This document shows positions 1-64,000 of a stretch of DNA of 64,000 nt, in pieces. Origin of the DNA: Ferrithrix thermotolerans DSM 19514 (GTDB lineage Bacteria > Actinomycetota > Acidimicrobiia > Acidimicrobiales > CAIXPF01); the NCBI GenBank assembly GCA_945906305.1, contig CAMDQT010000020.1:1-64000 (forward strand), written 5' to 3'. The first letter of the stretch is position 1; the number at the start of each line of letters is the position of its first letter. The translations under genes and the position numbers were made by a program. The notes beneath the pieces were generated by a model. That model was not told the origin of the DNA. It saw only the letters and a list, made by a program, of their open reading frames with translations, and ran no database searches.

Positions 1-383
1 AGGGCCAGGCCGGCGACAACATCGGCGCGCTGTTGCGGGGCACCAAGAAGGAAGACGTGGAACGCGGTCAGGTACTGGCCAAGCCCGGTTCCATCACCCC
101 TCACACCGAATTCGACGCTCAGGTCTATGTGCTTACGACGGGTGAAGGCGGACGGCACAAGCCCTTCTTCTCCAACTATCGTCCGCAGTTCTACTTCCGG
201 ACCACCGACGTGACCGGCAACATCGAACTGCCTGAGGGCACCGAGATGTGTATGCCCGGTGACAACACCGAGATCAAGGTGACCCTCATCCAGCCCATTG
301 CCATGGACGAGGGCTTGCGGTTTGCCATCCGCGAGGGTGGCCGAACGGTCGGCGCGGGGCGTGTGATCAAGATCATCAAGTGA
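1..383 (+). CDS. tuf: Elongation factor Tu, C-terminal part (5' end outside window)
   Basis: This is the last ~126 residues of EF-Tu, the GTPase that carries aminoacyl-tRNA to the ribosome. The frame is open from base 3, so the gene is cut by the window edge. Visible family signatures are the domain II end ([10 protein letters not shown], then [11 protein letters not shown]) and domain III ([35 protein letters not shown]) down to the usual ending IKIIK. The stop is TGA. Its place just before rpsJ is the standard str-S10 arrangement. A strong hairpin terminator follows, so it is probably not cotranscribed efficiently with rpsJ. Confidence 0.97.
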
Positions 384-418
384 GTGGTCGCCCCTGCGGG
401 GGCGACTACTTGGTGGGG

Positions 419-450
419 AACGGGCCCGGTCCAAAACCGGGCCCGTTTCT
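419..450 (+). terminator. Rho-independent terminator after tuf
   Basis: A perfect 12-bp inverted repeat (AACGGGCCCGGT ... ACCGGGCCCGTT, arms 419-430 and 436-447) with a 5-base loop is followed by a T-rich TCTGTT. A smaller perfect stem (GTCGCCCC/GGGGCGAC, 387-406) lies directly after the tuf stop and may assist. The structure separates tuf from rpsJ. Confidence 0.85.
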
Positions 451-512
451 GTTATGCCCGGTTGCCGGGCTATATTTCAAGCCGGTTCTTTGACAAGGGA
501 GCGTCGCCCACC

Positions 513-827
513 ATGGCTGACGGACAGAAAATACGAATCCGCTTGAAGGCGTATGACCACGAGGTCATCGACCAATCAACGAAGAAGATTGTGGAGACGG
601 TAATTCGTACTCAGGCCACCGTGAGGGGGCCGGTTCCCTTGCCCACCGAGAAGCATCGCTTCACGGTCATTCGCTCGCCGCACAAGTACAAGGACTCCCG
701 CGAGCACTTCGAGATGCGCATTCACAAGCGCTTGCTCGACATTATCGATCCGTCAGCGAAGACCGTGGACGCTCTCCAGCGGCTCGAGTTGCCGGCTGGT
801 GTGGACATCGAGATCAAGATCCAGTAA
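513..827 (+). CDS. rpsJ: 30S ribosomal protein S10
   Basis: 104 aa, full length for S10, a head protein of the small subunit that also acts with NusB in antitermination. Recognisable motifs are [15 protein letters not shown] at the N-terminus, [19 protein letters not shown] in the middle and the C-terminal [14 protein letters not shown]. The start is the ATG at 513; upstream sequence in the same frame does not resemble S10. It follows the tuf terminator and stands 280 nt before rplC, a much wider gap than elsewhere in this cluster. Transcription probably begins between 451 and 512 or continues weakly from tuf. Confidence 0.97.
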
Positions 828-828
828 T

Positions 829-900
829 CGACCAAGGGGGGCAATACGCCCCTGCGGTTCGGGGGAATCCAACCGGATTCGCCTTGCGCCACCTTGGTCG
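829..900 (+). other. Structured RNA element between rpsJ and rplC
   Basis: A 9-bp perfect closing stem (CGACCAAGG 829-837 with CCTTGGTCG 892-900) encloses two further hairpins: GGGGC/GCCCC (838-842/848-852) and GAATCC/GGATTC (865-870/875-880, loop AACC). The three together would fold as a three-way junction. No T-run follows, so it is not a simple terminator. By position it could be a ribosomal-protein leader or a processing/attenuation site. No known Rfam family is recognised by eye. The rest of the gap (901-1106) contains TATACT at 902-907 but no convincing -35. Confidence 0.45.
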
Positions 901-1106
901 TTATACTCCCCAAGCCGCATCGGCACCCTTCGTACCGATGCAACGTCGAGTAAATCCGACGTCCTCGCAGGCCCCTCCGGAACCACGAGGCACAATCTGA
1001 ACACGCTCCGCCGAGTCTGCTCGTGCGGAGCGTTCGCGTCAACCGAAAGCCGCAAACCGTCCCGAATTGCTTCGGTCCGGTGCAGGCAGAGATGGACTCA
1101 ACCGCC

Positions 1107-1745
1107 ATGGCATCCAAGGCAATCGTCGGCCGGAAGGTCGGCATGACACAGGTATGGGACGAACACAACCGCGTTGTTCCCGTCACCGTGGTCAAGGTCG
1201 ACCCCTGCCGGATCGTCCAAGTGAAGACCCCCGAGTCGGACGGCTATGCCGCCCTGCAAGTCACCTTCGGGGTCAAGGCAGCTCGCAAGCTGACCAAGGG
1301 GGAGGCGGGCCACTTCGAGAAAGCGGCCGTGGAGCCCGGGGTTCGACTCGTCGAGCTCCGTCTCGAAGGCGTGGACGGTTACGAGGTAGGACAAGAACTC
1401 TCGGTGGACACGTTCCTCGAGGTCGCCAGCGTCGACGTGACGGCGGTGTCTAAGGGCAAGGGCTTCACCGGCGCCATGAAGCGCCACAACTTCAAGGGCC
1501 AAGGTGCCGCCCACGGCAACCACGGCCACCACCGTGCGCCCGGCTCCATCGGGGCATGTGCGACACCCTCCCGGGTGTTCAAGGGCACACGGATGGCCGG
1601 TCATAGCGGCTCGGTCAAGGTGACGACCTTGAACCTCCAGGTGGTTCGGGCTGACACGGAAAACAACCTGCTGTTGGTCAAGGGCTCCGTGCCTGGTCCC
1701 AACGGCGGCTTGGTGCTCATCCGCAACGCAGTGAAGGCGGACTGA
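1107..1745 (+). CDS. rplC: 50S ribosomal protein L3
   Basis: 212 aa from the ATG at 1107 ([19 protein letters not shown]); an in-frame ATG at 1092 would add five residues. L3 binds 23S rRNA near the peptidyl transferase centre and starts 50S assembly. The family signature is clear: [34 protein letters not shown]-type loop around residues 115-155, and GTRMAGHSG after it. Its stop overlaps the rplD start by one base (TGATG), so the two are translationally coupled. No strong Shine-Dalgarno decides between the two ATGs. Confidence 0.96.
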
Positions 1746-2338
1746 TGGCACCCACAACTGTCAGCAGCGATCTCGACCCGTTCGTTTTTGGGATCGAGCC
1801 CAATGTGGCAGTGATGCACCAGGTGGTCACCGCGCAGCTGGCGAACCGCCGGGCCGGTACCCAGTCGACCAAGACCCGCGCTGAAGTCGCCGGCGGCGGA
1901 GCGAAGCCTTGGAAGCAAAAGGGAACTGGTCGTGCTCGGCAGGGTTCGATTCGGGCACCCCACTGGCGCGGTGGTGGCGTTGCGCTGGGGCCCAAACCAC
2001 GTTCCTATGCCCAGAACACCCCCAAGAAGATGGTGCGATTGGCGCTCCGTTCAGCGTTGTCGGACCGTCACGCGGAACAACGTGTTCTGGTCGTGGAATC
2101 TTGGGGCTGGGATTCCCCTTCGACCAAGGCGGCCCAGGCCGCACTTGCCGACCTCGGTGTCGACCGCAAAGTTCTCGTGGTGCTGAACCGTGACGACGAG
2201 GCCGTCTGGAAGAGCTTCCGTAACCTCGTCAACGTGCACGTGCTCGACATTGGCGAGCTGAACACCTACGACGTATTGGCCAACGATTGGGTGGTATTCA
2301 CCACCGCGACGCTTCCCGGCTCTGGAGGCCAGCAGTGA
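1745..2338 (+). CDS. rplD: 50S ribosomal protein L4
   Basis: 197 aa; L4 lines the polypeptide exit tunnel and in some bacteria represses its own operon. The typical long basic loop is present ([29 protein letters not shown], residues ~40-70) and the [12 protein letters not shown] helix follows. The start ATG overlaps the rplC stop, and its own stop overlaps the rplW GTG start by four bases (GTGA). Length is slightly below the usual ~205 aa. Confidence 0.96.
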
Positions 2339-2625
2339 AGGATCCCCGCGACATCATTCTGCGGCCCGTTGTCAGCGAGAAGAGCTACGGCCTCTATGAC
2401 AACAACGTGTACACGTTTGTCGTGCGGCCGGATGCATCCAAGCCGGAAATCCGCGATGCGATTCAGGCCATCTTCGATGTGAAGGTGCGAAAGGTGAACA
2501 CGCTCAATCGCTCCGGTAAGCGTAAGCGCAACCGGAAATCGGGCACGATGGGACAACGTTCCGATCAGAAGCGCGCCATTGTCAGCTTGGCCGATGGCCA
2601 TTCGATCGACCTCTTCCAGGGCTAG
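2335..2625 (+). CDS. rplW: 50S ribosomal protein L23
   Basis: 96 aa from GTG at 2335 ([20 protein letters not shown]). L23 sits at the exit tunnel and docks trigger factor and SRP. The start is chosen because the L23 signature begins at once and the codon overlaps the rplD stop (GTGA). An ATG 48 bases upstream would add residues that only read through rplD. The conserved [15 protein letters not shown] segment is near residues 57-75. Confidence 0.95.
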
Positions 2626-2636
2626 GAAGCGACCTA

Positions 2637-3473
2637 ATGGGAATTCGTAAGCGTAAGCCGACTAGTCCGGGACGTCGTTTCCAGACGGTGTCGGACTTCA
2701 GCGAGATCACGAAGGACACCCCGGAAAAGAGCCTGCTCACCAAGCAGTCTGGTTCTGGGGGTCGAAACAACTACGGCCGCAAGACCGCCCGCCACCGTGG
2801 TGGCGGTCACAAGCGCCGCTACCGGATCGTCGATTTCCGTCGAACCAAGGACGGCGTGCCGGCCAAGGTGGCGGCCATCGAATACGACCCGAATCGAAAC
2901 TGCCGCATCGCCCTGCTTCATTACCTAGATGGGGAGAAGCGCTACATCTTGGCGCCGACCAACGTGCACGTTGGAGATCTTCTGGCGTCGGGTCCGCAGG
3001 CTGAAGTGCGAGCCGGCAATTGCCTCCCACTGCGGAACATTCCGGTGGGTACCACGATTCACAACGTTGAGTTCCGACCGGGTGCTGGCGGCAAGCTGGC
3101 ACGAAGCGCCGGTTCGAGTGTCCAGCTCGTGGCCAAGGAGGGCGACTACGCCGCACTTCGCCTTCCGAGTTCGGAAATGCGACGAGTGTCTATCGAATGC
3201 AGGGCCACGGTGGGCCAGGTCGGTAATGCCGAGGCTGACCTCATCAAGATTGGGAAGGCGGGCCGAAATCGTTGGAAGGGTGTCCGTCCCCAAACACGTG
3301 GTGTTGCGATGAACCCCGTCGACCACCCCCTCGGTGGTGGCGAAGGAAAGACTTCGGGTGGACGCCACCCTGTCTCGCCTTGGGGCAAGCCCGAATCTCG
3401 TACTCGAGATACCAACAAATCCAGTCAGAAGCTGATCATCCGGCGCCGTCGCGGCCGCGGCGGGCGGAGGTAG
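2637..3473 (+). CDS. rplB: 50S ribosomal protein L2
   Basis: 278 aa, full length. L2 is needed for subunit association and peptidyl transfer. Visible motifs are [22 protein letters not shown] near residue 41, [15 protein letters not shown], and the C-terminal PWGKPE...[10 protein letters not shown]. The peptidyl transferase-proximal [24 protein letters not shown] loop is intact, including the key histidine. It lies 11 nt after rplW and 5 nt before rpsS. Confidence 0.97.
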
Positions 3474-3478
3474 GAACC

Positions 3479-3763
3479 ATGCCGAGGAGCTTGAAGAAGG
3501 GTCCGTTCGTCGATGACCACCTGCTCAAAAAGGTGGACACCCTGAACGCAGCCAATGAGAAGAAGGTCATCAAGACCTGGTCTCGACGCTCGACCATCAT
3601 TCCGGAGATGATCGGACATACGTTGGCGGTCCACGACGGCCGTAAACACGTACCCGTTTACATCACTGAATCCATGGTCGGACACAAACTGGGTGAATTC
3701 GCCCCGACGCGTACCTTCCGGTACCACGCCGGCCAGGAGAAGAGCGCAAGGGGTCGTCGCTGA
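3479..3763 (+). CDS. rpsS: 30S ribosomal protein S19
   Basis: 94 aa beginning [15 protein letters not shown], the invariant S19 start, with [16 protein letters not shown] and [16 protein letters not shown] following. S19 forms a head complex with S13 and contacts A-site tRNA. The ATG at 3479 is preceded by GTAGGA five bases earlier. Frame-consistent sequence further upstream reads through rplB and is rejected. The stop overlaps the rplV start by one base. Confidence 0.97.
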
Positions 3764-4365
3764 TGGCTTTCGGCGTGAAGACCAACGAGCGCCCAGGGAC
3801 CCGCTGCGAAGTGCGCTACGTGCGCATGTCAGCGTCGAAGGCCCGTGTCGTGCTGGACAATGTTCGAGGCAAATCCGTGCGGGAAGCGGCAGAAGTGCTG
3901 GCTTTCACCGAGCGGGCCGCGGCCGAAGTGGTGGCGAAGGCCTTGAACTCGGCCGTCTCCAATGCCATCCATAACGACGGGCTTTCTGCGGACGAGTTGT
4001 ATGTTTCGAGTTGCTTCGCTGATGAGGGTCCGACGCTGAAGCGTTGGCGCCCCCGAGCGCGTGGACGGGCGACGCGAATTCGCAAGCGGACCTGCCATGT
4101 CACGCTGATTGTGAGTCGTCTCCCGCAGGAGCGGTTGGACGTATTGGAAGCGGCGGAGGCCGCCAGGGCGATAAGCCGCGGTGGTCGAGCGCGCACGCCG
4201 CGGGACGCGGCAGAAGCCCGTCGTCGCCGAGTTGCCGGAAGTCGCCCTTCCGCGGCTGCGGAGACTCTCGCTCCCGCTCCCGAAACGACGCAGGAATCGG
4301 CTGGGTCCGCTGCCCCCGGCGACACATCGAATGAGAGTGGCGACTCCGAGGAGGGGGCCGAGTAA
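3763..4365 (+). CDS. rplV: 50S ribosomal protein L22 with long acidic C-terminal tail
   Basis: 200 aa. Residues ~1-120 are a normal L22, which lines the exit tunnel: [25 protein letters not shown], the beta-hairpin loop around [23 protein letters not shown], then VSR. The remaining ~80 residues are an extension not found in the ~110-aa family core. It starts Ala/Arg-rich ([23 protein letters not shown]) and ends acidic ([12 protein letters not shown]). The tail is predicted to be disordered and its function is unknown. One-base overlaps link it to rpsS and rpsC. Confidence 0.93.
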
Positions 4366-5297
4366 TGGGCCAGAAGGTCAATCCCTATGGGTTCCGTCTC
4401 GGCATTACTACCGACTGGAAGTCGCGTTGGTTCGCTGTCCGCAAGCAGTACAGCGACTACCTGATCGAAGACTGGCGAATTCGTAATTTCCTGATGACGC
4501 AGATGCCCCACGCCGCGATTTCCCGGGTGGAAGTGGAGCGGACACGTGACCGTCTGCGGGTCGATGTGCACACCGCTCGGCCCGGCATCGTGATTGGTCG
4601 TCGAGGTGCGGAGGCAGACCGTCTCCGTGCCGGGCTCACCAAGATCACCGGAAATGCCAAGGTTCAGCTGAACATCCAAGAAATCAAGCAGCCGGAATTG
4701 GACGCCGCGCTTATCGCGCAAGGTGTGGCTGACCAGCTGGCCGGCCGCGTTGCGTTCCGCCGGGCGATGAAGCGTGCGGTCCAAAATGCGCAGAAGGCTG
4801 GCGCCCTCGGTATTCGGGTCCAGTGTTCGGGTCGTCTCGGTGGTTCCGAGATGGCAAGGACCGAGTGGTACCGCGAAGGCCGAGTGCCGTTGCACACGCT
4901 TCGGGCCGATATCGACTACGGCCTACGCGAGGCGAAAACCACCTACGGCCGTATCGGCGTGAAGGTGTGGCTGTACAAGGGCGACATCGTCCCCTACAAG
5001 GCAGCCCTCAGTGACCGTGCCGCCAAAGATGCCGCTCTCGCGGTAGGTGAGCCGGCCGGCACGGCGGAGCGTCCCCGTCGGGTGGTGTCCTCCTCGGCTG
5101 CTTCTCGGCGTCCCGTACTTACCCCCGCCGCGGCCACCGCAGCTGATGCGTCTGCTGACGAAGAGGTCATCGACGCTGCTCCTCTGATCAAGGAGGCGGA
5201 TCCCGAGTTCGAACGCCTCCTGGCCGAGGAAGAGGAGATTGAGCGCTCCACTCGCGCCTCTCACGAGACGCCGCATTTCCGAATGGGAGATGACTGA
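4365..5297 (+). CDS. rpsC: 30S ribosomal protein S3 with extended C-terminus
   Basis: 310 aa; S3 forms the mRNA entry site and has helicase-like activity. Conserved blocks are [14 protein letters not shown] at the start, the KH-domain motif [13 protein letters not shown] near residues 76-88, [14 protein letters not shown], and [15 protein letters not shown] near 190-205. Bacterial S3 commonly ends at ~210-275 residues. Here about 95 low-complexity residues (Ala/Ser/Arg, then a Glu-rich [13 protein letters not shown] helix) follow. The neighbouring L22 also carries an acidic tail. Confidence 0.94.
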
Positions 5298-5299
5298 CG

Positions 5300-5716
5300 A
5301 TGTTGATGCCGAAGAAGGTCAAGCATCGCAAACACCACCGCGGGCGGTTGACCGGTCAGACCAAGGGTGGATCTGAGGTCACCTTTGGTGATTACGGGAT
5401 CCAGGCACTCGAGCCCGGCTGGCTTACGGCCCGCCAGATCGAAGCAGCCCGTATTGCCATGACCCGTCACATCCGACGTGGTGGCAAGGTGTGGATCAAC
5501 GTGTTCCCGGACAAGCCCATCACCGCGAAGCCCGCCGAGACTCGGATGGGCTCTGGTAAGGGCAACCCCGAAAAGTGGGTGGCGGTCGTGAAGCCTGGTC
5601 GAGTTCTCTTCGAACTGCGCTATGGCGATGCGAAAATCGCCCGTGAGGCCATGGAACGGGCCATCCAGAAACTTCCTATCAAGGCCCGCTTTGTTATTCG
5701 GGAGGAGGCGTTCTGA
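5300..5716 (+). CDS. rplP: 50S ribosomal protein L16
   Basis: 138 aa beginning [15 protein letters not shown], the standard actinobacterial start. L16 organises the A-site region of the 50S subunit. The diagnostic segments [25 protein letters not shown]-like (residues ~47-70), [19 protein letters not shown] and KPGRVLFEL are present. It follows rpsC after two bases and overlaps rpmC by one. Confidence 0.96.
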
Positions 5717-5937
5717 TGGCTCGCTCAACTGTCGGAGACCTCAGTGCAGATGAGTTGCTAGCGCATCTCGCTGCTGCCAAGGAGGAGCTGTTCAACTTGC
5801 GGTTCCAACTCGCCACTGGGCAATTAACCAACTACAAGCGCATCGGCCAGTTGCGCCGCGAGGTCGCACGCCACAACGGCGCCCTGCGTGATGTGGAGAT
5901 CAAGGCCGCTGAGGCCCTCGCTCTTGGAGGCAAGTGA
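5716..5937 (+). CDS. rpmC: 50S ribosomal protein L29
   Basis: 73 aa, all helical, with the L29 core [24 protein letters not shown] followed by [15 protein letters not shown]. It sits beside the exit tunnel next to L23. The ATG overlaps the rplP stop (TGATG), and its own stop overlaps the rpsQ ATG by one base. Confidence 0.95.
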
Positions 5938-6218
5938 TGGCTGCAGAAACCGCGGCCGAGACCGTTAGGCCTAATAACCGCAAGATTCGTGACGGTGTGG
6001 TTATCTCCAACAAAATGGAGCGCACCGCTGTCGTTGCGGTGGTGAGCCGTGTGCGCCACCCCCGTTACGACAAGACCGTGCAGCGAGCGTCTCGCCTGTA
6101 TGTCGATGATCCGGCCAACGACTTGAACATCGGCGACCGGGTTCGGGTCCAGGAGACCCGGCCACTGTCCAAGCTCAAGCGCTGGCGGATACTCCAAGTA
6201 CTGGAAAGGGCGCGCTGA
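5937..6218 (+). CDS. rpsQ: 30S ribosomal protein S17
   Basis: 93 aa. S17 is an early-assembly OB-fold protein of the 30S body. The motif [19 protein letters not shown] is followed by [20 protein letters not shown] and [19 protein letters not shown]. The ATG at 5937 is preferred over the adjacent in-frame GTG at 5934 because it gives the same TGATG coupling seen at the neighbouring junctions. A short extra N-terminus ([12 protein letters not shown]) precedes the core. Confidence 0.95.
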
Positions 6219-6586
6219 TGATTCAACAAGAATCCCGTCTTCGGGTAGCCGACAACAGCGGTGCTCGGGAAGTTCTCTGCATCCGAGTGCTAGGTGGTAC
6301 TCGACGTCGATATGCCGGCATCGGCGACATTTTTGTCGGTGCGGTGAAGGACGCGATCCCCGGTGCCACGGTGAAGAAGGGCGATGTGGTCAAGTGCGTC
6401 GTCGTCCGAACGAAGAAGGAGCGGCGCCGTCCCGACGGTAGCTATATCCGTTTCGACGAGAACGCCGCCGTGCTGATCAACGATGCCATGCAGCCTCGAG
6501 GCACGCGAATCTTCGGCCCGGTGGGTCGGGAGCTGCGGGACAAGAAGTTCATGCGCATCGTGTCCCTTGCTCCGGAGGTGTTGTGA
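6218..6586 (+). CDS. rplN: 50S ribosomal protein L14
   Basis: 122 aa, exactly the usual L14 length. L14 forms part of the intersubunit bridge and the RsfS binding site. [27 protein letters not shown] opens the protein, and [29 protein letters not shown] is the conserved C-terminal half. It overlaps rpsQ and rplX by one base each. Confidence 0.97.
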
Positions 6587-6903
6587 TGGCGAGCAAAATT
6601 CGCAAGGGCGACCATGTCCGAGTGCTCACCGGCAAAGACCGTGGCAAGGAAGGGACGGTTTCCAAAGTGCTGCCGTCTCGGGGCAAGGTCTTGGTCACTG
6701 GTGTGAACGTGGCCCGTAAGCACGTGCGTGCGAATCCCCAGGCCAACACGCCAGGGGGAATCATCGACGTGGACATGCCCATTGACGCATCGAATGTTGC
6801 GTTGCTCAGTCCGAAAGATGGCAAGCCGACGCGAGTTGGCTTCCGGGTTTCCGCGGACGGCGAAAAGGTGCGGGTTTGCAAGCGCAGCGGGGACGAGTTG
6901 TGA
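6586..6903 (+). CDS. rplX: 50S ribosomal protein L24
   Basis: 105 aa with a KOW motif at the N-terminus ([22 protein letters not shown]), then [20 protein letters not shown] and a C-terminal half [24 protein letters not shown]24 is an assembly initiator at the tunnel exit. The ATG at 6586 overlaps the rplN stop; an in-frame GTG sits one codon earlier at 6583. Confidence 0.96.
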
Positions 6904-7472
6904 TGGCGACATCAGACACGTTGATCCAAGCGCCACGTTTGAAGGTCACCTTCAAGTCGGAGTTACGCGCCAAGCTGCAGAACGATCTTGGGCTGCCCAA
7001 CGTGATGATGGTCCCACGAATCGAAAAGATCGTGGTCAACATGGGCGTCGGGGCGGCACTCCAGCAGGCGAAGCTGATCGAGGGCGCTGTCACGGACTTG
7101 AGCACCATCACTGGCCAGAAGCCCGTGGTTACCCGGGCGAAGAAATCCATTGCCGGATTCAAGCTTCGTCAGGGCAATGCCATCGGCGTGCGTGTGACGC
7201 TACGCGGCGATCGGATGTGGGAGTTCTTCGACCGCTTGATCAGCCTCTCGATTCCTCGGATCCGGGACTTCCGGGGGCTCAACCCTCGTTCGTTCGATGG
7301 GCGGGGGAACTACACGTTCGGTGTGACCGAACAGCTGATTTTTCCCGAGATCAATTACGACAGGGTCGACACGACGAGGGGTATGGACATCACCATCGTC
7401 ACCAGCGCCCGAACCAATGCCGAGGGCAAAGCCCTTCTGGATGCGTTCAACTTCCCCTTCAGGAGGGACTGA
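6903..7472 (+). CDS. rplE: 50S ribosomal protein L5
   Basis: 189 aa from the ATG at 6903, which overlaps the rplX stop. L5 binds 5S rRNA and contacts P-site tRNA. Motifs are [68 protein letters not shown] and the ending [12 protein letters not shown]. Upstream in-frame residues read through rplX and are not L5-like. An AGGAGG motif just before its stop serves the next gene. Confidence 0.96.
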
Positions 7473-7473
7473 G

Positions 7474-7659
7474 GTGGCCAAGACAGCGCTGATTCAAAAG
7501 CAGCAGCGCAAGCCGAAGTTCAAGGTGCGGGCCTATACGCGATGCAAGCGTTGTGGTCGGCCTCGAGCCGTGTTTCGCCGCTTCCTGCTCTGCCGGATCT
7601 GCCTACGTGACCTCGCTCACGCCGGCGAGATTCCCGGTGTGACTAAGGCCAGTTGGTAA
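7474..7659 (+). CDS. rpsZ: 30S ribosomal protein S14, zinc-binding type Z
   Basis: 61 aa from the GTG at 7474 ([21 protein letters not shown]). This is the short S14 form with two CxxC zinc knuckles, CKRC and CRIC, typical of Gram-positive and many actinobacterial genomes. The family ends in KASW as here. The start follows AGGAGG (7461-7466) by seven bases and the rplE stop by one base. Because it depends on zinc, a second zinc-free S14 may be encoded elsewhere. Confidence 0.95.
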
Positions 7660-7674
7660 GGGGATGGCACGACC

Positions 7675-8079
7675 GTGACAATGACTGATCCGCTTGCTGA
7701 CATGCTGACTCGTATCCGCAACGCCAATGTGGCGATGCATGACGAGGTTCCCATGCCTGCCTCGAAGCTCAAGATCGCGCTGGCCAAGGTGCTGGAACGC
7801 GAGGGCTACATCGTGGGCCACAACCTGCAGCCTTCCAAGACAGGTCCAGGTGAATGCTTGACGATTCACCTGAAATACTCGCCGGAACGGCTACGGACGA
7901 TCTCGGGTTTGCGCCGGATCTCCAAGCCGGGTCTCCGGGTCTACCGCAAGGCCGAGGAGATGCCCCGTGTGCTCGGCGGCCTTGGTGTTGCCGTTCTATC
8001 CACCAACCAAGGGCTCATGACCGACCGCGAGGCGCGGAAGCGCCGACTGGGCGGCGAAGTGCTCTGTTACGTCTGGTAG
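7675..8079 (+). CDS. rpsH: 30S ribosomal protein S8
   Basis: 134 aa; [25 protein letters not shown] is the standard S8 opening and [36 protein letters not shown] its conserved end. S8 is a central-domain assembly protein and in some bacteria represses the spc operon. The GTG at 7675 is used; an ATG two codons later is an alternative. A GGGG-containing Shine-Dalgarno lies ~10 bases upstream. Confidence 0.95.
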
Positions 8080-8088
8080 GAGGCGACA

Positions 8089-8628
8089 GTGTCCAGAATT
8101 GGAAAGGCACCGATCACCGTGCCAAACGGGGTTGAGGTGTCTATCGACGGCCAGGAGATTCGTGTGTCGGGGCCGAAGGGCGCCTTAACTCACGAAGTTC
8201 CTGAGCCCATTGTGGTTCGACAAGACGGAACCTCGCTTCACGTCGAGCGTCCCAATGATGAACGGCGATCACGTTCGCTGCACGGGTTGACCCGGACGCT
8301 GGTGAACAACATGGTGTTAGGTGTTTCGGAGGGTTTCCGCAAGGATCTCGAGATCATCGGTGTTGGCTACCGGGCTACCGCCCAAGGTGACAGCAAGCTC
8401 GAGTTAGCCCTCGGCTTTAGCCACCCAGTGCGGATCGAAGCGCCCGATGGCATCACATTCGAAGTGCCCGCCGCAACGCGCTTGAGCGTGGTGGGTATTG
8501 ATAAGCAGCAGGTTGGCCAGGTCGCGGCAAATATCCGTTCGATCCGCAAGCCGGAGCCCTACAAGGGCAAAGGCATCCGGTACGCCGGTGAGCACGTGAT
8601 CCGTAAAGCCGGCAAGACCGGTAAGTGA
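8089..8628 (+). CDS. rplF: 50S ribosomal protein L6
   Basis: 179 aa from GTG ([17 protein letters not shown]), full length for L6, which stabilises the GTPase-associated region. The repeated L6 folds are visible: [13 protein letters not shown] in the first half, and [52 protein letters not shown] in the second. GTAGGAGG lies 5-12 bases before the start. Confidence 0.96.
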
Positions 8629-8650
8629 CGAGCGTCGGGAAGTATCAACT

Positions 8651-9016
8651 ATGAGCGACGCAGCAAAGTCGAAGCGTCAAGGACGGGTTCGCCGACACCG
8701 GCGTATTCGGAAGCGGGTTATCGGGTCAGCAAGCCGTCCCCGATTGGCCGTTTATCGATCGAACAAGCACATTCACGCCCAGATCATCGACGATGTCGCG
8801 GGGGCCACGCTGGCGTCCGCATCCACCGTCGAGCCGGACCTGCGTGGCGTGACCAACGGCAATGCCGAAGCCGCGGCACGCGTGGGTAAGGCCATCGCCG
8901 AGCGAGCAAAGGCTGCAGGCGTGACCGAGGTCGTATTCGACCGCGGCGGTTTCCTCTATCACGGGCGGGTTGCCGCCCTCGCCGACGCCGCCCGTGAGGG
9001 CGGACTGGAGTTCTGA
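8651..9016 (+). CDS. rplR: 50S ribosomal protein L18
   Basis: 121 aa. L18 brings 5S rRNA into the 50S subunit. The core [21 protein letters not shown], then [43 protein letters not shown] is a textbook L18. The N-terminus is strongly basic ([18 protein letters not shown]). Gaps to the neighbours are 22 and 5 bases. Confidence 0.96.
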
Positions 9017-9021
9017 ACACC

Positions 9022-9582
9022 ATGGCGAGCACTGACGCGCAGCTGCGTGACAGCAGGGTTATCAATATCAATCGAGTGGCCAAGGTGGTCAAAGGCGGCC
9101 GCCGGTTCAGCTTCACCGCGCTGGTCGTGGTCGGCGACGGTGCCGGTCGTGTGGGTTTGGGTTATGGCAAGGCCAAGGAGGTGCCCCTCGCTATTCAGAA
9201 GGGCACTGAGGAAGCCCGAAAGAATCTTTTCGAGGTGCCGCTGGCTGGTTCGACCATTACCCACCCGATCATCGGTGAGACCGGTGCCGGTCGGGTGCTG
9301 CTGAAGCCGGCCTCGCCGGGTACCGGCGTGATCGCCGGTGGGGCCGCACGGGCGATTCTGGAGGAGGCGGGAATCCACGACGTGCTGTGCAAGTCCCTTG
9401 GTTCCTCCAATCACATCAATGTGGCCCGTGCGACCATCGCCGCGCTGCAGCAATTGAAGCGTCCCGATGAGGTGGCTCGCCTTCGTGGCCTGCATCCGGA
9501 GGAATTTGTCCCGGCCGGTCTCCTCCGGGCGTACAACGAAACCCGCAGAGCGCGGGCCTCAGTCGGAAGTGACGAAGGCTGA
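9022..9582 (+). CDS. rpsE: 30S ribosomal protein S5
   Basis: 186 aa. S5 lines the mRNA entry pore and affects fidelity. The double-stranded RNA-binding domain ([34 protein letters not shown], residues ~18-52) and the C-terminal [22 protein letters not shown] are intact. The stop overlaps the rpmD ATG by one base. Confidence 0.96.
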
Positions 9583-9779
9583 TGACAGAGCTACGTGTAA
9601 CTCAGGTCCGATCCGCCATCGGCTGTAAGCCGAAACAGCGTGGCACCTTGCGTGCGCTGGGTCTGCGTCGGATCGGGATGTCCAATACTCTCCCGGACCG
9701 CCCGGAAATTCGCGGCATGATCGCCCGTGTTCCCCATCTGATCAACGTGGAGGAGGTGTCCAACGATGAAACTGCATGA
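9582..9779 (+). CDS. rpmD: 50S ribosomal protein L30
   Basis: 65 aa; the L30 fold is seen as [32 protein letters not shown]...[19 protein letters not shown]. It ends with a short tail (SNDETA) that runs 14 bases into rplO, the longest overlap in this operon. L30 is absent from many bacteria, and its position here between rpsE and rplO is standard. Confidence 0.95.
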
Positions 9780-10254
9780 GCTCAGGCCCCCGGAGGGTTC
9801 AAACCGGCGGCGGAAGCGTGTGGGTCGTGGCATCGGCGGTAAGGGTGGCAAGACCGCAGGTCGAGGAACCAAAGGCCAGAAGGCCCGCGGCCAGATTCGG
9901 GCCGGTTTCGAGGGCGGTCAGATGCCCTTGCAGCGCCGGGTACCGAAGCTACGGGGCTTCAACAACCCCTTTCGGGTGGAATACCAAGGCATCAACCTCG
10001 ACGTGATCGAGGAGTCAGGCCTCACCGAAGTAACCCCGGAGTCGCTGCGGGAAATTGGCCTCGTGCACAAGGGTGCACTGGTCAAAGTTCTCGGACGGGG
10101 GGAACTGACCCGAAGCGTGCGTGTTTCGGCCCATGCGTTCTCGGGTGCCGCGCAAGCCGCGATTACCTCGGCTGGGGGCACGCTTGAAGTGCTTCCCCCG
10201 CCATTCGGCAATGGTCGACCGCCGGCCCGAGGCAACCAGCACACGAATCGCTAG
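9766..10254 (+). CDS. rplO: 50S ribosomal protein L15
   Basis: 162 aa beginning [41 protein letters not shown], the very basic glycine-rich arm of L15. The C-terminal globular part contains [32 protein letters not shown] (9751-9756) within rpmD supplies the ribosome binding site, which explains the 14-base overlap. A hairpin terminator follows. Confidence 0.96.
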
Positions 10255-10263
10255 TCCTGTCGG

Positions 10264-10295
10264 AATCAGGGGCCCCATGGGGCTCCTGATTTTGC
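10264..10295 (+). terminator. Rho-independent terminator after rplO
   Basis: A 13-bp stem with one G-U pair (AATCAGGGGCCCC/GGGGCTCCTGATT) and a tiny AT loop is followed by TTTTGCG. It ends the S10-spc ribosomal protein run, so secY probably has its own promoter. A TAGACT box at 10355-10360 is a candidate -10 for it. Confidence 0.8.
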
Positions 10296-10396
10296 GTTCA
10301 GGCCGTTTCTCGTGGACCGCGGGAGCTTTCTATCGGGGCGCGGTGGGTGCCGCCTAGACTCTCACGTCAACGCGTTTTTGAAGGAGCCGATTACCG

Positions 10397-11764
10397 GTGG
10401 CGACAGGCGCAAGCTCATCCCCTTCCAACCTCCACCGGCTCGCGTCGATGGCCAACATGTTCCGTGTGCCGGAGATGCGCACCAAGCTGCTGTTCACTCT
10501 GGCCATAGTCCTGCTGTACCGATTCGGGTCCTTTGTGCCGGCCCCTGGAATCGATCTCAACGCGGTCGAGCAGTTGAAGAACAGCGCCGAGGAGGGTGGG
10601 AGCATTCTGTCCCTTCTCCAACTGTTCTCCGGCGGGGCCCTGACGAGGTTCGCAATCTTTGCGCTCGGCATCATGCCGTACATCACGTCGTCGATCATGT
10701 TGCAGATCCTCGCCGTCGTCATTCCGAAGCTCGAACAGCTCCAAAAACAAGGAGCTGTGGGGCAACGGAAGATAAACCAGTACACCCGTTACCTGACCGT
10801 GGCGATAGCGGTGTTGCAATCGACCGGCCTGGTGTTCCTCTTTCACAACGGTGGTGGGTCCCTCGTCGGAGATTCGGGCAACAGCCTCGACCTCGTGCCG
10901 ATCTTTACTCCCTGGCGGGTCATGCTGATTGTGCTCACGGTGACCGCGGGGACGGCATTGATCATGTGGATGGGCGAGCTGGTGACCCAGAAGGGCATTG
11001 GCAACGGGATGTCGATCATCGTGTTCACCTCGGTTGTATCGGGGCTCCCTAGCCAGGGCGCACTGATTCAAGCTGCCGGTGGAACCGTTGCGTTGACGAT
11101 CGTGTTGCTGATGTTTGTGGCGCTGCTCGTGGCGATCATCTTCATCGAACAGGGCCAGCGGCGGATTCCCGTTCAGTTCGCCAAGCGGGTGGTGGGCCGA
11201 AGAATGTACGGCGGACAATCGACCTACATCCCACTCAAGGTGAATCAGTCGGGCGTCATCCCCGTGATCTTTGCCAGCTCGGTGTTGTATCTGCCCGTCC
11301 TCATGACGAACTTGGTCCCGGCGACGGGCTGGGGCGACACGGTGAGGCGCTTTGTCCAGGACAACCTCGTGACTCACACCAGTGTGATCTACCTGGTGTT
11401 CTACGGGCTGCTGATCGTGGGCTTCGCCTACTTCTACACCGCAATCAGCTTCGACCCTGTGCAACGAGCGGACGACCTGCGTAAGCAGGGGGGGTTCATT
11501 CCAGGGATCCGGCCGGGTCCTCAGACCGAACGTCATCTGCAGAAGATCGTGTCGCGAATCACCTTGCCAGGAGCGCTGTTCATCGCCAGCATTGCCTTAC
11601 TCCCGCCGCTGTTCATCACCTTCGTCCTTCGAGTGGATCTCAACGGCCAGCAGTTGGCGTTCGGAGGGACCTCGATTCTCATTGCCGTAGGCGTCGCCCT
11701 CGAAACGATGAAACAAATCGACAGCCAGTTGATGATGCGTAATTACGAAGGTTTTCTGAAGTAG
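10397..11764 (+). CDS. secY: Protein translocase subunit SecY
   Basis: 455 aa integral membrane channel of the Sec translocon. About ten hydrophobic helices are evident; the first begins MRTKLLFTLAIVLLYRFGSFVPAPG. Family landmarks include GGALTRFAIFALGIMPYITSSIMLQ (helix 2), TGLVFLF, GIGNGMSIIVFTSV, and the cytosolic loop PVQRADDLRKQGGFIPGIRPGPQTERHL between helices 8 and 9. GTG at 10397 is chosen because AAGGAG lies ten bases upstream. It is followed by adk, the usual actinobacterial neighbour. Confidence 0.97.
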   Translation: MATGASSSPSNLHRLASMANMFRVPEMRTKLLFTLAIVLLYRFGSFVPAPGIDLNAVEQLKNSAEEGGSILSLLQLFSGGALTRFAIFALGIMPYITSSIMLQILAVVIPKLEQLQKQGAVGQRKINQYTRYLTVAIAVLQSTGLVFLFHNGGGSLVGDSGNSLDLVPIFTPWRVMLIVLTVTAGTALIMWMGELVTQKGIGNGMSIIVFTSVVSGLPSQGALIQAAGGTVALTIVLLMFVALLVAIIFIEQGQRRIPVQFAKRVVGRRMYGGQSTYIPLKVNQSGVIPVIFASSVLYLPVLMTNLVPATGWGDTVRRFVQDNLVTHTSVIYLVFYGLLIVGFAYFYTAISFDPVQRADDLRKQGGFIPGIRPGPQTERHLQKIVSRITLPGALFIASIALLPPLFITFVLRVDLNGQQLAFGGTSILIAVGVALETMKQIDSQLMMRNYEGFLK

Positions 11765-11854
11765 GGGACCCAGGCTTGGCGGGATTCGCTCTACGCGTCC
11801 GGCCCTCGCTAGGTTTCCCGAACTTCTGGCACGTCCGATCGGAGCACATGCACG

Positions 11855-12421
11855 ATGACCAAGTGTCCTCGCCTCATAATCTTCGGCCGTCAGGGCGCGG
11901 GCAAGGGCACTCAGTGCGCCCTGCTCATCGAGCGCTATGGTGCGGTCCACATCTCCACGGGCGACATCTTGCGTGCCGCCGTGGCCGAGGGGACCGAGTT
12001 AGGGCGCCAGGCCGACGCATTCATGTCTGCCGGGAACCTTGTTCCCGACGAGGTGATGATTGGCTTGGTTAAGGACCGTCTGCTCCAGGATGACGTGGAG
12101 ACCCACGGTTTTCTTCTCGACGGCTTTCCGCGCACCGAAGCCCAGGCTCGGGCTCTCATCGAGACGCTGGGTGCAGCCGGTTTCGATCTTGCCGTCAACA
12201 TCGAGGTGCCGTTGGCTACCGTGCGGGAGCGAATCGCAGGTCGGAACCGTGCCGATGACAATTCCGAGGCGGTCGATCGCCGACTGCAGGACTACGAAGA
12301 CAAGACCATGCCTGCCGTTCGGTGGTTCGGATCAATCGGCAAGCTGGTTGAAATTGATGGGGTCGGCGCCGAGGATGAGGTGTTTACACGACTGTCCAAC
12401 GTCGTGGACTCGCACCTCTGA
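11855..12421 (+). CDS. adk: Adenylate kinase, short-lid form
   Basis: 188 aa; interconverts ATP + AMP and two ADP. The P-loop GRQGAGKGTQ is at residues 11-20, HISTGDILRAAV and the AMP-binding LLDGFPRTEAQA follow. The LID is the short type lacking the zinc-finger insert (GRNRADDNSEAVDRRLQDY), as in other actinobacteria. It stands 90 bases after secY. The methionine aminopeptidase gene map, which normally follows adk in this phylum, is absent; a 134-base gap leads straight to infA. Confidence 0.96.
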   Translation: MTKCPRLIIFGRQGAGKGTQCALLIERYGAVHISTGDILRAAVAEGTELGRQADAFMSAGNLVPDEVMIGLVKDRLLQDDVETHGFLLDGFPRTEAQARALIETLGAAGFDLAVNIEVPLATVRERIAGRNRADDNSEAVDRRLQDYEDKTMPAVRWFGSIGKLVEIDGVGAEDEVFTRLSNVVDSHL

Positions 12422-12443
12422 GGGCCCGGTTCGTCAAACAGAG

Positions 12444-12472
12444 TTGGTTTGGTCGTGTGGAGCGACTAAGGT
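12444..12472 (+). promoter_or_regulatory. Candidate promoter upstream of infA
   Basis: TTGGTT (12444-12449) and TAAGGT (12467-12472) are separated by exactly 17 bases, in the adk-infA gap. If used, transcription would start near 12480, giving a leader of about 75 nt before infA. Both boxes deviate from consensus, so this is only a candidate. Confidence 0.4.
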
Positions 12473-12541
12473 GCGTCGCTGGCTTTCAGCCGGTCATCTG
12501 GTGCTTCAAGACGCTGGGGCCGTAGGAGCCAAGTCGCCACC

Positions 12542-12558
12542 AAGGAGGAGTCACCCTG
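12542..12558 (+). promoter_or_regulatory. Shine-Dalgarno before a CTG start codon (infA)
   Basis: AAGGAGG at 12542-12548 is a perfect anti-16S match and lies seven bases before CTG at 12556. The frame is closed upstream by TAG at 12523, and no ATG, GTG or TTG occurs in frame between that stop and the conserved IF-1 core. The site therefore fixes CTG as the start. Confidence 0.7.
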
Positions 12559-12780
12559 CCGAAGCCCAAGGAAGATGCAATCGTCCTGGAAGGGAAGGTC
12601 GTCGAACCTCTCCCGAATGCAATGTTCCGGGTAGAACTCGAGAACGGCCACAAAGTTCTCGCTCACATCTCCGGAAAGATGCGCATGCACTACATCCGTA
12701 TCCTTCCAGGTGACCGCGTCCAAGTTGAGCTGACGCCTTATGACCTCCAGCGCGGTCGGATCACCTACCGCTACAAGTGA
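12556..12780 (+). CDS. infA: Translation initiation factor IF-1 with CTG start codon
   Basis: 74 aa from CTG: (M)[23 protein letters not shown]... through [44 protein letters not shown], a full-length, highly conserved IF-1 OB-fold that blocks the ribosomal A site during initiation. The reading frame has no ATG/GTG/TTG start before the conserved core. The first in-frame ATG (the M of NAMF) would delete the first beta strand. Next come rpmJ and rpsM as usual. A rare start codon in an initiation-factor gene recalls the AUU start of E. coli infC, which mediates autoregulation there. A similar role here is inference. Confidence 0.9.
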
Positions 12781-12812
12781 CCCACCGCCCCAAATCGATC
12801 GAGAGTTTGCTC

Positions 12813-12926
12813 ATGAAAGTCCGTCCCAGCGTCAGTGCCATGTGTGAGAAGTGCAAGGTGATTCGCCGCCATGGTGTGGTGCGTGTGATTTGCCTGAACC
12901 CCCGTCACAAGCAGCGCCAGGGCTAG
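12813..12926 (+). CDS. rpmJ: 50S ribosomal protein L36
   Basis: 37 aa, the smallest ribosomal protein: [21 protein letters not shown] then [16 protein letters not shown]. The zinc ligands CxxC, a third Cys and the His are all present, so this is the zinc-binding form. It stands 32 bases after infA and 20 before rpsM, the normal order. Confidence 0.95.
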
Positions 12927-12946
12927 CAGGAAAGGCCTGAAGTTCC

Positions 12947-13324
12947 GTGGCACGTATCGCCGGCGTTGACATTCCCCGCGAAAAGCGAATCGAGATTTCT
13001 CTCCGCTACATCTATGGCATTGGCCCGACCATCGCACGCAGCGTGTGTGAGGCGTCAAGCGTCGATCCCGACACCCGAGTGCGCAATCTGACCGACGAAG
13101 AGGTCAACCGGATTCGCGCCTATATCGAGCAGAACCTCAAGGTCGAAGGTGACTTGCGCCGCGAAGTGGCGCAGGACATCAAGCGAAAGATGGAGATCGG
13201 TTGTTATCAGGGTCTCCGCCATAGGCGTGGCCTACCGGTGCGTGGTCAGCGAACCCACACCAATGCCCGGACCCGCAAGGGACCGAAGAAGACTGTTGCC
13301 GGCAAGAAGAAGGTACGCCGCTAA
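12947..13324 (+). CDS. rpsM: 30S ribosomal protein S13
   Basis: 125 aa from GTG ([26 protein letters not shown]). S13 sits in the head and contacts P-site t[32 protein letters not shown] is the conserved basic end. AGGAAAGG precedes the start by ~9 bases. Confidence 0.96.
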
Positions 13325-13362
13325 CCGCGGCGTCCGATCAGAGCTAGGAGAACACCCCAGCC

Positions 13363-13761
13363 ATGGCGAAGCCGAAGCCAGGCGGCCGCCGTCCCCGTAA
13401 AAGGGAACGTAAAAACGTCAATTATGGCGTGGCCCACATCAAGTCGAGCTTTAACAACACGATCGTGTCCATCACTGACCAGGACGGCAATGTGCTGTCG
13501 TGGGCATCAGCGGGCAATGTCGGGTTCAAGGGCTCGCGTAAATCCACGCCTTTCGCGGCCCAGATGGCCGCTGAACAGGCTGCTCGTCGTGCCATGGAGC
13601 ACGGTGTCCGACGAGTCGACGTGCTCGTCAAAGGGCCCGGCTCCGGACGCGAGACGGCCATTCGATCCATCCAGAACGCTGGCATCGAGGTGACCGGCAT
13701 CAAGGATGTGACCCCGGTGCCGCACAACGGTTGCCGCCCACCCAAGCGCCGGAGGGTGTGA
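13363..13761 (+). CDS. rpsK: 30S ribosomal protein S11
   Basis: 132 aa. S11 forms the platform near the E site. Conserved text: [48 protein letters not shown], and [18 protein letters not shown] at the C-terminus. The N-terminus is a short basic arm ([16 protein letters not shown]). GCTAGGAG lies upstream of the ATG. Confidence 0.97.
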
Positions 13762-13767
13762 TCCGTC

Positions 13768-14385
13768 ATGTCTCGTTACATCGGTCCTAAGGCGCGGGTC
13801 TCGCGTCGTCTCGGCACGAATATTTGGGGCACACGGGGCGAGACCATCGCCCTTGATCGGCGTCCGTACCCGCCGGGTGAACATGGTCGTACCCGCCGCC
13901 GCGGAAATGCCTCCGAGTACCTCCTGCAGTTGCAGGAGAAGCAGAAGGCCCGCTTTAGCTACGGTCTGACCGAGCGGCAGTTCCGCAACCTGTACGAGGA
14001 AGCGTCCCGCAAGAGCGGTGTCACCGGTGAGATCATGTTGCGCTATCTCGAGCTTCGCCTCGACAACGTCGTCTATCGGTCCGGTTGGGCCGCCACCCGG
14101 CCCCAGGCGCGCCAATTCGTGTCTCATGGCCACCTGAACGTCAATGGCCGACGGGTGACCATCCCCAGCTACCGGGTTCGCAAGGGCGACGTCATCGAGT
14201 TGCGGACCAAGACCCAAGACTTCATCGTCGTTCGGCACAACATTGATGTGCTTGACCGTCACGCGCCAGCCTGGTTGGAGTCCGCGGACGGGGGCATGAA
14301 GATCACCGTGCGCGAACTGCCCCTTCGGGAGCAGATCGATGTGCCCGTTCGTGAACAGCTCATCGTTGAGCTCTACAGCAAGTAA
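13768..14385 (+). CDS. rpsD: 30S ribosomal protein S4 (cysteine-free)
   Basis: 205 aa. S4 starts assembly of the 16S 5' domain. The S4-type RNA-binding domain is visible in RLDNVVYRSGWAATRPQARQFVSHGHLNVNGRRV (residues ~90-130). The N-terminal YIGPKARVSRRLG has no CxxC zinc motif, so this is the zinc-independent form. Seven bases separate it from rpsK. Confidence 0.96.
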   Translation: MSRYIGPKARVSRRLGTNIWGTRGETIALDRRPYPPGEHGRTRRRGNASEYLLQLQEKQKARFSYGLTERQFRNLYEEASRKSGVTGEIMLRYLELRLDNVVYRSGWAATRPQARQFVSHGHLNVNGRRVTIPSYRVRKGDVIELRTKTQDFIVVRHNIDVLDRHAPAWLESADGGMKITVRELPLREQIDVPVREQLIVELYSK

Positions 14386-14408
14386 CCGCCCAAACCAAGA
14401 AGGTCTGC

Positions 14409-15344
14409 ATGCTTGTCATCCAGCGGCCCACGGTCGAACCTCTCGGCGAGGAAGAATTCAACCGCCAGAAGTTCGGCATCGGGCCTCTCGAACCCGGATT
14501 CGGCTATACCCTCGGCGCTGCATTGCGGCGTACGTTGTTGTCGTCAATCCCTGGTTCTGCCGTGACCCAAGTCCGATTCGACGATGCCCTCCACGAATTC
14601 GACACCATCGGTGGTGTAGCGGAGGACGTCACTGATCTCATCCTGAATCTCAAGGACTTGGTGATCATCTCTGAGACCAACGATCCGGTAACGGTTCGGG
14701 TCGACGTGCGCGGACCCGGCGAGATCACCGCTGGTGACGTAGCGTTGCCCTCCGACATCGTCATCCTCAACCGAGAATTGCGCCTCGCCTCGCTGTCGGC
14801 GAAGGGTCGGCTTGCCTTCGAGATGACCATCGAGCGCGGCCGCGGCTACCTGTCGGCCGACCGCACGAATACGTCCTCGACCATTGGTGTAATCCCAGTC
14901 GATGCGATCTTCAGTCCGGTTCGCCGGGTTGCAGTCGAGGTCGAGCCAACTCGGGTGGAGCAGTCCACCGAATATGACCGCCTCATCCTCGATGTGGAAA
15001 CCGATGGCTCGATCAGCCCGCGCGATGCCCTGGCATCGGCCGGATCGACGCTGAGCTCGTTGGTGCAACTCGTCGCGGAATTGAGTGACAGCGTGAGCGG
15101 ACTGGGCCTCACCGAGGACCCCGAAGTGGGTCCTCGTGAGGATCTCGACGTTCCGATCGAGGAGATCGATCTCTCGGAGCGGCCTCGAAACTGCCTCAAG
15201 CGGGCACAGATCAACACCATCGGCGAACTCATCGAGAAGACCGAGGACGAACTGCTGGCCATCACGAACTTCGGCCAGAAGTCCCTCGATGAGGTGGTTG
15301 CCAAGCTGGACGAGCGAGGCCTCACGCTTCGCATCAAAGACTGA
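14409..15344 (+). CDS. rpoA: RNA polymerase alpha subunit
   Basis: 311 aa. The alpha dimer nucleates core polymerase assembly. The N-terminal domain holds [24 protein letters not shown] near residue 36 and DVEP-like dimer segments. The C-terminal domain (residues ~245-311) contains the paired helix-hairpin-helix region [36 protein letters not shown], used for UP elements and activators. The usual rpsD-rpoA-rplQ order holds. Confidence 0.97.
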
Positions 15345-15363
15345 CGGCAAGGAAACAACGACC

Positions 15364-15717
15364 ATGCGTGGAACCCCCCGCAAGGCACGTCGCTTCGGCG
15401 GTAGTGCTTCCCACCAGAAGGCGATGCTTGGCAACATGGTTGCTTCGCTGATCGCCGCTGAGGCCATCGTCACCACCGAGGCGCGGGCCAAGGCCCTTAG
15501 ACCGGTGGCTGAGAAGGTCATCACCAAAGCCCGTAAGGGTGGCGTACACAACCAACGCCTGGTTGTGTCGTTCATCCGCGACAAGGACATGGCATCCAAG
15601 CTGTTCTCGGAAATCGGGCCGCGCTATGCGGATAGGCCCGGTGGCTATACCAGGATCCTGAAGCTTGGTCCACGTCCGGGCGACAACGCTCCGATGGCTC
15701 GTATCGAGTTGGTCTGA
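15364..15717 (+). CDS. rplQ: 50S ribosomal protein L17
   Basis: 117 aa from the ATG at 15364 ([30 protein letters not shown]). L17 sits at the tunnel exit. [19 protein letters not shown] and [25 protein letters not shown] are conserved. Longer in-frame sequence upstream belongs to the rpoA reading region and is rejected. Confidence 0.96.
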
Positions 15718-15741
15718 GTCGCTCGCGGCCCAGACCATGAT

Positions 15742-16554
15742 GTGAGCCTCTTCGATTACGCCGATACCGAACGAGCGGCTCCTGACGGGCCGCTCGTTCG
15801 CGTCCGTCTGGTCGTTGCCTACGACGGGACTGATTTCCACGGTTTCGCGGCACAGCCGGCGGTACCGACCATCGCGGGCCAGTTGACGGCTGGCCTTGAG
15901 CGGGTGCTCGGACACTCGGTCGAGATCGTCGGGGCCGGGCGGACTGATCGTGGTGTGCACGCCTGGGGTCAGGTGGTCAGCTTCGATGCCTCTCGGGCCG
16001 CGCTGACACGCGTGGGCCTCGTTGCCTTGGGTCGTGGACTCAACCAATTGTGTGGCCCCGACATCGTGGTGCGTGAGGTTGACGAAGTACCAGGCGAGTT
16101 CAGCGCCCGGTTCTCCGCACGATCTCGCCGTTATCGCTACACGATCATCAACCGGCCGGTCGCGGATCCGTTTCTTCGTCGGTATGCCTGGTGGATCCCC
16201 GGGCCCTTGTCGACGCGCTCGATGCAGGCCGCGGGCGATGCATTGATCGGTGAACACGACTTCAGCTCGTTCTGTCGACGGCCCCGTGGTCCCCTCAGAG
16301 CCGAGGTGTCACTCGTCCGCCGGGTACTGGACACCGGCTGGTCACAGCCCGAGGACGGACTGCTCCTGTACGAGATCGAGGCATCGTCGTTTTGCCATCA
16401 AATGGTCCGTTCAATCGTGGGCACGTTGGTGGCCATGGGTGCGGGGGATCGTCGGCCAGGCGATATGCTTTCGATTCTGCACTCCCGCGACCGCTCCGCC
16501 GCGGCACAGATTGCCCCTCCCCACGGATTGTGTCTGTGGAAGGTGCAGTATTGA
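15742..16554 (+). CDS. truA: tRNA pseudouridine(38-40) synthase
   Basis: 270 aa. TruA isomerises uridines 38-40 of the anticodon arm. The catalytic aspartate lies in GAGRTDRGVHAWGQVVSFD. The substrate-contacting RYRYTIINRPVADPFLRRYAWWIP and the C-terminal EIEASSFCHQMVRSIVGTLVAMG are typical. It starts with GTG at 15742, 24 bases after rplQ, so it is likely cotranscribed with the alpha-operon genes. Confidence 0.95.
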   Translation: MSLFDYADTERAAPDGPLVRVRLVVAYDGTDFHGFAAQPAVPTIAGQLTAGLERVLGHSVEIVGAGRTDRGVHAWGQVVSFDASRAALTRVGLVALGRGLNQLCGPDIVVREVDEVPGEFSARFSARSRRYRYTIINRPVADPFLRRYAWWIPGPLSTRSMQAAGDALIGEHDFSSFCRRPRGPLRAEVSLVRRVLDTGWSQPEDGLLLYEIEASSFCHQMVRSIVGTLVAMGAGDRRPGDMLSILHSRDRSAAAQIAPPHGLCLWKVQY

Positions 16555-16592
16555 TGCCAGCCTCAGGCTGCTCCCGGTTATGTCGATTCGGT

Positions 16593-16621
16593 TTGCCATA
16601 GTCGCTGGTGCACCGTATGCT
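16593..16621 (+). promoter_or_regulatory. Candidate promoter of rplM-rpsI
   Basis: TTGCCA (16593-16598), a 17-base spacer and TATGCT (16616-16621) form a good housekeeping-type promoter in the truA-rplM gap. A start near 16628 would give a ~45-nt leader. Confidence 0.6.
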
Positions 16622-16634
16622 CAGCAGCCGCCTT

Positions 16635-16654
16635 GTGGGGCGTTGCGCGCCCAC
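16635..16654 (+). other. Leader hairpin before rplM
   Basis: GTGGG/CCCAC arms enclose GCG/CGC around a TTG loop, with one bulged G. The hairpin lies between the candidate start site and the Shine-Dalgarno AGGAAGGA (16658-16665). It occupies the position of an L13 autoregulatory leader, but no family match can be claimed by eye. Confidence 0.35.
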
Positions 16655-16673
16655 GCCAGGAAGGAACTTTTTC

Positions 16674-17120
16674 GTGCCCACCTATAGCCCCAAAGCCAGC
16701 GAGATCAACCACAGCTGGTACGTGATCGATGCCGAGGGCCTCGTGCTCGGTCGGATGTCGACCGAGGTCGCCCGGTTGCTGCGCGGAAAGCACAAGCCGA
16801 CCTTTGCGCCGCACCTCGACACCGGTGACCACGTCATCGTGATAAATGCCGAGAAGGTCGTGCTGACCGCCAATAAGGCCAGCCGTAAGGACGTGTGGCA
16901 CCACTCGGGTTATCCCGGTGGCATCAAGCACAGCACCTACAGCCTCGATCTGCAGTCCAAGCCCGAAGAGGCGGTCCGCCGTACCATCAAGGGCATGCTT
17001 CCCAAGAACCGGCTCGGTCGGGCCATGGGCGGGAAGTTGAAGGTCTACGCCGGACCCGAACACCCCCACGCGGCGCAAAATCCCCAGCCGCTCGAATTCT
17101 CCCACGCTCGCGCCCGCTAG
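16674..17120 (+). CDS. rplM: 50S ribosomal protein L13
   Basis: 148 aa from GTG at 16674 ([20 protein letters not shown]). L13 is an early 50S assembly protein. [38 protein letters not shown] and [31 protein letters not shown] are canonical. GGAAGGA nine bases upstream supports the start. It forms an operon with rpsI. Confidence 0.96.
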
Positions 17121-17152
17121 CCGCCCGCTCGAAACGACGAAAGAACCCCGCT

Positions 17153-17545
17153 ATGTCGAAACCCCTCGTCCAGTCGACCGGTCGTCGCAAGGAGGCCGTA
17201 GCGCGTGTCCGCTTGCGTACCGGCAGCGGCGCTATCACGGTGAATGGCCGCCCGGTCGAGAATTATTTCCCGAGCGAGACCCACCGCATGATCCTCAGTG
17301 AGCCGCTTCGTCTTACCAGCACCAACGAGGTCTACGACGTCGACTGCGCCATCGATGGTGGCGGAATCAGCGGTCAGGCCGGAGCGCTGCGCCTCGGAAT
17401 CGCCCGAGGCCTGGTCGAACTCGACCCCGAGTTGCGTCCGGCGCTGAAGAAGGCCGGCATGCTGACGCGTGACGACCGCAAGAAGGAGTCCAAGAAGTAC
17501 GGCCTGAAGAAGGCCCGCAAGGCTCCGCAGTACTCCAAGCGCTGA
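17153..17545 (+). CDS. rpsI: 30S ribosomal protein S9
   Basis: 130 aa. The C-terminal [12 protein letters not shown] tail of S9 reaches P-site t[30 protein letters not shown] and [19 protein letters not shown] are the family signatures. The ATG at 17153 is 32 bases after rplM and preceded by GAAAGAA. Confidence 0.96.
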
Positions 17546-17558
17546 TCGGTTCGGCGCC

Positions 17559-17564
17559 TACGCT
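17559..17564 (+). promoter_or_regulatory. -10 box for a probably leaderless glmM transcript
   Basis: TACGCT ends six bases before the glmM ATG and fits the actinobacterial TANNNT -10 pattern. With that spacing transcription would begin at or within one base of the ATG. There is no Shine-Dalgarno, which supports a leaderless mRNA. The assignment is inference. Confidence 0.45.
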
Positions 17565-17570
17565 GGCCCT

Positions 17571-18923
17571 ATGACGCTCAGTTTCGGCACCGATGGAGTT
17601 CGCGGTGCTGCCAATTCAGAGTTGACCGCCGAATACGCCCTGGCCTTTGGCCGGGCGTTGGCGCGTGTGCTCGACCCCGACGAGGTGGTGATCGGTCGCG
17701 ACACTCGAGAGTCGGGCCCGATGTTCGAGGGTGCCGTCGCGGCGGGGCTGAGTGCGGAGGGCGTCGACGTTCGACTGCTCGGCGTCTGCCCGACGCCGGT
17801 GGTCGCCCGGGGCTGCGACAGTGCTCGCACCGCAGGGCTGATGATCTCGGCGTCGCATAATCCCTTCGGCGATAACGGTCTCAAGGTGTTCGCTCCCGGT
17901 GGGCTGAAGTTGTCCGATCAGCAGGAGGCTGGGTTCGACCCGGTCCTCCGGCTGCTGTTGGAATCGGGCCCGGGGTCCGTGCCCCGTCGGGTTGGCTCCA
18001 TCGTGGCCGTGCCCAATGCGCTTGGTCCTTATGCCGACGCCGTGTTGGCCTCTGTCCAAGGGCGTGACCTGCAAGGCCTGCACCTCGTAGTCGATTGCGC
18101 CAACGGTGCGGCATCGCAGGTGGCACCGCAGGTACTGCGTCGGCTGGGCGCCACCGTGACGGTGTTGGCGGACCAACCGAACGGCCGGAACATCAATGAG
18201 GGGTGCGGGTCGACCCATCTGGAGGGGCTGCAAGCGCGGGTGGTCGGGGAGGGCGCGGCGCTGGGCCTGGCCTTCGATGGTGATGCCGATCGGGTGTTGG
18301 CGGTGGATCACCGCGGACGCGTCATTGACGGCGATCAGTTAATCGCCATCAGCGCGGTGGACCGTCGTCGGCGCGGCCTCCTCGCGGCCAACACCGTGGT
18401 CGTCACCGTGATGACGAACCTCGGTTTCCGGATCGGGATGCGCCGCCATGGCATTGAAGTCCGTGAGACCGCAGTTGGCGACCGCTACGTGCTCGAAGCG
18501 CTCGAAGCAGGCGGGTTCGTCCTCGGGGGGGAACAGTCCGGCCACATCATTTTCCGAGATCTGGCTACCACTGGTGACGGCCTTCTCAGCGCCGTACAGG
18601 TACTTGACGCCGTGCATCGCAGTGGCCGGTCCTTGGCTGCGTTGGTCGAGGAGGCCATGAGCCGGCTGCCACAGGTGTTGCGCAATGTCAGGGTGAGCGG
18701 TCCAGCATTCGATGTGGTGCAGGACATGGCGTTTCATATCGATGCTGTTGCGGCCAGTCTGGGTGAGACAGGGCGGGTATTGGTTCGTCCGTCAGGTACG
18801 GAACCACTGGTGAGGATCATGGTGGAGGCCGCCGACCTGACGGTGGCGGAGTCCGCGGTGGCGCAGCTCGTGGCGGCAGCGCAGTCCGCGGCAGCAGCGC
18901 GGGCAGCGGCCACCGGAGTGTGA
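17571..18923 (+). CDS. glmM: Phosphoglucosamine mutase
   Basis: 450 aa, full length. GlmM converts glucosamine-6-phosphate to glucosamine-1-phosphate for UDP-GlcNAc and peptidoglycan. FGTDGVRG at the N-terminus, the phospho-serine loop MISASHNPFGDNGLK (near residue 100), the metal loop AFDGDADRVLAVD (near 240), the sugar loop GGEQSGHII and the phosphate loop RPSGTEPLVRIMVEA are all intact. It precedes a GlmS-like gene, as is common in actinobacteria. Confidence 0.97.
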   Translation: MTLSFGTDGVRGAANSELTAEYALAFGRALARVLDPDEVVIGRDTRESGPMFEGAVAAGLSAEGVDVRLLGVCPTPVVARGCDSARTAGLMISASHNPFGDNGLKVFAPGGLKLSDQQEAGFDPVLRLLLESGPGSVPRRVGSIVAVPNALGPYADAVLASVQGRDLQGLHLVVDCANGAASQVAPQVLRRLGATVTVLADQPNGRNINEGCGSTHLEGLQARVVGEGAALGLAFDGDADRVLAVDHRGRVIDGDQLIAISAVDRRRRGLLAANTVVVTVMTNLGFRIGMRRHGIEVRETAVGDRYVLEALEAGGFVLGGEQSGHIIFRDLATTGDGLLSAVQVLDAVHRSGRSLAALVEEAMSRLPQVLRNVRVSGPAFDVVQDMAFHIDAVAASLGETGRVLVRPSGTEPLVRIMVEAADLTVAESAVAQLVAAAQSAAAARAAATGV

Positions 18924-19033
18924 CCTAGCGGTCCGAGGACGCGTCGGGGCTTCGGCCCACTCCCGGGGGGCGGTTAGCCTTCCTCGGGACAGCCGCTGCG
19001 CCGAGGGTGCCGAGTTCAGAGGGGAGCGCAGTC

Positions 19034-22000
19034 ATGTGCGGAATCATCGCCGTCCTGCGGCGTCGGATCACGAGACCGATACTCAGCTCTGCCGCCCTCC
19101 TGGAGGCCGTCGCGTCGGCCGAGTTCGCCCTCCATGCGGTTGAGCATGCCGAGGAGTTGACCGTGGCCGTGGACGCGGCCTGCGCGCAACTCCGGGCGCT
19201 CGACCGCAAACTGCGTGGCATCGGCGGGGTCTACGCCCTGGTTGCTGATCGGGCGTTGGCGGCGCAGCTCGCCAGCCAGTTTCGTGGCCTCGGGGAGTTG
19301 GAAAGACTGATTGAGGCCCGTATCGATCGCGATGGAGCGGCGGGAAAGGTTGCTCCGCGCGAGATCGAAGCGCGTTCGGCGTCGTTGATCGCGCTGAAGG
19401 ACGTCCTGTGGGGACTCATCGTTGACCGTCAGCGCACCGTTGCGGCCGTGGCCGCTCTGGTAGGGGCCAACCCCACCATGTCGGGGGTGGGGGCCTTCCT
19501 GTCGATTCAGGAGGCGTTGTCAGCCATCGACCGGCTCGAGGTGCGCGGGCGTGACTCTGCTGGGCTGAACGTGTTGGTGCGAGGCCACGGCCTCGACGCT
19601 GAGGACGAGCAGCTCGCGGTCTTGCTCCGGGAACGGTTGGCCGACCCGCTGTTCGGTTCCGGTTCCGTCCGCGTTGGCGAGGGCGCGGTGTGGTCATTCG
19701 TCTACAAGGCGGCGGCGGAGATCGGCGAGTTGGGCGACAACGTGAGGACCATTCGGGCCGCGATTGAGGCCGATGCTCTGCTACGGCGCGTGGTGTCAGC
19801 ACCCGATGCAGAGGTGAACGTGCTGGGTCATACCCGCTGGGCGTCGGTGGGGATCATCTCTGGACCCAACGCACACCCGCTCAACTCCGAAGAGGTCGGC
19901 CGTGTCCCGGGCCCGTACTCGGCCGCCGCGCTCAACGGTGATGTCGACAATTTCGCCGATCTCAAGGCCGCCTACGGGCTGGCGATCCGCGGCGAGATCA
20001 CCACCGATGCCAAGGTCATTCCTACCCTGCTCAGCAGGGCCATGGAGGGTGGGCTGGGGGCGCTGGAGGCTTTCCGCCGGTCGGTGGCCCAGATGGAAGG
20101 GTCAGTGGCCATCGCCGCGCACACGGCGGCCGAGCCCGACCAGTTGCTGTTGGCCATTCGTGGATCAGGCCAGGCCCTGTACGTGGGGGTGACCGAGGAT
20201 GCGTACCTGGTGGCGAGCGAGCCATACGGCTTGGTGGAAGTGGCGGACAGCTATCTGCGTCTTGACGGAGAAACCCCGTCCGATCCAGCCAACCCTGTTG
20301 GCAGCCGAGGCCAGATCGTTGCGCTGCGCACCCGTGATGCAGGCGAGGTCATGGGCATTGCCCGCATTTCCTATGACGGCACCGAACTCCCGGTGGCCTC
20401 CGCCGAGATGGTTATCGCACAGATCACGACGCGGGACATCGACCGGGGCGACTACCCCCACTTCCTGCTGAAGGAGATCTCCGAATCGCCGGCCTCTTTC
20501 CGCAAGACACTGCGGGGCAAGCTGATCGACCGCAACGGCACCTTGGAAGTCGAACTAGGGGAGGAGACCCTTCCTCTGCGTATTCGTCGAGCGTTGGCTG
20601 ACGGCCGCATCCGTCGAGTCCTGGTCATTGGGCAGGGCACGGCGGCCATTGCCGGTCAGGCCCTGGCGCTGGCACTCGAGCATTTCCTACCCGCTGCGTC
20701 GTTGGAGGTATCGGCTCTGCCCGCCACGGAAGTGTCCGGATTCGGCCTCCGTGCAGACCTCTCCGACACCCTCACCGTGGCCATCAGCCAGTCCGGCACC
20801 ACCACGGACACCAACCGCACCGTTGATCTCATCCGGTCGCGGGGTGGCGCCGTGGTCGGTATCGTGAACCGACGCCAGTCCGACCTCACCGACAAGGCCG
20901 ATGGCGTTTTGTACACCTCTGATGGCCGCGACGTGGAGATGTCGGTGGCTTCGACCAAGGCCTTCTACTCCCAGATCGCCGCCGGTGTGTTACTTGCGGC
21001 AGCCATTGCGGACGTGGTGGGTGGACCCAATGACGACCGAACGCGGTCCTTTCGTCAGGACGTGCTCGCGGCGTTGGCCGACCTGCCCACTCAGATGCTG
21101 GCGACGCTCGACCTACGCCCTCAGATAGCCGATGCCGCCCGTCGGTTTGCGCCTCAGCGGCGTTATTGGGCGATTGTGGGCAACGGTCCGAACCTGATCG
21201 CGGCGCGTGAGGTGCGGATCAAACTGTCCGAGCTGTGTTACAAGTCCATCGCCTGTGATGTCACTGAAGACAAGAAGCACATAGATCTATCTTCGGAGCC
21301 GCTGATCTTGGTGTGCGCAGCCGGCCTCGCTGGTTCCACGGCCCTCGACGTCGCGAAAGAAGTCGGGATCTACCGAGCCCACCGAGCCGCGCCCATCGTG
21401 GTGGCATCGGAAGGACCGGAGCGTTATCCGGCGGCGTTGGCTTTCATCCAGGTCCCTGCGACGCATCCCATGCTGGCTTTCGTCCTCTCCGCCATGGTCG
21501 GGCACCTCTTCGGCTACGAAGCCGCGCTGGCCATCGACGCGCTGGCCGTGCCGTTGCGCGAGGCTCGTGCGGTCATCGAGCGTGCTGTCGCCCGCCGAGC
21601 ATCCAACGATGAACTACACAGCCTGGCCCGTGAGTTCGAGCCGTTCGCCACCCGGTTCTTCGACGAGCTGCGCTCCGGAAGCTATGACGGGCATCTTGAG
21701 GCCTCGACCGCCTCTCATCTCGGTTCGCTCTTTCGCTATGCCACCGGTGTCGTGCCGCTGGGCATCTTCCAGACCGAGTGGGGCAAGGTCGGAACCCCCA
21801 CCGTGGTCCTCGATGAGCTGACCAGGGCCCTCACCGCTGCCGTGGACGAACTCACCCGGCCGGTCGACGCCATCAAGCATCAGGCGAAGACGGTCACCGT
21901 GGGCATCTCGCGCTCCGACGAGTCTCTGTTGGAGACGGCGTTGGTGAGGGCCGTCATTGATGCCGGTGCCGCCCGGGATCAGCTCAATTACGACACCCTT

Positions 22001-22486
22001 CGGGCTCTTGCTGCGCTCACCCCGACCGTGCAGGAGGTCATCGGTTACACCCGGTACCGGCTCGAGGGCTCTGCCGATAGCGACTCGTGCAACATCGTGG
22101 TGACCGACCGTGGCGGTATCGCCCGTGACCTTCCCCTGCGGACTGAACGCAATCCCCGCTTGCGGGGCACCAAACACCTCGTGGCCTCGGAACAATTGGT
22201 TCTCGTGGCCAGGGGTCGGTCTGACGGGCGGCTCATCATCATCGTGCCCGAAACCAAGGGTGGGGAGACCACCGGAATCACCTTGCTCCACGTCCGGTTT
22301 CATGAGCTGTTGCCGATGGCCACCCTGCGCAGTGCGCTGATCGGCTATCGAAATCGCTACCGGGTACTCGAAGATGCGGTCACGGAGACCGAGCCCACCT
22401 TTCGGGAGGACCTTCTGGAGTCGATGGCGGTTTCGGAACTTCTCACCGAGCCGATCAGCACGCTGGCGGACCGCTGGCGGGTGTGA
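19034..22486 (+). CDS. Giant GlmS-like glutamine amidotransferase/double-SIS protein
   Basis: 1150 aa against ~610 for normal GlmS (glutamine:fructose-6-phosphate aminotransferase). The start MCGIIAVL gives the catalytic N-terminal Cys, with GAGGGGA upstream. Glutaminase pieces are all present but spread out: RGRDSAG near residue 170, HTRWAS near 266, NG near 302, TTDAKVIPTLL near 330. Helical inserts of ~150 and ~50 residues separate them. SIS1 (ISQSGTTTDT, SVASTKAF) spans ~525-690 and SIS2 ~705-840. The GlmS C-terminal tail is missing; instead ~295 unrecognised residues follow. Position after glmM suggests the GlmS role. The changed active-site surroundings leave a different amidotransfer or regulatory role possible. 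Confidence 0.8.
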   Translation: MCGIIAVLRRRITRPILSSAALLEAVASAEFALHAVEHAEELTVAVDAACAQLRALDRKLRGIGGVYALVADRALAAQLASQFRGLGELERLIEARIDRDGAAGKVAPREIEARSASLIALKDVLWGLIVDRQRTVAAVAALVGANPTMSGVGAFLSIQEALSAIDRLEVRGRDSAGLNVLVRGHGLDAEDEQLAVLLRERLADPLFGSGSVRVGEGAVWSFVYKAAAEIGELGDNVRTIRAAIEADALLRRVVSAPDAEVNVLGHTRWASVGIISGPNAHPLNSEEVGRVPGPYSAAALNGDVDNFADLKAAYGLAIRGEITTDAKVIPTLLSRAMEGGLGALEAFRRSVAQMEGSVAIAAHTAAEPDQLLLAIRGSGQALYVGVTEDAYLVASEPYGLVEVADSYLRLDGETPSDPANPVGSRGQIVALRTRDAGEVMGIARISYDGTELPVASAEMVIAQITTRDIDRGDYPHFLLKEISESPASFRKTLRGKLIDRNGTLEVELGEETLPLRIRRALADGRIRRVLVIGQGTAAIAGQALALALEHFLPAASLEVSALPATEVSGFGLRADLSDTLTVAISQSGTTTDTNRTVDLIRSRGGAVVGIVNRRQSDLTDKADGVLYTSDGRDVEMSVASTKAFYSQIAAGVLLAAAIADVVGGPNDDRTRSFRQDVLAALADLPTQMLATLDLRPQIADAARRFAPQRRYWAIVGNGPNLIAAREVRIKLSELCYKSIACDVTEDKKHIDLSSEPLILVCAAGLAGSTALDVAKEVGIYRAHRAAPIVVASEGPERYPAALAFIQVPATHPMLAFVLSAMVGHLFGYEAALAIDALAVPLREARAVIERAVARRASNDELHSLAREFEPFATRFFDELRSGSYDGHLEASTASHLGSLFRYATGVVPLGIFQTEWGKVGTPTVVLDELTRALTAAVDELTRPVDAIKHQAKTVTVGISRSDESLLETALVRAVIDAGAARDQLNYDTLRALAALTPTVQEVIGYTRYRLEGSADSDSCNIVVTDRGGIARDLPLRTERNPRLRGTKHLVASEQLVLVARGRSDGRLIIIVPETKGGETTGITLLHVRFHELLPMATLRSALIGYRNRYRVLEDAVTETEPTFREDLLESMAVSELLTEPISTLADRWRV

Positions 22487-22511
22487 GATCCGCCGCCGGT
22501 CCTCGGTGGCG

Positions 22512-22517
22512 TAGCCT
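22512..22517 (+). promoter_or_regulatory. -10 box for a probably leaderless acpS transcript
   Basis: TAGCCT ends seven bases before the GTG at 22525, a spacing expected for a leaderless actinobacterial start. It supports the shorter AcpS start over the GTG at 22483 that overlaps the previous gene. A second TAGCCT lies at 18975-18980, before the GlmS-like gene. Confidence 0.4.
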
Positions 22518-22524
22518 CGCGAGG

Positions 22525-22890
22525 GTGATCGGGCTTGGGGTGGACACGGTTGAGGTTGATCGCTTCCGCCGCGTGCTGGCGCGAACGCCGGGGTTGGTGG
22601 CCCGGGTGTTCACCGAGGACGAGCGTCGCTATGCCGCCCAGCAGCAGGACCCGACCGAGCGCTTGGCCGTGCGCTTCGCGGCGAAGGAAGCGGTGATGAA
22701 AGTTCTCGGCGTGGGTATCGGTGCCATACGTCTGAACGACATAGAGGTGATCCATACCGCCTGCGGAGCACCAGGGCTGCGCTTGCATGGGACGGCGGCC
22801 GACCTCGCTGCTCATCGCGGGGTCAAGCAGTGGTGGTTGTCGCTCACCCACACCCAGTTGGTCGCAACGGCGGTGGCGGCGGCGGAATGA
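22525..22890 (+). CDS. acpS: Holo-[acyl-carrier-protein] synthase
   Basis: 121 aa. AcpS moves the 4'-phosphopantetheine arm from CoA to apo-ACP. VIGLGVDTVEVDRFRRVLAR holds the metal-binding Asp, and RLAVRFAAKEAVMKVLG holds the catalytic FxxKExxxK block. The C-terminal WLSLTHTQLVATAVA is the usual end. The GTG at 22525 makes the family N-terminus begin correctly. The previous gene ends 38 bases earlier and nnr overlaps by four bases. Confidence 0.92.
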   Translation: MIGLGVDTVEVDRFRRVLARTPGLVARVFTEDERRYAAQQQDPTERLAVRFAAKEAVMKVLGVGIGAIRLNDIEVIHTACGAPGLRLHGTAADLAAHRGVKQWWLSLTHTQLVATAVAAAE

Positions 22891-24284
22891 TCCCCATCGT
22901 CACCCCGGCCGAAATGAGGGCTATCGACTCCGCCGCACCGTACCCGGTCGAGGTGCTGATTGAACGGGCCGGCGCCGCCACTGCGTTTGCCGCCCTGCGC
23001 GTGCTGGGATCGGGCTACGGCAAACGCGTCGTGGTGCTAGCGGGCAAGGGCAACAACGGAAACGATGGCCGTTCGGCCGCCCGAAGGTTGGCGGCGCGTG
23101 GAGTTCGGGTGGCGATGATCGCTCCGGGGGACAGCCTCCCGTCGGGCCCGGTGCCCGATCTCGTGATCGACTCGGCATTCGGGACCGGCTTTCGGGGCAC
23201 GTGGTCGCCGCCTCGGGTAGGAGCGGTGCCGGTCCTGGCCGTGGACATCCCGAGTGGCGTCGACGGCCTCACCGGAAATGCCGAACCGGCAGGGGCGCTT
23301 GAGGCCATGGCCACCGTGACCTTCGCCGCGCTCAAACCGGGGCTGGTCCTGCTGCCCGGTCGCACCTTGTGTGGCAGGGTGACCATCGCCCAGATCGGCC
23401 TGGACTGCAGCTCGGCGCGTGCGTGGCAGGTCGAAGGGCCCGACGTCGCATCCTGGGTCCCTCCTCGACCGGTGGACAGCCACAAGTGGCGTCACGCCTG
23501 TTGGGTGGTGGCGGGGTCTCCGACCATGCCGGGGGCGTCGTATCTGTGCGTGAAGGCGGCTATGCGCGCTGGTTGTGGTTACGTCCGGCTCAGCTCACCA
23601 GGCGTGGAGCGATCGATTGGCGCGCCCACTGAGTCGGTGTACCACCCCTTGCCCGGCGCGGCTTGGGCCGATGGGCTCAGCGCAGATGTGACACGGTTCG
23701 CGTCGATGGTGATCGGCCCCGGGCTGGGACGGTCGGAGGACGGTGACGCCGAGATCCGGCGGGCGGTGGCCGCCTCGCCACTTCCGCTGGTGCTTGATGG
23801 TGACGGGCTGTCGGCGTTGGGGGAGCAGGCCCCAGTCGTGCTGCAGCACCGCTCTGCGGGCACGGTGCTGACCCCTCACGATGGCGAGTTCGAACGTCTG
23901 ACGGGCCATCGGGCCGGATTGGATCGATTCGCTGCAGTGAGGGACCTGGCAGCAGCATGCCGCTCGGTTGTGCTTCTGAAGGGTCCGACCACGGTGGTGG
24001 CTGATCCGCAAGGACGGGTCGGCGTGTCGGTGTCCGGCGATGACCGCTTGGCCACTGCTGGCAGCGGTGACGTGCTGGCGGGCATCATCGGCGCGCTGCT
24101 CGCCCAGGGGCTCGACCCATGGCGAGCGGCCTTGGCTGGGGCCGAACTTCATGGCCGGGCCGCTCGCCGGGGTCCGGTGCGCGGCCTGGTGGCGGGCGAC
24201 TTGGTCGACCTGCTGCCCCAGGTCTGGGACGACATTGCGCAGCCTTGTGGGCCCACGGACGCCCGAACGCTGGTTGGCCCGTGA
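22887..24284 (+). CDS. nnr: Bifunctional NAD(P)H-hydrate epimerase/dehydratase
   Basis: 465 aa repair enzyme for hydrated NAD(P)H. The YjeF-N epimerase domain (residues ~1-190) contains GKGNNGNDGRSAARRLAARG. The ADP-dependent dehydratase domain (~200-465, ribokinase-like) contains GSPTMPGA near 209, LDGDGL, LTPHDGEFERLTG near 328 and TAGSGDVLAGIIGALLAQG near 390. ATG at 22887 overlaps the acpS stop (ATGA). The next gene, alr, overlaps by four bases. The epimerase half is slightly short for the family. Confidence 0.94.
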   Translation: MIPIVTPAEMRAIDSAAPYPVEVLIERAGAATAFAALRVLGSGYGKRVVVLAGKGNNGNDGRSAARRLAARGVRVAMIAPGDSLPSGPVPDLVIDSAFGTGFRGTWSPPRVGAVPVLAVDIPSGVDGLTGNAEPAGALEAMATVTFAALKPGLVLLPGRTLCGRVTIAQIGLDCSSARAWQVEGPDVASWVPPRPVDSHKWRHACWVVAGSPTMPGASYLCVKAAMRAGCGYVRLSSPGVERSIGAPTESVYHPLPGAAWADGLSADVTRFASMVIGPGLGRSEDGDAEIRRAVAASPLPLVLDGDGLSALGEQAPVVLQHRSAGTVLTPHDGEFERLTGHRAGLDRFAAVRDLAAACRSVVLLKGPTTVVADPQGRVGVSVSGDDRLATAGSGDVLAGIIGALLAQGLDPWRAALAGAELHGRAARRGPVRGLVAGDLVDLLPQVWDDIAQPCGPTDARTLVGP

Positions 24285-25399
24285 CTCGTTCCTGGGTGGA
24301 CATTGACCACGCCGCCATTCGTCACAATCTGGCGGTGATACGGCGCGCCGTCGGGCCGGGTCCCCAACTGTGCGCTGTGGTCAAGGCGGACGGGTATGGC
24401 CATGGCGCCCTCGAGGTTGCCCAGACCGCCCTCGCCGCTGGAGCGAGTTCGCTTGCGGTGGCCCACGCCCACGAAGGAGCCGCGCTCAGGGTTGGCGGGG
24501 TGGAGGCGGTGATCTTGCTGCTGTCCGAGCCGGTCGACGCCGATGAGGTTCGGGCGGTGGTGGCTCACGGGCTGCAGTCGGCGGTGTACACCGAGGCTGG
24601 GATTGATGCCCTGGCGGCAACTGGTGCGAAACTCGATGTGCACCTGAAGGTGGATACCGGGATGCGCCGGGTCGGAGCCGAAGCATCTGATGTCCTCGTT
24701 CTGGCCGAGCGGATCAGAGCGGCACAGCACCTGCGTCTACAGGGTTTATGGACCCACTGCGCGGTGGCCGACGAGCCCGAAAACGACTTCACCGCCTTGC
24801 AGTTCGCCCGCTTTGCCGAAGTGGTGAATCGCCTCGAGGCGGCGGGGTTCGTGGTACCGGTCCGCCACGTCCGCAACTCCGCCGCACTCTTCGCTCACCC
24901 TGGGAGCCATTTCGAACTGGTGCGACCGGGTATCGCCATCTACGGGGTGGCTCCCGCCCCGGCGCTGGCTTGCCGAGCCGAGGTGGCGGACCTAGTCCCG
25001 GTGCTGAGCTGGTATTCACAGCTGAGCATGGTGAAACGGGTGCCGGCCGGGGAGGGTGTCTCCTACGGACACCATCGCCGTACCGAACGCGACACCGTCG
25101 TAGCAACCGTGCCCGTCGGTTACGCCGACGGCCTGCCCAGATCGTGGGGGTTGAACGGTGGCGTCGTGCTCGTGGGGGGTCGTCGCTGCCCGATACTCGG
25201 GGTGGTGACCATGGACCAAGTGATGATCGACTGTGGCCCCGATGCCGAGGTCCTCAGAGGCGATCAGGTGGTGCTGATCGGCCGTCAAGGCCAGGCCGAG
25301 ATCACCGCGACCGAAGTGGCGACCGGCACCGACACCACCGCCTACGAGATTCTCACCCGCATCGGCCCTCGGGTGCTCCGCCGGCACGTCAATCGGTAG
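24281..25399 (+). CDS. alr: Alanine racemase
   Basis: 372 aa PLP enzyme making D-alanine for peptidoglycan. The PLP lysine is K35 in VVKADGYGHGA, the catalytic tyrosine is in GVSYGHHR near residue 260, and VPVGYADGLPR and TMDQVMIDCG are typical. GTG at 24281 overlaps the nnr stop by four bases. Sequence upstream in the same frame reads through nnr. In actinobacteria alr is normally followed closely by tsaE. Here 35 kb of flagellar genes intervene. Confidence 0.96.
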   Translation: MTRSWVDIDHAAIRHNLAVIRRAVGPGPQLCAVVKADGYGHGALEVAQTALAAGASSLAVAHAHEGAALRVGGVEAVILLLSEPVDADEVRAVVAHGLQSAVYTEAGIDALAATGAKLDVHLKVDTGMRRVGAEASDVLVLAERIRAAQHLRLQGLWTHCAVADEPENDFTALQFARFAEVVNRLEAAGFVVPVRHVRNSAALFAHPGSHFELVRPGIAIYGVAPAPALACRAEVADLVPVLSWYSQLSMVKRVPAGEGVSYGHHRRTERDTVVATVPVGYADGLPRSWGLNGGVVLVGGRRCPILGVVTMDQVMIDCGPDAEVLRGDQVVLIGRQGQAEITATEVATGTDTTAYEILTRIGPRVLRRHVNR

Positions 25400-25431
25400 G
25401 GGACCACAAGGGCTGGGTCGCGGACCGGCGA

Positions 25432-25851
25432 TCAGGCCAGGTGCGCCTGCACCGACAATGCCTCGTCGGGGAGGATGATCTGGCGCGCCCGGTTGACCGC
25501 CACGTTCACCACGATGGGGGCGCGCAGGTTGGCAGTGAACAATTGCTTGTCGCGGTCCACGCTGACCAGGCAACAGATGAACGCGTCGCCGGCGTCGTCG
25601 AGGGCGATTGCCGCTTGGTCATCGTCGTGGAGCACGAGTTCATAGTCGGCAAAGAACGACCACGGCACCACGGTCAGAAACGCTAGGTCGCCTTCGTCGA
25701 TGGATTGCAGCCAGTAATAATCGGGGTTGTTCTCGACTTCGATGAGTAGAGCCCGCGTGAAGTGTGGGAACCCAGGGATGCCGTCTGCAAAGCCGACAAC
25801 TCGGTGCTCGTCAAGCTCGAGCGCTCCGAAACGGGTGGTCTGCACTTCCAT
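25432..25851 (-). CDS. fliW: Flagellar assembly factor FliW
   Basis: 139 aa from the ATG at 25851 (MEVQTTRFGALELDEHRVVGFADGIPGFP). An in-frame ATG at 25881 would add ten residues. FliW binds cytoplasmic flagellin and, when freed, antagonises CsrA, as shown in Bacillus. Conserved motifs are F.DGIPGFP, FLTVVPWSFFADYELVL-like and LRAPIVVNVAVNRARQIIL. It is convergent with alr and lies near csrA and a flagellin with a CsrA-type leader, so the full partner-switch set is present. Confidence 0.92.
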   Translation of the reverse strand: MEVQTTRFGALELDEHRVVGFADGIPGFPHFTRALLIEVENNPDYYWLQSIDEGDLAFLTVVPWSFFADYELVLHDDDQAAIALDDAGDAFICCLVSVDRDKQLFTANLRAPIVVNVAVNRARQIILPDEALSVQAHLA

Positions 25852-25928
25852 AAGACGGTGATCTTTCTCTTTGCTGGACATTGCTGGCCAGGGTCTGCGG
25901 TCATCGACCGCACGGCACAGTGGTGGGG

Positions 25929-26585
25929 CTAGCTGGCTGAACGATAGGTCCAGTGCCAGGGTTCGCCGGCGACATCCTCGAAGAAGCCGTAGCGCCACGC
26001 GTTGTTGCGCATCCAGCTTTGAGCCTTGACGTCGAGATCGAGATCGACGGCCAGACCCCAGCCATGGTTGCTGGTACCGGGCACGGCCCCTAGGCCACCC
26101 TGGTTGTACAGTCCGACCTTGTCCGCGACGCCTACCTGACCAGCGTAATCTCGGTAGCTGTCGGTCACCCCGAGGCTGACACTGTCGCGGCGGGCGGCGT
26201 TCGCCAGACGGATGTAGGCGTCCGCGGCGGGTCTGGCCAGGCGATGGTTGCCCTGGCCGATCGAGTACAGCATCGAGTCGGGTAGACGACCGTTGCCCGC
26301 GGTACGCATGGCTACCGACGTAGTGACCGGTGGCATGGTTGCCGGTTTGGAGGCGTAAACAGGGGTGGTTCCGAGCGCGCTCATGAGCATGGCGTTTGGG
26401 GTGGATTTGGCCCCGCTGGCCCCGCTGGCCGCGTTGGCCGCTGTTTGGAGCGCTTGTTGGAAGGATGACTGGTCGCGGCTCAACCCCAGGGTCGGCGAGC
26501 TCGTTGACGCCGAGAGCGCGGCCTGCATCCCAAGCATGCGTTGGATCTCCGTGATCCTGGTGCGTACGTTGGCGAAGTCGGCCAT
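25929..26585 (-). CDS. M15-type D-alanyl-D-alanine carboxypeptidase-like protein in flagellar cluster
   Basis: 218 aa from ATG at 26585 (MADFANVRTRITEIQRMLG); a GTG at 26621 would add 12 residues. The C-terminal half is a zinc peptidase of the VanY/M15 family. SNHGWGLAVDLDL supplies the first His and Asp ligands, and EPWHWTY the Glu and last His. TDSYRDYAGQ precedes them. Residues ~20-90 are a low-complexity Ala/Ser/Thr linker. No signal peptide is obvious, which raises the possibility of export through the flagellar apparatus. It probably trims peptidoglycan for rod passage. It diverges from csrA across a shared palindrome. Confidence 0.82.
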   Translation of the reverse strand: MADFANVRTRITEIQRMLGMQAALSASTSSPTLGLSRDQSSFQQALQTAANAASGASGAKSTPNAMLMSALGTTPVYASKPATMPPVTTSVAMRTAGNGRLPDSMLYSIGQGNHRLARPAADAYIRLANAARRDSVSLGVTDSYRDYAGQVGVADKVGLYNQGGLGAVPGTSNHGWGLAVDLDLDVKAQSWMRNNAWRYGFFEDVAGEPWHWTYRSAS

Positions 26586-26638
26586 CGACGCGTTGGCGTT
26601 GCCCAGGGCAAGAAACGTCACAGGTTTGGAATCGGCGC

Positions 26639-26654
26639 TAGGACGATGGTCCTA
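26639..26654. promoter_or_regulatory. Flagellar palindrome, copy 1
   Basis: TAGGAC-GATG-GTCCTA, a perfect 6-bp inverted repeat with a 4-base centre, lies between the divergent M15 peptidase gene and csrA. The same sequence, arms and centre, recurs with minor changes before flagellin 1 and flgB. A copy with a different centre lies before the HEXXH peptidase-flagellin 2 pair. Confidence 0.55.
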
Positions 26655-26734
26655 AAGAGCTATCCCCAACCCGGGTAACTGGATTTACCTCGCGGTGAGT
26701 AATCGGAGGCTGACTTAGAGTATGGTCCCTAGCG

Positions 26735-26983
26735 ATGCTGGTACTCACACGACGTACGAACCAGTCCATTGTCATCGGAACCGACGTAACCATCACGGTG
26801 GTTGAAATCCGCGGCGAACAAGTGCGAATCGGCATTACTGCACCGAAGCATGTTTCGGTCCACCGCGAAGAGGTCCTAGACCAAATCCGTGATCAGAACC
26901 GTCAGGCGGCGGAAGTAATCGGTTCCGATACCGACCTGCTGCCTCGGCGCTCTGCGGACAACGCTCGCAACGGCGGGCGCTGA
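26735..26983 (+). CDS. csrA: Carbon storage regulator CsrA
   Basis: 82 aa RNA-binding dimer that blocks translation at GGA motifs. MLVLTRRTNQSIVIGTDVTITVVEIRGEQVRIGITAPKHVSVHREEV is a full CsrA fold with the conserved L4/R6-R7 and V/R RNA-contact residues. The ~25-residue C-terminal tail is variable. TAGAGT (26716-26721) lies 13 bases before the ATG and may be its -10. Its likely target is the flagellin 1 leader, with FliW as antagonist. Confidence 0.95.
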   Translation: MLVLTRRTNQSIVIGTDVTITVVEIRGEQVRIGITAPKHVSVHREEVLDQIRDQNRQAAEVIGSDTDLLPRRSADNARNGGR

Positions 26984-27125
26984 GTTCCTGCTTTTTGGCC
27001 CGGGCGGGCAATGAAGCGAGGAGCTTAATAGTTCGATTTCCCCACGTTGGCGGTTTCAGCCCGCCCGTCGCGTAGGTCGAAATACTCATGGGACCATTTA
27101 CCGAGGTCCGAGGAGTTGTACGACC

Positions 27126-27641
27126 ATGGACGAGTTCATCGCTCTGCTGAACGATCAGCGTCAGCTGTTGGACGACCTGCTGTACCGGCTGGTCGCCGCT
27201 CGAGGCGTACTTGCAGCGGGCGAGATCCGATTCGTGGGCCGAGCTTCGGCTGAGATCGAGACGGTGATAAACGAGATCTACGGGGCGGAGAGCCGTCGTT
27301 CTGACGCCATCGCCCAGATCGCGGTGCATCTCGGGATCGCGCCGAAACAGATCACCCTGCGCTCCTTGGCCCAAGCAGCCCCCGAGCCGTACCACAGCGT
27401 GCTCGAACACCTGCACGGCGAGTTCCTTCGTCTCGCGGACGAAATCGAGCGGGCCATCGCCACCAACAGGTCCCTTGCAGCAAAGGGTGCCGCAGAGCTC
27501 AGCCGGATGCTCACCGCGCTCGGCTCGTCTCCGAGCCCTGATCGACCACTGACATACGGCCCCAACGTCCGTCGCCGGACGGTAGAAAGCCGCACCGGAT
27601 CTGCGGCCCTCAACCCCTACCGAGGAGGTAACCGATCATGA
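27126..27641 (+). CDS. flgN: FlgN-like export chaperone for FlgK/FlgL
   Basis: 171 aa, almost entirely helical (MDEFIALLNDQRQLLDDLLYRLVAARGVLAAGE...), with a variable basic C-terminus ending NPYRGGNRS. That length, composition and position directly before flgK match FlgN, the chaperone of the hook-filament junction proteins. The C-terminal NPY..G segment resembles the end of FlgN proteins. Its stop overlaps the flgK ATG (ATGA). Sequence identity in this family is low, so the call leans on context. Confidence 0.8.
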   Translation: MDEFIALLNDQRQLLDDLLYRLVAARGVLAAGEIRFVGRASAEIETVINEIYGAESRRSDAIAQIAVHLGIAPKQITLRSLAQAAPEPYHSVLEHLHGEFLRLADEIERAIATNRSLAAKGAAELSRMLTALGSSPSPDRPLTYGPNVRRRTVESRTGSAALNPYRGGNRS

Positions 27642-28984
27642 GTTGGATATCTCTGCAAATCGGGCTCACGGGTACCAATGCGGCACGTCGAGCCATGGAG
27701 TTGGTGTCGGAGAACGTCGCCAACGTCAACACCGAGGGCTACACCCGTCGTCGGATCGATCTTGCGGCGGCGGCGTCGACTGGGTCGATAAACGGCCAGT
27801 TGAGGGGCCCGCTGACACCCTCCGGGGTCACCGTGCAAGGCGTGACCCGTATGCGTGACGCCATACTTGACGATGCCTATCGGGCCCAAGCGGCCGCGGC
27901 TGGCAGCGCCGAGATGCGGGCAGAACTCGCCGCTCGGTCGGAGGAGATCCTGGGCCCGTTTGACGGGGGCACGGTGGTGGCCCTGGGCGAGTTTTGGACC
28001 GCCTGGGAGCAGCTGTCGTCCAATCCTTCCGATCTCGCATCTCGGGCCGGGGTCATTTCGGCCGGTGAGCGAGTGGCTACCTCGCTGCGCAGCGCGGCCC
28101 ATCAGCTCGGCTCGATGGAGAAGTTGGTCAAAGATCGCAGCACCGACGTGGTGCATCAGATCAACACCTACGCCGCCCAGATCGCCCAGCTGAACAGCCA
28201 GATCGGTGACGCGACCTTCCGTGGCACCACCGCCAGCGACCTGCTTGATCGGCGCGACGTGTTGCTCGACAAGCTGTCCAGATTGGTCACCGTGTCCCTC
28301 AGCGTCGAAAACGGCATGAGCAGCGTGTACGTCGGCTCCTTCCCGCTGGTGACCGCCATGTCGGCGAACAAGATCGAGGAGGGTCCGGGAGGTGCGCCTC
28401 TGTGGGCAGCAACGGGCACGCCCGTCGATCTCGGCGGGGAGCTCGCAGCACTGCGCGAGGCGATGAACCTCACGCTTCCGGGGATCGAATCCTCCCTCGA
28501 TGAGATCGCCAGTGTCCTGGCCACCGTGGTCAATGACCAGCACCAGGCCGGTGCGACCCTCGATGGTTCGCCCGGTACAGCCTTCTTCACGGGGACCACC
28601 GCCGCCGACCTGCGGGTTTCGACCGCGTTGACACCAAGAGCTGTTGCGGCGGGGACCACCAGCGCACCGGCGGACAACCGCAACTCGTTGGCCATGGCCC
28701 AGTTGGGGGCCTACCCGGTGCCCGGTGTCGGTGCAGTCGACGATCTCATGGTCAACCTCGCCGGCCAGCTCGGTGAGAGCGCGGCGGCTACCGAGCAGAT
28801 GGCCCGGGTGTTCAGCTCCAGCCTGTCCAGTGTCGATGACCAGCGCCAGAGCCAAATGGGCGTCAACCTCGACGAAGAGTTCGCCGATCTGATCCGTTAT
28901 CAGCGGGCCTATGAAGCCTCGGCTCGCGTCATGCAGATCGCGGACGAGATGCTCGACAAGCTCATCAATGGCACCGGCGCCTGA
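27638..28984 (+). CDS. flgK: Flagellar hook-associated protein 1
   Basis: 448 aa. FlgK is the first hook-filament junction ring. The N-terminal rod-hook motif GTNAARRAMELVSENVANVNTEGYTRR and the C-terminal VNLDEEFADLIRYQRAYEASARVMQIADEMLDKLI coiled coil are both diagnostic. It is somewhat shorter than E. coli FlgK (547), in line with a reduced central domain. It follows flgN with a four-base overlap. A hairpin separates it from flgL. Confidence 0.95.
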   Translation: MSWISLQIGLTGTNAARRAMELVSENVANVNTEGYTRRRIDLAAAASTGSINGQLRGPLTPSGVTVQGVTRMRDAILDDAYRAQAAAAGSAEMRAELAARSEEILGPFDGGTVVALGEFWTAWEQLSSNPSDLASRAGVISAGERVATSLRSAAHQLGSMEKLVKDRSTDVVHQINTYAAQIAQLNSQIGDATFRGTTASDLLDRRDVLLDKLSRLVTVSLSVENGMSSVYVGSFPLVTAMSANKIEEGPGGAPLWAATGTPVDLGGELAALREAMNLTLPGIESSLDEIASVLATVVNDQHQAGATLDGSPGTAFFTGTTAADLRVSTALTPRAVAAGTTSAPADNRNSLAMAQLGAYPVPGVGAVDDLMVNLAGQLGESAAATEQMARVFSSSLSSVDDQRQSQMGVNLDEEFADLIRYQRAYEASARVMQIADEMLDKLINGTGA

Positions 28985-29003
28985 CCTCTCCGTTTCTTGC
29001 CCT

Positions 29004-29025
29004 GACGGGCCCGCATGGGCCCGTC
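29004..29025 (+). terminator. Hairpin between flgK and flgL
   Basis: A perfect 9-bp stem GACGGGCCC/GGGCCCGTC with a GCAT loop follows the flgK stop by about 20 bases. There is no T-run, so it may attenuate or stabilise the message rather than terminate it. Confidence 0.45.
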
Positions 29026-29068
29026 GACCCTGCCCGACGTCCCTGATTGCATCACGAGGTGCGTTCCC

Positions 29069-29971
29069 ATGACCCGCATACCCACCCAGACGGCCCACAA
29101 GGTCATGCAACATGCGATGGAGACCAACTTCGCCAAGCTCGCCGATGCCCAGCGACAGTTGTCTTCCGGTAAGCGTCTGACCAAGGTGTCCGACGCTCCC
29201 GGCGCCGCCATCGCCGTCAATCGGTTGCGGGCCAAGGAGTCCATGGCGGGTGCCTTCATCTCAGCTGCCGACGACGGCTTGTCGATGCTCAGCGCCCAGG
29301 ACAGCTCATTGCAGGACGCATCGTCGATCCTGAACCGGGTTCGGGAGTTGGTGGTGTCGGGCACGTCGAGACTGCAGAACCCCCAAGTCCGAGCGGCCAT
29401 CGCCACCGAGTTGGAGAGCTTGCGGGACCAGATGGTGGCCGTCGCCAACACCCAATACGCCGGTCGCTCGGTGTTCGGCGGGTTTTCGGCCACTGCAGTG
29501 CAGAACACCGGCGGGTCGGTGAGCTGGGTGGGTGACAGCAACACCGTGGACCGTCGGGTCAGCCCCGAGCTGATTGTCTCGGTCAGCAGCAACGGTGAGC
29601 AGGTGTTCGGCTTCGACGCCGGATCACCCGCGGGCAGCGACAACGTGTTCACCGTGATCAACCGGGCGGCGGCGGCAATCCGCTCGGCCACCCCCGAAGA
29701 CGCCCGCGTCGAACTCGACAAGATCGAGGACCGGATGATGTCGGTATCCAGTGCGCTCGCCTCCGTCGGCGGACGCGTCAACCAGATCGAAATGGTTCAG
29801 AGCCAAGCCGAGGACTCCATCGTCGCGATGCGCACGTCGCGCAGCTTGCTCGAAGATGTGGACATGGGTGAGGCCGTGGTCAACCTCAGAGACGCCGAAG
29901 CGGCGTACCAGGCCACGCTCGCCGTGGTAGCCCGTCTGCACAGCACCTCGCTGCTCGACTTTTTGCGCTGA
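29069..29971 (+). CDS. flgL: Flagellar hook-associated protein 3
   Basis: 300 aa from the ATG at 29069 (MTRIPTQTAHKVMQHAMETNFAKLADAQRQLSSGKRL). FlgL is the second junction protein, related to flagellin. The D0/D1 helices at both ends are clear, with VSDAPGAAIAVNRLR near residue 40 and the ending EAAYQATLAVVARLHSTSLLDFLR. Upstream in-frame codons do not resemble the family. It is convergent with the large glycosyltransferase gene. Confidence 0.95.
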   Translation: MTRIPTQTAHKVMQHAMETNFAKLADAQRQLSSGKRLTKVSDAPGAAIAVNRLRAKESMAGAFISAADDGLSMLSAQDSSLQDASSILNRVRELVVSGTSRLQNPQVRAAIATELESLRDQMVAVANTQYAGRSVFGGFSATAVQNTGGSVSWVGDSNTVDRRVSPELIVSVSSNGEQVFGFDAGSPAGSDNVFTVINRAAAAIRSATPEDARVELDKIEDRMMSVSSALASVGGRVNQIEMVQSQAEDSIVAMRTSRSLLEDVDMGEAVVNLRDAEAAYQATLAVVARLHSTSLLDFLR

Positions 29972-30116
29972 GCAGGACGTCGCGTCGATCCGTCCGGGCC
30001 AGGGCAGGAGGTTGCGCCGGCTGCCGAGCCGATTTCGGCGAGCCGGGCGCTGGTCCGCGCCTCAGGCCGCGGCCTCGCGCCGCTGTCCCCGTTGCACGTT
30101 CATGGAAGGTGCGGGG

Positions 30117-32552
30117 TCAGGCGGCGTTGGGCAAGATCTCAACGAGGTCGCTGCGCCCGGCCGCTTGCGCCGCCTCGAGCAGGGTGCGGACCAGGGCCGG
30201 GTTCGCGCCAAGTAAGTGACAAATGACGTCACCGTCGAGGCTGGCGCCGTGGTCGAGAACCGCCATGGCTTCCTCGAGACAGCCGTGCGCGGCCAGGCAG
30301 GTGACGATGGCGTGGCAGCGGGTGGCGGAGGTTGCTCCGGCCACGACGACTGAACCGGCAGCGGCGGGAAAGCGCTGCATGGTATCGGTAAGCAGAGAGG
30401 CCAGCTCGTGATCGTGGAGCAGGCCTACTAGTTCCTCCAGCGCCGGGGTGAGGTCGATGGCATCGAGTTCGTGCACCGCCCGAACGAGCACCGCAGCCCG
30501 TTCTGCGACGGTGTGTGAACCGTCGTCAGCCACCGTACGTAATGGGCACAATTGGCCCAGGCCGTTGCGGCGCAGCCGTTCCGACCACACGAGGCGTCGG
30601 TCCAGCGCCAGGGCGCCGGCGAGCTGCGAACCAACCGCGAGGACCACAAGGTTGCCGGGATGGGTTTCCCAAATAGCGTTGGCGAGCCGGTCGCGAGCAC
30701 CAACGGGGTAGCGCTGGAGCTTGGCGAACACCGGCACCAGCCGGTCAAGGTCAAGCGAGCTTGCCACCGTGCGCATGGCGTCCGCATCGTCCGCGGCGCA
30801 ATCGAAGAGCACGGCCCACGCTTCCATCGCCTGGTCGTTGCAGTTCAAAGCCTGTTGCGCCGCGATGCTGGCCTCCTCTGGGCGACCCAAACCTCGGTAG
30901 GCCAGTGACAACGCCAAGGGCACGCTTTCCGCCCGGAAGCCGGTGAAGTTGTCGTGGTAATCAGCGACCCCCTCGAAACAGCGCACGGCGTCCTCCCACT
31001 CGCTGAGGTGGATGTGGGTCCAACCCCGCAGGTAGCGGGCCGGGCCTTCGCCGCCGACCAAGGCCTCCAAGCGTTCCAAGTACGGGGCCGTCGCGGCGGC
31101 TTGGCCGGTCTCGCATAACACGAGCACGGCGAATTCCAACGCGCCACGGGTGATGGTGGCGTTCTGCGCTAGCTGAGCGGCGCGTTCGAACATGGTGAAG
31201 GCGCGTGCATGTTCCCCCACCGAGCGAAGCGAGCGACCGAGGTCGAAGCACTCCTTGTCCGAATCGGACCGTACGTCAAGGGAGGCCACTGCCACCTCGA
31301 GATTGCGCACCCATTTGTTGCGGCCCTTGACGTACTCGTCGAGGTAGCCGCGATGCAGGTACCGGATCCCGGGCAGGCTCACGCTGCGAACTGGCGGGCC
31401 TCCTGGTGCGATGTCGGGCTGTTCGTGCAGTGCGCCCACCCAGCGGCAGGAAACTCGACGGAACAGACGGGCCATGGGGACGCCACTGTTCGAGCGCACG
31501 GGCGCGTGGACCGAACCTTGCAGATCGAACAGCTCGATGATGAACCGATCGACCGGCGGGTTGTCGCTCAACAGGCCGCGGATCTCAGGCACCACGGCGT
31601 GATCGATCTCGAGTCGTTCATCGGCATCGATGCTCAGGATCCAGGTGCCGCGAGCTGCCTGCAACGCCTGATTGCGCGCCCAGGCAAAGTCGTTTCGCCA
31701 TTCGCCCTCGATCACCACCGCGCCGAGAGAGCGGGCGAGTTCAACCGAACCGTCGGTGGAGCCCGTGTCGTAGATGACGATCTCATCGGCCAACGAACGC
31801 ACCGACGCCAGACAGTCAGCGAGTTCAGCCGCCTCGTTCTTCATGATCATGGCAACGGAGATCTGTGGGATGGCCTCGGTGGCGTGCACGTAGAGTTCGG
31901 GCAGCACCGTCACTCCTGTGCCTAGACCGCTCAGGGCGTCTGAGATGGCCGCGATCGTCGGTTCACCCCGGCCAACCTGCGCCGCGACTTCGGGCCGAAG
32001 CGCGACGCAGGGCCCGGAGAGGCGCTCGACACTGAACCACTCGGCCCTGTCACGAGCGCAGTGCTGGGTCATGGCTCGTATCGCTTCTCGCTTGGCATCG
32101 GTGGGCATGACGCCAGGGGGGCACTGAGGCCACGCGGCGCCATTGCTGCGAGGTGCTGCCGCCAGCACAGATGTCGACGGGGCGGAAACTGCGGCGGCGA
32201 GATCATCGAGCCAGGTACGGCTGGTAACGATTGCACTGCCGTCGATCAGGACCACCACTCGAGCGTCGGAGCCGACGAGTCCAGCCACGAGGCCTTCGCT
32301 GGCGGCGACCAACTCGATGCCGCGCCGAGTGCCAATCAGCAGTGCGTTCACCCCTGGTTGGCTCACCACGACCAGGTGATCGTCGTGCTGCATGGCTGAT
32401 CGAATGTTCTCCACCAATGCCGTCAGGTTCGCAGGGTTGCGGCTGGCATCGATGACGACGTGAAGGGGTGCACGGCGGTTTCGCACCCTAGTTGTATCGG
32501 CACGGCCCAGAACCGGATGAAGTGCCGCTCCCCGGCGCTGGCGTGCGGCCAT
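30117..32552 (-). CDS. Family 2 glycosyltransferase with TPR region, candidate flagellin glycosyltransferase
   Basis: 811 aa. Residues ~28-225 look like a degenerate GT-A fold (LHVVIDASRNPANLTALVENI, RVVVLIDGSAIV). Residues ~232-450 are a clear GT2 domain: ISVAMIMKNEAAELADCLASV, YDTGSTDGS near 257, FAWARNQAL, SIDADERLE near 305 with the DxD metal motif. The last ~350 residues are helical repeats resembling TPRs (GRSLRSVGEHARAFTMFERAAQLAQ). The protein has no membrane helix. It lies between flgL and flagellin 1, pointing to glycosylation of flagellin Ser/Thr. A role in surface glycan synthesis cannot be excluded. Confidence 0.8.
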   Translation of the reverse strand: MAARQRRGAALHPVLGRADTTRVRNRRAPLHVVIDASRNPANLTALVENIRSAMQHDDHLVVVSQPGVNALLIGTRRGIELVAASEGLVAGLVGSDARVVVLIDGSAIVTSRTWLDDLAAAVSAPSTSVLAAAPRSNGAAWPQCPPGVMPTDAKREAIRAMTQHCARDRAEWFSVERLSGPCVALRPEVAAQVGRGEPTIAAISDALSGLGTGVTVLPELYVHATEAIPQISVAMIMKNEAAELADCLASVRSLADEIVIYDTGSTDGSVELARSLGAVVIEGEWRNDFAWARNQALQAARGTWILSIDADERLEIDHAVVPEIRGLLSDNPPVDRFIIELFDLQGSVHAPVRSNSGVPMARLFRRVSCRWVGALHEQPDIAPGGPPVRSVSLPGIRYLHRGYLDEYVKGRNKWVRNLEVAVASLDVRSDSDKECFDLGRSLRSVGEHARAFTMFERAAQLAQNATITRGALEFAVLVLCETGQAAATAPYLERLEALVGGEGPARYLRGWTHIHLSEWEDAVRCFEGVADYHDNFTGFRAESVPLALSLAYRGLGRPEEASIAAQQALNCNDQAMEAWAVLFDCAADDADAMRTVASSLDLDRLVPVFAKLQRYPVGARDRLANAIWETHPGNLVVLAVGSQLAGALALDRRLVWSERLRRNGLGQLCPLRTVADDGSHTVAERAAVLVRAVHELDAIDLTPALEELVGLLHDHELASLLTDTMQRFPAAAGSVVVAGATSATRCHAIVTCLAAHGCLEEAMAVLDHGASLDGDVICHLLGANPALVRTLLEAAQAAGRSDLVEILPNAA

Positions 32553-32645
32553 CGGTGGTCAAACGATTTCGCCACCGACCAGGTGCTGACGACTGGGAAA
32601 GCGACGATCACCTCCTGGCTCGGTGCGTTGAAAAGCCCGGTCAGA

Positions 32646-32674
32646 TTGACTGAGGTCGACAAGAGGACGATGGT
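32646..32674 (+). promoter_or_regulatory. Candidate flagellin 1 promoter overlapping the palindrome
   Basis: TTGACT (32646-32651) is separated by 17 bases from GATGGT (32669-32674), which is the centre and right arm start of the palindrome. The -10 match is poor, so either an alternative sigma factor or another start is possible. Transcription from here would give a ~115-nt leader containing the CsrA-type hairpin. A comparable TTGGGA lies 18 bases from GATGGT before flgB. Confidence 0.4.
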
Positions 32675-32678
32675 CCTC
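32663..32678. promoter_or_regulatory. Flagellar palindrome, copy 2
   Basis: GAGGAC-GATG-GTCCTC is a perfect 6-bp inverted repeat sharing 14 consecutive bases with copy 1. It lies in the 244-base divergent region between the glycosyltransferase and flagellin 1 genes, 118 bases before the flagellin ATG. Confidence 0.55.
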
Positions 32679-32749
32679 CCTTGCTGGTGGGAAAGCAGTT
32701 CGGTGATCTCAAGCGGTGTGAGCGCGCCGCCGTAGACAGCCCTTGAGAC

Positions 32750-32790
32750 CGACACGGATGTCGGGCTTGGAACATCCGAACTCAAGGAAG
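32750..32790 (+). promoter_or_regulatory. Candidate CsrA-binding leader of flagellin 1
   Basis: ACACGGATGT (32752-32761) closely matches the CsrA/RsmA consensus ACARGGAUGU. The segment CGGATGT (32755-32761) pairs perfectly with ACATCCG (32772-32778), placing another GGA (32769-32771) at the loop edge. A third GGA is in the Shine-Dalgarno AAGGAAG (32784-32790). An upstream site plus one over the Shine-Dalgarno is how CsrA represses hag in Bacillus. Equivalence here is inferred from sequence. Confidence 0.65.
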
Positions 32791-32796
32791 ACCAGC

Positions 32797-33621
32797 ATGA
32801 GCCTGCGTATCAACCAGAACACGATGGCCTTTACCGCCCACCGGAACTTGACCATCAGCGACAATCAGCTCAACAAGTCGATGGAGCGTCTCTCCAGCGG
32901 CTTTCGTATCAACCGGGCATCCGATGACGCTGCCGGCCTAGCCAAGAGCGAACGGTTGCGGGCCGACATCCGAGGCATCAACACCGCGATGCGCAACGCC
33001 CAGGACGGCATCAGCTTCGTGCAGACCGCAGAAGGCTCCCTCGACGAGGTGCATGCCATCCTGCAACGTATGAACGAGCTCGCCGTTTCGGCGGCGAACA
33101 CCGCCACCAGCGACGGCGAGGAAGAGCAGGCCGAACTGAGCGAATTGCTCGCCCAGCTCGACAGCATCGGCACGGCGACCAAGTTCGCCGGCGTTGCCGT
33201 CTTCTCGTCAGGGTCGGTCACCTTCCAGGTCGGCACGACCAGCGCCGACACGATTGGGGTGACCACCCAGACCCTGTCTTCGGCCTCGTTGACCGATGGC
33301 GACGGCTCGGCGGTCGATCTGAGTGGTGTCGACCTCACCACGGGTGCGTCTGCCGCCATTGGGGACATCCGTGACGCTATGGACGAGATCAACAAGTTGC
33401 GATCCCAGTTCGGTGCCCAACAGAACCGCCTGGAGCACACCATCACCAACCTGAGCGTCACCTCGGAGAACTTGCTGGCGTCGGAATCCCGCATCCGCGA
33501 CCTCGACATCGCCGCCGAAATGGTGCAGTTCACCCGCCACCAGATCATGATGCAGGCCGGTACCGCCATGTTGGCGCAGGCCAACATGGTCCCTCAGTCG
33601 GTTCTCCAGCTTCTGCGATAA
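32797..33621 (+). CDS. fliC: Flagellin 1
   Basis: 274 aa, the filament subunit. The N-terminal D0/D1 (MSLRINQNTMAFTAHRNLTISDNQLNKSMERLSSGFRINRASDDAAGLAKSERLR) and C-terminal D1/D0 (NRLEHTITNL, ending QANMVPQSVLQLLR) are standard. The central domain is only ~100 residues, so the filament would have a minimal D2/D3. The start is fixed by AAGGAAG seven bases upstream. It forms a module with fliD and fliS downstream and the glycosyltransferase upstream. A second flagellin lies at 59-60 kb. Confidence 0.96.
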   Translation: MSLRINQNTMAFTAHRNLTISDNQLNKSMERLSSGFRINRASDDAAGLAKSERLRADIRGINTAMRNAQDGISFVQTAEGSLDEVHAILQRMNELAVSAANTATSDGEEEQAELSELLAQLDSIGTATKFAGVAVFSSGSVTFQVGTTSADTIGVTTQTLSSASLTDGDGSAVDLSGVDLTTGASAAIGDIRDAMDEINKLRSQFGAQQNRLEHTITNLSVTSENLLASESRIRDLDIAAEMVQFTRHQIMMQAGTAMLAQANMVPQSVLQLLR

Positions 33622-33658
33622 CGGGCCCGTCGATGCTCGACGTGCTGAGCTGAGAGAA

Positions 33659-33712
33659 CCTCCCCTTCGGGGGTGGGGCGGACCCTGAACCGCTTCACCC
33701 CCCTGTGGGGGA
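33659..33712 (+). other. Two hairpins between flagellin 1 and fliD
   Basis: CCTCCCC-TTCG-GGGGTGG (33659-33676, a UUCG tetraloop type) is followed by CCCCC-TGT-GGGGG (~33698-33711). Neither has a proper T-run. They may stabilise the abundant flagellin message or partly terminate it before fliD. Confidence 0.35.
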
Positions 33713-33780
33713 TGGAGACTGTCGTTGAAACGGCCGAAAGATCGTCGTCAGCGCAGTGCACGGTTCAGGAGGAGGGTGAG

Positions 33781-35325
33781 ATGGCGAGCAGCATTGGGGG
33801 CCTGGCGTCAGGTCTGAATACCAGCGACCTCATCAACGCCATGCTCGCGGCCGAGCGGACGACCAAGAACCGTCTGGTCAACAAACAGAACACCTACAGC
33901 AAGCAGCTTTCGACCTGGCAAGATCTCAACAGCAAGCTTGGGGCGCTCAGGTCGGCCGTGTACGCCGTGTCCACTCCCAACAAGGTGGCCAGCGCCACCG
34001 CGAGTTCCGATGACGAAACCCTCGTGGCTGCGACGGCCACCTCGAATGCCTCGCCCAGCACCTTTACCTTCCGGGTCAGCCAGCTCGCCGCGGCCCAGCA
34101 GAAGATGGCTGCCGGATTCACCGACGTCACCGACGTGGTGGGAGAGGGCAAGGCGCAGGTCGCCTCGGGTCTTGCCGCACTCGGACTGGCCGTGATCGAT
34201 GCCAGCGGCCTAGATGCCGGCAAGTACGAGGTCGCCGTCACCGAGATCGGTGTCAGCACCGCCACAGTGAGCTTCGGTGGCTATGAGCAAACGGTGTCCA
34301 ACACCGGCACCATCACCCTCACCGACAACGAGGGCAACAGCGCAACGTTTTCGATCGGCACCCTCGAGGTCGGTAGCGCCAAGATCGGCGTGGTCGACAC
34401 CAGCGGGGCGACCACCCTCAGCCAGTTCGCGACAGCTATCAACAGCCTCAATGCAGGGGTCTCGGCCGCGGCGGTCAACACCAACGACGGCACGGGCACC
34501 CCGACCAAGTTCGTGCTCTCGGCGCAAGAGGCGGGTATCGACCATGCCGTCACGGCGGATTTCTCGAACCTCTCGGGACTTGCGGCCAAGACGTTCGCCA
34601 CGCTGCGAGCCGCGGCCGATGCACAGCTCACGCTCGCTGACGGCCTTACCACCATCACACGATCAAGTAATCATCTCACCGACGTGATTCCCGGGGTCAC
34701 GCTCGACCTGCTCGCCGCAGATGGTGCCACCGATGTCACGGTCACGGTCCGTCGTAACGAGCAGACGCTGGTCGATGCCGCGAGTTCGGTGGTGGACGGA
34801 CTCAACAGCGTGCTCGCCGCGGCCAAGTCGGCCAGCACCGTCAACGCCGAAAACAAGACCGTCGGCACCCTCGGCGGTGATTCGAGACTGCGTCGGTTGT
34901 CCTCGACGTTGATCGCGGCCATGAGCTACAGCGACACGACTCAGCAGTTGCAGGTACTGAGCGAGATCGGTATCTCCATGGGTCGTGACGGCCGCTACAG
35001 CCTTGACGAGTCCAAGTTTCGTGACGCCATCTCCGATGACTATTCCGGGACGGTCCGCCTGCTTTCCGGCGACGGGATCACCGTGAAGGGGGTATTCGGC
35101 ACCCTGTACGACACCGTCAAGGAGATGGTTGACGCCAACGGGTTGGTCAGCAGCGCGGTGGGCGCAGCGCAGTCCTCGATGAACAGTCTCAAGGCGCGGT
35201 TGCTGGTCGAAGATGCCCGCCTCAGCCTGGTCGAGGCACGTATCCGACGGCAGTACACGACGCTGGAAACCACGATGGCTCAGTTGTCGAGTCAGGCCAA
35301 CGGGCTTACCCGATCGCTGGGCTGA
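33781..35325 (+). CDS. fliD: Flagellar filament cap protein
   Basis: 514 aa from the ATG at 33781, preceded by AGGAGGAGG. FliD caps the filament and folds incoming flagellin. SSIGGLASGLNTSDLINAMLAAERTTKNRLVNKQNTYSKQLSTW is the typical N-terminus. The C-terminal region has VDGLNSVLAAAKS, LGGDSRLRRLSSTL, ISMGRDGRYSLDESKF and a final coiled coil IRRQYTTLETTMAQLSSQANGLTRSLG. The central part is Ser/Thr/Ala-rich. fliS follows after 62 bases. Confidence 0.95.
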   Translation: MASSIGGLASGLNTSDLINAMLAAERTTKNRLVNKQNTYSKQLSTWQDLNSKLGALRSAVYAVSTPNKVASATASSDDETLVAATATSNASPSTFTFRVSQLAAAQQKMAAGFTDVTDVVGEGKAQVASGLAALGLAVIDASGLDAGKYEVAVTEIGVSTATVSFGGYEQTVSNTGTITLTDNEGNSATFSIGTLEVGSAKIGVVDTSGATTLSQFATAINSLNAGVSAAAVNTNDGTGTPTKFVLSAQEAGIDHAVTADFSNLSGLAAKTFATLRAAADAQLTLADGLTTITRSSNHLTDVIPGVTLDLLAADGATDVTVTVRRNEQTLVDAASSVVDGLNSVLAAAKSASTVNAENKTVGTLGGDSRLRRLSSTLIAAMSYSDTTQQLQVLSEIGISMGRDGRYSLDESKFRDAISDDYSGTVRLLSGDGITVKGVFGTLYDTVKEMVDANGLVSSAVGAAQSSMNSLKARLLVEDARLSLVEARIRRQYTTLETTMAQLSSQANGLTRSLG

Positions 35326-35387
35326 TCCCACCCGCTTCGACTACTGACCGCTAGCCACCCTCGCCCGCCCCCAAAAAAAGAAGCCTC

Positions 35388-35789
35388 ATGTCGCAAGCTG
35401 CAATTAACCAGTACGTCAAAAACCGCATGGCGACGGCCACCCCCGCACAGCTGGTCGCCATGCTGTTCGACGGGGCGGTTGCCGCGATGCGCCGAGCCGC
35501 AGATGCCGAGGCGGACGGGCGGCGAGCGGAGGCATCCGAACAGCTCGTCAAGGCCCAGCGGATCGTGACCGAGCTTCGGTGCTCGTTGAACTTCGAGGCG
35601 GGCGGTCGCGTGGCCCAGGAGCTCGATCGGATCTACGAGTTCGTGTGCCAGCAACTCGTTAACGCCAACCTGGGACGCGACTCGTTGCTGGCCATGCGAT
35701 GCGTGGAGCTCTTGGTGCCGCTGCGCAACGCGTGGGCCACGGCCTGCTTGGGCCAGCCACCGGTTCCCGGCGACCGCCTGACCGGCTGA
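35388..35789 (+). CDS. fliS: Flagellin export chaperone
   Basis: 133 aa four-helix chaperone that holds the flagellin C-terminus. INQYVKNRMATATPAQLVAMLFDGAVAAMRRA and ELRCSLNFEAGGRVAQELDRIYEFVCQQLVNANLGRD match FliS throughout. The stop overlaps the next ATG by one base, and the fliD-fliS order is canonical. Confidence 0.94.
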   Translation: MSQAAINQYVKNRMATATPAQLVAMLFDGAVAAMRRAADAEADGRRAEASEQLVKAQRIVTELRCSLNFEAGGRVAQELDRIYEFVCQQLVNANLGRDSLLAMRCVELLVPLRNAWATACLGQPPVPGDRLTG

Positions 35790-36052
35790 TGCAGACCGCA
35801 CGCGACGGATGGGACGCCGCGCTCGATGCGTTGGAGGCGCGGCTCGCCCGCCAAGAAGCGGCGCTGGCGAGTCGAACAATGGAAGGCACCTTCCAGGCAC
35901 TCGCGCTGCCAACGGTGACGATGAACGAGCCCCAACGGGTACGGGCCCAGGTGGCGCTGCAGCGCATCCAACGGCTCGAGGCCCACATGCGGGTACAACG
36001 CGATGAGCGAGATCGCCGTCCGGCGCCGACTCGCGTGTCTCCTTACAGCTGA
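35789..36052 (+). CDS. Small helical protein in the fliT position
   Basis: 87 aa from the ATG at 35789 (MQTARDGWDAALDALEARLARQEAAL). It is mostly charged amphipathic helix with a basic C-terminus. In many genomes fliT, a chaperone for FliD and export regulator, follows fliS; location, size and helicity fit. No sequence motif proves it, so the functional name is left off. Translation is coupled to fliS (TGATG). Confidence 0.65.
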   Translation: MQTARDGWDAALDALEARLARQEAALASRTMEGTFQALALPTVTMNEPQRVRAQVALQRIQRLEAHMRVQRDERDRRPAPTRVSPYS

Positions 36053-36116
36053 ACCGTGGTTGAGACCGCTAGGGCGTGAAAAAGCAACCGCGGCGCTCCC
36101 CGACCTATCCACCAGG

Positions 36117-36162
36117 TTGGGAGTTTCATTCAAGTAGGTCGATGGTCCTAGTCGATGACTAG
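36117..36162. promoter_or_regulatory. flgB operon control region with flagellar palindrome, copy 3
   Basis: TAGGTC-GATG-GTCCTA (36135-36150) matches copy 1 except for one base. It runs directly into a second perfect inverted repeat, CTAGTC-GAT-GACTAG (36148-36162). The flgB ATG begins three bases later. TTGGGA (36117-36122) lies 18 bases before GATGGT. The tight packing suggests an operator overlapping the promoter and translation start. Confidence 0.55.
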
Positions 36163-36165
36163 ACC

Positions 36166-36513
36166 ATGCAGATCTTTACCGATCGCACCCTGGCCGCTCT
36201 AGAGATTGGCCTGGCTGGCGAGGCTCAGCGACAGCGGGCCACATCCAACAACATCGCCAACGTCAACACCCCTGGATTCGCGGCCACACGCGTCGGGTTC
36301 GAGGGGTCCTTGGCGAAGGCACTCAACGGCAAGGGCAACGCCAAGGTTTCCATCGGCCAGGTGCCGGGAACGCCGTGGGAGAGCCTCAACGGCAATCAGG
36401 TCTCCCTTGAGGAGGAGACCACGACGTTGGTCAAGTCCGGCCTGCACTATGAGGCCATCGTCGGCGCCATGAACGCTCGGCTGGGTTTGCTCAGCACGGC
36501 GATTGGACACTGA
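36166..36513 (+). CDS. flgB: Flagellar proximal rod protein FlgB
   Basis: 115 aa. SNNIANVNTPGFAATRVGFEGSLAKAL is the rod-family N-terminal motif, and LVKSGLHYEAIVGAMNARLGLLSTAIG the C-terminal helix. FlgB forms the innermost rod near the export gate. It is the first gene of a run reaching fliL at 48.3 kb, with short gaps or overlaps throughout. No Shine-Dalgarno is evident; the operator-like repeats end three bases before the ATG. Confidence 0.94.
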   Translation: MQIFTDRTLAALEIGLAGEAQRQRATSNNIANVNTPGFAATRVGFEGSLAKALNGKGNAKVSIGQVPGTPWESLNGNQVSLEEETTTLVKSGLHYEAIVGAMNARLGLLSTAIGH

Positions 36514-36515
36514 TC

Positions 36516-36932
36516 ATGGGCATGTTCTCTGCCCTGGACACCAGTGCGAGCGGCACCAAGGTCAGCCGCATCTGGCTCGATGCCATCTCCGACAACGTGG
36601 CCAATGTCAACACCGTTCGTCCCTTCGACGAGGAACCGTTCCGTTCCCGTCTCGTGGTGGCCCAGTCCTACAACAACGGCGACAGTAGAGGGGCGGCGGT
36701 GGCAGGCATCGTCGCCGAGGACACGCCCTACGAACTGGTATTCGAGCCGGACAACCCGCTCGCCGGCGACGCCAACAGCACGAACCCGGGCCACATCAAA
36801 CGGCCGGTGGTGGACCTTTCGGTCGAGATGACCAACCTGCTGATCGCCCAACGCAGCTACCAGGCGAACCTTTCGGTGATGGACCGCATGCGCGATGCCT
36901 ACAAGGCGGCGCTCAGCATCGGAGTGAAGTGA
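36516..36932 (+). CDS. flgC: Flagellar proximal rod protein FlgC
   Basis: 138 aa. WLDAISDNVANVNTVRPFDEEPFRSRLVV near the N-terminus and RPVVDLSVEMTNLLIAQRSYQANLSVMDRMRDAYKAALSIG at the C-terminus are typical of FlgC. The TSRPF-like motif replaces the NTPGF of other rod proteins, as usual in FlgC. Two bases separate it from flgB. Confidence 0.95.
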   Translation: MGMFSALDTSASGTKVSRIWLDAISDNVANVNTVRPFDEEPFRSRLVVAQSYNNGDSRGAAVAGIVAEDTPYELVFEPDNPLAGDANSTNPGHIKRPVVDLSVEMTNLLIAQRSYQANLSVMDRMRDAYKAALSIGVK

Positions 36933-36933
36933 G

Positions 36934-37263
36934 ATGGCCCTCTCTGCTATTGCCCCCCTATCCGGTGTCAGCTCGCTCGGTGCGCTCAGCCCGATCAGCT
37001 CGATCGGCCCGTTAAGCCCGTCGGCCAAGGCATCGCCGGTCAACTCGGTGCTGCCGAGCAGCTTTGCCAACGCCCTGCGCGGTGTGCAGGACTCCATCGA
37101 CAGCGCCTCCCAGCTGAGCCAGCAGCTCGCGACGGGCGAACTGGCCGACATCCACGAATTCACCGTTGCCTCGTCCAAGGCGCAGCTCGGCGTTCAGCTC
37201 ACGGTTGCCATGCGTAATCAGCTCCTCAGCGCTTTCCAGGAAGTAATGCGTACGCAGCTCTGA
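36934..37263 (+). CDS. fliE: Flagellar hook-basal body protein FliE
   Basis: 109 aa. FliE links the MS ring to the rod. The conserved half is FANALRGVQDSIDSASQLSQQLATGELADIHEFTVASSKAQLGVQLTVAMRNQLLSAFQEVMRTQL. A short Ser/Pro/Leu-rich lead (SGVSSLGALSPISSIGPLSPS) precedes it. Order flgB-flgC-fliE-fliF is the classical one. Confidence 0.94.
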   Translation: MALSAIAPLSGVSSLGALSPISSIGPLSPSAKASPVNSVLPSSFANALRGVQDSIDSASQLSQQLATGELADIHEFTVASSKAQLGVQLTVAMRNQLLSAFQEVMRTQL

Positions 37264-37267
37264 CGGC

Positions 37268-37295
37268 GGGGACCTCGGTCCCTTCCATTTTTCTT
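37268..37295 (+). terminator. Weak hairpin and T-tract between fliE and fliF
   Basis: GGGAC-CTCG-GTCCC (37269-37282) is followed, after six bases, by TTTTTCTT. The stem is short and the T-run is displaced, so it more likely attenuates than ends transcription into fliF. Confidence 0.35.
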
Positions 37296-37345
37296 GATTC
37301 CCGGCCCTGATTCCGTTCCTGCATCCAGGTGGTAAGCGATCTCCC

Positions 37346-38971
37346 ATGGCATTCGACATCGATAGGACACGGGTCCGCATGACTCGGGCCGCCAAGAGCT
37401 TCAGCCCGCAGCAATTGTTCATCCTCGCCGGCCTCTCCATTGTCAGTGTGCTGGGGCTGATTTCACTCGTTCGCTGGGTTTCCCAGCCGACGTACAGCGT
37501 GTTGGTCTCCGGGGCATCGATGAGCGAGACGGCCAAGGTCACCGCCGCCCTGGACGGATCGGGGATCAGCTACAAGCTGTCATCGACCGGCAGCGGGGTG
37601 AGTGTGGCCCAGGCCGATCTCGCTAAGGCGAACATGGCCCTCAACACGGCCGGGGTGACGACCGACGGAAGTCGGCCGGGCTACGACGTGCTCGACGGGC
37701 AGGGCTTGACGGTCTCCGACTTCAAGCAGCAGGTGGACTACAAGCGGGCCATCGAGGGGGAACTGGCCAACACCCTCACACAGATGGACGGTGTAGACAC
37801 CGCTCGAATCAACCTTTCGCTGCCCGAGAAGGCGCTGTTCAAGGATGATCAGTCCGACCCTCGTGCGTCGGTACTCATCGGCGCCAATGCGGCCCTCGAT
37901 TCCACCGCCGTGCGGGCGATCATGCAGACAGTGGCATCGGCGGTGCCGGGCTTGACCACAGACAATGTGACGGTGACGGACACCACCGGCCAGATCCTCT
38001 CGGTCGCGGGGATGGGCGCCGGCGCTGATCCGATGCAGATGGCGCACAAGTTCGAGGCCGCCACCGGCGCCCAGGCGCAGACGATGCTCGACGCGATGCT
38101 CGGTGCGGGCCATTCGGTCGTGCGGGTCAATGCAGACATGGATTTCAACGAGACCGAGTCGAAGCAGACCGCGTACGACAAGGAAAACGCCGTGGTCGTA
38201 GCTTCCCAGCGGGCCAGTGAGACCTTCCAGGGCGCCAGTGCCACCATACCTATGGGCATTGCCGGGGTTACTGGCACGACGCTGGCCCCCACCACCGGGG
38301 CGGACCAGAAGTACGAGAAATCCGACGATGCCAACTCGGTTGCCGTTGGTTCCACCGAGACGCTGACTCGGATTGGTCCAGGCCGGTTGCAGAAGCTGTC
38401 GGTGGCCGTAGCCCTCGATCAGGCCACGCTCGACAAGCTGGGCATTGATGAACAGGGCCTCACCAACATCCGCCAGCTGGTGATCGCTGCCACCGGGGCG
38501 CAGGTCAACGACGCCAGTCCCGATCAGTCACGTGACGTCGTCGCGGTGCGGGCCCAGATGTTCGACACTGAGGATACCAAGGCCGTCAATGAGGCCCTCG
38601 AGGCAGCCGAGTCGGCCGAGTCCAAAGACGCCATGATCCGCTATGCCAAGACCGGCGCTGCGCTGTTGGTACTCGTACTGGTGGCCTTGTTCCTCCGCAA
38701 GGGGTTGCGGTCCCGGGGAGATGAGGTCGAGGAAATCGACGGTGCGGCCCTGGCTCGTAGCGCCGAATCCTTCGGGGCGCTTCGTTCCGGGGAGCTCCGC
38801 AGCCCGTCGCCGGCGGGGGCGATTCGACCAGCCGCGGCCGCGGGCGAGGACGCCCGTCTGGCCTCCCGTCGGGCCTTGGACCCGGCGACGGAGGTACTGG
38901 ACCTCATCGACCGAGAACCGGAAGACGTCGCTGCTCTGCTCCGTAGCTGGGTTGCGGATCGGCGGTCGTGA
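37346..38971 (+). CDS. fliF: Flagellar MS-ring protein
   Basis: 541 aa. FliF forms the MS ring in the cytoplasmic membrane. A first transmembrane helix (FILAGLSIVSVLGLISLVRWV, residues ~29-49) and a second (TGAALLVLVLVALFLRKG, near 435-452) flank the ring-building domains. LNTAGVTTDGSRPGYDVLDGQGLTVSDFKQQVDYKRAIEGELANTL, INLSLPEKALF and ASVLIG are family motifs. The C-terminus (ATEVLDLIDREPEDVAALLRSWV) is the FliG-binding segment. It overlaps fliG by four bases. Confidence 0.95.
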   Translation: MAFDIDRTRVRMTRAAKSFSPQQLFILAGLSIVSVLGLISLVRWVSQPTYSVLVSGASMSETAKVTAALDGSGISYKLSSTGSGVSVAQADLAKANMALNTAGVTTDGSRPGYDVLDGQGLTVSDFKQQVDYKRAIEGELANTLTQMDGVDTARINLSLPEKALFKDDQSDPRASVLIGANAALDSTAVRAIMQTVASAVPGLTTDNVTVTDTTGQILSVAGMGAGADPMQMAHKFEAATGAQAQTMLDAMLGAGHSVVRVNADMDFNETESKQTAYDKENAVVVASQRASETFQGASATIPMGIAGVTGTTLAPTTGADQKYEKSDDANSVAVGSTETLTRIGPGRLQKLSVAVALDQATLDKLGIDEQGLTNIRQLVIAATGAQVNDASPDQSRDVVAVRAQMFDTEDTKAVNEALEAAESAESKDAMIRYAKTGAALLVLVLVALFLRKGLRSRGDEVEEIDGAALARSAESFGALRSGELRSPSPAGAIRPAAAAGEDARLASRRALDPATEVLDLIDREPEDVAALLRSWVADRRS

Positions 38972-40005
38972 GTCCCATGAGCAGCACGCTGAACAAGACC
39001 AGTCGCGAAGACCTCGCCGAGCAGCGTCGCAAGGTGGCCGCAGTACTGGTGGCTCTCGGCCCCGAGCGGGCGGCCAAACTGTTGCGTAACCTCCCGCCGG
39101 AGCTGGTGGAAAACCTGGCGCGGGAGACGGCGACTATCGCAACGCTCTCCCACGACGAGAAGCAGGCGGTCCTCACCGAGTTCGCCCAGGAATTGGTAGC
39201 TCGACGGCTCATGGCCGAGGGCGGGTTGCCCTACGCCATGGACCTGCTCACCCGTACCCTTGGTCCCGAACGTGCCGCAGAACTCGCCGATCGCCTCGAC
39301 CCCGGTCGCAAGCGCCACTTTCGATACCTCGCTGAGGCCACCGCCGAAGTGGCAGCCATGGTTCTGACCGCTGAGCCGTCTTCGTTGGTGGCCTTGGCGC
39401 TGGCTCACCTCGAACCGGTCCAGGCGGCCAAGATCCTCAAATCCTTTCCGCCGGACAAGCAGGCCGATGTCGCCGTGCGTCTGGCCGGCCTCGAACATGT
39501 TCACGCCGATGTGGTCGACGAACTCGATGCGGAATTCCGTACCCGGCTCGTGCCGCTGCTCAACCAGCCGATCTCGGCTTTCGAGGGCATGGAACTGCTC
39601 GTCGAGGTGCTGCACTCCTCCAGCCAAGCCACCGAGAAACTCGTCCTCGATCGCATCAGCGAACGGGACCAGGCGCTCGCGGACAGGGTTCGTGACGCGT
39701 TGTTCACCTTTAACGATCTCACCCGGCTCGACAACCGAGCGGTCCAGGAAGTGCTCAAGGTCGTGGACACCCGCGATCTCGTGTTGGCGCTCAAAGAGGC
39801 CGACGACGAGGTCGCCCAGGCCGTGTTCCGCAATTTGTCCGAACGGGCCCGGGAGAACCTCCAGGAGGAGATCGAGTTCATGCGCAACGTCCGCAAGAAG
39901 GACAGCGTGCAAGCGCAGAAGAAGATCGTCGAGGTGATCCGCCACCTCGAGTCCGAGGGGACGATCCAGATCGAGCGAGCAGCAGGCGACGACGTCGATG
40001 GGTGA
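38968..40005 (+). CDS. fliG: Flagellar motor switch protein FliG
   Basis: 345 aa rotor protein that takes torque from the stator. QRRKVAAVLVALGPERAAKLLRNLPPELVE is the FliF-binding N-domain. The C-domain has the charged torque helix region LADRVRDALFTFNDLTRLDNRAVQEVLKVVDTRDLVLALKEADDEVAQAVFRNLSERARENLQEEIEF. The GTG at 38968 overlaps fliF; ATG at 38977 is an alternative. The middle EHPQ motif is replaced by AHLEP. Confidence 0.95.
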   Translation: MSPMSSTLNKTSREDLAEQRRKVAAVLVALGPERAAKLLRNLPPELVENLARETATIATLSHDEKQAVLTEFAQELVARRLMAEGGLPYAMDLLTRTLGPERAAELADRLDPGRKRHFRYLAEATAEVAAMVLTAEPSSLVALALAHLEPVQAAKILKSFPPDKQADVAVRLAGLEHVHADVVDELDAEFRTRLVPLLNQPISAFEGMELLVEVLHSSSQATEKLVLDRISERDQALADRVRDALFTFNDLTRLDNRAVQEVLKVVDTRDLVLALKEADDEVAQAVFRNLSERARENLQEEIEFMRNVRKKDSVQAQKKIVEVIRHLESEGTIQIERAAGDDVDG

Positions 40006-40687
40006 CGCCTACGATCGGGGGCCGATCATCAAGGCCGCCACGGTCCAATTGCGGCGCGTCGATCCCCACGCCATTCCGGTCTCGCAACGCATCGCCGAGG
40101 CCGAGGACGAGGCTTTCCGGGCCGGATTCGAGCAGGGTTATGCCGCAGGGGGACTGGAGGCCGGTTCCAACCTGGCTATCGCCGGCGAGCGGTTACGCCG
40201 TGAGGTACTTGCCGCCGTCGCCGCCCACCGCACACGGGCAGAGCAACACCGCGCCGCCGATGCCGACCAAATCGTGCAACTCGCGCTCAGCGTCGCAGAG
40301 TGGGCGGCCCGCCGGGAGCTGAGCACGGTGCCCGCCGCCTTCTTCGCTCGACTCAACGAGGTGATGGCCGATCGTGACCGTCATGTCAGGGTGCAGATCA
40401 CGACCTCACCGGCAATGGTCGGTCGCACTCGTGAATGGCTAGCTGACGACGAGATCAGGGTCGTCGGAGCCGATGACCTCGACGATGGTGAAGCCCGCGT
40501 GAGTCTCGGTGATACCACCGTGTTCGCCACCTTCGCCGATGCTTTCGAACGGGCCCGTTCCCTGGTCGATACCCTCACCGCCGAGCAACATCTCGGCGAG
40601 GGTGGCGCCGATGGTGCGGAGCACGACGTTGAAGAGTCCGAAGTCGTCGAGGTGCTCTACGACGCCACCAAGGATGGTTCCTGGTGA
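39998..40687 (+). CDS. fliH: Flagellar assembly protein FliH
   Basis: 229 aa. FliH regulates the FliI ATPase and docks it at the C ring. The protein has the FliH layout: a variable start, a long Ala/Glu-rich helix (EAEDEAFRAGFEQGYAAGGLEAG with small-residue spacing), then a V-ATPase-E-like domain with VQLALSVAEWAARRELS and VSLGDTTVFATFADAFERARSLVDTL. It overlaps fliG by eight bases and fliI by four. Confidence 0.88.
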   Translation: MGDAYDRGPIIKAATVQLRRVDPHAIPVSQRIAEAEDEAFRAGFEQGYAAGGLEAGSNLAIAGERLRREVLAAVAAHRTRAEQHRAADADQIVQLALSVAEWAARRELSTVPAAFFARLNEVMADRDRHVRVQITTSPAMVGRTREWLADDEIRVVGADDLDDGEARVSLGDTTVFATFADAFERARSLVDTLTAEQHLGEGGADGAEHDVEESEVVEVLYDATKDGSW

Positions 40688-42021
40688 GCGCGGCCGGTGT
40701 TCTGTCATGGGATCAGGCCGACCTCGCCCAGCGGCTAGGACGAGCGGTTCCGTACCGTTCTGCGGGCCAGTTGACCCGCATGTCCGGTCTTGAGGTCTGC
40801 GCCCGGGGGGTCCAAGGGGCGATCGGTGATCTGTTCTGGGTCCACCGGCGACGCCTTGAGGGTTCGGACCCATTGCCGGCCGAGGTGATCGCCGTGCATG
40901 AGGGCGAGGTGCGGTTGCTGCCCCTCGGTGGGCTCGATGGCCTTTCCGTCGGAGACTGGGTCGAACCGGCGGGCACACGACTCAAGCTCGAGGTGACCCC
41001 GCAGCTCGCTGGTCGGGTACTCGATGCCCTCGGTCGTCCGATAGACGGCAAAGGCGCCCTCGGTGGGCCGCGCCGCCGAATCGATATCGACCGAGCCGTG
41101 CCCAATCCCCTGCATCGCCAGCGCATCACCGAACCGCTTTCGCTGGGCGTTCGGGCCATTGACACGCTGCTGTCGTGTGGCCGGGGTCAACGTATGGGCA
41201 TTTTCGCCGGTTCCGGCGTCGGCAAGTCCACCCTGCTGGGAATGATTGCCCGCGGCGCGGAGGCCGACGCGGTGGTCGTCGGGCTGGTTGGGGAACGCGG
41301 CCGTGAGGTCCGTGAGTTCCTCGAAGACGATCTCGGGCCTGAAGGTGCCGCCAGAGCCACCGTCGTGGTGGCGACTTCCGACGAGCCTGCTCTGTTGCGT
41401 CTGCGGGCTGCGATGACCGCGACCCGGATCGCCGAGTGGTACGCGGATCAAGGTCTCCATGTGCTGTTGCTGATGGACAGTCTCAGCCGATTCGCCATGG
41501 CCCAGCGCGAAGTCGGCCTCGCCGCCGGCGAACCGCCCACGGTCCGGGGCTACACCCCGTCGGTTTTCAACGCGTTGCCCAAGTTGCTCGAACGCGCCGG
41601 TCCCCAACCACGGGGCACCATCACCGCTCTGTACACCGTGCTGGTGGAGGGCGACGATCTCAATGAGCCCATCACCGACCATGCCCGGGCGATCCTCGAC
41701 GGTCACATTGTGCTCAGTCGACGCATGGCCACCGCCGGGCACTACCCCACCATCGACGCCTTGCAGAGCGTAAGCCGTCTGACCGCCAAGGTGTGCACGC
41801 CCGATCAGCTCGCCAGCGCCACGAAATTGCGCCGGTTGCTCGCCGCGCTGGAGGAAAGCCGCGATCTCATCGAGATCGGCGCCTACGTGCCCGGCACGAA
41901 CGCACTGACCGACGAGGCACTGTCGCGCCAGGACAAGTTGCTGGGCTTCCTGCAGCAGCCACGCCATGAGGTATGCCCGGTTGAGGAAGCCTGGCGGCGG
42001 CTCGAGGAGGTCCTTCGATGA
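40684..42021 (+). CDS. fliI: Flagellum-specific ATPase FliI
   Basis: 445 aa export ATPase related to F1-beta. Walker A is GIFAGSGVGKSTLLGMIARG near residues 171-190, followed by VVGLVGERGREVREFLEDDLG. Walker B is LHVLLLMDSLSRFAMAQREVGLAAGEPP, and GYTPSVFNALPKLLERAGP is the type III specific stretch. GTG start with a GTGA overlap to fliH. Confidence 0.97.
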   Translation: MSAAGVLSWDQADLAQRLGRAVPYRSAGQLTRMSGLEVCARGVQGAIGDLFWVHRRRLEGSDPLPAEVIAVHEGEVRLLPLGGLDGLSVGDWVEPAGTRLKLEVTPQLAGRVLDALGRPIDGKGALGGPRRRIDIDRAVPNPLHRQRITEPLSLGVRAIDTLLSCGRGQRMGIFAGSGVGKSTLLGMIARGAEADAVVVGLVGERGREVREFLEDDLGPEGAARATVVVATSDEPALLRLRAAMTATRIAEWYADQGLHVLLLMDSLSRFAMAQREVGLAAGEPPTVRGYTPSVFNALPKLLERAGPQPRGTITALYTVLVEGDDLNEPITDHARAILDGHIVLSRRMATAGHYPTIDALQSVSRLTAKVCTPDQLASATKLRRLLAALEESRDLIEIGAYVPGTNALTDEALSRQDKLLGFLQQPRHEVCPVEEAWRRLEEVLR

Positions 42022-42461
42022 ACGAACGGGCCAAGCGGGTCAAGACGCTGCTCCGGGTGACCAACATCCGCCGCAAGCAGTCCGAGGCCTCCCTCGCCAA
42101 GGCAGAGCTCGAACGCCGCGCCGCGCTCGCCCGACAGGCGCACACGGAACAGCGGCTCCGTGAGACGGCGACGCTGCCCGCGGGGACGGTCTCCTCGCTC
42201 GATGCGCGGCGCCAGAGTACCGATTTGCGCATCGACGCGGTGCTCAGCGCCACACAGGTGGTGGCCGCAAGTGCCGAGGAAGTCGCGACCGCCCGTCTGC
42301 GCTGGCAGGCGGCGGCTCGCGACGAGAAGGTCATGGAAGAACTTGAGCGCCGAGAAAAGGCGGTACTGGCCATCCGCGCCACCCGGGTTGCCGAACGAGC
42401 GGTTGACGACGCGCTACGTGCGCGTCGCGCCGAGAGGTTGACAGGAGGGCAACAGGGATGA
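42018..42461 (+). CDS. fliJ: FliJ-like flagellar export coiled-coil protein
   Basis: 147 aa, a nearly continuous coiled coil (RVKTLLRVTNIRRKQSEASLAKAELERRAALARQAHTEQRLRE; EKVMEELERREKAVLAIRATRVAERAVDDALRAR). Length, charge and place between fliI and fliK identify it as FliJ, the stalk of the export ATPase. Overlaps of four bases on both sides. Primary sequence of FliJ is poorly conserved. Confidence 0.85.
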   Translation: MNERAKRVKTLLRVTNIRRKQSEASLAKAELERRAALARQAHTEQRLRETATLPAGTVSSLDARRQSTDLRIDAVLSATQVVAASAEEVATARLRWQAAARDEKVMEELERREKAVLAIRATRVAERAVDDALRARRAERLTGGQQG

Positions 42462-43720
42462 ACGAAGGACTCAGTGGAGTCATGGGCCGCATTAGGCAGA
42501 TCAGGTCAGTCTTTGGTGCTGGCGGCGGCCCGCTCGGGGTGTCGATCGGTGGCCCTGACGGTTTCGAGCAGATGCTGCGCACCGCCAGCTCGACGCGGTC
42601 CAAGAAGGCTTACACCCCGAGCAACATCCGCAAGTTCTCCGCGTCTGATCCGCTGGAGCGCGTCGCCATTCCAAAGGGTACGCGCGCCACCAGCCGGCCA
42701 AGCGAACGTTCTCCCCATTGGCCCGATGGCGTACCGTCCGAGGCCGACCAGTATGCGGACGACTTCATCGCCGCGGCGGAAGCAACCGGCGTTCCGTTGC
42801 AAGTGTTGTTGGCGGTGGCGAGGGCCGAGTCGGGCTTCAATACCGACGCCGAGTCTGCGGCCGGGGCCGTTGGCATCATGCAGCTGATGCCGGGTACTGC
42901 ATCGGGTCTCGGAGTCGATCCAACGGATCCGACCCAGAACATCCTGGGCGGGGCACGTTACCTCGCGGCTCAATTCGAGAGCTTTGGCTCCTGGGAGCTC
43001 GCCTTCGCCGCCTACAACGCTGGCCCTGGTGCCGTCGAGCGGTACGCGGGAATCCCGCCGTACCGCGAGACTCAGAACTACCTCGACGCGATCAATGAGT
43101 TCCTGGACGAGATGACGACGCCAATACCGAGCGTGGTCCAGACCTTGAGCACACAGCGAGCCCCGATGGCCGACATGGTCGTCGACCTCAACGTCGGGAC
43201 TCGCAGCGATCCGGGCGATTCCGGGGTCGGGGACCTGAGCCAGCAAGCCCGTCACGGGGCGAACTCGTCGGAGATCGGCGCGGTCAATGCTGGAGCTGGT
43301 CGCCGTGTCGATGCCGCGGCACCGACGCTGCTGAGCACGCCAGCGGCGCTGGGCGAGCAGCTACTCGCACAAATCCAACGGACCAAGGCCAATGGCGCCA
43401 GCGGCCACCGGTTGACTGTTCGGCTCGACCCGCCCGAGCTCGGCCGACTCGATGTCAGCTTCGAGCTGCGGGGCGAACAGGTCTATGTCGTGGTGCGTCC
43501 CGAGAAGACCGAGGGAGCTGCTCTGATGCTCCAACAGCGAGAGCGCATCGCCGAGCTGTTCGCCCGGGAAGGCCTGCAACTGTCCAGCTTCGATGTTGGC
43601 ACCAGCAACCAGAGCCAGGGCGGTGCGACCCAGAATCAGTCCGGCAGCCGCAACTTCATTGCCCCCAACCTTGACCTCACCGAAGTCGCGTTCACGGTCG
43701 ACCGTGAACTGCGGCTGTGA
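42458..43720 (+). CDS. fliK: Lytic transglycosylase fused to FliK hook-length control domain
   Basis: 420 aa with two unrelated domains. Residues ~100-220 are an SLT-type transglycosylase: LLAVARAESGFNTDAE with catalytic E124, GAVGIMQLMPGTASGLGV and AYNAGPGAV. Residues ~315-385 are a FliK Flg_hook domain: LTVRLDPPELGRLDVSFELRGEQVYVVVRPEKTEGAALMLQQRERIAELFAREGLQLSSFDV. A ~90-residue linker joins them. The protein would combine wall penetration by the rod (FlgJ-like in Gram-negatives) with switching export from hook to filament. Place between fliJ and flgD is the fliK position. Confidence 0.88.
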   Translation: MNEGLSGVMGRIRQIRSVFGAGGGPLGVSIGGPDGFEQMLRTASSTRSKKAYTPSNIRKFSASDPLERVAIPKGTRATSRPSERSPHWPDGVPSEADQYADDFIAAAEATGVPLQVLLAVARAESGFNTDAESAAGAVGIMQLMPGTASGLGVDPTDPTQNILGGARYLAAQFESFGSWELAFAAYNAGPGAVERYAGIPPYRETQNYLDAINEFLDEMTTPIPSVVQTLSTQRAPMADMVVDLNVGTRSDPGDSGVGDLSQQARHGANSSEIGAVNAGAGRRVDAAAPTLLSTPAALGEQLLAQIQRTKANGASGHRLTVRLDPPELGRLDVSFELRGEQVYVVVRPEKTEGAALMLQQRERIAELFAREGLQLSSFDVGTSNQSQGGATQNQSGSRNFIAPNLDLTEVAFTVDRELRL

Positions 43721-43735
43721 TCCCCGGAGCGCCCT

Positions 43736-44257
43736 ATGCCTCTCATCGTTCCGACCACCAAGACCCCCACGAGCCCGGCCGGCTCGGTCGCTCCCGCGGC
43801 GAGTTCCGGCGGCTCATCCGCCCTACAGGGGTTGGGTAGCGACGCATTCATGAAGTTGCTAGTGGCCCAGATGAAATACCAGAACCCGATGGCGCCGAGC
43901 AACGGTACCGAGTATCTGGCGCAGATCAGCCAGTACGCCATGGTCGAGCAGTTGCAGAAGGTGAACCAGGGTCAGCAGGAGGTCTCGACCTACCAGCGAG
44001 CCATGATGGCCGGCTCGATGATCGGCAAGCAGGTGTCCGGTACCAACGACTTCGGCGTCGCGGTCACCGGACTAGTCACCTCCGTGAACTTTGCGAGCGG
44101 CAAGCCCGTCCTAGTCACCACGGGCGGGGACCTCCCCGTCGACCGAGTCGACGAGGCCCGCCTCCCAATGAACGCGGCGGCCACCCCGGCTGCCGTTAGC
44201 AGTTCCGCGGCGGCGGCCGCGGAACTGCCCTCAACGTCTACGACCCAGAACGCCTAG
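43736..44257 (+). CDS. flgD: Flagellar hook capping protein FlgD
   Basis: 173 aa hook scaffold. LGSDAFMKLLVAQMKYQNPMAPSNGTEYLAQISQYAMVEQLQKV is the unmistakable FlgD N-domain, and SMIGKQVSG follows. Only one short beta region comes next, and the Ala/Ser tail replaces the usual fibronectin-type part, so the protein is shorter than E. coli FlgD (~230 aa). Confidence 0.95.
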   Translation: MPLIVPTTKTPTSPAGSVAPAASSGGSSALQGLGSDAFMKLLVAQMKYQNPMAPSNGTEYLAQISQYAMVEQLQKVNQGQQEVSTYQRAMMAGSMIGKQVSGTNDFGVAVTGLVTSVNFASGKPVLVTTGGDLPVDRVDEARLPMNAAATPAAVSSSAAAAAELPSTSTTQNA

Positions 44258-44272
44258 AGAGGATTATCAACC

Positions 44273-45508
44273 ATGATGCGATCAATGTTCAGTGGGGTGT
44301 CGGGGTTGCGAGCCCATCAGCTCATGCTCGATGTGGTCAGCAACAACATCGCCAATGTCAACTCCAACGGGTTCAAGGCCAACCGGGTGCTCTTCGCCGA
44401 CACCTTCAGCCAAACCCTGCGTAATGCCGCCGGCGTGGCCCGCAGCGACGCCTCGGTCAACCCGATCCAGGTGGGCTTGGGCGTGACCGTGCGGTCGACG
44501 TCAGCGCAGTTCAGCACCGGTTCCTTTCAGCTCACCGACCGTCCCTTCGATACCGCCATCGCGGGTGACGGATTTTTCGTGGTGAATGTGGGTGGCGAGG
44601 AGTTGTATACCCGTTCGGGCAGCTTCTCCATCGACGCTTTCGACAACCTTGTGGACGGTTCGGGTGGTCTGGTGCAGGGCTGGTTAGCCGCCGACGACGG
44701 GGAACTGGTGCCCGTCGGTGCGCTTCAGACCGTCAATTTCAACCGCTACCAGACGATTCCGGCGCAGGCGACCCAGAGCCTTGGAATCGTTGGCCAGCTC
44801 TCGCCCACCACGGAGATTGGTACCACGGTGCAGAGCCTGGCGAAGGTGATCGATGGCCTCGGCGCCGAAAATCAGATCAATGTGCAGTTCACCAAGACCG
44901 GGGCCAACACCTGGGATATGAACCTTTATGACGCCGAAGACAACGCCGTAGGTTCCACCGTGGCCCTCGAGTTCGACCCGGCGAGTGGCGACATCATTCT
45001 GCCGACCACGCCACCGACGGCGACGTTCACCTCGCCGACCTCAGGCGCGGATCCATTCACCTTCTCCATCGACCTCACGCCGCAAAGCAGCGGTCTGCAT
45101 CAGTACGGGGCCAACACGGTGGTGACCATCACCCAGGACGGCCAAGGCCCGGGAGCGCTCAAGGACTTCGGCATTGCCGAGAACGGCCAGATCTCGGCGC
45201 GTTTCTCCAACGGAGTCATCAAGAACATCGCCCAAATCTCGGTCGCGACCTTCGGGAACAACGAGGGCCTGGAGAAGGTCGGCGAGACCCATTACCGCAA
45301 CTCGCAGGTATCGGGTGAACCGATCCGGGGGATTGCCGGCGAGAACGATGCCGGCTCGATCAAGTCCGGCGTACTCGAAATGTCCAATGTCGACCTCGCT
45401 CGCGAGTTCACCGACCTCATCCTCGCCCAGCGAGGGTTTCAAGCCAGCTCCCGGGTGATCACGACCTCGGACGAGATGATCCAGGAACTCGTCAACCTCA
45501 AGCGCTGA
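44273..45508 (+). CDS. flgE: Flagellar hook protein FlgE
   Basis: 411 aa. SGVSGLRAHQLMLDVVSNNIANVNSNGFKANRVLFADTFSQTL and SVNPIQVGLGVTVRSTSAQFSTGSFQLTDRPFDTAIAGDGFFVV are the shared rod/hook N-domain. The C-terminus EMSNVDLAREFTDLILAQRGFQASSRVITTSDEMIQELVNLKR is standard. It follows flgD and precedes flbD. GAGAGGA provides the ribosome binding site. Confidence 0.95.
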   Translation: MMRSMFSGVSGLRAHQLMLDVVSNNIANVNSNGFKANRVLFADTFSQTLRNAAGVARSDASVNPIQVGLGVTVRSTSAQFSTGSFQLTDRPFDTAIAGDGFFVVNVGGEELYTRSGSFSIDAFDNLVDGSGGLVQGWLAADDGELVPVGALQTVNFNRYQTIPAQATQSLGIVGQLSPTTEIGTTVQSLAKVIDGLGAENQINVQFTKTGANTWDMNLYDAEDNAVGSTVALEFDPASGDIILPTTPPTATFTSPTSGADPFTFSIDLTPQSSGLHQYGANTVVTITQDGQGPGALKDFGIAENGQISARFSNGVIKNIAQISVATFGNNEGLEKVGETHYRNSQVSGEPIRGIAGENDAGSIKSGVLEMSNVDLAREFTDLILAQRGFQASSRVITTSDEMIQELVNLKR

Positions 45509-45533
45509 TCCCAGCAGAAACGGTAGGTGAACA

Positions 45534-45839
45534 ATGATCGCCATAACCCGACTCGACGGTTCCACCCTTGTGGTCAACGCCGATCTCATTGAGACCATCG
45601 AACACCACGGCGACACGGTCCTGACCCTGGTGTCCGGCAATCGCTTCGTGGTGCGCGAGGACGTGACGGAACTCACCGACGCCGTGCTGCAATTTCGGGC
45701 CAGCGTGCTTGCTGCTGCGGACGCGCTGTCGATGCCCGCAGTGGTCGACTACGCCGCGGCACCGCGTTCGGTCTCGGCGCCTGAGCCTGCCAAGGTGATT
45801 CCGATGGCGTCGATGCGTCGGGGCGGGGTGACGGACTAA
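45534..45839 (+). CDS. flbD: FlbD/SwrD-family flagellar protein
   Basis: 101 aa. MIAITRLDGSTLVVNADLIETIEHHGDTVLTLVSGNRFVVREDVTELTDAVLQFR matches the small FlbD (SwrD) family found between flgE and motA/fliL in Gram-positive flagellar operons. In Bacillus SwrD raises motor torque. This is not the Caulobacter transcription factor of the same name. A variable ~35-residue C-terminus follows. Confidence 0.9.
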   Translation: MIAITRLDGSTLVVNADLIETIEHHGDTVLTLVSGNRFVVREDVTELTDAVLQFRASVLAAADALSMPAVVDYAAAPRSVSAPEPAKVIPMASMRRGGVTD

Positions 45840-45928
45840 TCAACCGGGTCGGAGCGAGCGGCTTGGCCGCAGCTCCCGACCGACTCAATTTGGCGAAATC
45901 CCACAAGCCAATCGGCCCTTAGGTCGAT

Positions 45929-46747
45929 ATGGCCTTGCACGGCATCAACCGCTCGGCAACGGCGCGGTCGTGGACGAAAGAAGAGATTGTGGAAAAAGGC
46001 TCGATCATCGGGCTACCGGTTGCGATCGTCGGGGTGTTCGTCGGTGCCGCGTTGAAGGGCGCGAACCCGGTGATGCTGTTCACGAACGTTCCGGCGTTGC
46101 TGATCGTGGTCGTCGGGAGCCTGGGGGCAGCACTGCTGTCCTCACCCATCAAAGAAGCGAAGTTCGGCACCTTCAGCAAGGTCATGAAGGGTGCGGAGTT
46201 CCCTACCGAAGCGACCATCGGCCAAATGGTGTCGATGACCAACACCGCCCGTACCGGTGGCTTGTTGTCGCTGGAAAGCGAAGCCAAGACCATCGCCGAC
46301 CCTTTCTTTCGCAAGGCGGTGCAGCTTGCTGTGGACGGTACCGATCCAGCAATCCTCCGGAAGGTACTGCGAACGGAGATCAACGCCAAGAAGGAACGGC
46401 ATAAGGGGCCCCAAGCGTTCTGGACCAACCTTGGTGTGTACGCGCCGACCTTTGGCATCCTCGGCGCGGTGTTCGGCCTCATGGCCACGATGAGCCACCT
46501 CGACGATCCTTCCAAGATCGGTCACGGCATCGCTGGTGCCTTCGTTGCCACGTTCTGGGGCGTGTTTCTCGCCAACGCGGTCTACCTGCCGGCCTCCAAC
46601 AAGCTCAAGCGGATGACTGCCGATGAGGTGGCCTTCATGGAGATGATCGTTGCCGGCGTGCTCGAACTCCAGGCGGGCACCTCGCCTCGGGTGATGGAAG
46701 GCATGTTGCAGTCCTACATCAAGATCGACGCCGAGAAAGCTGCATAA
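45929..46747 (+). CDS. motA: Flagellar stator protein MotA
   Basis: 272 aa from ATG 45929; 252 aa if the GTG at 45989 (VEKGSIIGLPVAIVG) is used, which matches the family N-terminus better. MotA forms the five-fold ring of the proton channel. Four membrane helices are visible, with SIIGLPVAIVGVFVGAAL first and TNLGVYAPTFGILGAVFGLMATMSHLDDPSKIGHGIAGAFVATFWGVFLAN carrying the conserved prolines and helices 3-4. A degenerate copy of the flagellar palindrome, AGGTC-GATAT-GGCCT (45921-45935), overlaps the upstream ATG and favours the internal start. motB follows after eight bases. Confidence 0.93.
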   Translation: MALHGINRSATARSWTKEEIVEKGSIIGLPVAIVGVFVGAALKGANPVMLFTNVPALLIVVVGSLGAALLSSPIKEAKFGTFSKVMKGAEFPTEATIGQMVSMTNTARTGGLLSLESEAKTIADPFFRKAVQLAVDGTDPAILRKVLRTEINAKKERHKGPQAFWTNLGVYAPTFGILGAVFGLMATMSHLDDPSKIGHGIAGAFVATFWGVFLANAVYLPASNKLKRMTADEVAFMEMIVAGVLELQAGTSPRVMEGMLQSYIKIDAEKAA

Positions 46748-46755
46748 GGGACGTC

Positions 46756-47676
46756 ATGAGCTCGAGCAGCGACGGCGGCGATCATGACGAGCCTCATGAG
46801 GAACATGAGGAACACGTCAACCACGAGGCTTGGGTCATCCCCTACGCTGACTTGTTGACCTTGCTCATGGCGATGTTCATCGCGCTGTTCGCGATCTCCA
46901 ACGTCGATGCCGAGAAGTTTCGGCAGATGGCCGATAGCTTCAATCGAGCGCTGCGCTTCGGTAGCGGCAGCAGCGCGACGGTCATCGATCTCGGTGGTTC
47001 GGGCGAGATCTTCGCCCAGCCGCTCAGCGAGATGCTCCGAGCAGCGGTCGATGCCGCGGCCAGGGCCGCGGCAGCACTTGACCATCCCGAGGGCAAGGAC
47101 GCGGCCGTGTTGACCATCCAGACACTGTCCCAAGCGGTGCGCGATGCCGAGAACCAAGCCACCAATGAGCTGAAAGTGCTTGAGGATTACATCAACGCCG
47201 AAGCTGCTCTCAGCGGGTTCGCAGCATCGCTGCACACCACCATCGACGCCCGGGGACTCGTGATCACCCTCATCACGGACGAGGTGGTGTTCACGTCGGG
47301 TTCGGCCGCTCTCGGCCATGGCGGCATGACCCTCCTCGAGGTGGTCGGGCACGCGCTCGCCACGATCGAAAACCGGGTGCTGGTCGAAGGCCACACCGAC
47401 AACGTGCCGATCGGGACGGTGATGTATCCCTCCAACTGGGAGCTGTCCACCGCCCGCGCGGGCGCGGTTTTGCGGTTCTTCGAGAACTTCGCATCGTTGC
47501 CGACCGGCCGGATGCAGGCTGCAGGTTTCGCCGATACGCGTCCGATCGACACCAACGACGCCGCCTCCGGTCGGGCACGGAACCGTCGCGTCGAGGTGAT
47601 CGTGGAATCTGATGCCCAACAAATCAAGAACCGCATTCTGGAGGAGGCCGCGCAGGCGTCCGTCCGACTGCAATGA
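46756..47676 (+). CDS. motB: Flagellar stator protein MotB
   Basis: 306 aa. The single transmembrane helix PYADLLTLLMAMFIALFAIS carries the proton-binding aspartate D32. The C-terminal OmpA/Pal domain (residues ~170-300) binds peptidoglycan and shows VLVEGHTDNVPIGT, NWELSTARAGAVLRFF and GRARNRRVEVIVES. The N-terminus is unusually rich in His/Glu/Asp (GGDHDEPHEEHEEHVNHE), which may affect localisation or metal binding. Confidence 0.95.
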   Translation: MSSSSDGGDHDEPHEEHEEHVNHEAWVIPYADLLTLLMAMFIALFAISNVDAEKFRQMADSFNRALRFGSGSSATVIDLGGSGEIFAQPLSEMLRAAVDAAARAAAALDHPEGKDAAVLTIQTLSQAVRDAENQATNELKVLEDYINAEAALSGFAASLHTTIDARGLVITLITDEVVFTSGSAALGHGGMTLLEVVGHALATIENRVLVEGHTDNVPIGTVMYPSNWELSTARAGAVLRFFENFASLPTGRMQAAGFADTRPIDTNDAASGRARNRRVEVIVESDAQQIKNRILEEAAQASVRLQ

Positions 47677-47712
47677 CCCGACGACACAACACGCTGAGCC
47701 AGGAGCACCACG

Positions 47713-48333
47713 ATGGCCTTGAAGAAGAAGAAGGGCGCCGGCGTCGAGATGGCGGAGGACGCTAAGGACGCGGCGCCAGTCAAAGCGAAAGGCGGTATGG
47801 CAAAGGCCATGCTGCTCGGCGCGGGCCTGGTGCTGCTCGGTGCGGCCGGACAACGCTTCGTGCTGGCGGGATCTCCAGCCGAGGTGATCATCGCTCCGCC
47901 GGTACAGGCCGATGGTTCCAGTCCCACCGATGTTCCCAAGATCGACTGCTCCAGTACCGAACCAGAGACTGAAAAGGCGGCGCCACATGCCCGTCGGGCT
48001 GAGGGATCCGCTGCCACGGGTGGTACATCAGACCTCCCGTCGATGACGATCAACCTCGCCGACGGACGCTTCCTCAAGGTCGGGATCTCGCTGGAGTTGG
48101 GTGACGAGGTGGTGACCGCCGACTTCAAGGCCAAGCAGGCCAAGGCGGCCGATGTAGCGCTGAAGTTCTTCAGCGCCAAGACGTTGGCTCAGCTGTCCGT
48201 CGATAAGCGCGAGGCCGCCAAGGTGGAGCTCACCTGCAAATTGCGCCAGGCCTATCCGGCCGAGGTGAGGGACGGCAAGGCCGGCGAACCGCACATCATC
48301 GGGGTGTTGTTCCGCGAGTTCCTCACGGGCTGA
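47713..48333 (+). CDS. fliL: Flagellar basal body-associated protein FliL
   Basis: 206 aa. One N-terminal transmembrane segment (AKAMLLGAGLVLLGAAGQRFVLA) follows a Lys-rich cytoplasmic start. After a low-complexity linker, SMTINLADGRFLKVGISLELGD begins the FliL stomatin-like domain, which ends in a typical VLFREFLTG. FliL surrounds the stator and increases torque. It is the last gene of the flgB run; a 185-base gap follows. Confidence 0.9.
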   Translation: MALKKKKGAGVEMAEDAKDAAPVKAKGGMAKAMLLGAGLVLLGAAGQRFVLAGSPAEVIIAPPVQADGSSPTDVPKIDCSSTEPETEKAAPHARRAEGSAATGGTSDLPSMTINLADGRFLKVGISLELGDEVVTADFKAKQAKAADVALKFFSAKTLAQLSVDKREAAKVELTCKLRQAYPAEVRDGKAGEPHIIGVLFREFLTG

Positions 48334-48397
48334 ACGGCGTTGCCCCCGGGCCCGCCTCGCGGAACCCAACGAGAACATGTCTGGTTCTGCGCTTCAG

Positions 48398-48428
48398 TTG
48401 CCATGACCGATGTGCCGATAACTAGGAC
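48398..48428 (+). promoter_or_regulatory. Candidate control sequence before flhB
   Basis: The 185-base gap between fliL and flhB contains GCCGATAA (48414-48421), identical to the sigma-28/sigma-D -10 consensus, but no TAAA at the expected -35 distance. TAGGAC (48423-48428), a half of the flagellar palindrome, overlaps its end. A second CCGATGG lies at 48433-48439. A promoter for flhB-flhA is plausible but not established. Confidence 0.3.
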
Positions 48429-48518
48429 TGAGCCGATGGATTGGCTCGTTCACTCTTAAGGACGAGCGAGCAAGCCGCGGACCCTCAACGGTCCCGGAGA
48501 TGACGCAGGATCCTTCCG

Positions 48519-49586
48519 GTGGCGAGAGGCGACGAGAAAACAGAGCAGCCCACTGGCAGGCGCCTCCGCGAGGCCCGCCGGGAAGGCCGCCTACCCAATT
48601 CGACCGAGGTGCCCCAGGCCCTCACCCTGATTGCCGCGGTGCTGGTATTGCCCGCGCTCATGGGCAGGATGGGCTCGACCCTGGTCAACGGCTGGCAGCA
48701 GACGATGGTGACGGCCGACCCCGTCGATCCCAGTGCAGCCCTGAACAGCCTGCGGAGTATGGCATTGCACAGTGTGCTGCTGCTCGTCCCGTTGGTCGGC
48801 GCGGTGGTCGCCGCCGCCATTGCCGCCCGGGCGATTCTCGGCGGCGTCCAGTTCAACAGCCACCAGTTGAAGCCGAAATTCAAGGGCCTCAATCCCTTCC
48901 CGGGAATCAAACGGCTGTTCTCGCCGCGTCAGGCTGGCCAGCTCCTCCGACTGGTTCTCAAGCTTGGCGCGCTCGCTGTGGTGTCCTTCGCCATGTGGGA
49001 CCGGTTCGTGGCCGTGGTGTTCCAAGGCCCATCCAGCCTTGAGGCCTTCGTCAGCAGCGTGGGCAACGCAATTTGGGCGTTGCTGATCGCCGTGATCGGC
49101 GTGTCGGTAATAACCGGTGGTGTCGATGGCTCACTGGCGCTGCGCCGCTATCGCAAGGACCTGCGCATGACCAAACAGGAAGTCAAAGACGATGCCCGTC
49201 AGTCCGAGGCGAATCCCATGGTCAAGAGCGAGCTGCGGGCTCGCCAGCGCAAGATGTCGCGGATGCGCATGATGGCTGAGGTGGCCCGCGCCGACGTCGT
49301 GCTCACCAACCCGACCCATCTCGCGGTGGCCTTGCGCTATGAGGCCGACTCGGTGGCGCCGAAGGTGGTGGCGAAAGGGGCCGGACACATCGCCGCCCGG
49401 ATCCGCGAGGTTGCCGCGGAGGCAGGCGTCCCCGTGCAGGAGAACAAGCCCCTCGCCCGAGCGCTCTTCCACAACGTGGAGATCGGAGAAGTGATCCCGG
49501 TGCAGCTCTACCAGGCCGTGGCTGAGGTACTCGCCGTCGTCTACCGCACGGCGAGCCGTCTGACGAGCGGGGCAGGTGCGCCATGA
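48519..49586 (+). CDS. flhB: Flagellar export gate protein FlhB
   Basis: 355 aa. FlhB switches export specificity after autocleavage between Asn and Pro of NPTH; DVVLTNPTHLAVALRYEADSVAPKVVAKGAGHIAARIREVAAEAGVPV shows it intact. Four membrane helices precede it. EKTEQPTGRRLREARREGRLPNSTEV is the family N-terminus. GTG at 48519 is used. It overlaps flhA by four bases. Confidence 0.96.
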   Translation: MARGDEKTEQPTGRRLREARREGRLPNSTEVPQALTLIAAVLVLPALMGRMGSTLVNGWQQTMVTADPVDPSAALNSLRSMALHSVLLLVPLVGAVVAAAIAARAILGGVQFNSHQLKPKFKGLNPFPGIKRLFSPRQAGQLLRLVLKLGALAVVSFAMWDRFVAVVFQGPSSLEAFVSSVGNAIWALLIAVIGVSVITGGVDGSLALRRYRKDLRMTKQEVKDDARQSEANPMVKSELRARQRKMSRMRMMAEVARADVVLTNPTHLAVALRYEADSVAPKVVAKGAGHIAARIREVAAEAGVPVQENKPLARALFHNVEIGEVIPVQLYQAVAEVLAVVYRTASRLTSGAGAP

Positions 49587-51700
49587 GCATGGCTCCTTCG
49601 CCGGTGTCGGAGATGCGGGGACGTTTCGCCGTTATCGGCATCCCGTTCATGATCGTGGCCATCGTCCTGGTAATGGTCGTGCCCTTACCGCCTGCATTGA
49701 TCGACCTGCTGCTGTCGGCCAACCTGGCCATTTCGGTGTTGATCATCGTGACCGCGATGGTGATTCGCGATGCGCTGCAATTCTCGGTCTTTCCGGCCTT
49801 GTTGCTGGTTACGACGCTGGTCCGACTGGCCCTGAACGTGTCGACCACCCGCTCCATCCTCAGCAAGGGTTTCGGCGGTGAGGTGGTCGAGGCCTTCGGT
49901 GGTTTCGTGGTCGGGGGCAACATTGTCATCGGTTTGGTGATTTTCCTCATCCTGGTGGTCATCCAGTTCTCGGTGATCACCGCTGGTGCGGGACGTGTGG
50001 CCGAGGTCGGCGCCCGGTTCACTTTGGACGCCATGCCCGGCAAGCAGATGGCCATCGACGCCGATCTCAATGCCGGGCTCATCACCGAGGCGGAGGCGAA
50101 GTTCCGCCGGGCCGAGGTTGGCCGGGAGGCCGACTTCTACGGGGCCATGGACGGAGCTTCGAAGTTCGTCAAGGGCGATGCGGTAGCAGGCCTCATCATT
50201 GTCGGCATCAACCTGCTCGGCGGTATTGCCGTCGGGGTGATGCAGCAGGGCCTCGGGGTGAGCGAGTCAGTGCAGCGGTTCTCGTTGCTCGCGGTGGGCG
50301 ATGGTCTCGTCTCGCAGATCCCCGCGCTGTTGATCTCGGTGGCGTCGGGCATCATCGTCACCAGGGCCAGCTCGGACAACAACGACGGCCTCGGTGGCGA
50401 CCTTTTCCGCCAGTTGTTGCAGAGTCGGCGAGTGCTGGGTATCGCCGCCGCGGTCATGGGGGCTATGGCGCTGTTGCCCGGCTTGCCCAAGATCCCGTTC
50501 CTGGCGATTGCCTTCGCCCTCGGTGTGGCGGCCAGCCGACGCAGCGAAGGTGATAGGGCGGGCAGGGCGTTTGCCTCTCCGTCGGAGCTGGCTGGGTCCG
50601 AACGTGAAGTCACGACGGCCGAGGACCCTGACGGCCTCGCGGCCCAACTGCTGGTCGAGCCACTCGAGCTTGAGATTGCATCGGACCTCTACGATCTCGT
50701 GGAGGGCGCCGGTGGCGGGCTGCTCGACCGGGTCAAGTCGCTACGGCGCCAGATCGCCCGGGAACTGGGCCTGGTGGTTCCGCTGGTGCGGACCCGCGAT
50801 GACATCTCCTTGCCGGCGAGCACCTACGTCATTCGGGTCTATGGCGTCGAGGCCGGTCGGGGAACGGCGCCTCCGGGACAGGTCCTGGTGCTGGCCGATG
50901 GCGCCACGGTGCCTATTGCCGGAACGCCGACGAGCGAGCCGGTCTATGGGCTGCCTGCGTACTGGGTGACCGCCGATTTGGCCGGCCACCTCGAGGCGCA
51001 GGGTGCCACCGTGATCGATCGCGGCACCGTCATCGTGACCCATCTGGCGGAGCTGGTGCGACGCAACGCTCCTGAGCTCCTCACCCGTCAGGCCACCCAG
51101 CAGCTGCTCGACACGGTCAAGGAACACGCCCCCTCCGTCGTGGGCGATATTGGGTTGTCCGACAGCCTCAGCTTGGCTGAGGTTCAAGCCGTACTACGAG
51201 GTTTGCTGCGCGAACAGGTCCCGGTGCGAGACCTCGTCACGATCCTTGAGACCATCACGTCCAAGGCGCGCGAGACTCGGGTGGTTGAAGAGTTGGTGTC
51301 CGCCGCCCGTGTTGCGCTCGCCAGTGCCATTTCGGCCCAGGTGGCCGACGAGAACGGCATACTGCACGTCATCACGCTTGAGCCCATGCTCGAACGTCAT
51401 CTGCTCGAGGCGGTGCAGACCGGCCCATCTGGGTCGTTCCTCTCGGTTCCACCCGAGCGGCTCGAAGACCTCCTCCTCGCCTTCGATCGAATGATCGTCG
51501 ATGTCGAAAATCTCGGCATCAGCCCGACCGTGATCGTAAGCCAGCAACTGCGCCCCGTGGTGCGCAAGATGCTGGCTCCCTCTCGCCCTCAGCTTCCGGT
51601 ACTTGCGTACCCCGAACTGGCGAAGTCCCTGCACATCGAACCCGTGGGAGTGATTGACCTTGAACGACAAGATGCACCAGTACAGCGGGTCGACCATTGA
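49583..51700 (+). CDS. flhA: Flagellar export gate protein FlhA
   Basis: 705 aa. About eight N-terminal helices, then the FHIPEP-type cytoplasmic loop (VTTLVRLALNVSTTRSIL, GRVAEVGARFTLDAMPGKQMAIDADLNAGLI). The C-terminal ring domain is full length and includes LSLAEVQAVLRGLLREQVPVRDLVTILE. It receives chaperone-substrate complexes for export. A downstream gene begins inside its 3' end. Confidence 0.96.
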   Translation: MSMAPSPVSEMRGRFAVIGIPFMIVAIVLVMVVPLPPALIDLLLSANLAISVLIIVTAMVIRDALQFSVFPALLLVTTLVRLALNVSTTRSILSKGFGGEVVEAFGGFVVGGNIVIGLVIFLILVVIQFSVITAGAGRVAEVGARFTLDAMPGKQMAIDADLNAGLITEAEAKFRRAEVGREADFYGAMDGASKFVKGDAVAGLIIVGINLLGGIAVGVMQQGLGVSESVQRFSLLAVGDGLVSQIPALLISVASGIIVTRASSDNNDGLGGDLFRQLLQSRRVLGIAAAVMGAMALLPGLPKIPFLAIAFALGVAASRRSEGDRAGRAFASPSELAGSEREVTTAEDPDGLAAQLLVEPLELEIASDLYDLVEGAGGGLLDRVKSLRRQIARELGLVVPLVRTRDDISLPASTYVIRVYGVEAGRGTAPPGQVLVLADGATVPIAGTPTSEPVYGLPAYWVTADLAGHLEAQGATVIDRGTVIVTHLAELVRRNAPELLTRQATQQLLDTVKEHAPSVVGDIGLSDSLSLAEVQAVLRGLLREQVPVRDLVTILETITSKARETRVVEELVSAARVALASAISAQVADENGILHVITLEPMLERHLLEAVQTGPSGSFLSVPPERLEDLLLAFDRMIVDVENLGISPTVIVSQQLRPVVRKMLAPSRPQLPVLAYPELAKSLHIEPVGVIDLERQDAPVQRVDH

Positions 51701-53567
51701 GGAAGCGCTCCAGTTGGCCACGGCCGAACTGGGGCGTGATCTCACGGTGGTTCGAGCCCGGCGAGTTTCCTCCAAGCGGACCCTGGGTTTCGGCTCGAAG
51801 GTCCGTTTCGAAGTTGATGTCCTGGCCGGCAACGAGGCACCAATGGTGGCGTCGAACAGCTCCGACGGTGAGTTCGGTGGCGTCCTCGCCGGCCTGATCG
51901 ACAACATCGAGCGGCTTGAAGCCGACCAACATCGGGGCCCTTCGTGGCCCGCCGAGGAGCGCGAGCACCCTGGCCGGTCCGAAATCGGCCCGCCCGCTCG
52001 GTCGGCATTCGGCGACGCCGACCTCGCCTCGGGTGCTGGCCAGTACCGGACCAACACCGCGAGTCCTACCCGGCCGGCTGACCGTGCGGCGTCGACGGCC
52101 GGTCAGTCACGAATTGATCTCCGTTCGCCGCGGTCTGAGGTGGATGACGAGGTTCTGGCCTCGCTGGCGGGTCGGCCGCCTCGCCGATCCGCAGCCGATG
52201 ACCTCACCCCGGTGTCGGCCCGGTTGGCCCGGGCGGCCATTGCGCCTGCGGGCGTTGCGGATCAAGGGGCGCCAGGAGGCGCTACCACCAGAGGCGACGT
52301 TCGTGCGGTTCGTCCTGCGAGGATGGCGGCAGCGACTATCCCGATGGCGGGAGCGAGCGCCGATGCCCTCGCCCGTGCCGCCCGCAAGGCCGCGGAGCGT
52401 GCTGCGTCCGGCCGGGTCGGTGGGCTGCTCGCCGCGGGGGACGAACGTGATTGGCGGGGTGATGCCAGCACTGCTGGGGTCCAACCGGTGGCCGAGCGGC
52501 TGCTGGCGGAGCATCTTGAGGTCGAACGCCTTAAGGCGGAGCGGGTGTTGGCCGAAGCGCGTGAGGCGGCCGAAGAGGCTCAAATTGAACGAGGGCGCGT
52601 TGAGGAGGCCGAGGCCGAGGCCACGGAGATCCGCCGTCGGCTCGACGCGGAGCGCGAGGTTGCTGAGGCGTGGCTCGTCGCCCGCGAGACTGAGCTGGCC
52701 TCACGGTCCTCTCAACCCGTGCCGCCCCGCTCGCCGATGTCGGGCTGGTCCCGCCGGGCGCGGCCAACGATTGACGAGGGCACGGTCGAGGCGGAATGGG
52801 TCAGTTCCCACCACGACATCGACCAAACGCCGGCCATTGTCGACTTGGCGGTCGACGATGCGGCAGAGATCGTGCTCAAGGGTGAGGCCGGGCTCGTCAT
52901 CGAACTCGAACTGGAGCCGAAACGCCCCCCGCTGGTCGCTGAAGGACCGACCAAAAGCGCCCGATCCCGGCCCACCCGTCGGCGGCTGCGAGGTCTGTCC
53001 CACCGTGAGCCTGCGTTTGGTGTCCAGGACCACAACCAACCGGTCCCGGCCGACATCGCAATCGGGCGGGATACGCCCAACTCTGGGTCAAGTTCGACCA
53101 AGCGCAGCGCAGGGTTGATGTCCTCCCTCGGCTCCGCCCGCGGGGTTGTAGATCAGCCCGTGGGTCGTGTCGAACTCACGAGCGGTGTGCTGTCCTTTGG
53201 ACTGGACGAACCTGGCTCCACCGAGCTCGCTCTCGGTGGCGAGCCGGGTTGGTCCCTGGAGAACCTCGCGGCGATGGCCTTTCCTCCGGTCGCCCTCGAG
53301 GCACTTGGCCGGCTCGACTTGCGAGCCGACGCCGACTGGATGTCCGCGGTCGAGCTGTTCATCCGGGAGCACGTTCCGGCACCAGTGAGCCGGGCCATTG
53401 ACAGTTCTGGGGTGTTCCTTTCCGGCTCCGACGCCAATTCGGCCCCGGCGATAATCCGCGCCGGTCTGTTGGGTTTCGTGCCCGGGTACATCTTTGTGGA
53501 CGGCCAGTTCCGTCTTGCCACTTCAATCGAGCTCATGCTTGCGATCCGCACGTGCCTTCCCCGGTGA
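51672..53567 (+). CDS. FlhF-like protein lacking the SRP GTPase domain
   Basis: 631 aa from ATG 51672; in-frame TTG codons at 51654 and 51660, the latter with GGGAG nine bases upstream, are alternatives. Residues ~1-55 (MHQYSGSTIEEALQLATAELGRDLTVVRARRV then TLGFGSKVRFEVDVLAG) resemble the FlhF B domain, and the gene follows flhA as flhF does. No P-loop or other G motif of the SRP family exists. Instead there are Ala/Arg/Pro-rich disordered stretches, a Glu/Arg coiled coil near 270-345, and a compact C-terminal ~100 residues (ALEALGRLDLRADADWMSAVELFIREH ... FVPGYIFVDGQFRLATSIELMLAIRTCLPR). Function unknown; a polar or assembly scaffold is conceivable. Confidence 0.7.
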   Translation: MHQYSGSTIEEALQLATAELGRDLTVVRARRVSSKRTLGFGSKVRFEVDVLAGNEAPMVASNSSDGEFGGVLAGLIDNIERLEADQHRGPSWPAEEREHPGRSEIGPPARSAFGDADLASGAGQYRTNTASPTRPADRAASTAGQSRIDLRSPRSEVDDEVLASLAGRPPRRSAADDLTPVSARLARAAIAPAGVADQGAPGGATTRGDVRAVRPARMAAATIPMAGASADALARAARKAAERAASGRVGGLLAAGDERDWRGDASTAGVQPVAERLLAEHLEVERLKAERVLAEAREAAEEAQIERGRVEEAEAEATEIRRRLDAEREVAEAWLVARETELASRSSQPVPPRSPMSGWSRRARPTIDEGTVEAEWVSSHHDIDQTPAIVDLAVDDAAEIVLKGEAGLVIELELEPKRPPLVAEGPTKSARSRPTRRRLRGLSHREPAFGVQDHNQPVPADIAIGRDTPNSGSSSTKRSAGLMSSLGSARGVVDQPVGRVELTSGVLSFGLDEPGSTELALGGEPGWSLENLAAMAFPPVALEALGRLDLRADADWMSAVELFIREHVPAPVSRAIDSSGVFLSGSDANSAPAIIRAGLLGFVPGYIFVDGQFRLATSIELMLAIRTCLPR

Positions 53568-53818
53568 GGCATCGGGGCCTGGCTCTCATCGGGCTGGGCG
53601 TGATCGGGCTGTTGTGTGTGCTGCTGCTGCGAGGCGCAGTGACCCTCGAGGTCGCCGCACAGCGGGCGTTGCTCACCGTATTGGTCCTGGCGGTGGTTGA
53701 TCGGGTTGCGATGCCTTTGGGTCGGGCCATGCTGGCCACGGGTCGGGTAGCGGCGCAACCGCTGGAGCACAGCTCGATCAACGGAGACCTCGGCGAGAAT
53801 GAGGGGCGCGTCAACTGA
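53564..53818 (+). CDS. Small membrane protein in flhB-flhA operon
   Basis: 84 aa from GTG 53564, which overlaps the preceding stop (GTGA); GTG at 53552 would add four residues. Two hydrophobic stretches, GLALIGLGVIGLLCVLLLRG and QRALLTVLVLAVVDRVAM, indicate two membrane helices with a hydrophilic C-terminus. No family recognised. The stop overlaps the kinase start by one base, so it is translated with it and may anchor the kinase or the FlhF-like protein. Confidence 0.65.
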   Translation: MRHRGLALIGLGVIGLLCVLLLRGAVTLEVAAQRALLTVLVLAVVDRVAMPLGRAMLATGRVAAQPLEHSSINGDLGENEGRVN

Positions 53819-54621
53819 TGGCGCGCCTCCAATCTCGTCATGCCAGTCAGGCTGGCGTCGTTCGGCTCGGAGAGGGCGGCTTCGGCACGACCTACCGGTT
53901 GTCGGGCCGTCGGGGCAACCAGCCCGTGGTGCTCAAGCTGATGCCAGAACACGACATTCGGGCCCGGCTGTCGGCTCGGCTCGAACAGCAAATCGGGGCT
54001 ATCACGGCGTTGTCCCATCACGAGGACATGGTCACTATCGCTGCCTGGGGAACGCGCCATGGCCGTTGGTATGTGGCCTTCGAAGAGGCGGTTGGTGGGT
54101 CGCTGGCCCAGTTGGTGGACGCGGGCGGGTCGCTAGATTGGCGTCGCGTCGTTCGGCTCGGCGTTCGGCTCGGTCGGGTTCTCGAACTTGCGCATGATCT
54201 CGGGGTGATCCACCGCGACATCAAACCGGCCAACATTCTGCTCGATGCTCAGGGCCGCCCGTTGCTGACCGACCTCGGCTTGGGCACGTTGGGGTGCAGC
54301 TTCAGCCTGGGCACGCCTGCTGCGGCCGACAGCCTGGCGGTGGCCGCCCCTGAAGCGGCCCGCACGATGAGCTTGGCACCGGAGTCCGACGTCTATGCGC
54401 TGGCTGCCACGATGCGCCTGTTGCTTGGCGGCCGTGGACATTCGAGCCGTCGTCGTAGCGAGCCGCCGCCGACCCTGATCGCGCTTTTGGACTGGGCGAC
54501 GGCCCGTGAGCCAGCACGGCGGACTTCCTCGATGGCGGCGTTTCGGGCCGAACTCGAGCTGCTCGATGACGGTCATCATCGGCCGTTGCACATTCGCCTC
54601 GGCGACCGCCTGGCGGGTTGA
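53818..54621 (+). CDS. Hanks-type Ser/Thr protein kinase in flagellar operon
   Basis: 267 aa, kinase domain only. Glycine loop GEGGFGTTY (residues 18-26), lysine K40 in VVLK, catalytic HRDIKPANIL with D134, and the metal-binding DFG replaced by DLG (D152). The activation segment reads into AAPEAARTMSLAPESDVYALAATM, with the structural Asp. There is no transmembrane helix or PASTA domain, unlike PknB. As the last gene of flhB-flhA-flhF-like, it may phosphorylate flagellar export or regulatory proteins. Substrate unknown. Confidence 0.88.
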   Translation: MARLQSRHASQAGVVRLGEGGFGTTYRLSGRRGNQPVVLKLMPEHDIRARLSARLEQQIGAITALSHHEDMVTIAAWGTRHGRWYVAFEEAVGGSLAQLVDAGGSLDWRRVVRLGVRLGRVLELAHDLGVIHRDIKPANILLDAQGRPLLTDLGLGTLGCSFSLGTPAAADSLAVAAPEAARTMSLAPESDVYALAATMRLLLGGRGHSSRRRSEPPPTLIALLDWATAREPARRTSSMAAFRAELELLDDGHHRPLHIRLGDRLAG

Positions 54622-54968
54622 CGCTAGGCGCCGCGCCGCCCCGGTGAGGTCGCGGTTTCAGCCGCCTTGCCGCCACCGCACGTCGGAGCTCGCCGCCCGC
54701 GCTCGTAGCTTTGCCCGACCCCGGTTCCGCTACCGCCCGATTCGGCTCGGCCTTTCACGATTGTCCGTGAGATCGTGCCCGCCCGAGCGCGCCGCATACT
54801 GATAAGTATGGCACTGCCGTGGTCACAGATTCCCGGCTCCCGGGTGAAGCCGGCCGCGGACGATGCCCTTCTCGGGCTCAAGGACGCGTGCCTGTCCCAT
54901 CCTCGATTCCGCAGGATCCTCGGGGGCCCGGGCGGCGGCCGAGACACAGGTTCGTCCTGTAGCGAGCG
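54622..54968. other. Convergent gap between kinase gene and fliR
   Basis: 347 bases without a convincing gene. An ATG at 54808 opens a 76-codon frame (MALPWSQIPGSRVKP...) that runs 70 bases into fliR antisense; its composition is not gene-like. ATACT-GATA-AGTAT (54793-54806) is a small inverted repeat just before that ATG. GC-rich hairpins are present but none with a T-run, so the terminator(s) of the two convergent operons remain unassigned. Confidence 0.4.
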
Positions 54969-55751
54969 TCAGCCGCCAAGCAGGGAATTGCTCGCTTGCA
55001 GCGAGAGGCTGACCAGCCGGTTGAGAAAGAGCGGATAGAACATCAGACTGCTGCCAAGTACCAACAAGGTGATCAGCGTTTTGGCTGGTAAGCCCACGAT
55101 GAAGACGTTGGTGGTGGGTGCGAAACGCTGGGCGATGGCCAACGTCACCTCGGTGAGGAACAACGCACCGAGGACTGGGGCGGCAATTTGCAGGCTGGCC
55201 AGGAGCATGGTGCTCAGCAGGTCCACGACGAGAGAGATGTCGAAGGAGAATTGGGGCATCTTGTCCAGCGGGACCACGTCGAAGCTCAAGATGAATCCCG
55301 AGATCAGCTGCCGGAAGGCTCCGGTTGCGAACAACAGGGTCACGAACAACAACCGGGTGAAACGAGAGAACACCGCGACCTGGTTGCCCGACTGGGGGTC
55401 GAACAACGCCGAAAGGGCGAAGCCGGAATTCAGGTCGATGATGCTACCGGCCGCCTCGAACGCCGCGAGCAGGGTACTGGCGACCCACCCCATGACAAGC
55501 CCGGCGGCGATCTGCCCCGCCGCGAGCAGGGCGAAGCCGCCCAGCGTGGCGGTGCTGGCCGCGGAGGTCGGGCTGGTCAGCGAGGCGGGCGAGATCAACG
55601 AGGTGAGGAACAGCGACAGGCCCAGGGCCGTGGTCGTACGGGCGAAGGTCGAGAAGCCGCGGTCGGAAAACACCGGGGCGGCGTACAACCATGCCATGGT
55701 CCGCGCCATGATCAGCACGAAGTTGGCCATGACAGCCAGGGAGAGGGCCAT
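54969..55751 (-). CDS. fliR: Flagellar export gate protein FliR
   Basis: 260 aa from ATG 55751 (MALSLAVMANFVLIMARTMAWLYAAPVFS). About six hydrophobic helices, LLAAFEAAGSIIDLNSGFALSALFDPQSGNQVAVFSRFTRLLFVTLLFATGAFRQLI and PVLGALFLTEVTLAIAQRFAPTTNVFIVGLPAKTLITLLVLG are typical. FliR joins FliP/FliQ in the export channel. It lies two bases after fliQ. Frame-open sequence upstream belongs to other genes. Confidence 0.93.
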   Translation of the reverse strand: MALSLAVMANFVLIMARTMAWLYAAPVFSDRGFSTFARTTTALGLSLFLTSLISPASLTSPTSAASTATLGGFALLAAGQIAAGLVMGWVASTLLAAFEAAGSIIDLNSGFALSALFDPQSGNQVAVFSRFTRLLFVTLLFATGAFRQLISGFILSFDVVPLDKMPQFSFDISLVVDLLSTMLLASLQIAAPVLGALFLTEVTLAIAQRFAPTTNVFIVGLPAKTLITLLVLGSSLMFYPLFLNRLVSLSLQASNSLLGG

Positions 55752-55753
55752 TC

Positions 55754-56023
55754 TCAGCGCAACAAACCCGGAGCGGCTTCGTAGAGCCGGCGGGTGAACT
55801 CGACGAGCTGGTTGAGCATCCATCCTCCGCTCAACATCAGCACCATGGCGATTGCCACCACTTTGGGAACGAAGGTGAGCGTCATTTCTTGCACCTGCGT
55901 CACGGCTTGTAGCAGTGAGATGACCGTCCCGACCACCAGCGCCACCGCGAGAATGGGCAGCGCCAGCTTGGCGGAGATGATGAGGGCCTGGCGGCCTAGG
56001 TCGAGCACAGCGGTATCGGTCAT
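55754..56023 (-). CDS. fliQ: Flagellar export gate protein FliQ
   Basis: 89 aa, two transmembrane helices. LGRQALIISAKLALPILAVALVVGTVISLLQAVTQVQEMTLTFVPKVVAIAMVLMLSGGWMLNQLVEFTRRL matches FliQ end to end. ATG at 56023 is used; GTG lies one codon upstream. It follows fliP by 60 bases. Confidence 0.95.
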   Translation of the reverse strand: MTDTAVLDLGRQALIISAKLALPILAVALVVGTVISLLQAVTQVQEMTLTFVPKVVAIAMVLMLSGGWMLNQLVEFTRRLYEAAPGLLR

Positions 56024-56083
56024 CACTGCTCCAGTAGTGGGTGGGGGGCGGTTCGTGCAGGAGGGGCGCCGGTGTCGGCGCCG

Positions 56084-57007
56084 CTACGTTCGGAACGAGG
56101 CAACGAGGGTGCCGACGGTGAGCTGCCAACCGTCAACGACGACGAACAGCAGCAATTTGAACGGCAGGGAGATGGCCACCGGAGGCAACATCACCATGCC
56201 CATGGACATCAGCGTCGAGGACACCACGATGTCGATCACCAAGAAGGGGATGAAGATCACGAAGCCGAGCAGGAATGCAGCCCTCAGCTCGCTGATGACA
56301 TACGCAGGCACCAACACGGTGGTAGGGACTTCGGACGCGTTGGCCGGCCGTTCGTCGCTCGACAAGGACATGAACAGCTCGAGGTCGCTCTCACGCACTT
56401 GGGACAGCATGAAGTCGCGGAACGGTTCGATGCCCTCTTGGAATGCCTGTTCCTGGGTGATCTCACCCTTCAGGTAGGGCTGGAGGGCTTCCTCGTTGGC
56501 CTGGCTGAGCACTGGGCCCATGATGAAGAGGGTTAGGAACAGCGACAGACCGACCAGTACGGCATTGGGCGGGGTCGAAGGGAGGCTAAGGGCGTTACGC
56601 GTCAGGGTCAGCACGATGGCGATGCGGGTGAACGAGGTCATCAGCAACAGCATCGAGGGCGCCAGCGCGATCAACGTGAGCAGCAGGACGATGGTGAGCG
56701 GCTGGCTGGTGACACCGCCGGTCTCTGTCGGCAACTGCAGGGTGAGCGATGCGGGGCCGGGGGTCGTGCCTGCACCGGTGGGGGAATTTGGCGGCGTGGG
56801 CGCCGCTGGGGCAGGGACGCCCGTGACCGCCGATCCTGGCGTGGCGCCCGCCGAAGGCGTGGGGTCCAGCGCGGCGACTGTGCTTGGCGTGGGGATCTGC
56901 TGTGCGCTCGCCGGCGCGGCATCGAGGAGGACCGCGGCGCTCAGAATGGTCAGCATGACCGCCGTCGCCGCCAACATCCGTCGGAAGGGATGGTGCAGTC
57001 CCGTCAT
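56084..57007 (-). CDS. fliP: Flagellar export gate protein FliP with long N-terminal linker
   Basis: 307 aa. A signal sequence (MLAATAVMLTILSAAVLLDAAPASAQ) is followed by a ~60-residue Pro/Thr/Ala/Gly-rich stretch (residues ~37-95) before the conserved core. The core is TIVLLLTLIALAPSMLLLMTSFTRIAIVLTLTRNAL, PPNAVLVGLSLFLTLFIMGPV, VLVPAYVISELRAAFLLGFVIFIPFLVIDIVVSSTLMSMGMVMLPPVAISLPFKLLLFVVVDGW. FliP forms the five-fold export pore. The linker exceeds that of most homologues. It overlaps fliO by four bases. Confidence 0.95.
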   Translation of the reverse strand: MTGLHHPFRRMLAATAVMLTILSAAVLLDAAPASAQQIPTPSTVAALDPTPSAGATPGSAVTGVPAPAAPTPPNSPTGAGTTPGPASLTLQLPTETGGVTSQPLTIVLLLTLIALAPSMLLLMTSFTRIAIVLTLTRNALSLPSTPPNAVLVGLSLFLTLFIMGPVLSQANEEALQPYLKGEITQEQAFQEGIEPFRDFMLSQVRESDLELFMSLSSDERPANASEVPTTVLVPAYVISELRAAFLLGFVIFIPFLVIDIVVSSTLMSMGMVMLPPVAISLPFKLLLFVVVDGWQLTVGTLVASFRT

Positions 57008-57564
57008 GGGTTCACTTCCCCGAGCAGATCGGTGGTGTCGATGTTCTCGACAGTGGGTGTGCCAGGCAGATACTGACGAACCTGGCGCAGCAGCTCGGCG
57101 CCGAAGGACACCGGTTGTCCGACGATGTCGCGGGCAGCTTGCTGGTCCGCAGGCGTACCGGGAGGTAGGTCGACGGACTCGTCGGACTCTGCACGGTTCG
57201 CAACGTCCACCTCGAGCAGCATCGAGATCTGCGAGTCGGTGACCCCGAAGAGGAAGTGCTGGTCCTGCACGCGGACCAAGATGACCGAGGAGTTGCGACC
57301 CAGCGGGGCGCGTTCCACCACGTTGAGGACCGGTTCGGCTCGCGGTGTCCGTGACCAGCGGCTACTGCCGAAGAGCCCCAAAGGGCTCCGCGAGCTACGC
57401 GAGCTGCTTGCCGTTGTGGTGCGAGGCCTTGTCCCCATTTGTTTCCGCGACGTGGTCCCGAAGCGCCGGCGGTCGTAGCGCCGCAGCATCTTGACGGTCA
57501 GAGCGAGCAGGGCGAAAACCATCCCTGCTTTCATTAGCGTTACCAGGAAGCCCACCATGGTCAT
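57004..57564 (-). CDS. fliO: Flagellar biosynthesis protein FliO
   Basis: 186 aa. One N-terminal membrane helix (VGFLVTLMKAGMVFALLALTVKMLRRY), an Arg/Ser/Thr-rich linker, then the FliO domain VERAPLGRNSSVILVRVQDQHFLFGVTDSQISMLLEV. FliO helps assemble the FliP ring. Overlap with fliP and position after fliN are canonical. The C-terminal ~55 residues are acidic and variable. Confidence 0.9.
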   Translation of the reverse strand: MTMVGFLVTLMKAGMVFALLALTVKMLRRYDRRRFGTTSRKQMGTRPRTTTASSSRSSRSPLGLFGSSRWSRTPRAEPVLNVVERAPLGRNSSVILVRVQDQHFLFGVTDSQISMLLEVDVANRAESDESVDLPPGTPADQQAARDIVGQPVSFGAELLRQVRQYLPGTPTVENIDTTDLLGEVNP

Positions 57565-57582
57565 GCTCGGTTCTGCTCTACG

Positions 57583-57987
57583 TCACCCTCGCCGTTTTGA
57601 CGGCGGTGGTTCGATGGCGGAGTCGACGATCTCGGAAATGCGCACGCCGAATTCCTCGGCAATGGTGACGATTTGGCCGCGCGCCACCAGCTTGCCGTTG
57701 ACCAGGACATCGACTGGTTCCCCTAGCGCCCGGTCGAGTTCGACGACGGATCCGGGGGTCAGCGCAAGCAGTTGCCGCAATGGAAGCCGCGCCCGGCCGA
57801 TCTCGACGCACAGCTCGAGTTCGATGTCCGCCAGCAGGCGTAGGTCGCGTGGCTCGCCGGCTTGGGGCGTGGAATGGCTCAGATCGGGGTAGGTCGCCGG
57901 GTCGATGGAGAGCGCGCCCTCCTCCTCGCCGCTGGCGCTGTCGTCGCGCCGAGCGCTCGACTCACCGGCTTGCAGTGTGTTGTCCAT
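57583..57987 (-). CDS. fliN: Flagellar motor switch protein FliN
   Basis: 134 aa from the ATG at 57987. GAGGAGGAG nine bases before that codon decides the start against a GTG at 58029 that lacks a ribosome site. The C-terminal SpoA domain (DIELELCVEIGRARLPLRQLLALTPGSVVELDRALGEPVDVLVNGKLVARGQIVTIAEEFGVRISEIV) is the C-ring building block. The first ~60 residues are acidic and disordered. Confidence 0.94.
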   Translation of the reverse strand: MDNTLQAGESSARRDDSASGEEEGALSIDPATYPDLSHSTPQAGEPRDLRLLADIELELCVEIGRARLPLRQLLALTPGSVVELDRALGEPVDVLVNGKLVARGQIVTIAEEFGVRISEIVDSAIEPPPSKRRG

Positions 57988-58036
57988 TGTGGACGTCTCC
58001 TCCTCGTGGGTGGTGACCGTGCGGTTCACGACTCAC

Positions 58037-58960
58037 TCAAATCTGCTCGTCGATGGTTCTGGCTGAGCGTCGGTTCAGTGCGGGCAGCGGTGTTTCTGCT
58101 GCGGCGATTTCGGCCAGTTCGGCTACGTCGAGCACGTCGAGGACCTCGATGGCGACGCGGCGGCCCGTTGTGCCGTGGCGCACCAGAAGTAGGGGCCGAC
58201 CTTGGGCCTGTACCACCAGCGGAACGGCTTGGGGATGCTCGAGTCGAATGACATCGCCCACCGCCAGCCGCACGATGTCGACGGCGTTCACCTTGATTGG
58301 GCTGAACGATACGGTCAGCTCGACGGGTACATCCTTGACGGCGACTGACATGGTTACCCCACTGGTTTTGGGTTCCAGGGCGAGGCCTGCATCTACGACC
58401 GTCGATGAGAGGGCGAGGGTGAATTCCCAGCCCTGGCTGGCGGTGGCGAAGCTGCAACCGATGGCAATGGTGGACAGCGGGATCTGGGCCAGGGGCGACC
58501 CCACGTAGGTCAGTCCCGGCGGTTCGATCGTCTCGAGGCCGAGGGCTTCCCACATCGGGCCGAGTGCCTCGGTGAGCCGTCGGGCCAGTAGCGATCGTTC
58601 GAATCGGTTCGGGGTGCGTTGTTCACCTTCACCGGGCCCGCCCATCAACAATTCGGCCATTCCGGTGACGACCTGGCGGGGGATGACCGCCACGCCGAGG
58701 GGCTGACGGGTGACGGCGGTGCCGGTCGATACCGGGACCGCCACCGTGATGTCGTACAGATCGCATCCGTTGGTGGCCACCTCCCGTGGGTCCACCACAT
58801 CGAAGCGCACCAGGTTGCCTTGGACATTGCGACGGGTGATCGCCGAAAGCACGAGTGCCACGCGCGTCACACCGAGCTGCAGGGCTTCTATGGCTCTCGC
58901 TTTGGCGTCATGGGACAACTCCGACAGCTCGTGGAAGTCGAACAGCTCTACGCCGGACAT
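58037..58960 (-). CDS. fliM: Flagellar motor switch protein FliM without CheY-binding N-terminus
   Basis: 307 aa from ATG 58960 (TTG at 58969 would add three residues). The middle domain starts almost at once (VELFDFHELSELSHDAKARAIEALQ). LLMGGPGEGE carries the GGxG turn that contacts FliG, and the C-terminal SpoA domain ends in DVLDVAELAEI. The usual N-terminal peptide LSQxEIDALL that binds CheY-P, plus ~30 linker residues, is absent. No che gene is in the window. It heads the fliM-N-O-P-Q-R operon. Confidence 0.93.
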   Translation of the reverse strand: MSGVELFDFHELSELSHDAKARAIEALQLGVTRVALVLSAITRRNVQGNLVRFDVVDPREVATNGCDLYDITVAVPVSTGTAVTRQPLGVAVIPRQVVTGMAELLMGGPGEGEQRTPNRFERSLLARRLTEALGPMWEALGLETIEPPGLTYVGSPLAQIPLSTIAIGCSFATASQGWEFTLALSSTVVDAGLALEPKTSGVTMSVAVKDVPVELTVSFSPIKVNAVDIVRLAVGDVIRLEHPQAVPLVVQAQGRPLLLVRHGTTGRRVAIEVLDVLDVAELAEIAAAETPLPALNRRSARTIDEQI

Positions 58961-59240
58961 CTTGGCCAAATCCGTTCCGGGTCAAGCCGCCGAGCCGCTG
59001 GTGAGCCGCGACGCGCTCGCCGTGGGGCCCCGGCGTGGCCCTCGGGTGCGCCGCCTAGGAGGCGACGGGTACAGCGTGCTCCAGTGACCGGCAACATCTC
59101 CCTAGAGATCGACACAACAAGTCCCCTTCCTTGAGGAAGAAGTTGTTTTTTCTTGTGGCTGGCCGATCATCGATCGATGCGGCGGTGGCTGCCCTTTGGC
59201 CCCGAATGGTCAGTGGTCGGATAGGTACAGGCAGACGCGC
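58961..59240. other. Gap between fliM start and flagellin 2 terminator
   Basis: 280 bases, no supported gene. On the minus strand TTGACC lies ~25 bases before the fliM ATG. Small inverted repeats are ATCTC-CCTA-GAGAT (59096-59109) and CTTCC-TTGA-GGAAG near 59128-59141, followed on the plus strand by a T-rich stretch. No copy of the flagellar palindrome was found here, so fliM may be controlled differently. Confidence 0.4.
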
Positions 59241-59268
59241 AAAGGCCGACCGGCTGACCGGTCGGCCT
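59241..59268 (-). terminator. Terminator of flagellin 2
   Basis: A perfect 11-bp inverted repeat (AGGCCGACCGG / CCGGTCGGCCT, loop of four) read on the minus strand is followed by TTT, about 50 bases after the flagellin 2 stop. It separates flagellin 2 from the fliM operon. Confidence 0.8.
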
Positions 59269-59318
59269 CAGCCCGCGGTCCGCTCCTACCGGTATTGCCC
59301 GGTAAGAGTCGGCATCGA

Positions 59319-60146
59319 TCAGGCCCGAAGGAGTTGCAGGACCGTCTGGGGAACCAGGTTGGCCTGGGCCAGCATGGCGGTCCCCGCCTGCATCAAGATC
59401 TGGTGCCGGGTGAACTGCACCATCTCGGCCGCAATGTCGAGGTCGCGGATTCGCGACTCCGAGGACTGCAGGTTCTCGGTGGTGACCTGCAGGTTGGTGA
59501 TGGTGTGCTCGAGGCGATTCTGGGTCGCGCCGAGGGCGGCCCGGAACGAGTTGATCTCGTCGATAGCTTCGCGGACGCTGTCGATGGCGACCGACGCGGC
59601 GTTCGCCAGGTCGATGGTGCTGAGGTCGACTGCGCTGCCGGCACCGTCGCTGAGCGAAGCCGAGGACAGCACCTGGGTCGAGATGGCGATCACGTCGGTG
59701 CTATTCGCACCGATTTGGAAGGTCACACCGGCGACGCCGAAGACGTCACTGCCCGCGAACTTGGTGGCGCTGCCGATGGTGTCGATCTGAGCGAGCAGTT
59801 CGAGAACCTCGGCCTGCTCGGCCTCGCCGTCGCCGGTGGCGGTGTTGGCGGCCGATACCGCCAGTTCGTTGATCCGTTGCAAGATGCTGGTGACCTCATC
59901 GAGCGCACCTTCGGCGGTCTGCACGAAGCTGACCCCATCCTGGGCGTTGCGCACGGCCTGATTCAGGCCGCGGATGTCGGCGCGAAGTCGCTCGCTCTTG
60001 GCCAGGCCGGCCGCGTCGTCTGACGCCCGGTTGATCCGGAAACCGCTGGAGAGCCGTTCCATCGACTTGTTCAGCATTCCGTCACTGATGGTCAGGTTCC
60101 GGTGAGCGGTAACCGCCATCGTGTTTTGGTTGATTCGCAATCCCAT
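59319..60146 (-). CDS. fliC2: Flagellin 2
   Basis: 275 aa from ATG 60146, with GGGAGGAAG upstream. The ends closely follow flagellin 1 (MGLRINQNTMAVTAHRNLTISDGMLNKSMERLSSGF; QNRLEHTITNLQVTTENLQSSESRIRDLDIAAEMVQFTRHQILMQAGTAMLAQANLVPQTVLQLLRA). The middle is also similar but diverged (TFQIGANSTDVIAISTQVLSSASL), so the two are paralogues. It lies 49 bases after an HEXXH peptidase gene on the same strand. It may form a different filament segment or be used under other conditions. Confidence 0.95.
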   Translation of the reverse strand: MGLRINQNTMAVTAHRNLTISDGMLNKSMERLSSGFRINRASDDAAGLAKSERLRADIRGLNQAVRNAQDGVSFVQTAEGALDEVTSILQRINELAVSAANTATGDGEAEQAEVLELLAQIDTIGSATKFAGSDVFGVAGVTFQIGANSTDVIAISTQVLSSASLSDGAGSAVDLSTIDLANAASVAIDSVREAIDEINSFRAALGATQNRLEHTITNLQVTTENLQSSESRIRDLDIAAEMVQFTRHQILMQAGTAMLAQANLVPQTVLQLLRA

Positions 60147-60195
60147 TGCACTTCCTCCCTGAAGAACCATTCCCTAAGCGACGCGAACTTCCGTG

Positions 60196-60846
60196 TCAGC
60201 GTTTCCTGATCAATCGGGCGGCAAGCACATCGGCTTCAGGCATGAAATGGGTAAATTGTCCCTTCTCCGCCGACTCTTCAATGCTGGGAATGAGGTTCGT
60301 CTCACAAAGCCGTGCCAGCAGCGCGCAGTGCTCGGCGGTGGGCGCATCGCCCAGTAAAGACTTGAATTCGGTCGATCCGAGCTGCCATGCGGCGAAACAT
60401 TCCGCCCAGTCTCCGGCCGGGGTGGCAAAATCGTCCGCATCGGAGGCCCCGAACCAGTCGAGCCGGTTGTGGAGCTGCCGTTCGAGGCGCCACTGGGCCC
60501 GAGAGGCGGGGTCGAGGTGTTCGAGGTCGATGGCATGGCCCAACTCGTGGGCCACGGCGAAGGCGACATGGCGGACGTGCTGGCCGGGCCGTACGTAGAT
60601 CTCGATGATGCGGTCGGGCCAGATCGTGCGTCCGAGATACCCCGGTTGTTGGGCCAGGAATCGCATCGACCATTCGGGCAGCAGACGCTGCCACGGGTAG
60701 CGAATCATGCGCAGCGCGTCCCCGGCCACGGCCGCGGCGGTGGGCGTGGTGAACGAGCTTCTCAGGGTGCGCCTCGGCCTGAGTTGTGAGGCCACCTGGG
60801 CGCCATCGACTCGAGAAGGGTGGCCAAATTGCGGGTCGTGTGCCAT
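60196..60846 (-). CDS. HEXXH zinc metallopeptidase-like protein upstream of flagellin 2
   Basis: 216 aa from ATG 60846, preceded by GGAGGG at nine bases. AVAHELGHAIDLEH is a zincin motif, with GDWAECFAAW downstream as a possible third-ligand helix. Other stretches (TIWPDRIIEIYVRPGQHVRHVAFAVAHELGHA) look like a compact peptidase core without signal peptide or membrane helix. No specific family is recognised. The 49-base gap to flagellin 2 and shared strand suggest cotranscription. A housekeeping or prophage-type peptidase unrelated to motility remains possible. Confidence 0.7.
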   Translation of the reverse strand: MAHDPQFGHPSRVDGAQVASQLRPRRTLRSSFTTPTAAAVAGDALRMIRYPWQRLLPEWSMRFLAQQPGYLGRTIWPDRIIEIYVRPGQHVRHVAFAVAHELGHAIDLEHLDPASRAQWRLERQLHNRLDWFGASDADDFATPAGDWAECFAAWQLGSTEFKSLLGDAPTAEHCALLARLCETNLIPSIEESAEKGQFTHFMPEADVLAARLIRKR

Positions 60847-60924
60847 GACGTCGGCCCTCCGTGGCCGCTTGATCCGGCTGGTCGAGATAGTTCGAGACCG
60901 GCGCGTCGAGTCCGTGACGCAGGT

Positions 60925-60954
60925 CCGTTGGGTAATGGGTGGGTAACCCAACGG
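60925..60954. repeat. 9-bp inverted repeat upstream of HEXXH gene/tsaE
   Basis: CCGTTGGGT (60925-60933) and ACCCAACGG (60946-60954) are perfect complements separated by 12 bases. It sits in the 211-base divergent region and ends four bases before flagellar palindrome copy 4. Could be a regulator site or a transcribed hairpin. No T-run follows. Confidence 0.5.
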
Positions 60955-60957
60955 CAA

Positions 60958-60973
60958 TAGGACCGCGGTCCTT
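60958..60973. promoter_or_regulatory. Flagellar palindrome, copy 4 (different centre)
   Basis: TAGGAC-CGCG-GTCCTT contains the perfect 14-bp palindrome AGGACCGCGGTCCT (60959-60972). Arms and spacing equal copies 1-3 but the centre is CGCG instead of GATG. It lies 111 bases before the HEXXH-flagellin 2 pair and 84 bases before tsaE, divergently. Confidence 0.45.
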
Positions 60974-61040
60974 GAGCGAGCTCGTCGCGTTGAGGCTCCC
61001 GATCCCCAATGCGCGGTACTGGCCGTTCCCAAGGGCGGGG

Positions 61041-61046
61041 TAACGT
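61041..61046 (+). promoter_or_regulatory. Candidate -10 box of tsaE operon
   Basis: TAACGT lies 11 bases before the tsaE ATG, giving a very short or leaderless transcript. No clear -35 is seen. Confidence 0.3.
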
Positions 61047-61057
61047 CGCGTCAGCCG

Positions 61058-61555
61058 ATGCCGCCGGAACTGCTTGTCGTCAGTAACTCAGCCGAACAAA
61101 CCAGGGCGTGTGCGGCCGCGCTCGCCGAGCAGTGTCGAGCGGGCGATCTGGTGATACTGACCGGCGATCTGGGGGCCGGGAAGACGGCGTTCTGTCAAGG
61201 GTTCGGGGCCGCGTTGGGGGTTCCTGGCCCGATCACCAGCCCGACGTTCACCTTGCATCAGCGCCATGAGGGCCGCTTAGTGATGCACCATCTCGACGTG
61301 TACCGAATCGAGCAACTTGACGAGACCATCGAGCTGGGGCTGTCCGAGCTGCTCGAGTCCGGCGGTGTCACCCTGATCGAGTGGGGCGACAAAATTCGAT
61401 TGGCTTTGCCGGCGCGGTATCTCGAGCTCTCGATGGAATTGGGGGAGCGTGATGACGACCGCCGTATTCGGGTCACTTGCGTGGGCGACGGTTGGCAGGA
61501 CCGTATGGCCGCGTTCACCGAGAGCCTGGCGCTGCGGGGAGTGACGTCGTGCTGA
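61058..61555 (+). CDS. tsaE: tRNA threonylcarbamoyladenosine biosynthesis ATPase TsaE
   Basis: 165 aa. TsaE supports the TsaB-TsaD complex that makes t6A37 in ANN-decoding tRNAs. Walker A GDLGAGKTAF has K42. GPITSPTFTLHQRH and HHLDVYRIEQLDE, IEWGDKI are typical. It is the first of tsaE-tsaB-rimI-tsaD, and overlaps tsaB by seven bases. In most actinobacteria it follows alr. Confidence 0.95.
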   Translation: MPPELLVVSNSAEQTRACAAALAEQCRAGDLVILTGDLGAGKTAFCQGFGAALGVPGPITSPTFTLHQRHEGRLVMHHLDVYRIEQLDETIELGLSELLESGGVTLIEWGDKIRLALPARYLELSMELGERDDDRRIRVTCVGDGWQDRMAAFTESLALRGVTSC

Positions 61556-62277
61556 TCGTGGGGATCGAGACCTCTTCCACCCAGGTGAGCTGCGCCCTCG
61601 GCGGCCCGGACGGCGTGCTGGCGGCCTCCCAGGTGAACCGCGGTCAGCGCCACGCGGAGTTGCTCAGCCCCATGATCGGCCAGCTATGCGCGGCGGCCGG
61701 CGTGTCCTTGGACTCGGTGAACGCAGTGGCCGTTGGGGTGGGGCCGGGGCTGTTCACTGGCCTGCGAGTCGGCTTGGCCACGGCAAAGGCCATGGCATTT
61801 GGTCTGGGGGTTCCCGTCATCGGGGTGGGTTCGCTTGAGTTGGTGGCCTTCCCTGTCCGTTTCGCTCCGTGTCGGATCGTTGCGGTCACCGATGCTCGCC
61901 GGAGCGAAGTTTTCTGGGCTCGCTTCAGTGGCGGCATGGACGGGGTCGAGGCCTTCGGGCCGTCTCAGGTCGGGTCGCCGGCCGAACTTCGCGCTGAACT
62001 CGATGCTGAACTCGATGCTGATGGCGCAGGCGCAGGTCATCTTCTGGTGGGTGATGGCGCGCTGCGCTACCGGGAGGTTCTCGCCGCTGACGGCGTGGAG
62101 TTTGCTAACTCGGCCCTGGCCCATCCCTCGGCCTGGGCGCTGGTGCAGGTGGCGAGGTCACGGGCATCGGTTTCGTCGACGGTCCCACCGCAAGACGTGC
62201 ACCCGGTGTACCTGCGTCAGCCCGACGCCGAGGCCAACTGGGTGCAGCGGCCAACTAGCGAAGCGCCGCGGTCATGA
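61549..62277 (+). CDS. tsaB: tRNA threonylcarbamoyladenosine biosynthesis protein TsaB
   Basis: 242 aa from GTG 61549 (VLIVGIETSSTQVSCALGGP). TsaB is the ASKHA-fold partner that scaffolds TsaD. NAVAVGVGPGLFTGLRVGLATAKAMAFGLGVPVIGVGSLE is the family core and DARRSEVFWARF follows. A small tandem repeat ELDAELDADG occurs near residue 155. Upstream in-frame codons lie within tsaE. Confidence 0.93.
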   Translation: MLIVGIETSSTQVSCALGGPDGVLAASQVNRGQRHAELLSPMIGQLCAAAGVSLDSVNAVAVGVGPGLFTGLRVGLATAKAMAFGLGVPVIGVGSLELVAFPVRFAPCRIVAVTDARRSEVFWARFSGGMDGVEAFGPSQVGSPAELRAELDAELDADGAGAGHLLVGDGALRYREVLAADGVEFANSALAHPSAWALVQVARSRASVSSTVPPQDVHPVYLRQPDAEANWVQRPTSEAPRS

Positions 62278-62828
62278 GCAAGGTCGGACCAAATGGCGTC
62301 GTGCCGCCGCCGGTGCTGGTGGCACCCATGCGCCGTCGGCACCTGCCCTCGGTGTTGCGTATCGAGAAGCAGGTGTATCCAAGGCCGTGGACGATGAGCC
62401 TGTACCTGGGCGAGCTGACCCTGCCGACCTCGCGGTGCTATCTGGTGGCTAGACAGGACCATCGCCTAGTCGGTTACGCCGGGTTCATGTTGACCCTCGA
62501 TGAGTGCCACATCACCACGGTGGCGGTCGATCCGGATCGCCAAGGAAACCGCATCGGGACCCGGTTGGTGCTCGAGCTTGCCCGTCGAGCGGTGGCGCGT
62601 GGAGCGACCAGCCTCACCCTCGAGGTCCGTGAGAGCAATACGGCGGCGCAGGCGTTGTATCGCACGTTCGGGTTCGTTCCGGCCGGGGTTCGCAAGGGGT
62701 ATTACGCCGAGGTCAATGAGGATGCGTTGATCATGTGGGCCCATGACGTCGACACGGCCGGGTACGGGCAACGCCTCGCCGAGATCGAGTCCGGCCTGCC
62801 CGACCCGACCATCAGCGAGGGGCTTTGA
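62274..62828 (+). CDS. rimI: Ribosomal protein S18-alanine N-acetyltransferase-like GNAT
   Basis: 184 aa. The GNAT fold is clear: PMRRRHLPSVLRIEKQVYPRPWTMSLYLGEL, VGYAGFMLTLDECHITTVAVDPDRQGNRIGTRLVLELARRAVARGATSLTLEVRESNTAAQALYRTFGFVPAGVRKGYY. The acetyl-CoA loop RQGNRIG is present. Between tsaB and tsaD the gene is conventionally RimI. The real protein substrate may be broader. Confidence 0.9.
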   Translation: MSKVGPNGVVPPPVLVAPMRRRHLPSVLRIEKQVYPRPWTMSLYLGELTLPTSRCYLVARQDHRLVGYAGFMLTLDECHITTVAVDPDRQGNRIGTRLVLELARRAVARGATSLTLEVRESNTAAQALYRTFGFVPAGVRKGYYAEVNEDALIMWAHDVDTAGYGQRLAEIESGLPDPTISEGL

Positions 62829-62833
62829 ACGTC

Positions 62834-63859
62834 GTGAGCAGATCGTCCGTGGTAGTGCTCGGTATCGAGACATCCTGTGATGACACGGCGGCTTCGGTTC
62901 TGGCGCGCCGTGCCGACGGCACCCTCGAGGTGTTGTCGTCGGTCGTGTCGAGCCAGATCGATCTTCACGCCCGTTATGGCGGAGTTGTGCCCGAGGTTGC
63001 CTCGCGGGCCCATATCGACCGAATTATCCCTGTCCTGGCCGAGGCGATGCGCGAGGCCCACGTGCAGCGCGGCGACCTCGATGCCATCGCGGCCACGATC
63101 GGCCCGGGCTTGGTCGGTTCGTTGTTGGTGGGGGTCAGCGCGGCGAAGGCACTGTCGTTGGTGTGGGGAGTTCCCTTCGTCGGGGTGAACCACCTCGAAG
63201 GACATCTGTTCGCACCGTTGCTGGAGGAACAGGATGTGGCGTTTCCGTTGCTGGTGCTGTTGGTGTCGGGCGGTCACACAATGCTTCTGGGTATGTTCGG
63301 GCCCGGCGACTATCGCTTGATGGGCCGAACCTTGGACGACGCCGCTGGCGAGGCGTTCGACAAGGTGGCGCGTTACCTGGGCTTGGGCTACCCCGGTGGC
63401 CCGGTAATCGACCGGTTGGCTACCGAGGGGGACCTCAGCGCTATTGCCTTCCCCCGCTCGATGTTGCACGACGGCCTCGACTTCTCCTTCTCCGGGTTGA
63501 AAACGTCTGTCGTCAACTACGTCCGTCGCCATCCAGAGGTGGCCGCCACCGATGTGGCGGCGTCCTTTCAGGAAGCGGCGGTGGACGTGTTGGTGCACAA
63601 GGCCCGTCTGGCCGCGTCGCAGATCGGCGCAGTTGGGATGAGCCTGGCTGGTGGGGTGGCGGCCAATACCCGCCTTCGGGCCCGCTGGGCCGCCGCCGCC
63701 AAGGCCGATGGCCGTCGTGCGCATCTACCGTCGCTGGCCTATTGCACCGACAACGCGGCGATGGTGGCCGCCGCTGGGCTGTGGCGTCTGGCCGAGCTTG
63801 GTCCCACGCCGCTGGACTGCGGTGTCGATCCAAATCTGTCCCTCGCCGCGCTGCTGTGA
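62834..63859 (+). CDS. tsaD: tRNA N6-adenosine threonylcarbamoyltransferase
   Basis: 341 aa from GTG 62834; GAGGGG lies 11 bases upstream, whereas TTG at 62825 is too close to it. TsaD catalyses t6A formation. VLGIETSCDDTAASVL, GPGLVGSLLVGVSAAKAL, the metal motif NHLEGHLFAP near residue 120, LVSGGHTMLLGM, DFSFSGLKTSVVNYVRR and YCTDNAAMVAAAG are all present. Last gene before the heat-shock operator. Confidence 0.95.
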   Translation: MSRSSVVVLGIETSCDDTAASVLARRADGTLEVLSSVVSSQIDLHARYGGVVPEVASRAHIDRIIPVLAEAMREAHVQRGDLDAIAATIGPGLVGSLLVGVSAAKALSLVWGVPFVGVNHLEGHLFAPLLEEQDVAFPLLVLLVSGGHTMLLGMFGPGDYRLMGRTLDDAAGEAFDKVARYLGLGYPGGPVIDRLATEGDLSAIAFPRSMLHDGLDFSFSGLKTSVVNYVRRHPEVAATDVAASFQEAAVDVLVHKARLAASQIGAVGMSLAGGVAANTRLRARWAAAAKADGRRAHLPSLAYCTDNAAMVAAAGLWRLAELGPTPLDCGVDPNLSLAALL

Positions 63860-63890
63860 GGTGAGCGCTCGCGTTTTTGTGGGTCACGGT

Positions 63891-63920
63891 TTGCCGAGGC
63901 ACCGGGCGCACGCCTATCGT
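63891..63920 (+). promoter_or_regulatory. Candidate groES promoter
   Basis: TTGCCG (63891-63896), 18 bases, TATCGT (63915-63920). The -10 abuts and shares its last base with the CIRCE element, as expected for HrcA repression. Confidence 0.55.
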
Positions 63921-63946
63921 TAGCACTCGCCACCCGCGAGTGCTAA
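63920..63946. promoter_or_regulatory. CIRCE element (HrcA operator)
   Basis: TTAGCACTC, nine bases, GAGTGCTAA: a perfect 9-9-9 match to the CIRCE consensus. HrcA bound here represses groES under normal temperature. Confidence 0.95.
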
Positions 63947-63979
63947 CGAGCACCGCCATTCAATTTGGAGGCTCGATCC

Positions 63980-64000
63980 ATGAACCTTCGTCCCCTCGAG
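63980..64000 (+). CDS. groES: Co-chaperonin GroES, first seven codons (cut by window end)
   Basis: ATG at 63980 opens MNLRPLE, the usual GroES N-terminus; the remainder lies outside the window. TTGGAGG is placed eight bases upstream. CIRCE and a promoter precede it, and tsaD-groES is the common actinobacterial order. Confidence 0.85.

Follow-up and report, generated by a model that had tools for sequence, protein, structure and literature searches.

A genus-restricted Hanks-type Ser/Thr kinase gene at the end of a flagellar export operon in Ferrithrix thermotolerans

A Hanks-type Ser/Thr kinase is encoded at the end of the flagellar flhB-flhA operon of Ferrithrix thermotolerans DSM 19514 and its congeners. 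The reading that we favour, with a probability of about 0.5, is that a genus-specific kinase was added at the end of an ancestral operon comprising flhB, flhA, an FlhF-like gene and a gene for a small membrane protein, and that it has been retained there for a flagellar role. The DNA analysed (the window) is a stretch of 64,000 nucleotides at the start of contig CAMDQT010000020.1, and the source genome is a 3.1-Mb assembly.

Organisation of the operon

The genes motA, motB and fliL precede flhB on the + strand of the window, and fliR, fliQ, fliP, fliO, fliN, a FliM-like gene and the flagellin gene are encoded on the opposite strand downstream of the kinase. The operon itself is a run of five overlapping genes on the + strand:

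48519..49586, + strand: flhB (Pfam Bac_export_2, 353 bits)
49583..51700, + strand: flhA (Pfam FHIPEP, 789 bits), with an ATGA overlap with flhB
51654..53567, + strand: FlhF-like gene, 637 aa, starting at TTG 51654 or ATG 51672 (assigned from TIGR03499, hhalign and position)
53552..53818, + strand: small two-helix membrane protein, 88 aa (assigned from hydropathy, order-wide position and comparison of starts with congeners)
53818..54621, + strand: Hanks-type Ser/Thr kinase, 267 aa (assigned from Pfam Pkinase, congener orthologues, alignments and AlphaFold2)

flhA and the FlhF-like gene share about 29-47 nt, according to which start is taken for the latter; ATG 51672 lies nearer the start position in relatives. 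The FlhF-like gene and the small membrane protein gene overlap by 16 nt, or by 4 nt if the small protein starts at 53564. The small gene is joined to the kinase gene by TGATG, a junction that is the same in two of the three congeners and reads TGAcGTG in the third; the stop of the small gene and the start of the kinase gene thus overlap in three of the four genus genomes and are separated by a 1-nt gap in the fourth. A previous reading of this DNA from its sequence alone had described four overlapping genes; all of the junctions do overlap, but the run consists of five genes, the 637-aa FlhF-like gene (51654-53567) having been left undescribed. Because of these overlaps we infer that the kinase and the export gate are produced jointly, synthesis of the kinase presumably being tied to that of the gate through translational coupling.

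Elsewhere in the window, the ORF at 42458-43720 fuses a lytic transglycosylase (SLT) domain with the Flg_hook domain of FliK. Past the flagellin gene (59319-60170), three ORFs on the - strand (60199-61032, 61687-62124 and 62705-63724) have no Pfam match and may not be genes.

The kinase and its distribution

Judged by its sequence, the last gene of the operon encodes a genuine Hanks-type kinase, compact and odd. The protein scores 86.7 bits with Pfam Pkinase (cut-off 31.7), and alignment recovered all of the motifs listed in the sequence-only reading, namely the G-loop (GEGGFG, residues 18-23), K40, HRD (132-134) and the DLG that occupies the DFG position (D152-L-G), as well as APE. The accompanying remark that the kinase has no sensor domain is borne out, as the kinase domain spans nearly the whole protein. 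The glycine loop, the VxLK lysine, HRDxKxxN, DxG, APE and the alpha-F Asp are present and invariant across the four orthologues, the individual invariant residues being K40, D134, K136, N139, D152, G154, E179 and D191, together with Ser172 of the P+1 loop. The activation segment is of normal length in the alignment.

The best phmmer match of the kinase is StkP (E=4.7e-16), and the folds nearest to its AlphaFold2 model (pLDDT 84.6, pTM 0.85) are those of PknA (the best, VIA-align Z 25.9), Stk1, PknB and PknI, with Z of about 24-26. PknI of M. tuberculosis is described as pseudokinase-like. A scan of genome contigs returned generic kinases only and no named close relative. In the tree the four genus kinases group together with full support; their shared stem is long and lies among those of actinobacterial kinases, with no firm sister. 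The operon kinase has the kinase fold and catalytic motifs in common with PknA, PknB/StkP and PknI, but differs from them in being soluble, in its alpha-C Gln and in its location in a flagellar export operon. Measured against the criteria for PASTA kinases, it has neither a transmembrane helix nor PASTA domains, and reaches 89 bits with NF033483, the cut-off of which is 450.

Two features set the kinase apart. All 44 comparison kinases have the alpha-C Glu; the window kinase has Gln58 at this position and the orthologues from G001 and G003 likewise have Gln, while that from G002 has Glu. In active Hanks-type members this Glu usually pairs with the lysine, and a minority of the superfamily carries another residue there; its exchange bears on activity, not on descent. 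The alpha-G segment comprises 14 residues. Of the 31 other kinases covering it, a single one is equally short, two reach 19 residues and 28 have 27-36. The AlphaFold2 model passes from alpha-F to alpha-H without an alpha-G helix, a further difference from PknA, PknB/StkP and PknI. The activation loop (158-165) is modelled at low confidence. Negative activity assays combined with a degenerate active site had been named beforehand as a refuting outcome; K40, HRD and DLG are intact, but with Gln at the alpha-C position of three orthologues and the alpha-G helix missing, the site is not entirely of the standard kind.

These features bear on a less likely possibility, that the gene encodes a pseudokinase or a nearly inactive kinase whose part is to bind the FlhF-like protein or the export gate as a scaffold, without phosphorylating it. 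The Gln in three orthologues, the loss of the substrate-docking alpha-G helix in the genus, the low-confidence activation loop and the presence of PknI among the nearest folds are in line with such a role, and there is a parallel in Chlamydia, in which the kinase-like gene pkn5 sits in a T3SS operon and Pkn5 is a predicted pseudokinase and T3SS substrate (PMC5177608). However, the invariance of K40, HRD, N139, D152, Ser172, APE and the alpha-F Asp, the normal length of the activation segment and the retention of the alpha-C Glu in the G002 orthologue argue for catalysis. The predicted kinase is probably cytoplasmic and active, though its catalysis may be weak or gated, since K40 would face Gln58 instead of Glu.

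An orthologue of the kinase is found in all four sampled genomes of the genus, directly after the small membrane protein gene and at the same junction, and the protein is 68-83% identical to those of the three congeners. It was absent from the other 393 of 397 genomes of the order in a profile search (E<=1e-45). Inspection of 32 non-genus flhA loci in the order and of 47 further loci of the phylum, some of them short, revealed no kinase-like ORF downstream of flhA. Given these absences, the kinase is not a flagellar component commonly found in the order or the phylum, and by its distribution the gene is a genus-level addition to an older operon. Pairwise dN/dS of the kinase (0.09-0.27) is close to that of flhA (0.07-0.22) and below those of the FlhF-like gene (0.24-0.49) and the small membrane protein gene (0.31-0.56), with dS near saturation in several pairs; purifying selection acts on the kinase. 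The sequence-only reading had conceded that it would fall if the kinase gene were missing from the operon in all close relatives; since the gene is kept in all four genus genomes and is under selection, this objection fails.

Confinement to a single genus would also be expected if the kinase had been brought to the operon end by chance and were co-transcribed there while acting on a non-flagellar target. The other flagellated relatives examined have no equivalent and evidently manage without it, and, as only four genomes were sampled, its genus-wide linkage could be an inherited neighbourhood. However, the stop/start overlap or near-contact has been kept although the congener kinases are only 67-82% identical, and we consider this explanation unlikely.

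The FlhF-like gene and the small membrane protein

The gene between flhA and the small gene codes for a protein with an FlhF B domain, a long low-complexity, charged middle and a short C-terminal domain. The FlhF model TIGR03499 matches residues 6-75 of the window protein with E=1.5e-4, far below the full-model cut-off, and the N-terminal part of this model is matched by all eight FlhF-like members tested (E 0.012 to 1.8e-10). The B-domain profile matches the homologues of the order with E=5.3e-9, and an FlhF-like gene directly follows flhA in 28 of the 31 non-genus order loci with sequence past flhA, the same position as that of flhF in Vibrio (PMC7226244). A profile of 14 members from the order aligns with 12 intact actinobacterial FlhF proteins at an hhalign probability of 98.4% (E=7.9e-15). 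The C-terminal part alone gives a weak match to FlhF (E=0.0018, probability 15%), collinear over 196 columns, and the C-terminus of the genus proteins is likewise weakly matched to that of the order (E=0.007, probability 5.5%). A search of solved structures with the FlhF-like profile returned nothing significant.

The window gene differs from FlhF in having no Walker A motif, and its GTPase domain is weakly recognisable; in the genus this domain is largely unrecognisable. None of the order loci has the motif GxxGxGK[ST] in the gene that comes after flhA, while 15 loci of other groups or classes of the phylum do. The interpretation of the protein as a putative pseudo-GTPase draws on its B domain, its gene position and the hhalign comparison over the full length. 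A survey of actinobacterial flagella reported FlhF to be lacking in later-branching classes, including Acidimicrobiia (PMC10746217); our comparisons suggest a diverged FlhF remnant in the order, not an absence. Work on Vibrio describes flagellation as critically dependent on the binding of GTP by FlhF and assigns no function to the B domain (PMC7226244).

RLEAER-type charged repeats lengthen the middle of the FlhF-like protein in the congener loci L061, L062 and L063 (818-951 aa), the window protein being shorter (637 aa). At L064 (G005:C437:5158-5700), from another genus of the family, there is only a 180-aa piece of flhA with divergent neighbours, possibly reflecting contamination or decay.

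The small membrane protein (window 53552-53818; also L065-L094) is uncharacterised and has no Pfam or NCBIfam match. Its start is likelier to be GTG 53552 (88 aa) than GTG 53564 (84 aa), because three congeners have ATG at the former position; the two-helix protein described earlier is therefore present, but its length of 84 aa needs revision. Of the 26 readable non-genus loci in the order, 25 have a small gene encoding one or two hydrophobic helices after the FlhF-like gene, and the kinase is missing from all of them; on this evidence the small gene is an old, order-wide flagellar gene that belongs with the FlhF-like gene. As flhA, the FlhF-like gene and the small gene recur across the order without the kinase, these three represent the conserved unit; of the gene set that had been proposed for a conservation check, the kinase is kept in four of four genus genomes, but outside the genus it is this trio that persists. 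The order-wide occurrence also shows that the small protein does not serve the kinase specifically as an anchor and rules out such an ancestral role, so that its earlier interpretation as the membrane anchor of the kinase is not supported. A dedicated membrane-anchored unit of the two proteins, which would suit their overlapping genes and a kinase with no membrane segment of its own, is very improbable given the loci that carry the small gene in the same place without the kinase, and any contact between the two may have been acquired later.

Proposed role of the kinase and its significance

In the favoured reading, that of a kinase recruited to the operon and retained for a flagellar role, the enzyme would phosphorylate a neighbour and so tune flagellum number, placement or export; the likeliest targets would be the FlhF-like protein or the cytoplasmic portions of FlhA/FlhB. 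The FlhF-like protein is a candidate substrate, with its middle apparently expanded into a charged coiled coil in the genus. Since the kinase lacks an alpha-G helix for docking as well as any sensor or membrane domain, it would need to bind its target directly. We infer phospho-control of the flagellar export gate by the kinase, and the data suggest that phosphorylation control of flagellum building was recently acquired in the genus. A bolder and rather improbable extension is that FlhF lost its GTP switch in this lineage and that the genus put phosphorylation of the GTPase-dead FlhF-like protein in its place, governing where, when or how many flagella are built.

Kinases tied to export machines are known from other systems. 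In Chlamydia, to which the likeness is drawn by description, CdsD, a protein of the T3SS, is an in vitro substrate of the membrane kinase PknD (PMC5177608), but the machine that PknD and Pkn5 are tied to is an injectisome, not a flagellum. According to two reports, the Ser/Thr kinase of the PpkA-PppA-Fha system is encoded in the locus of the T6SS that PpkA controls (PMC3224232, PMC3953482). Unlike that system, the flagellar kinase has no FHA or PP2C partner gene in the window, the PF00498 and PF13672 matches of the genome lying on contigs other than C20. Hanks-type kinases are also linked to motility in Sulfolobus, where ArnC and ArnD influence it (PMC5300886); these are archaeal, and the archaellum is a different rotating structure. 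The sequence-only reading had taken phospho-control not to be a described standard part of a flagellar export operon, and a limited literature search indeed found no description of a Ser/Thr kinase in such an operon, but T3SS loci (PMC5177608) and T6SS loci (PMC3224232) carry kinases.

As far as this limited search shows, this would be the first case of a Ser/Thr kinase integrated genetically into an operon for flagellar export, in parallel to the kinases of T3SS and T6SS loci. The data also point to an FlhF without Walker A that has gone unnoticed throughout a class for which FlhF was reported absent, and to a small membrane protein as its partner. Such a Walker-A-less FlhF-like gene makes FlhF function without GTP a directly testable question.
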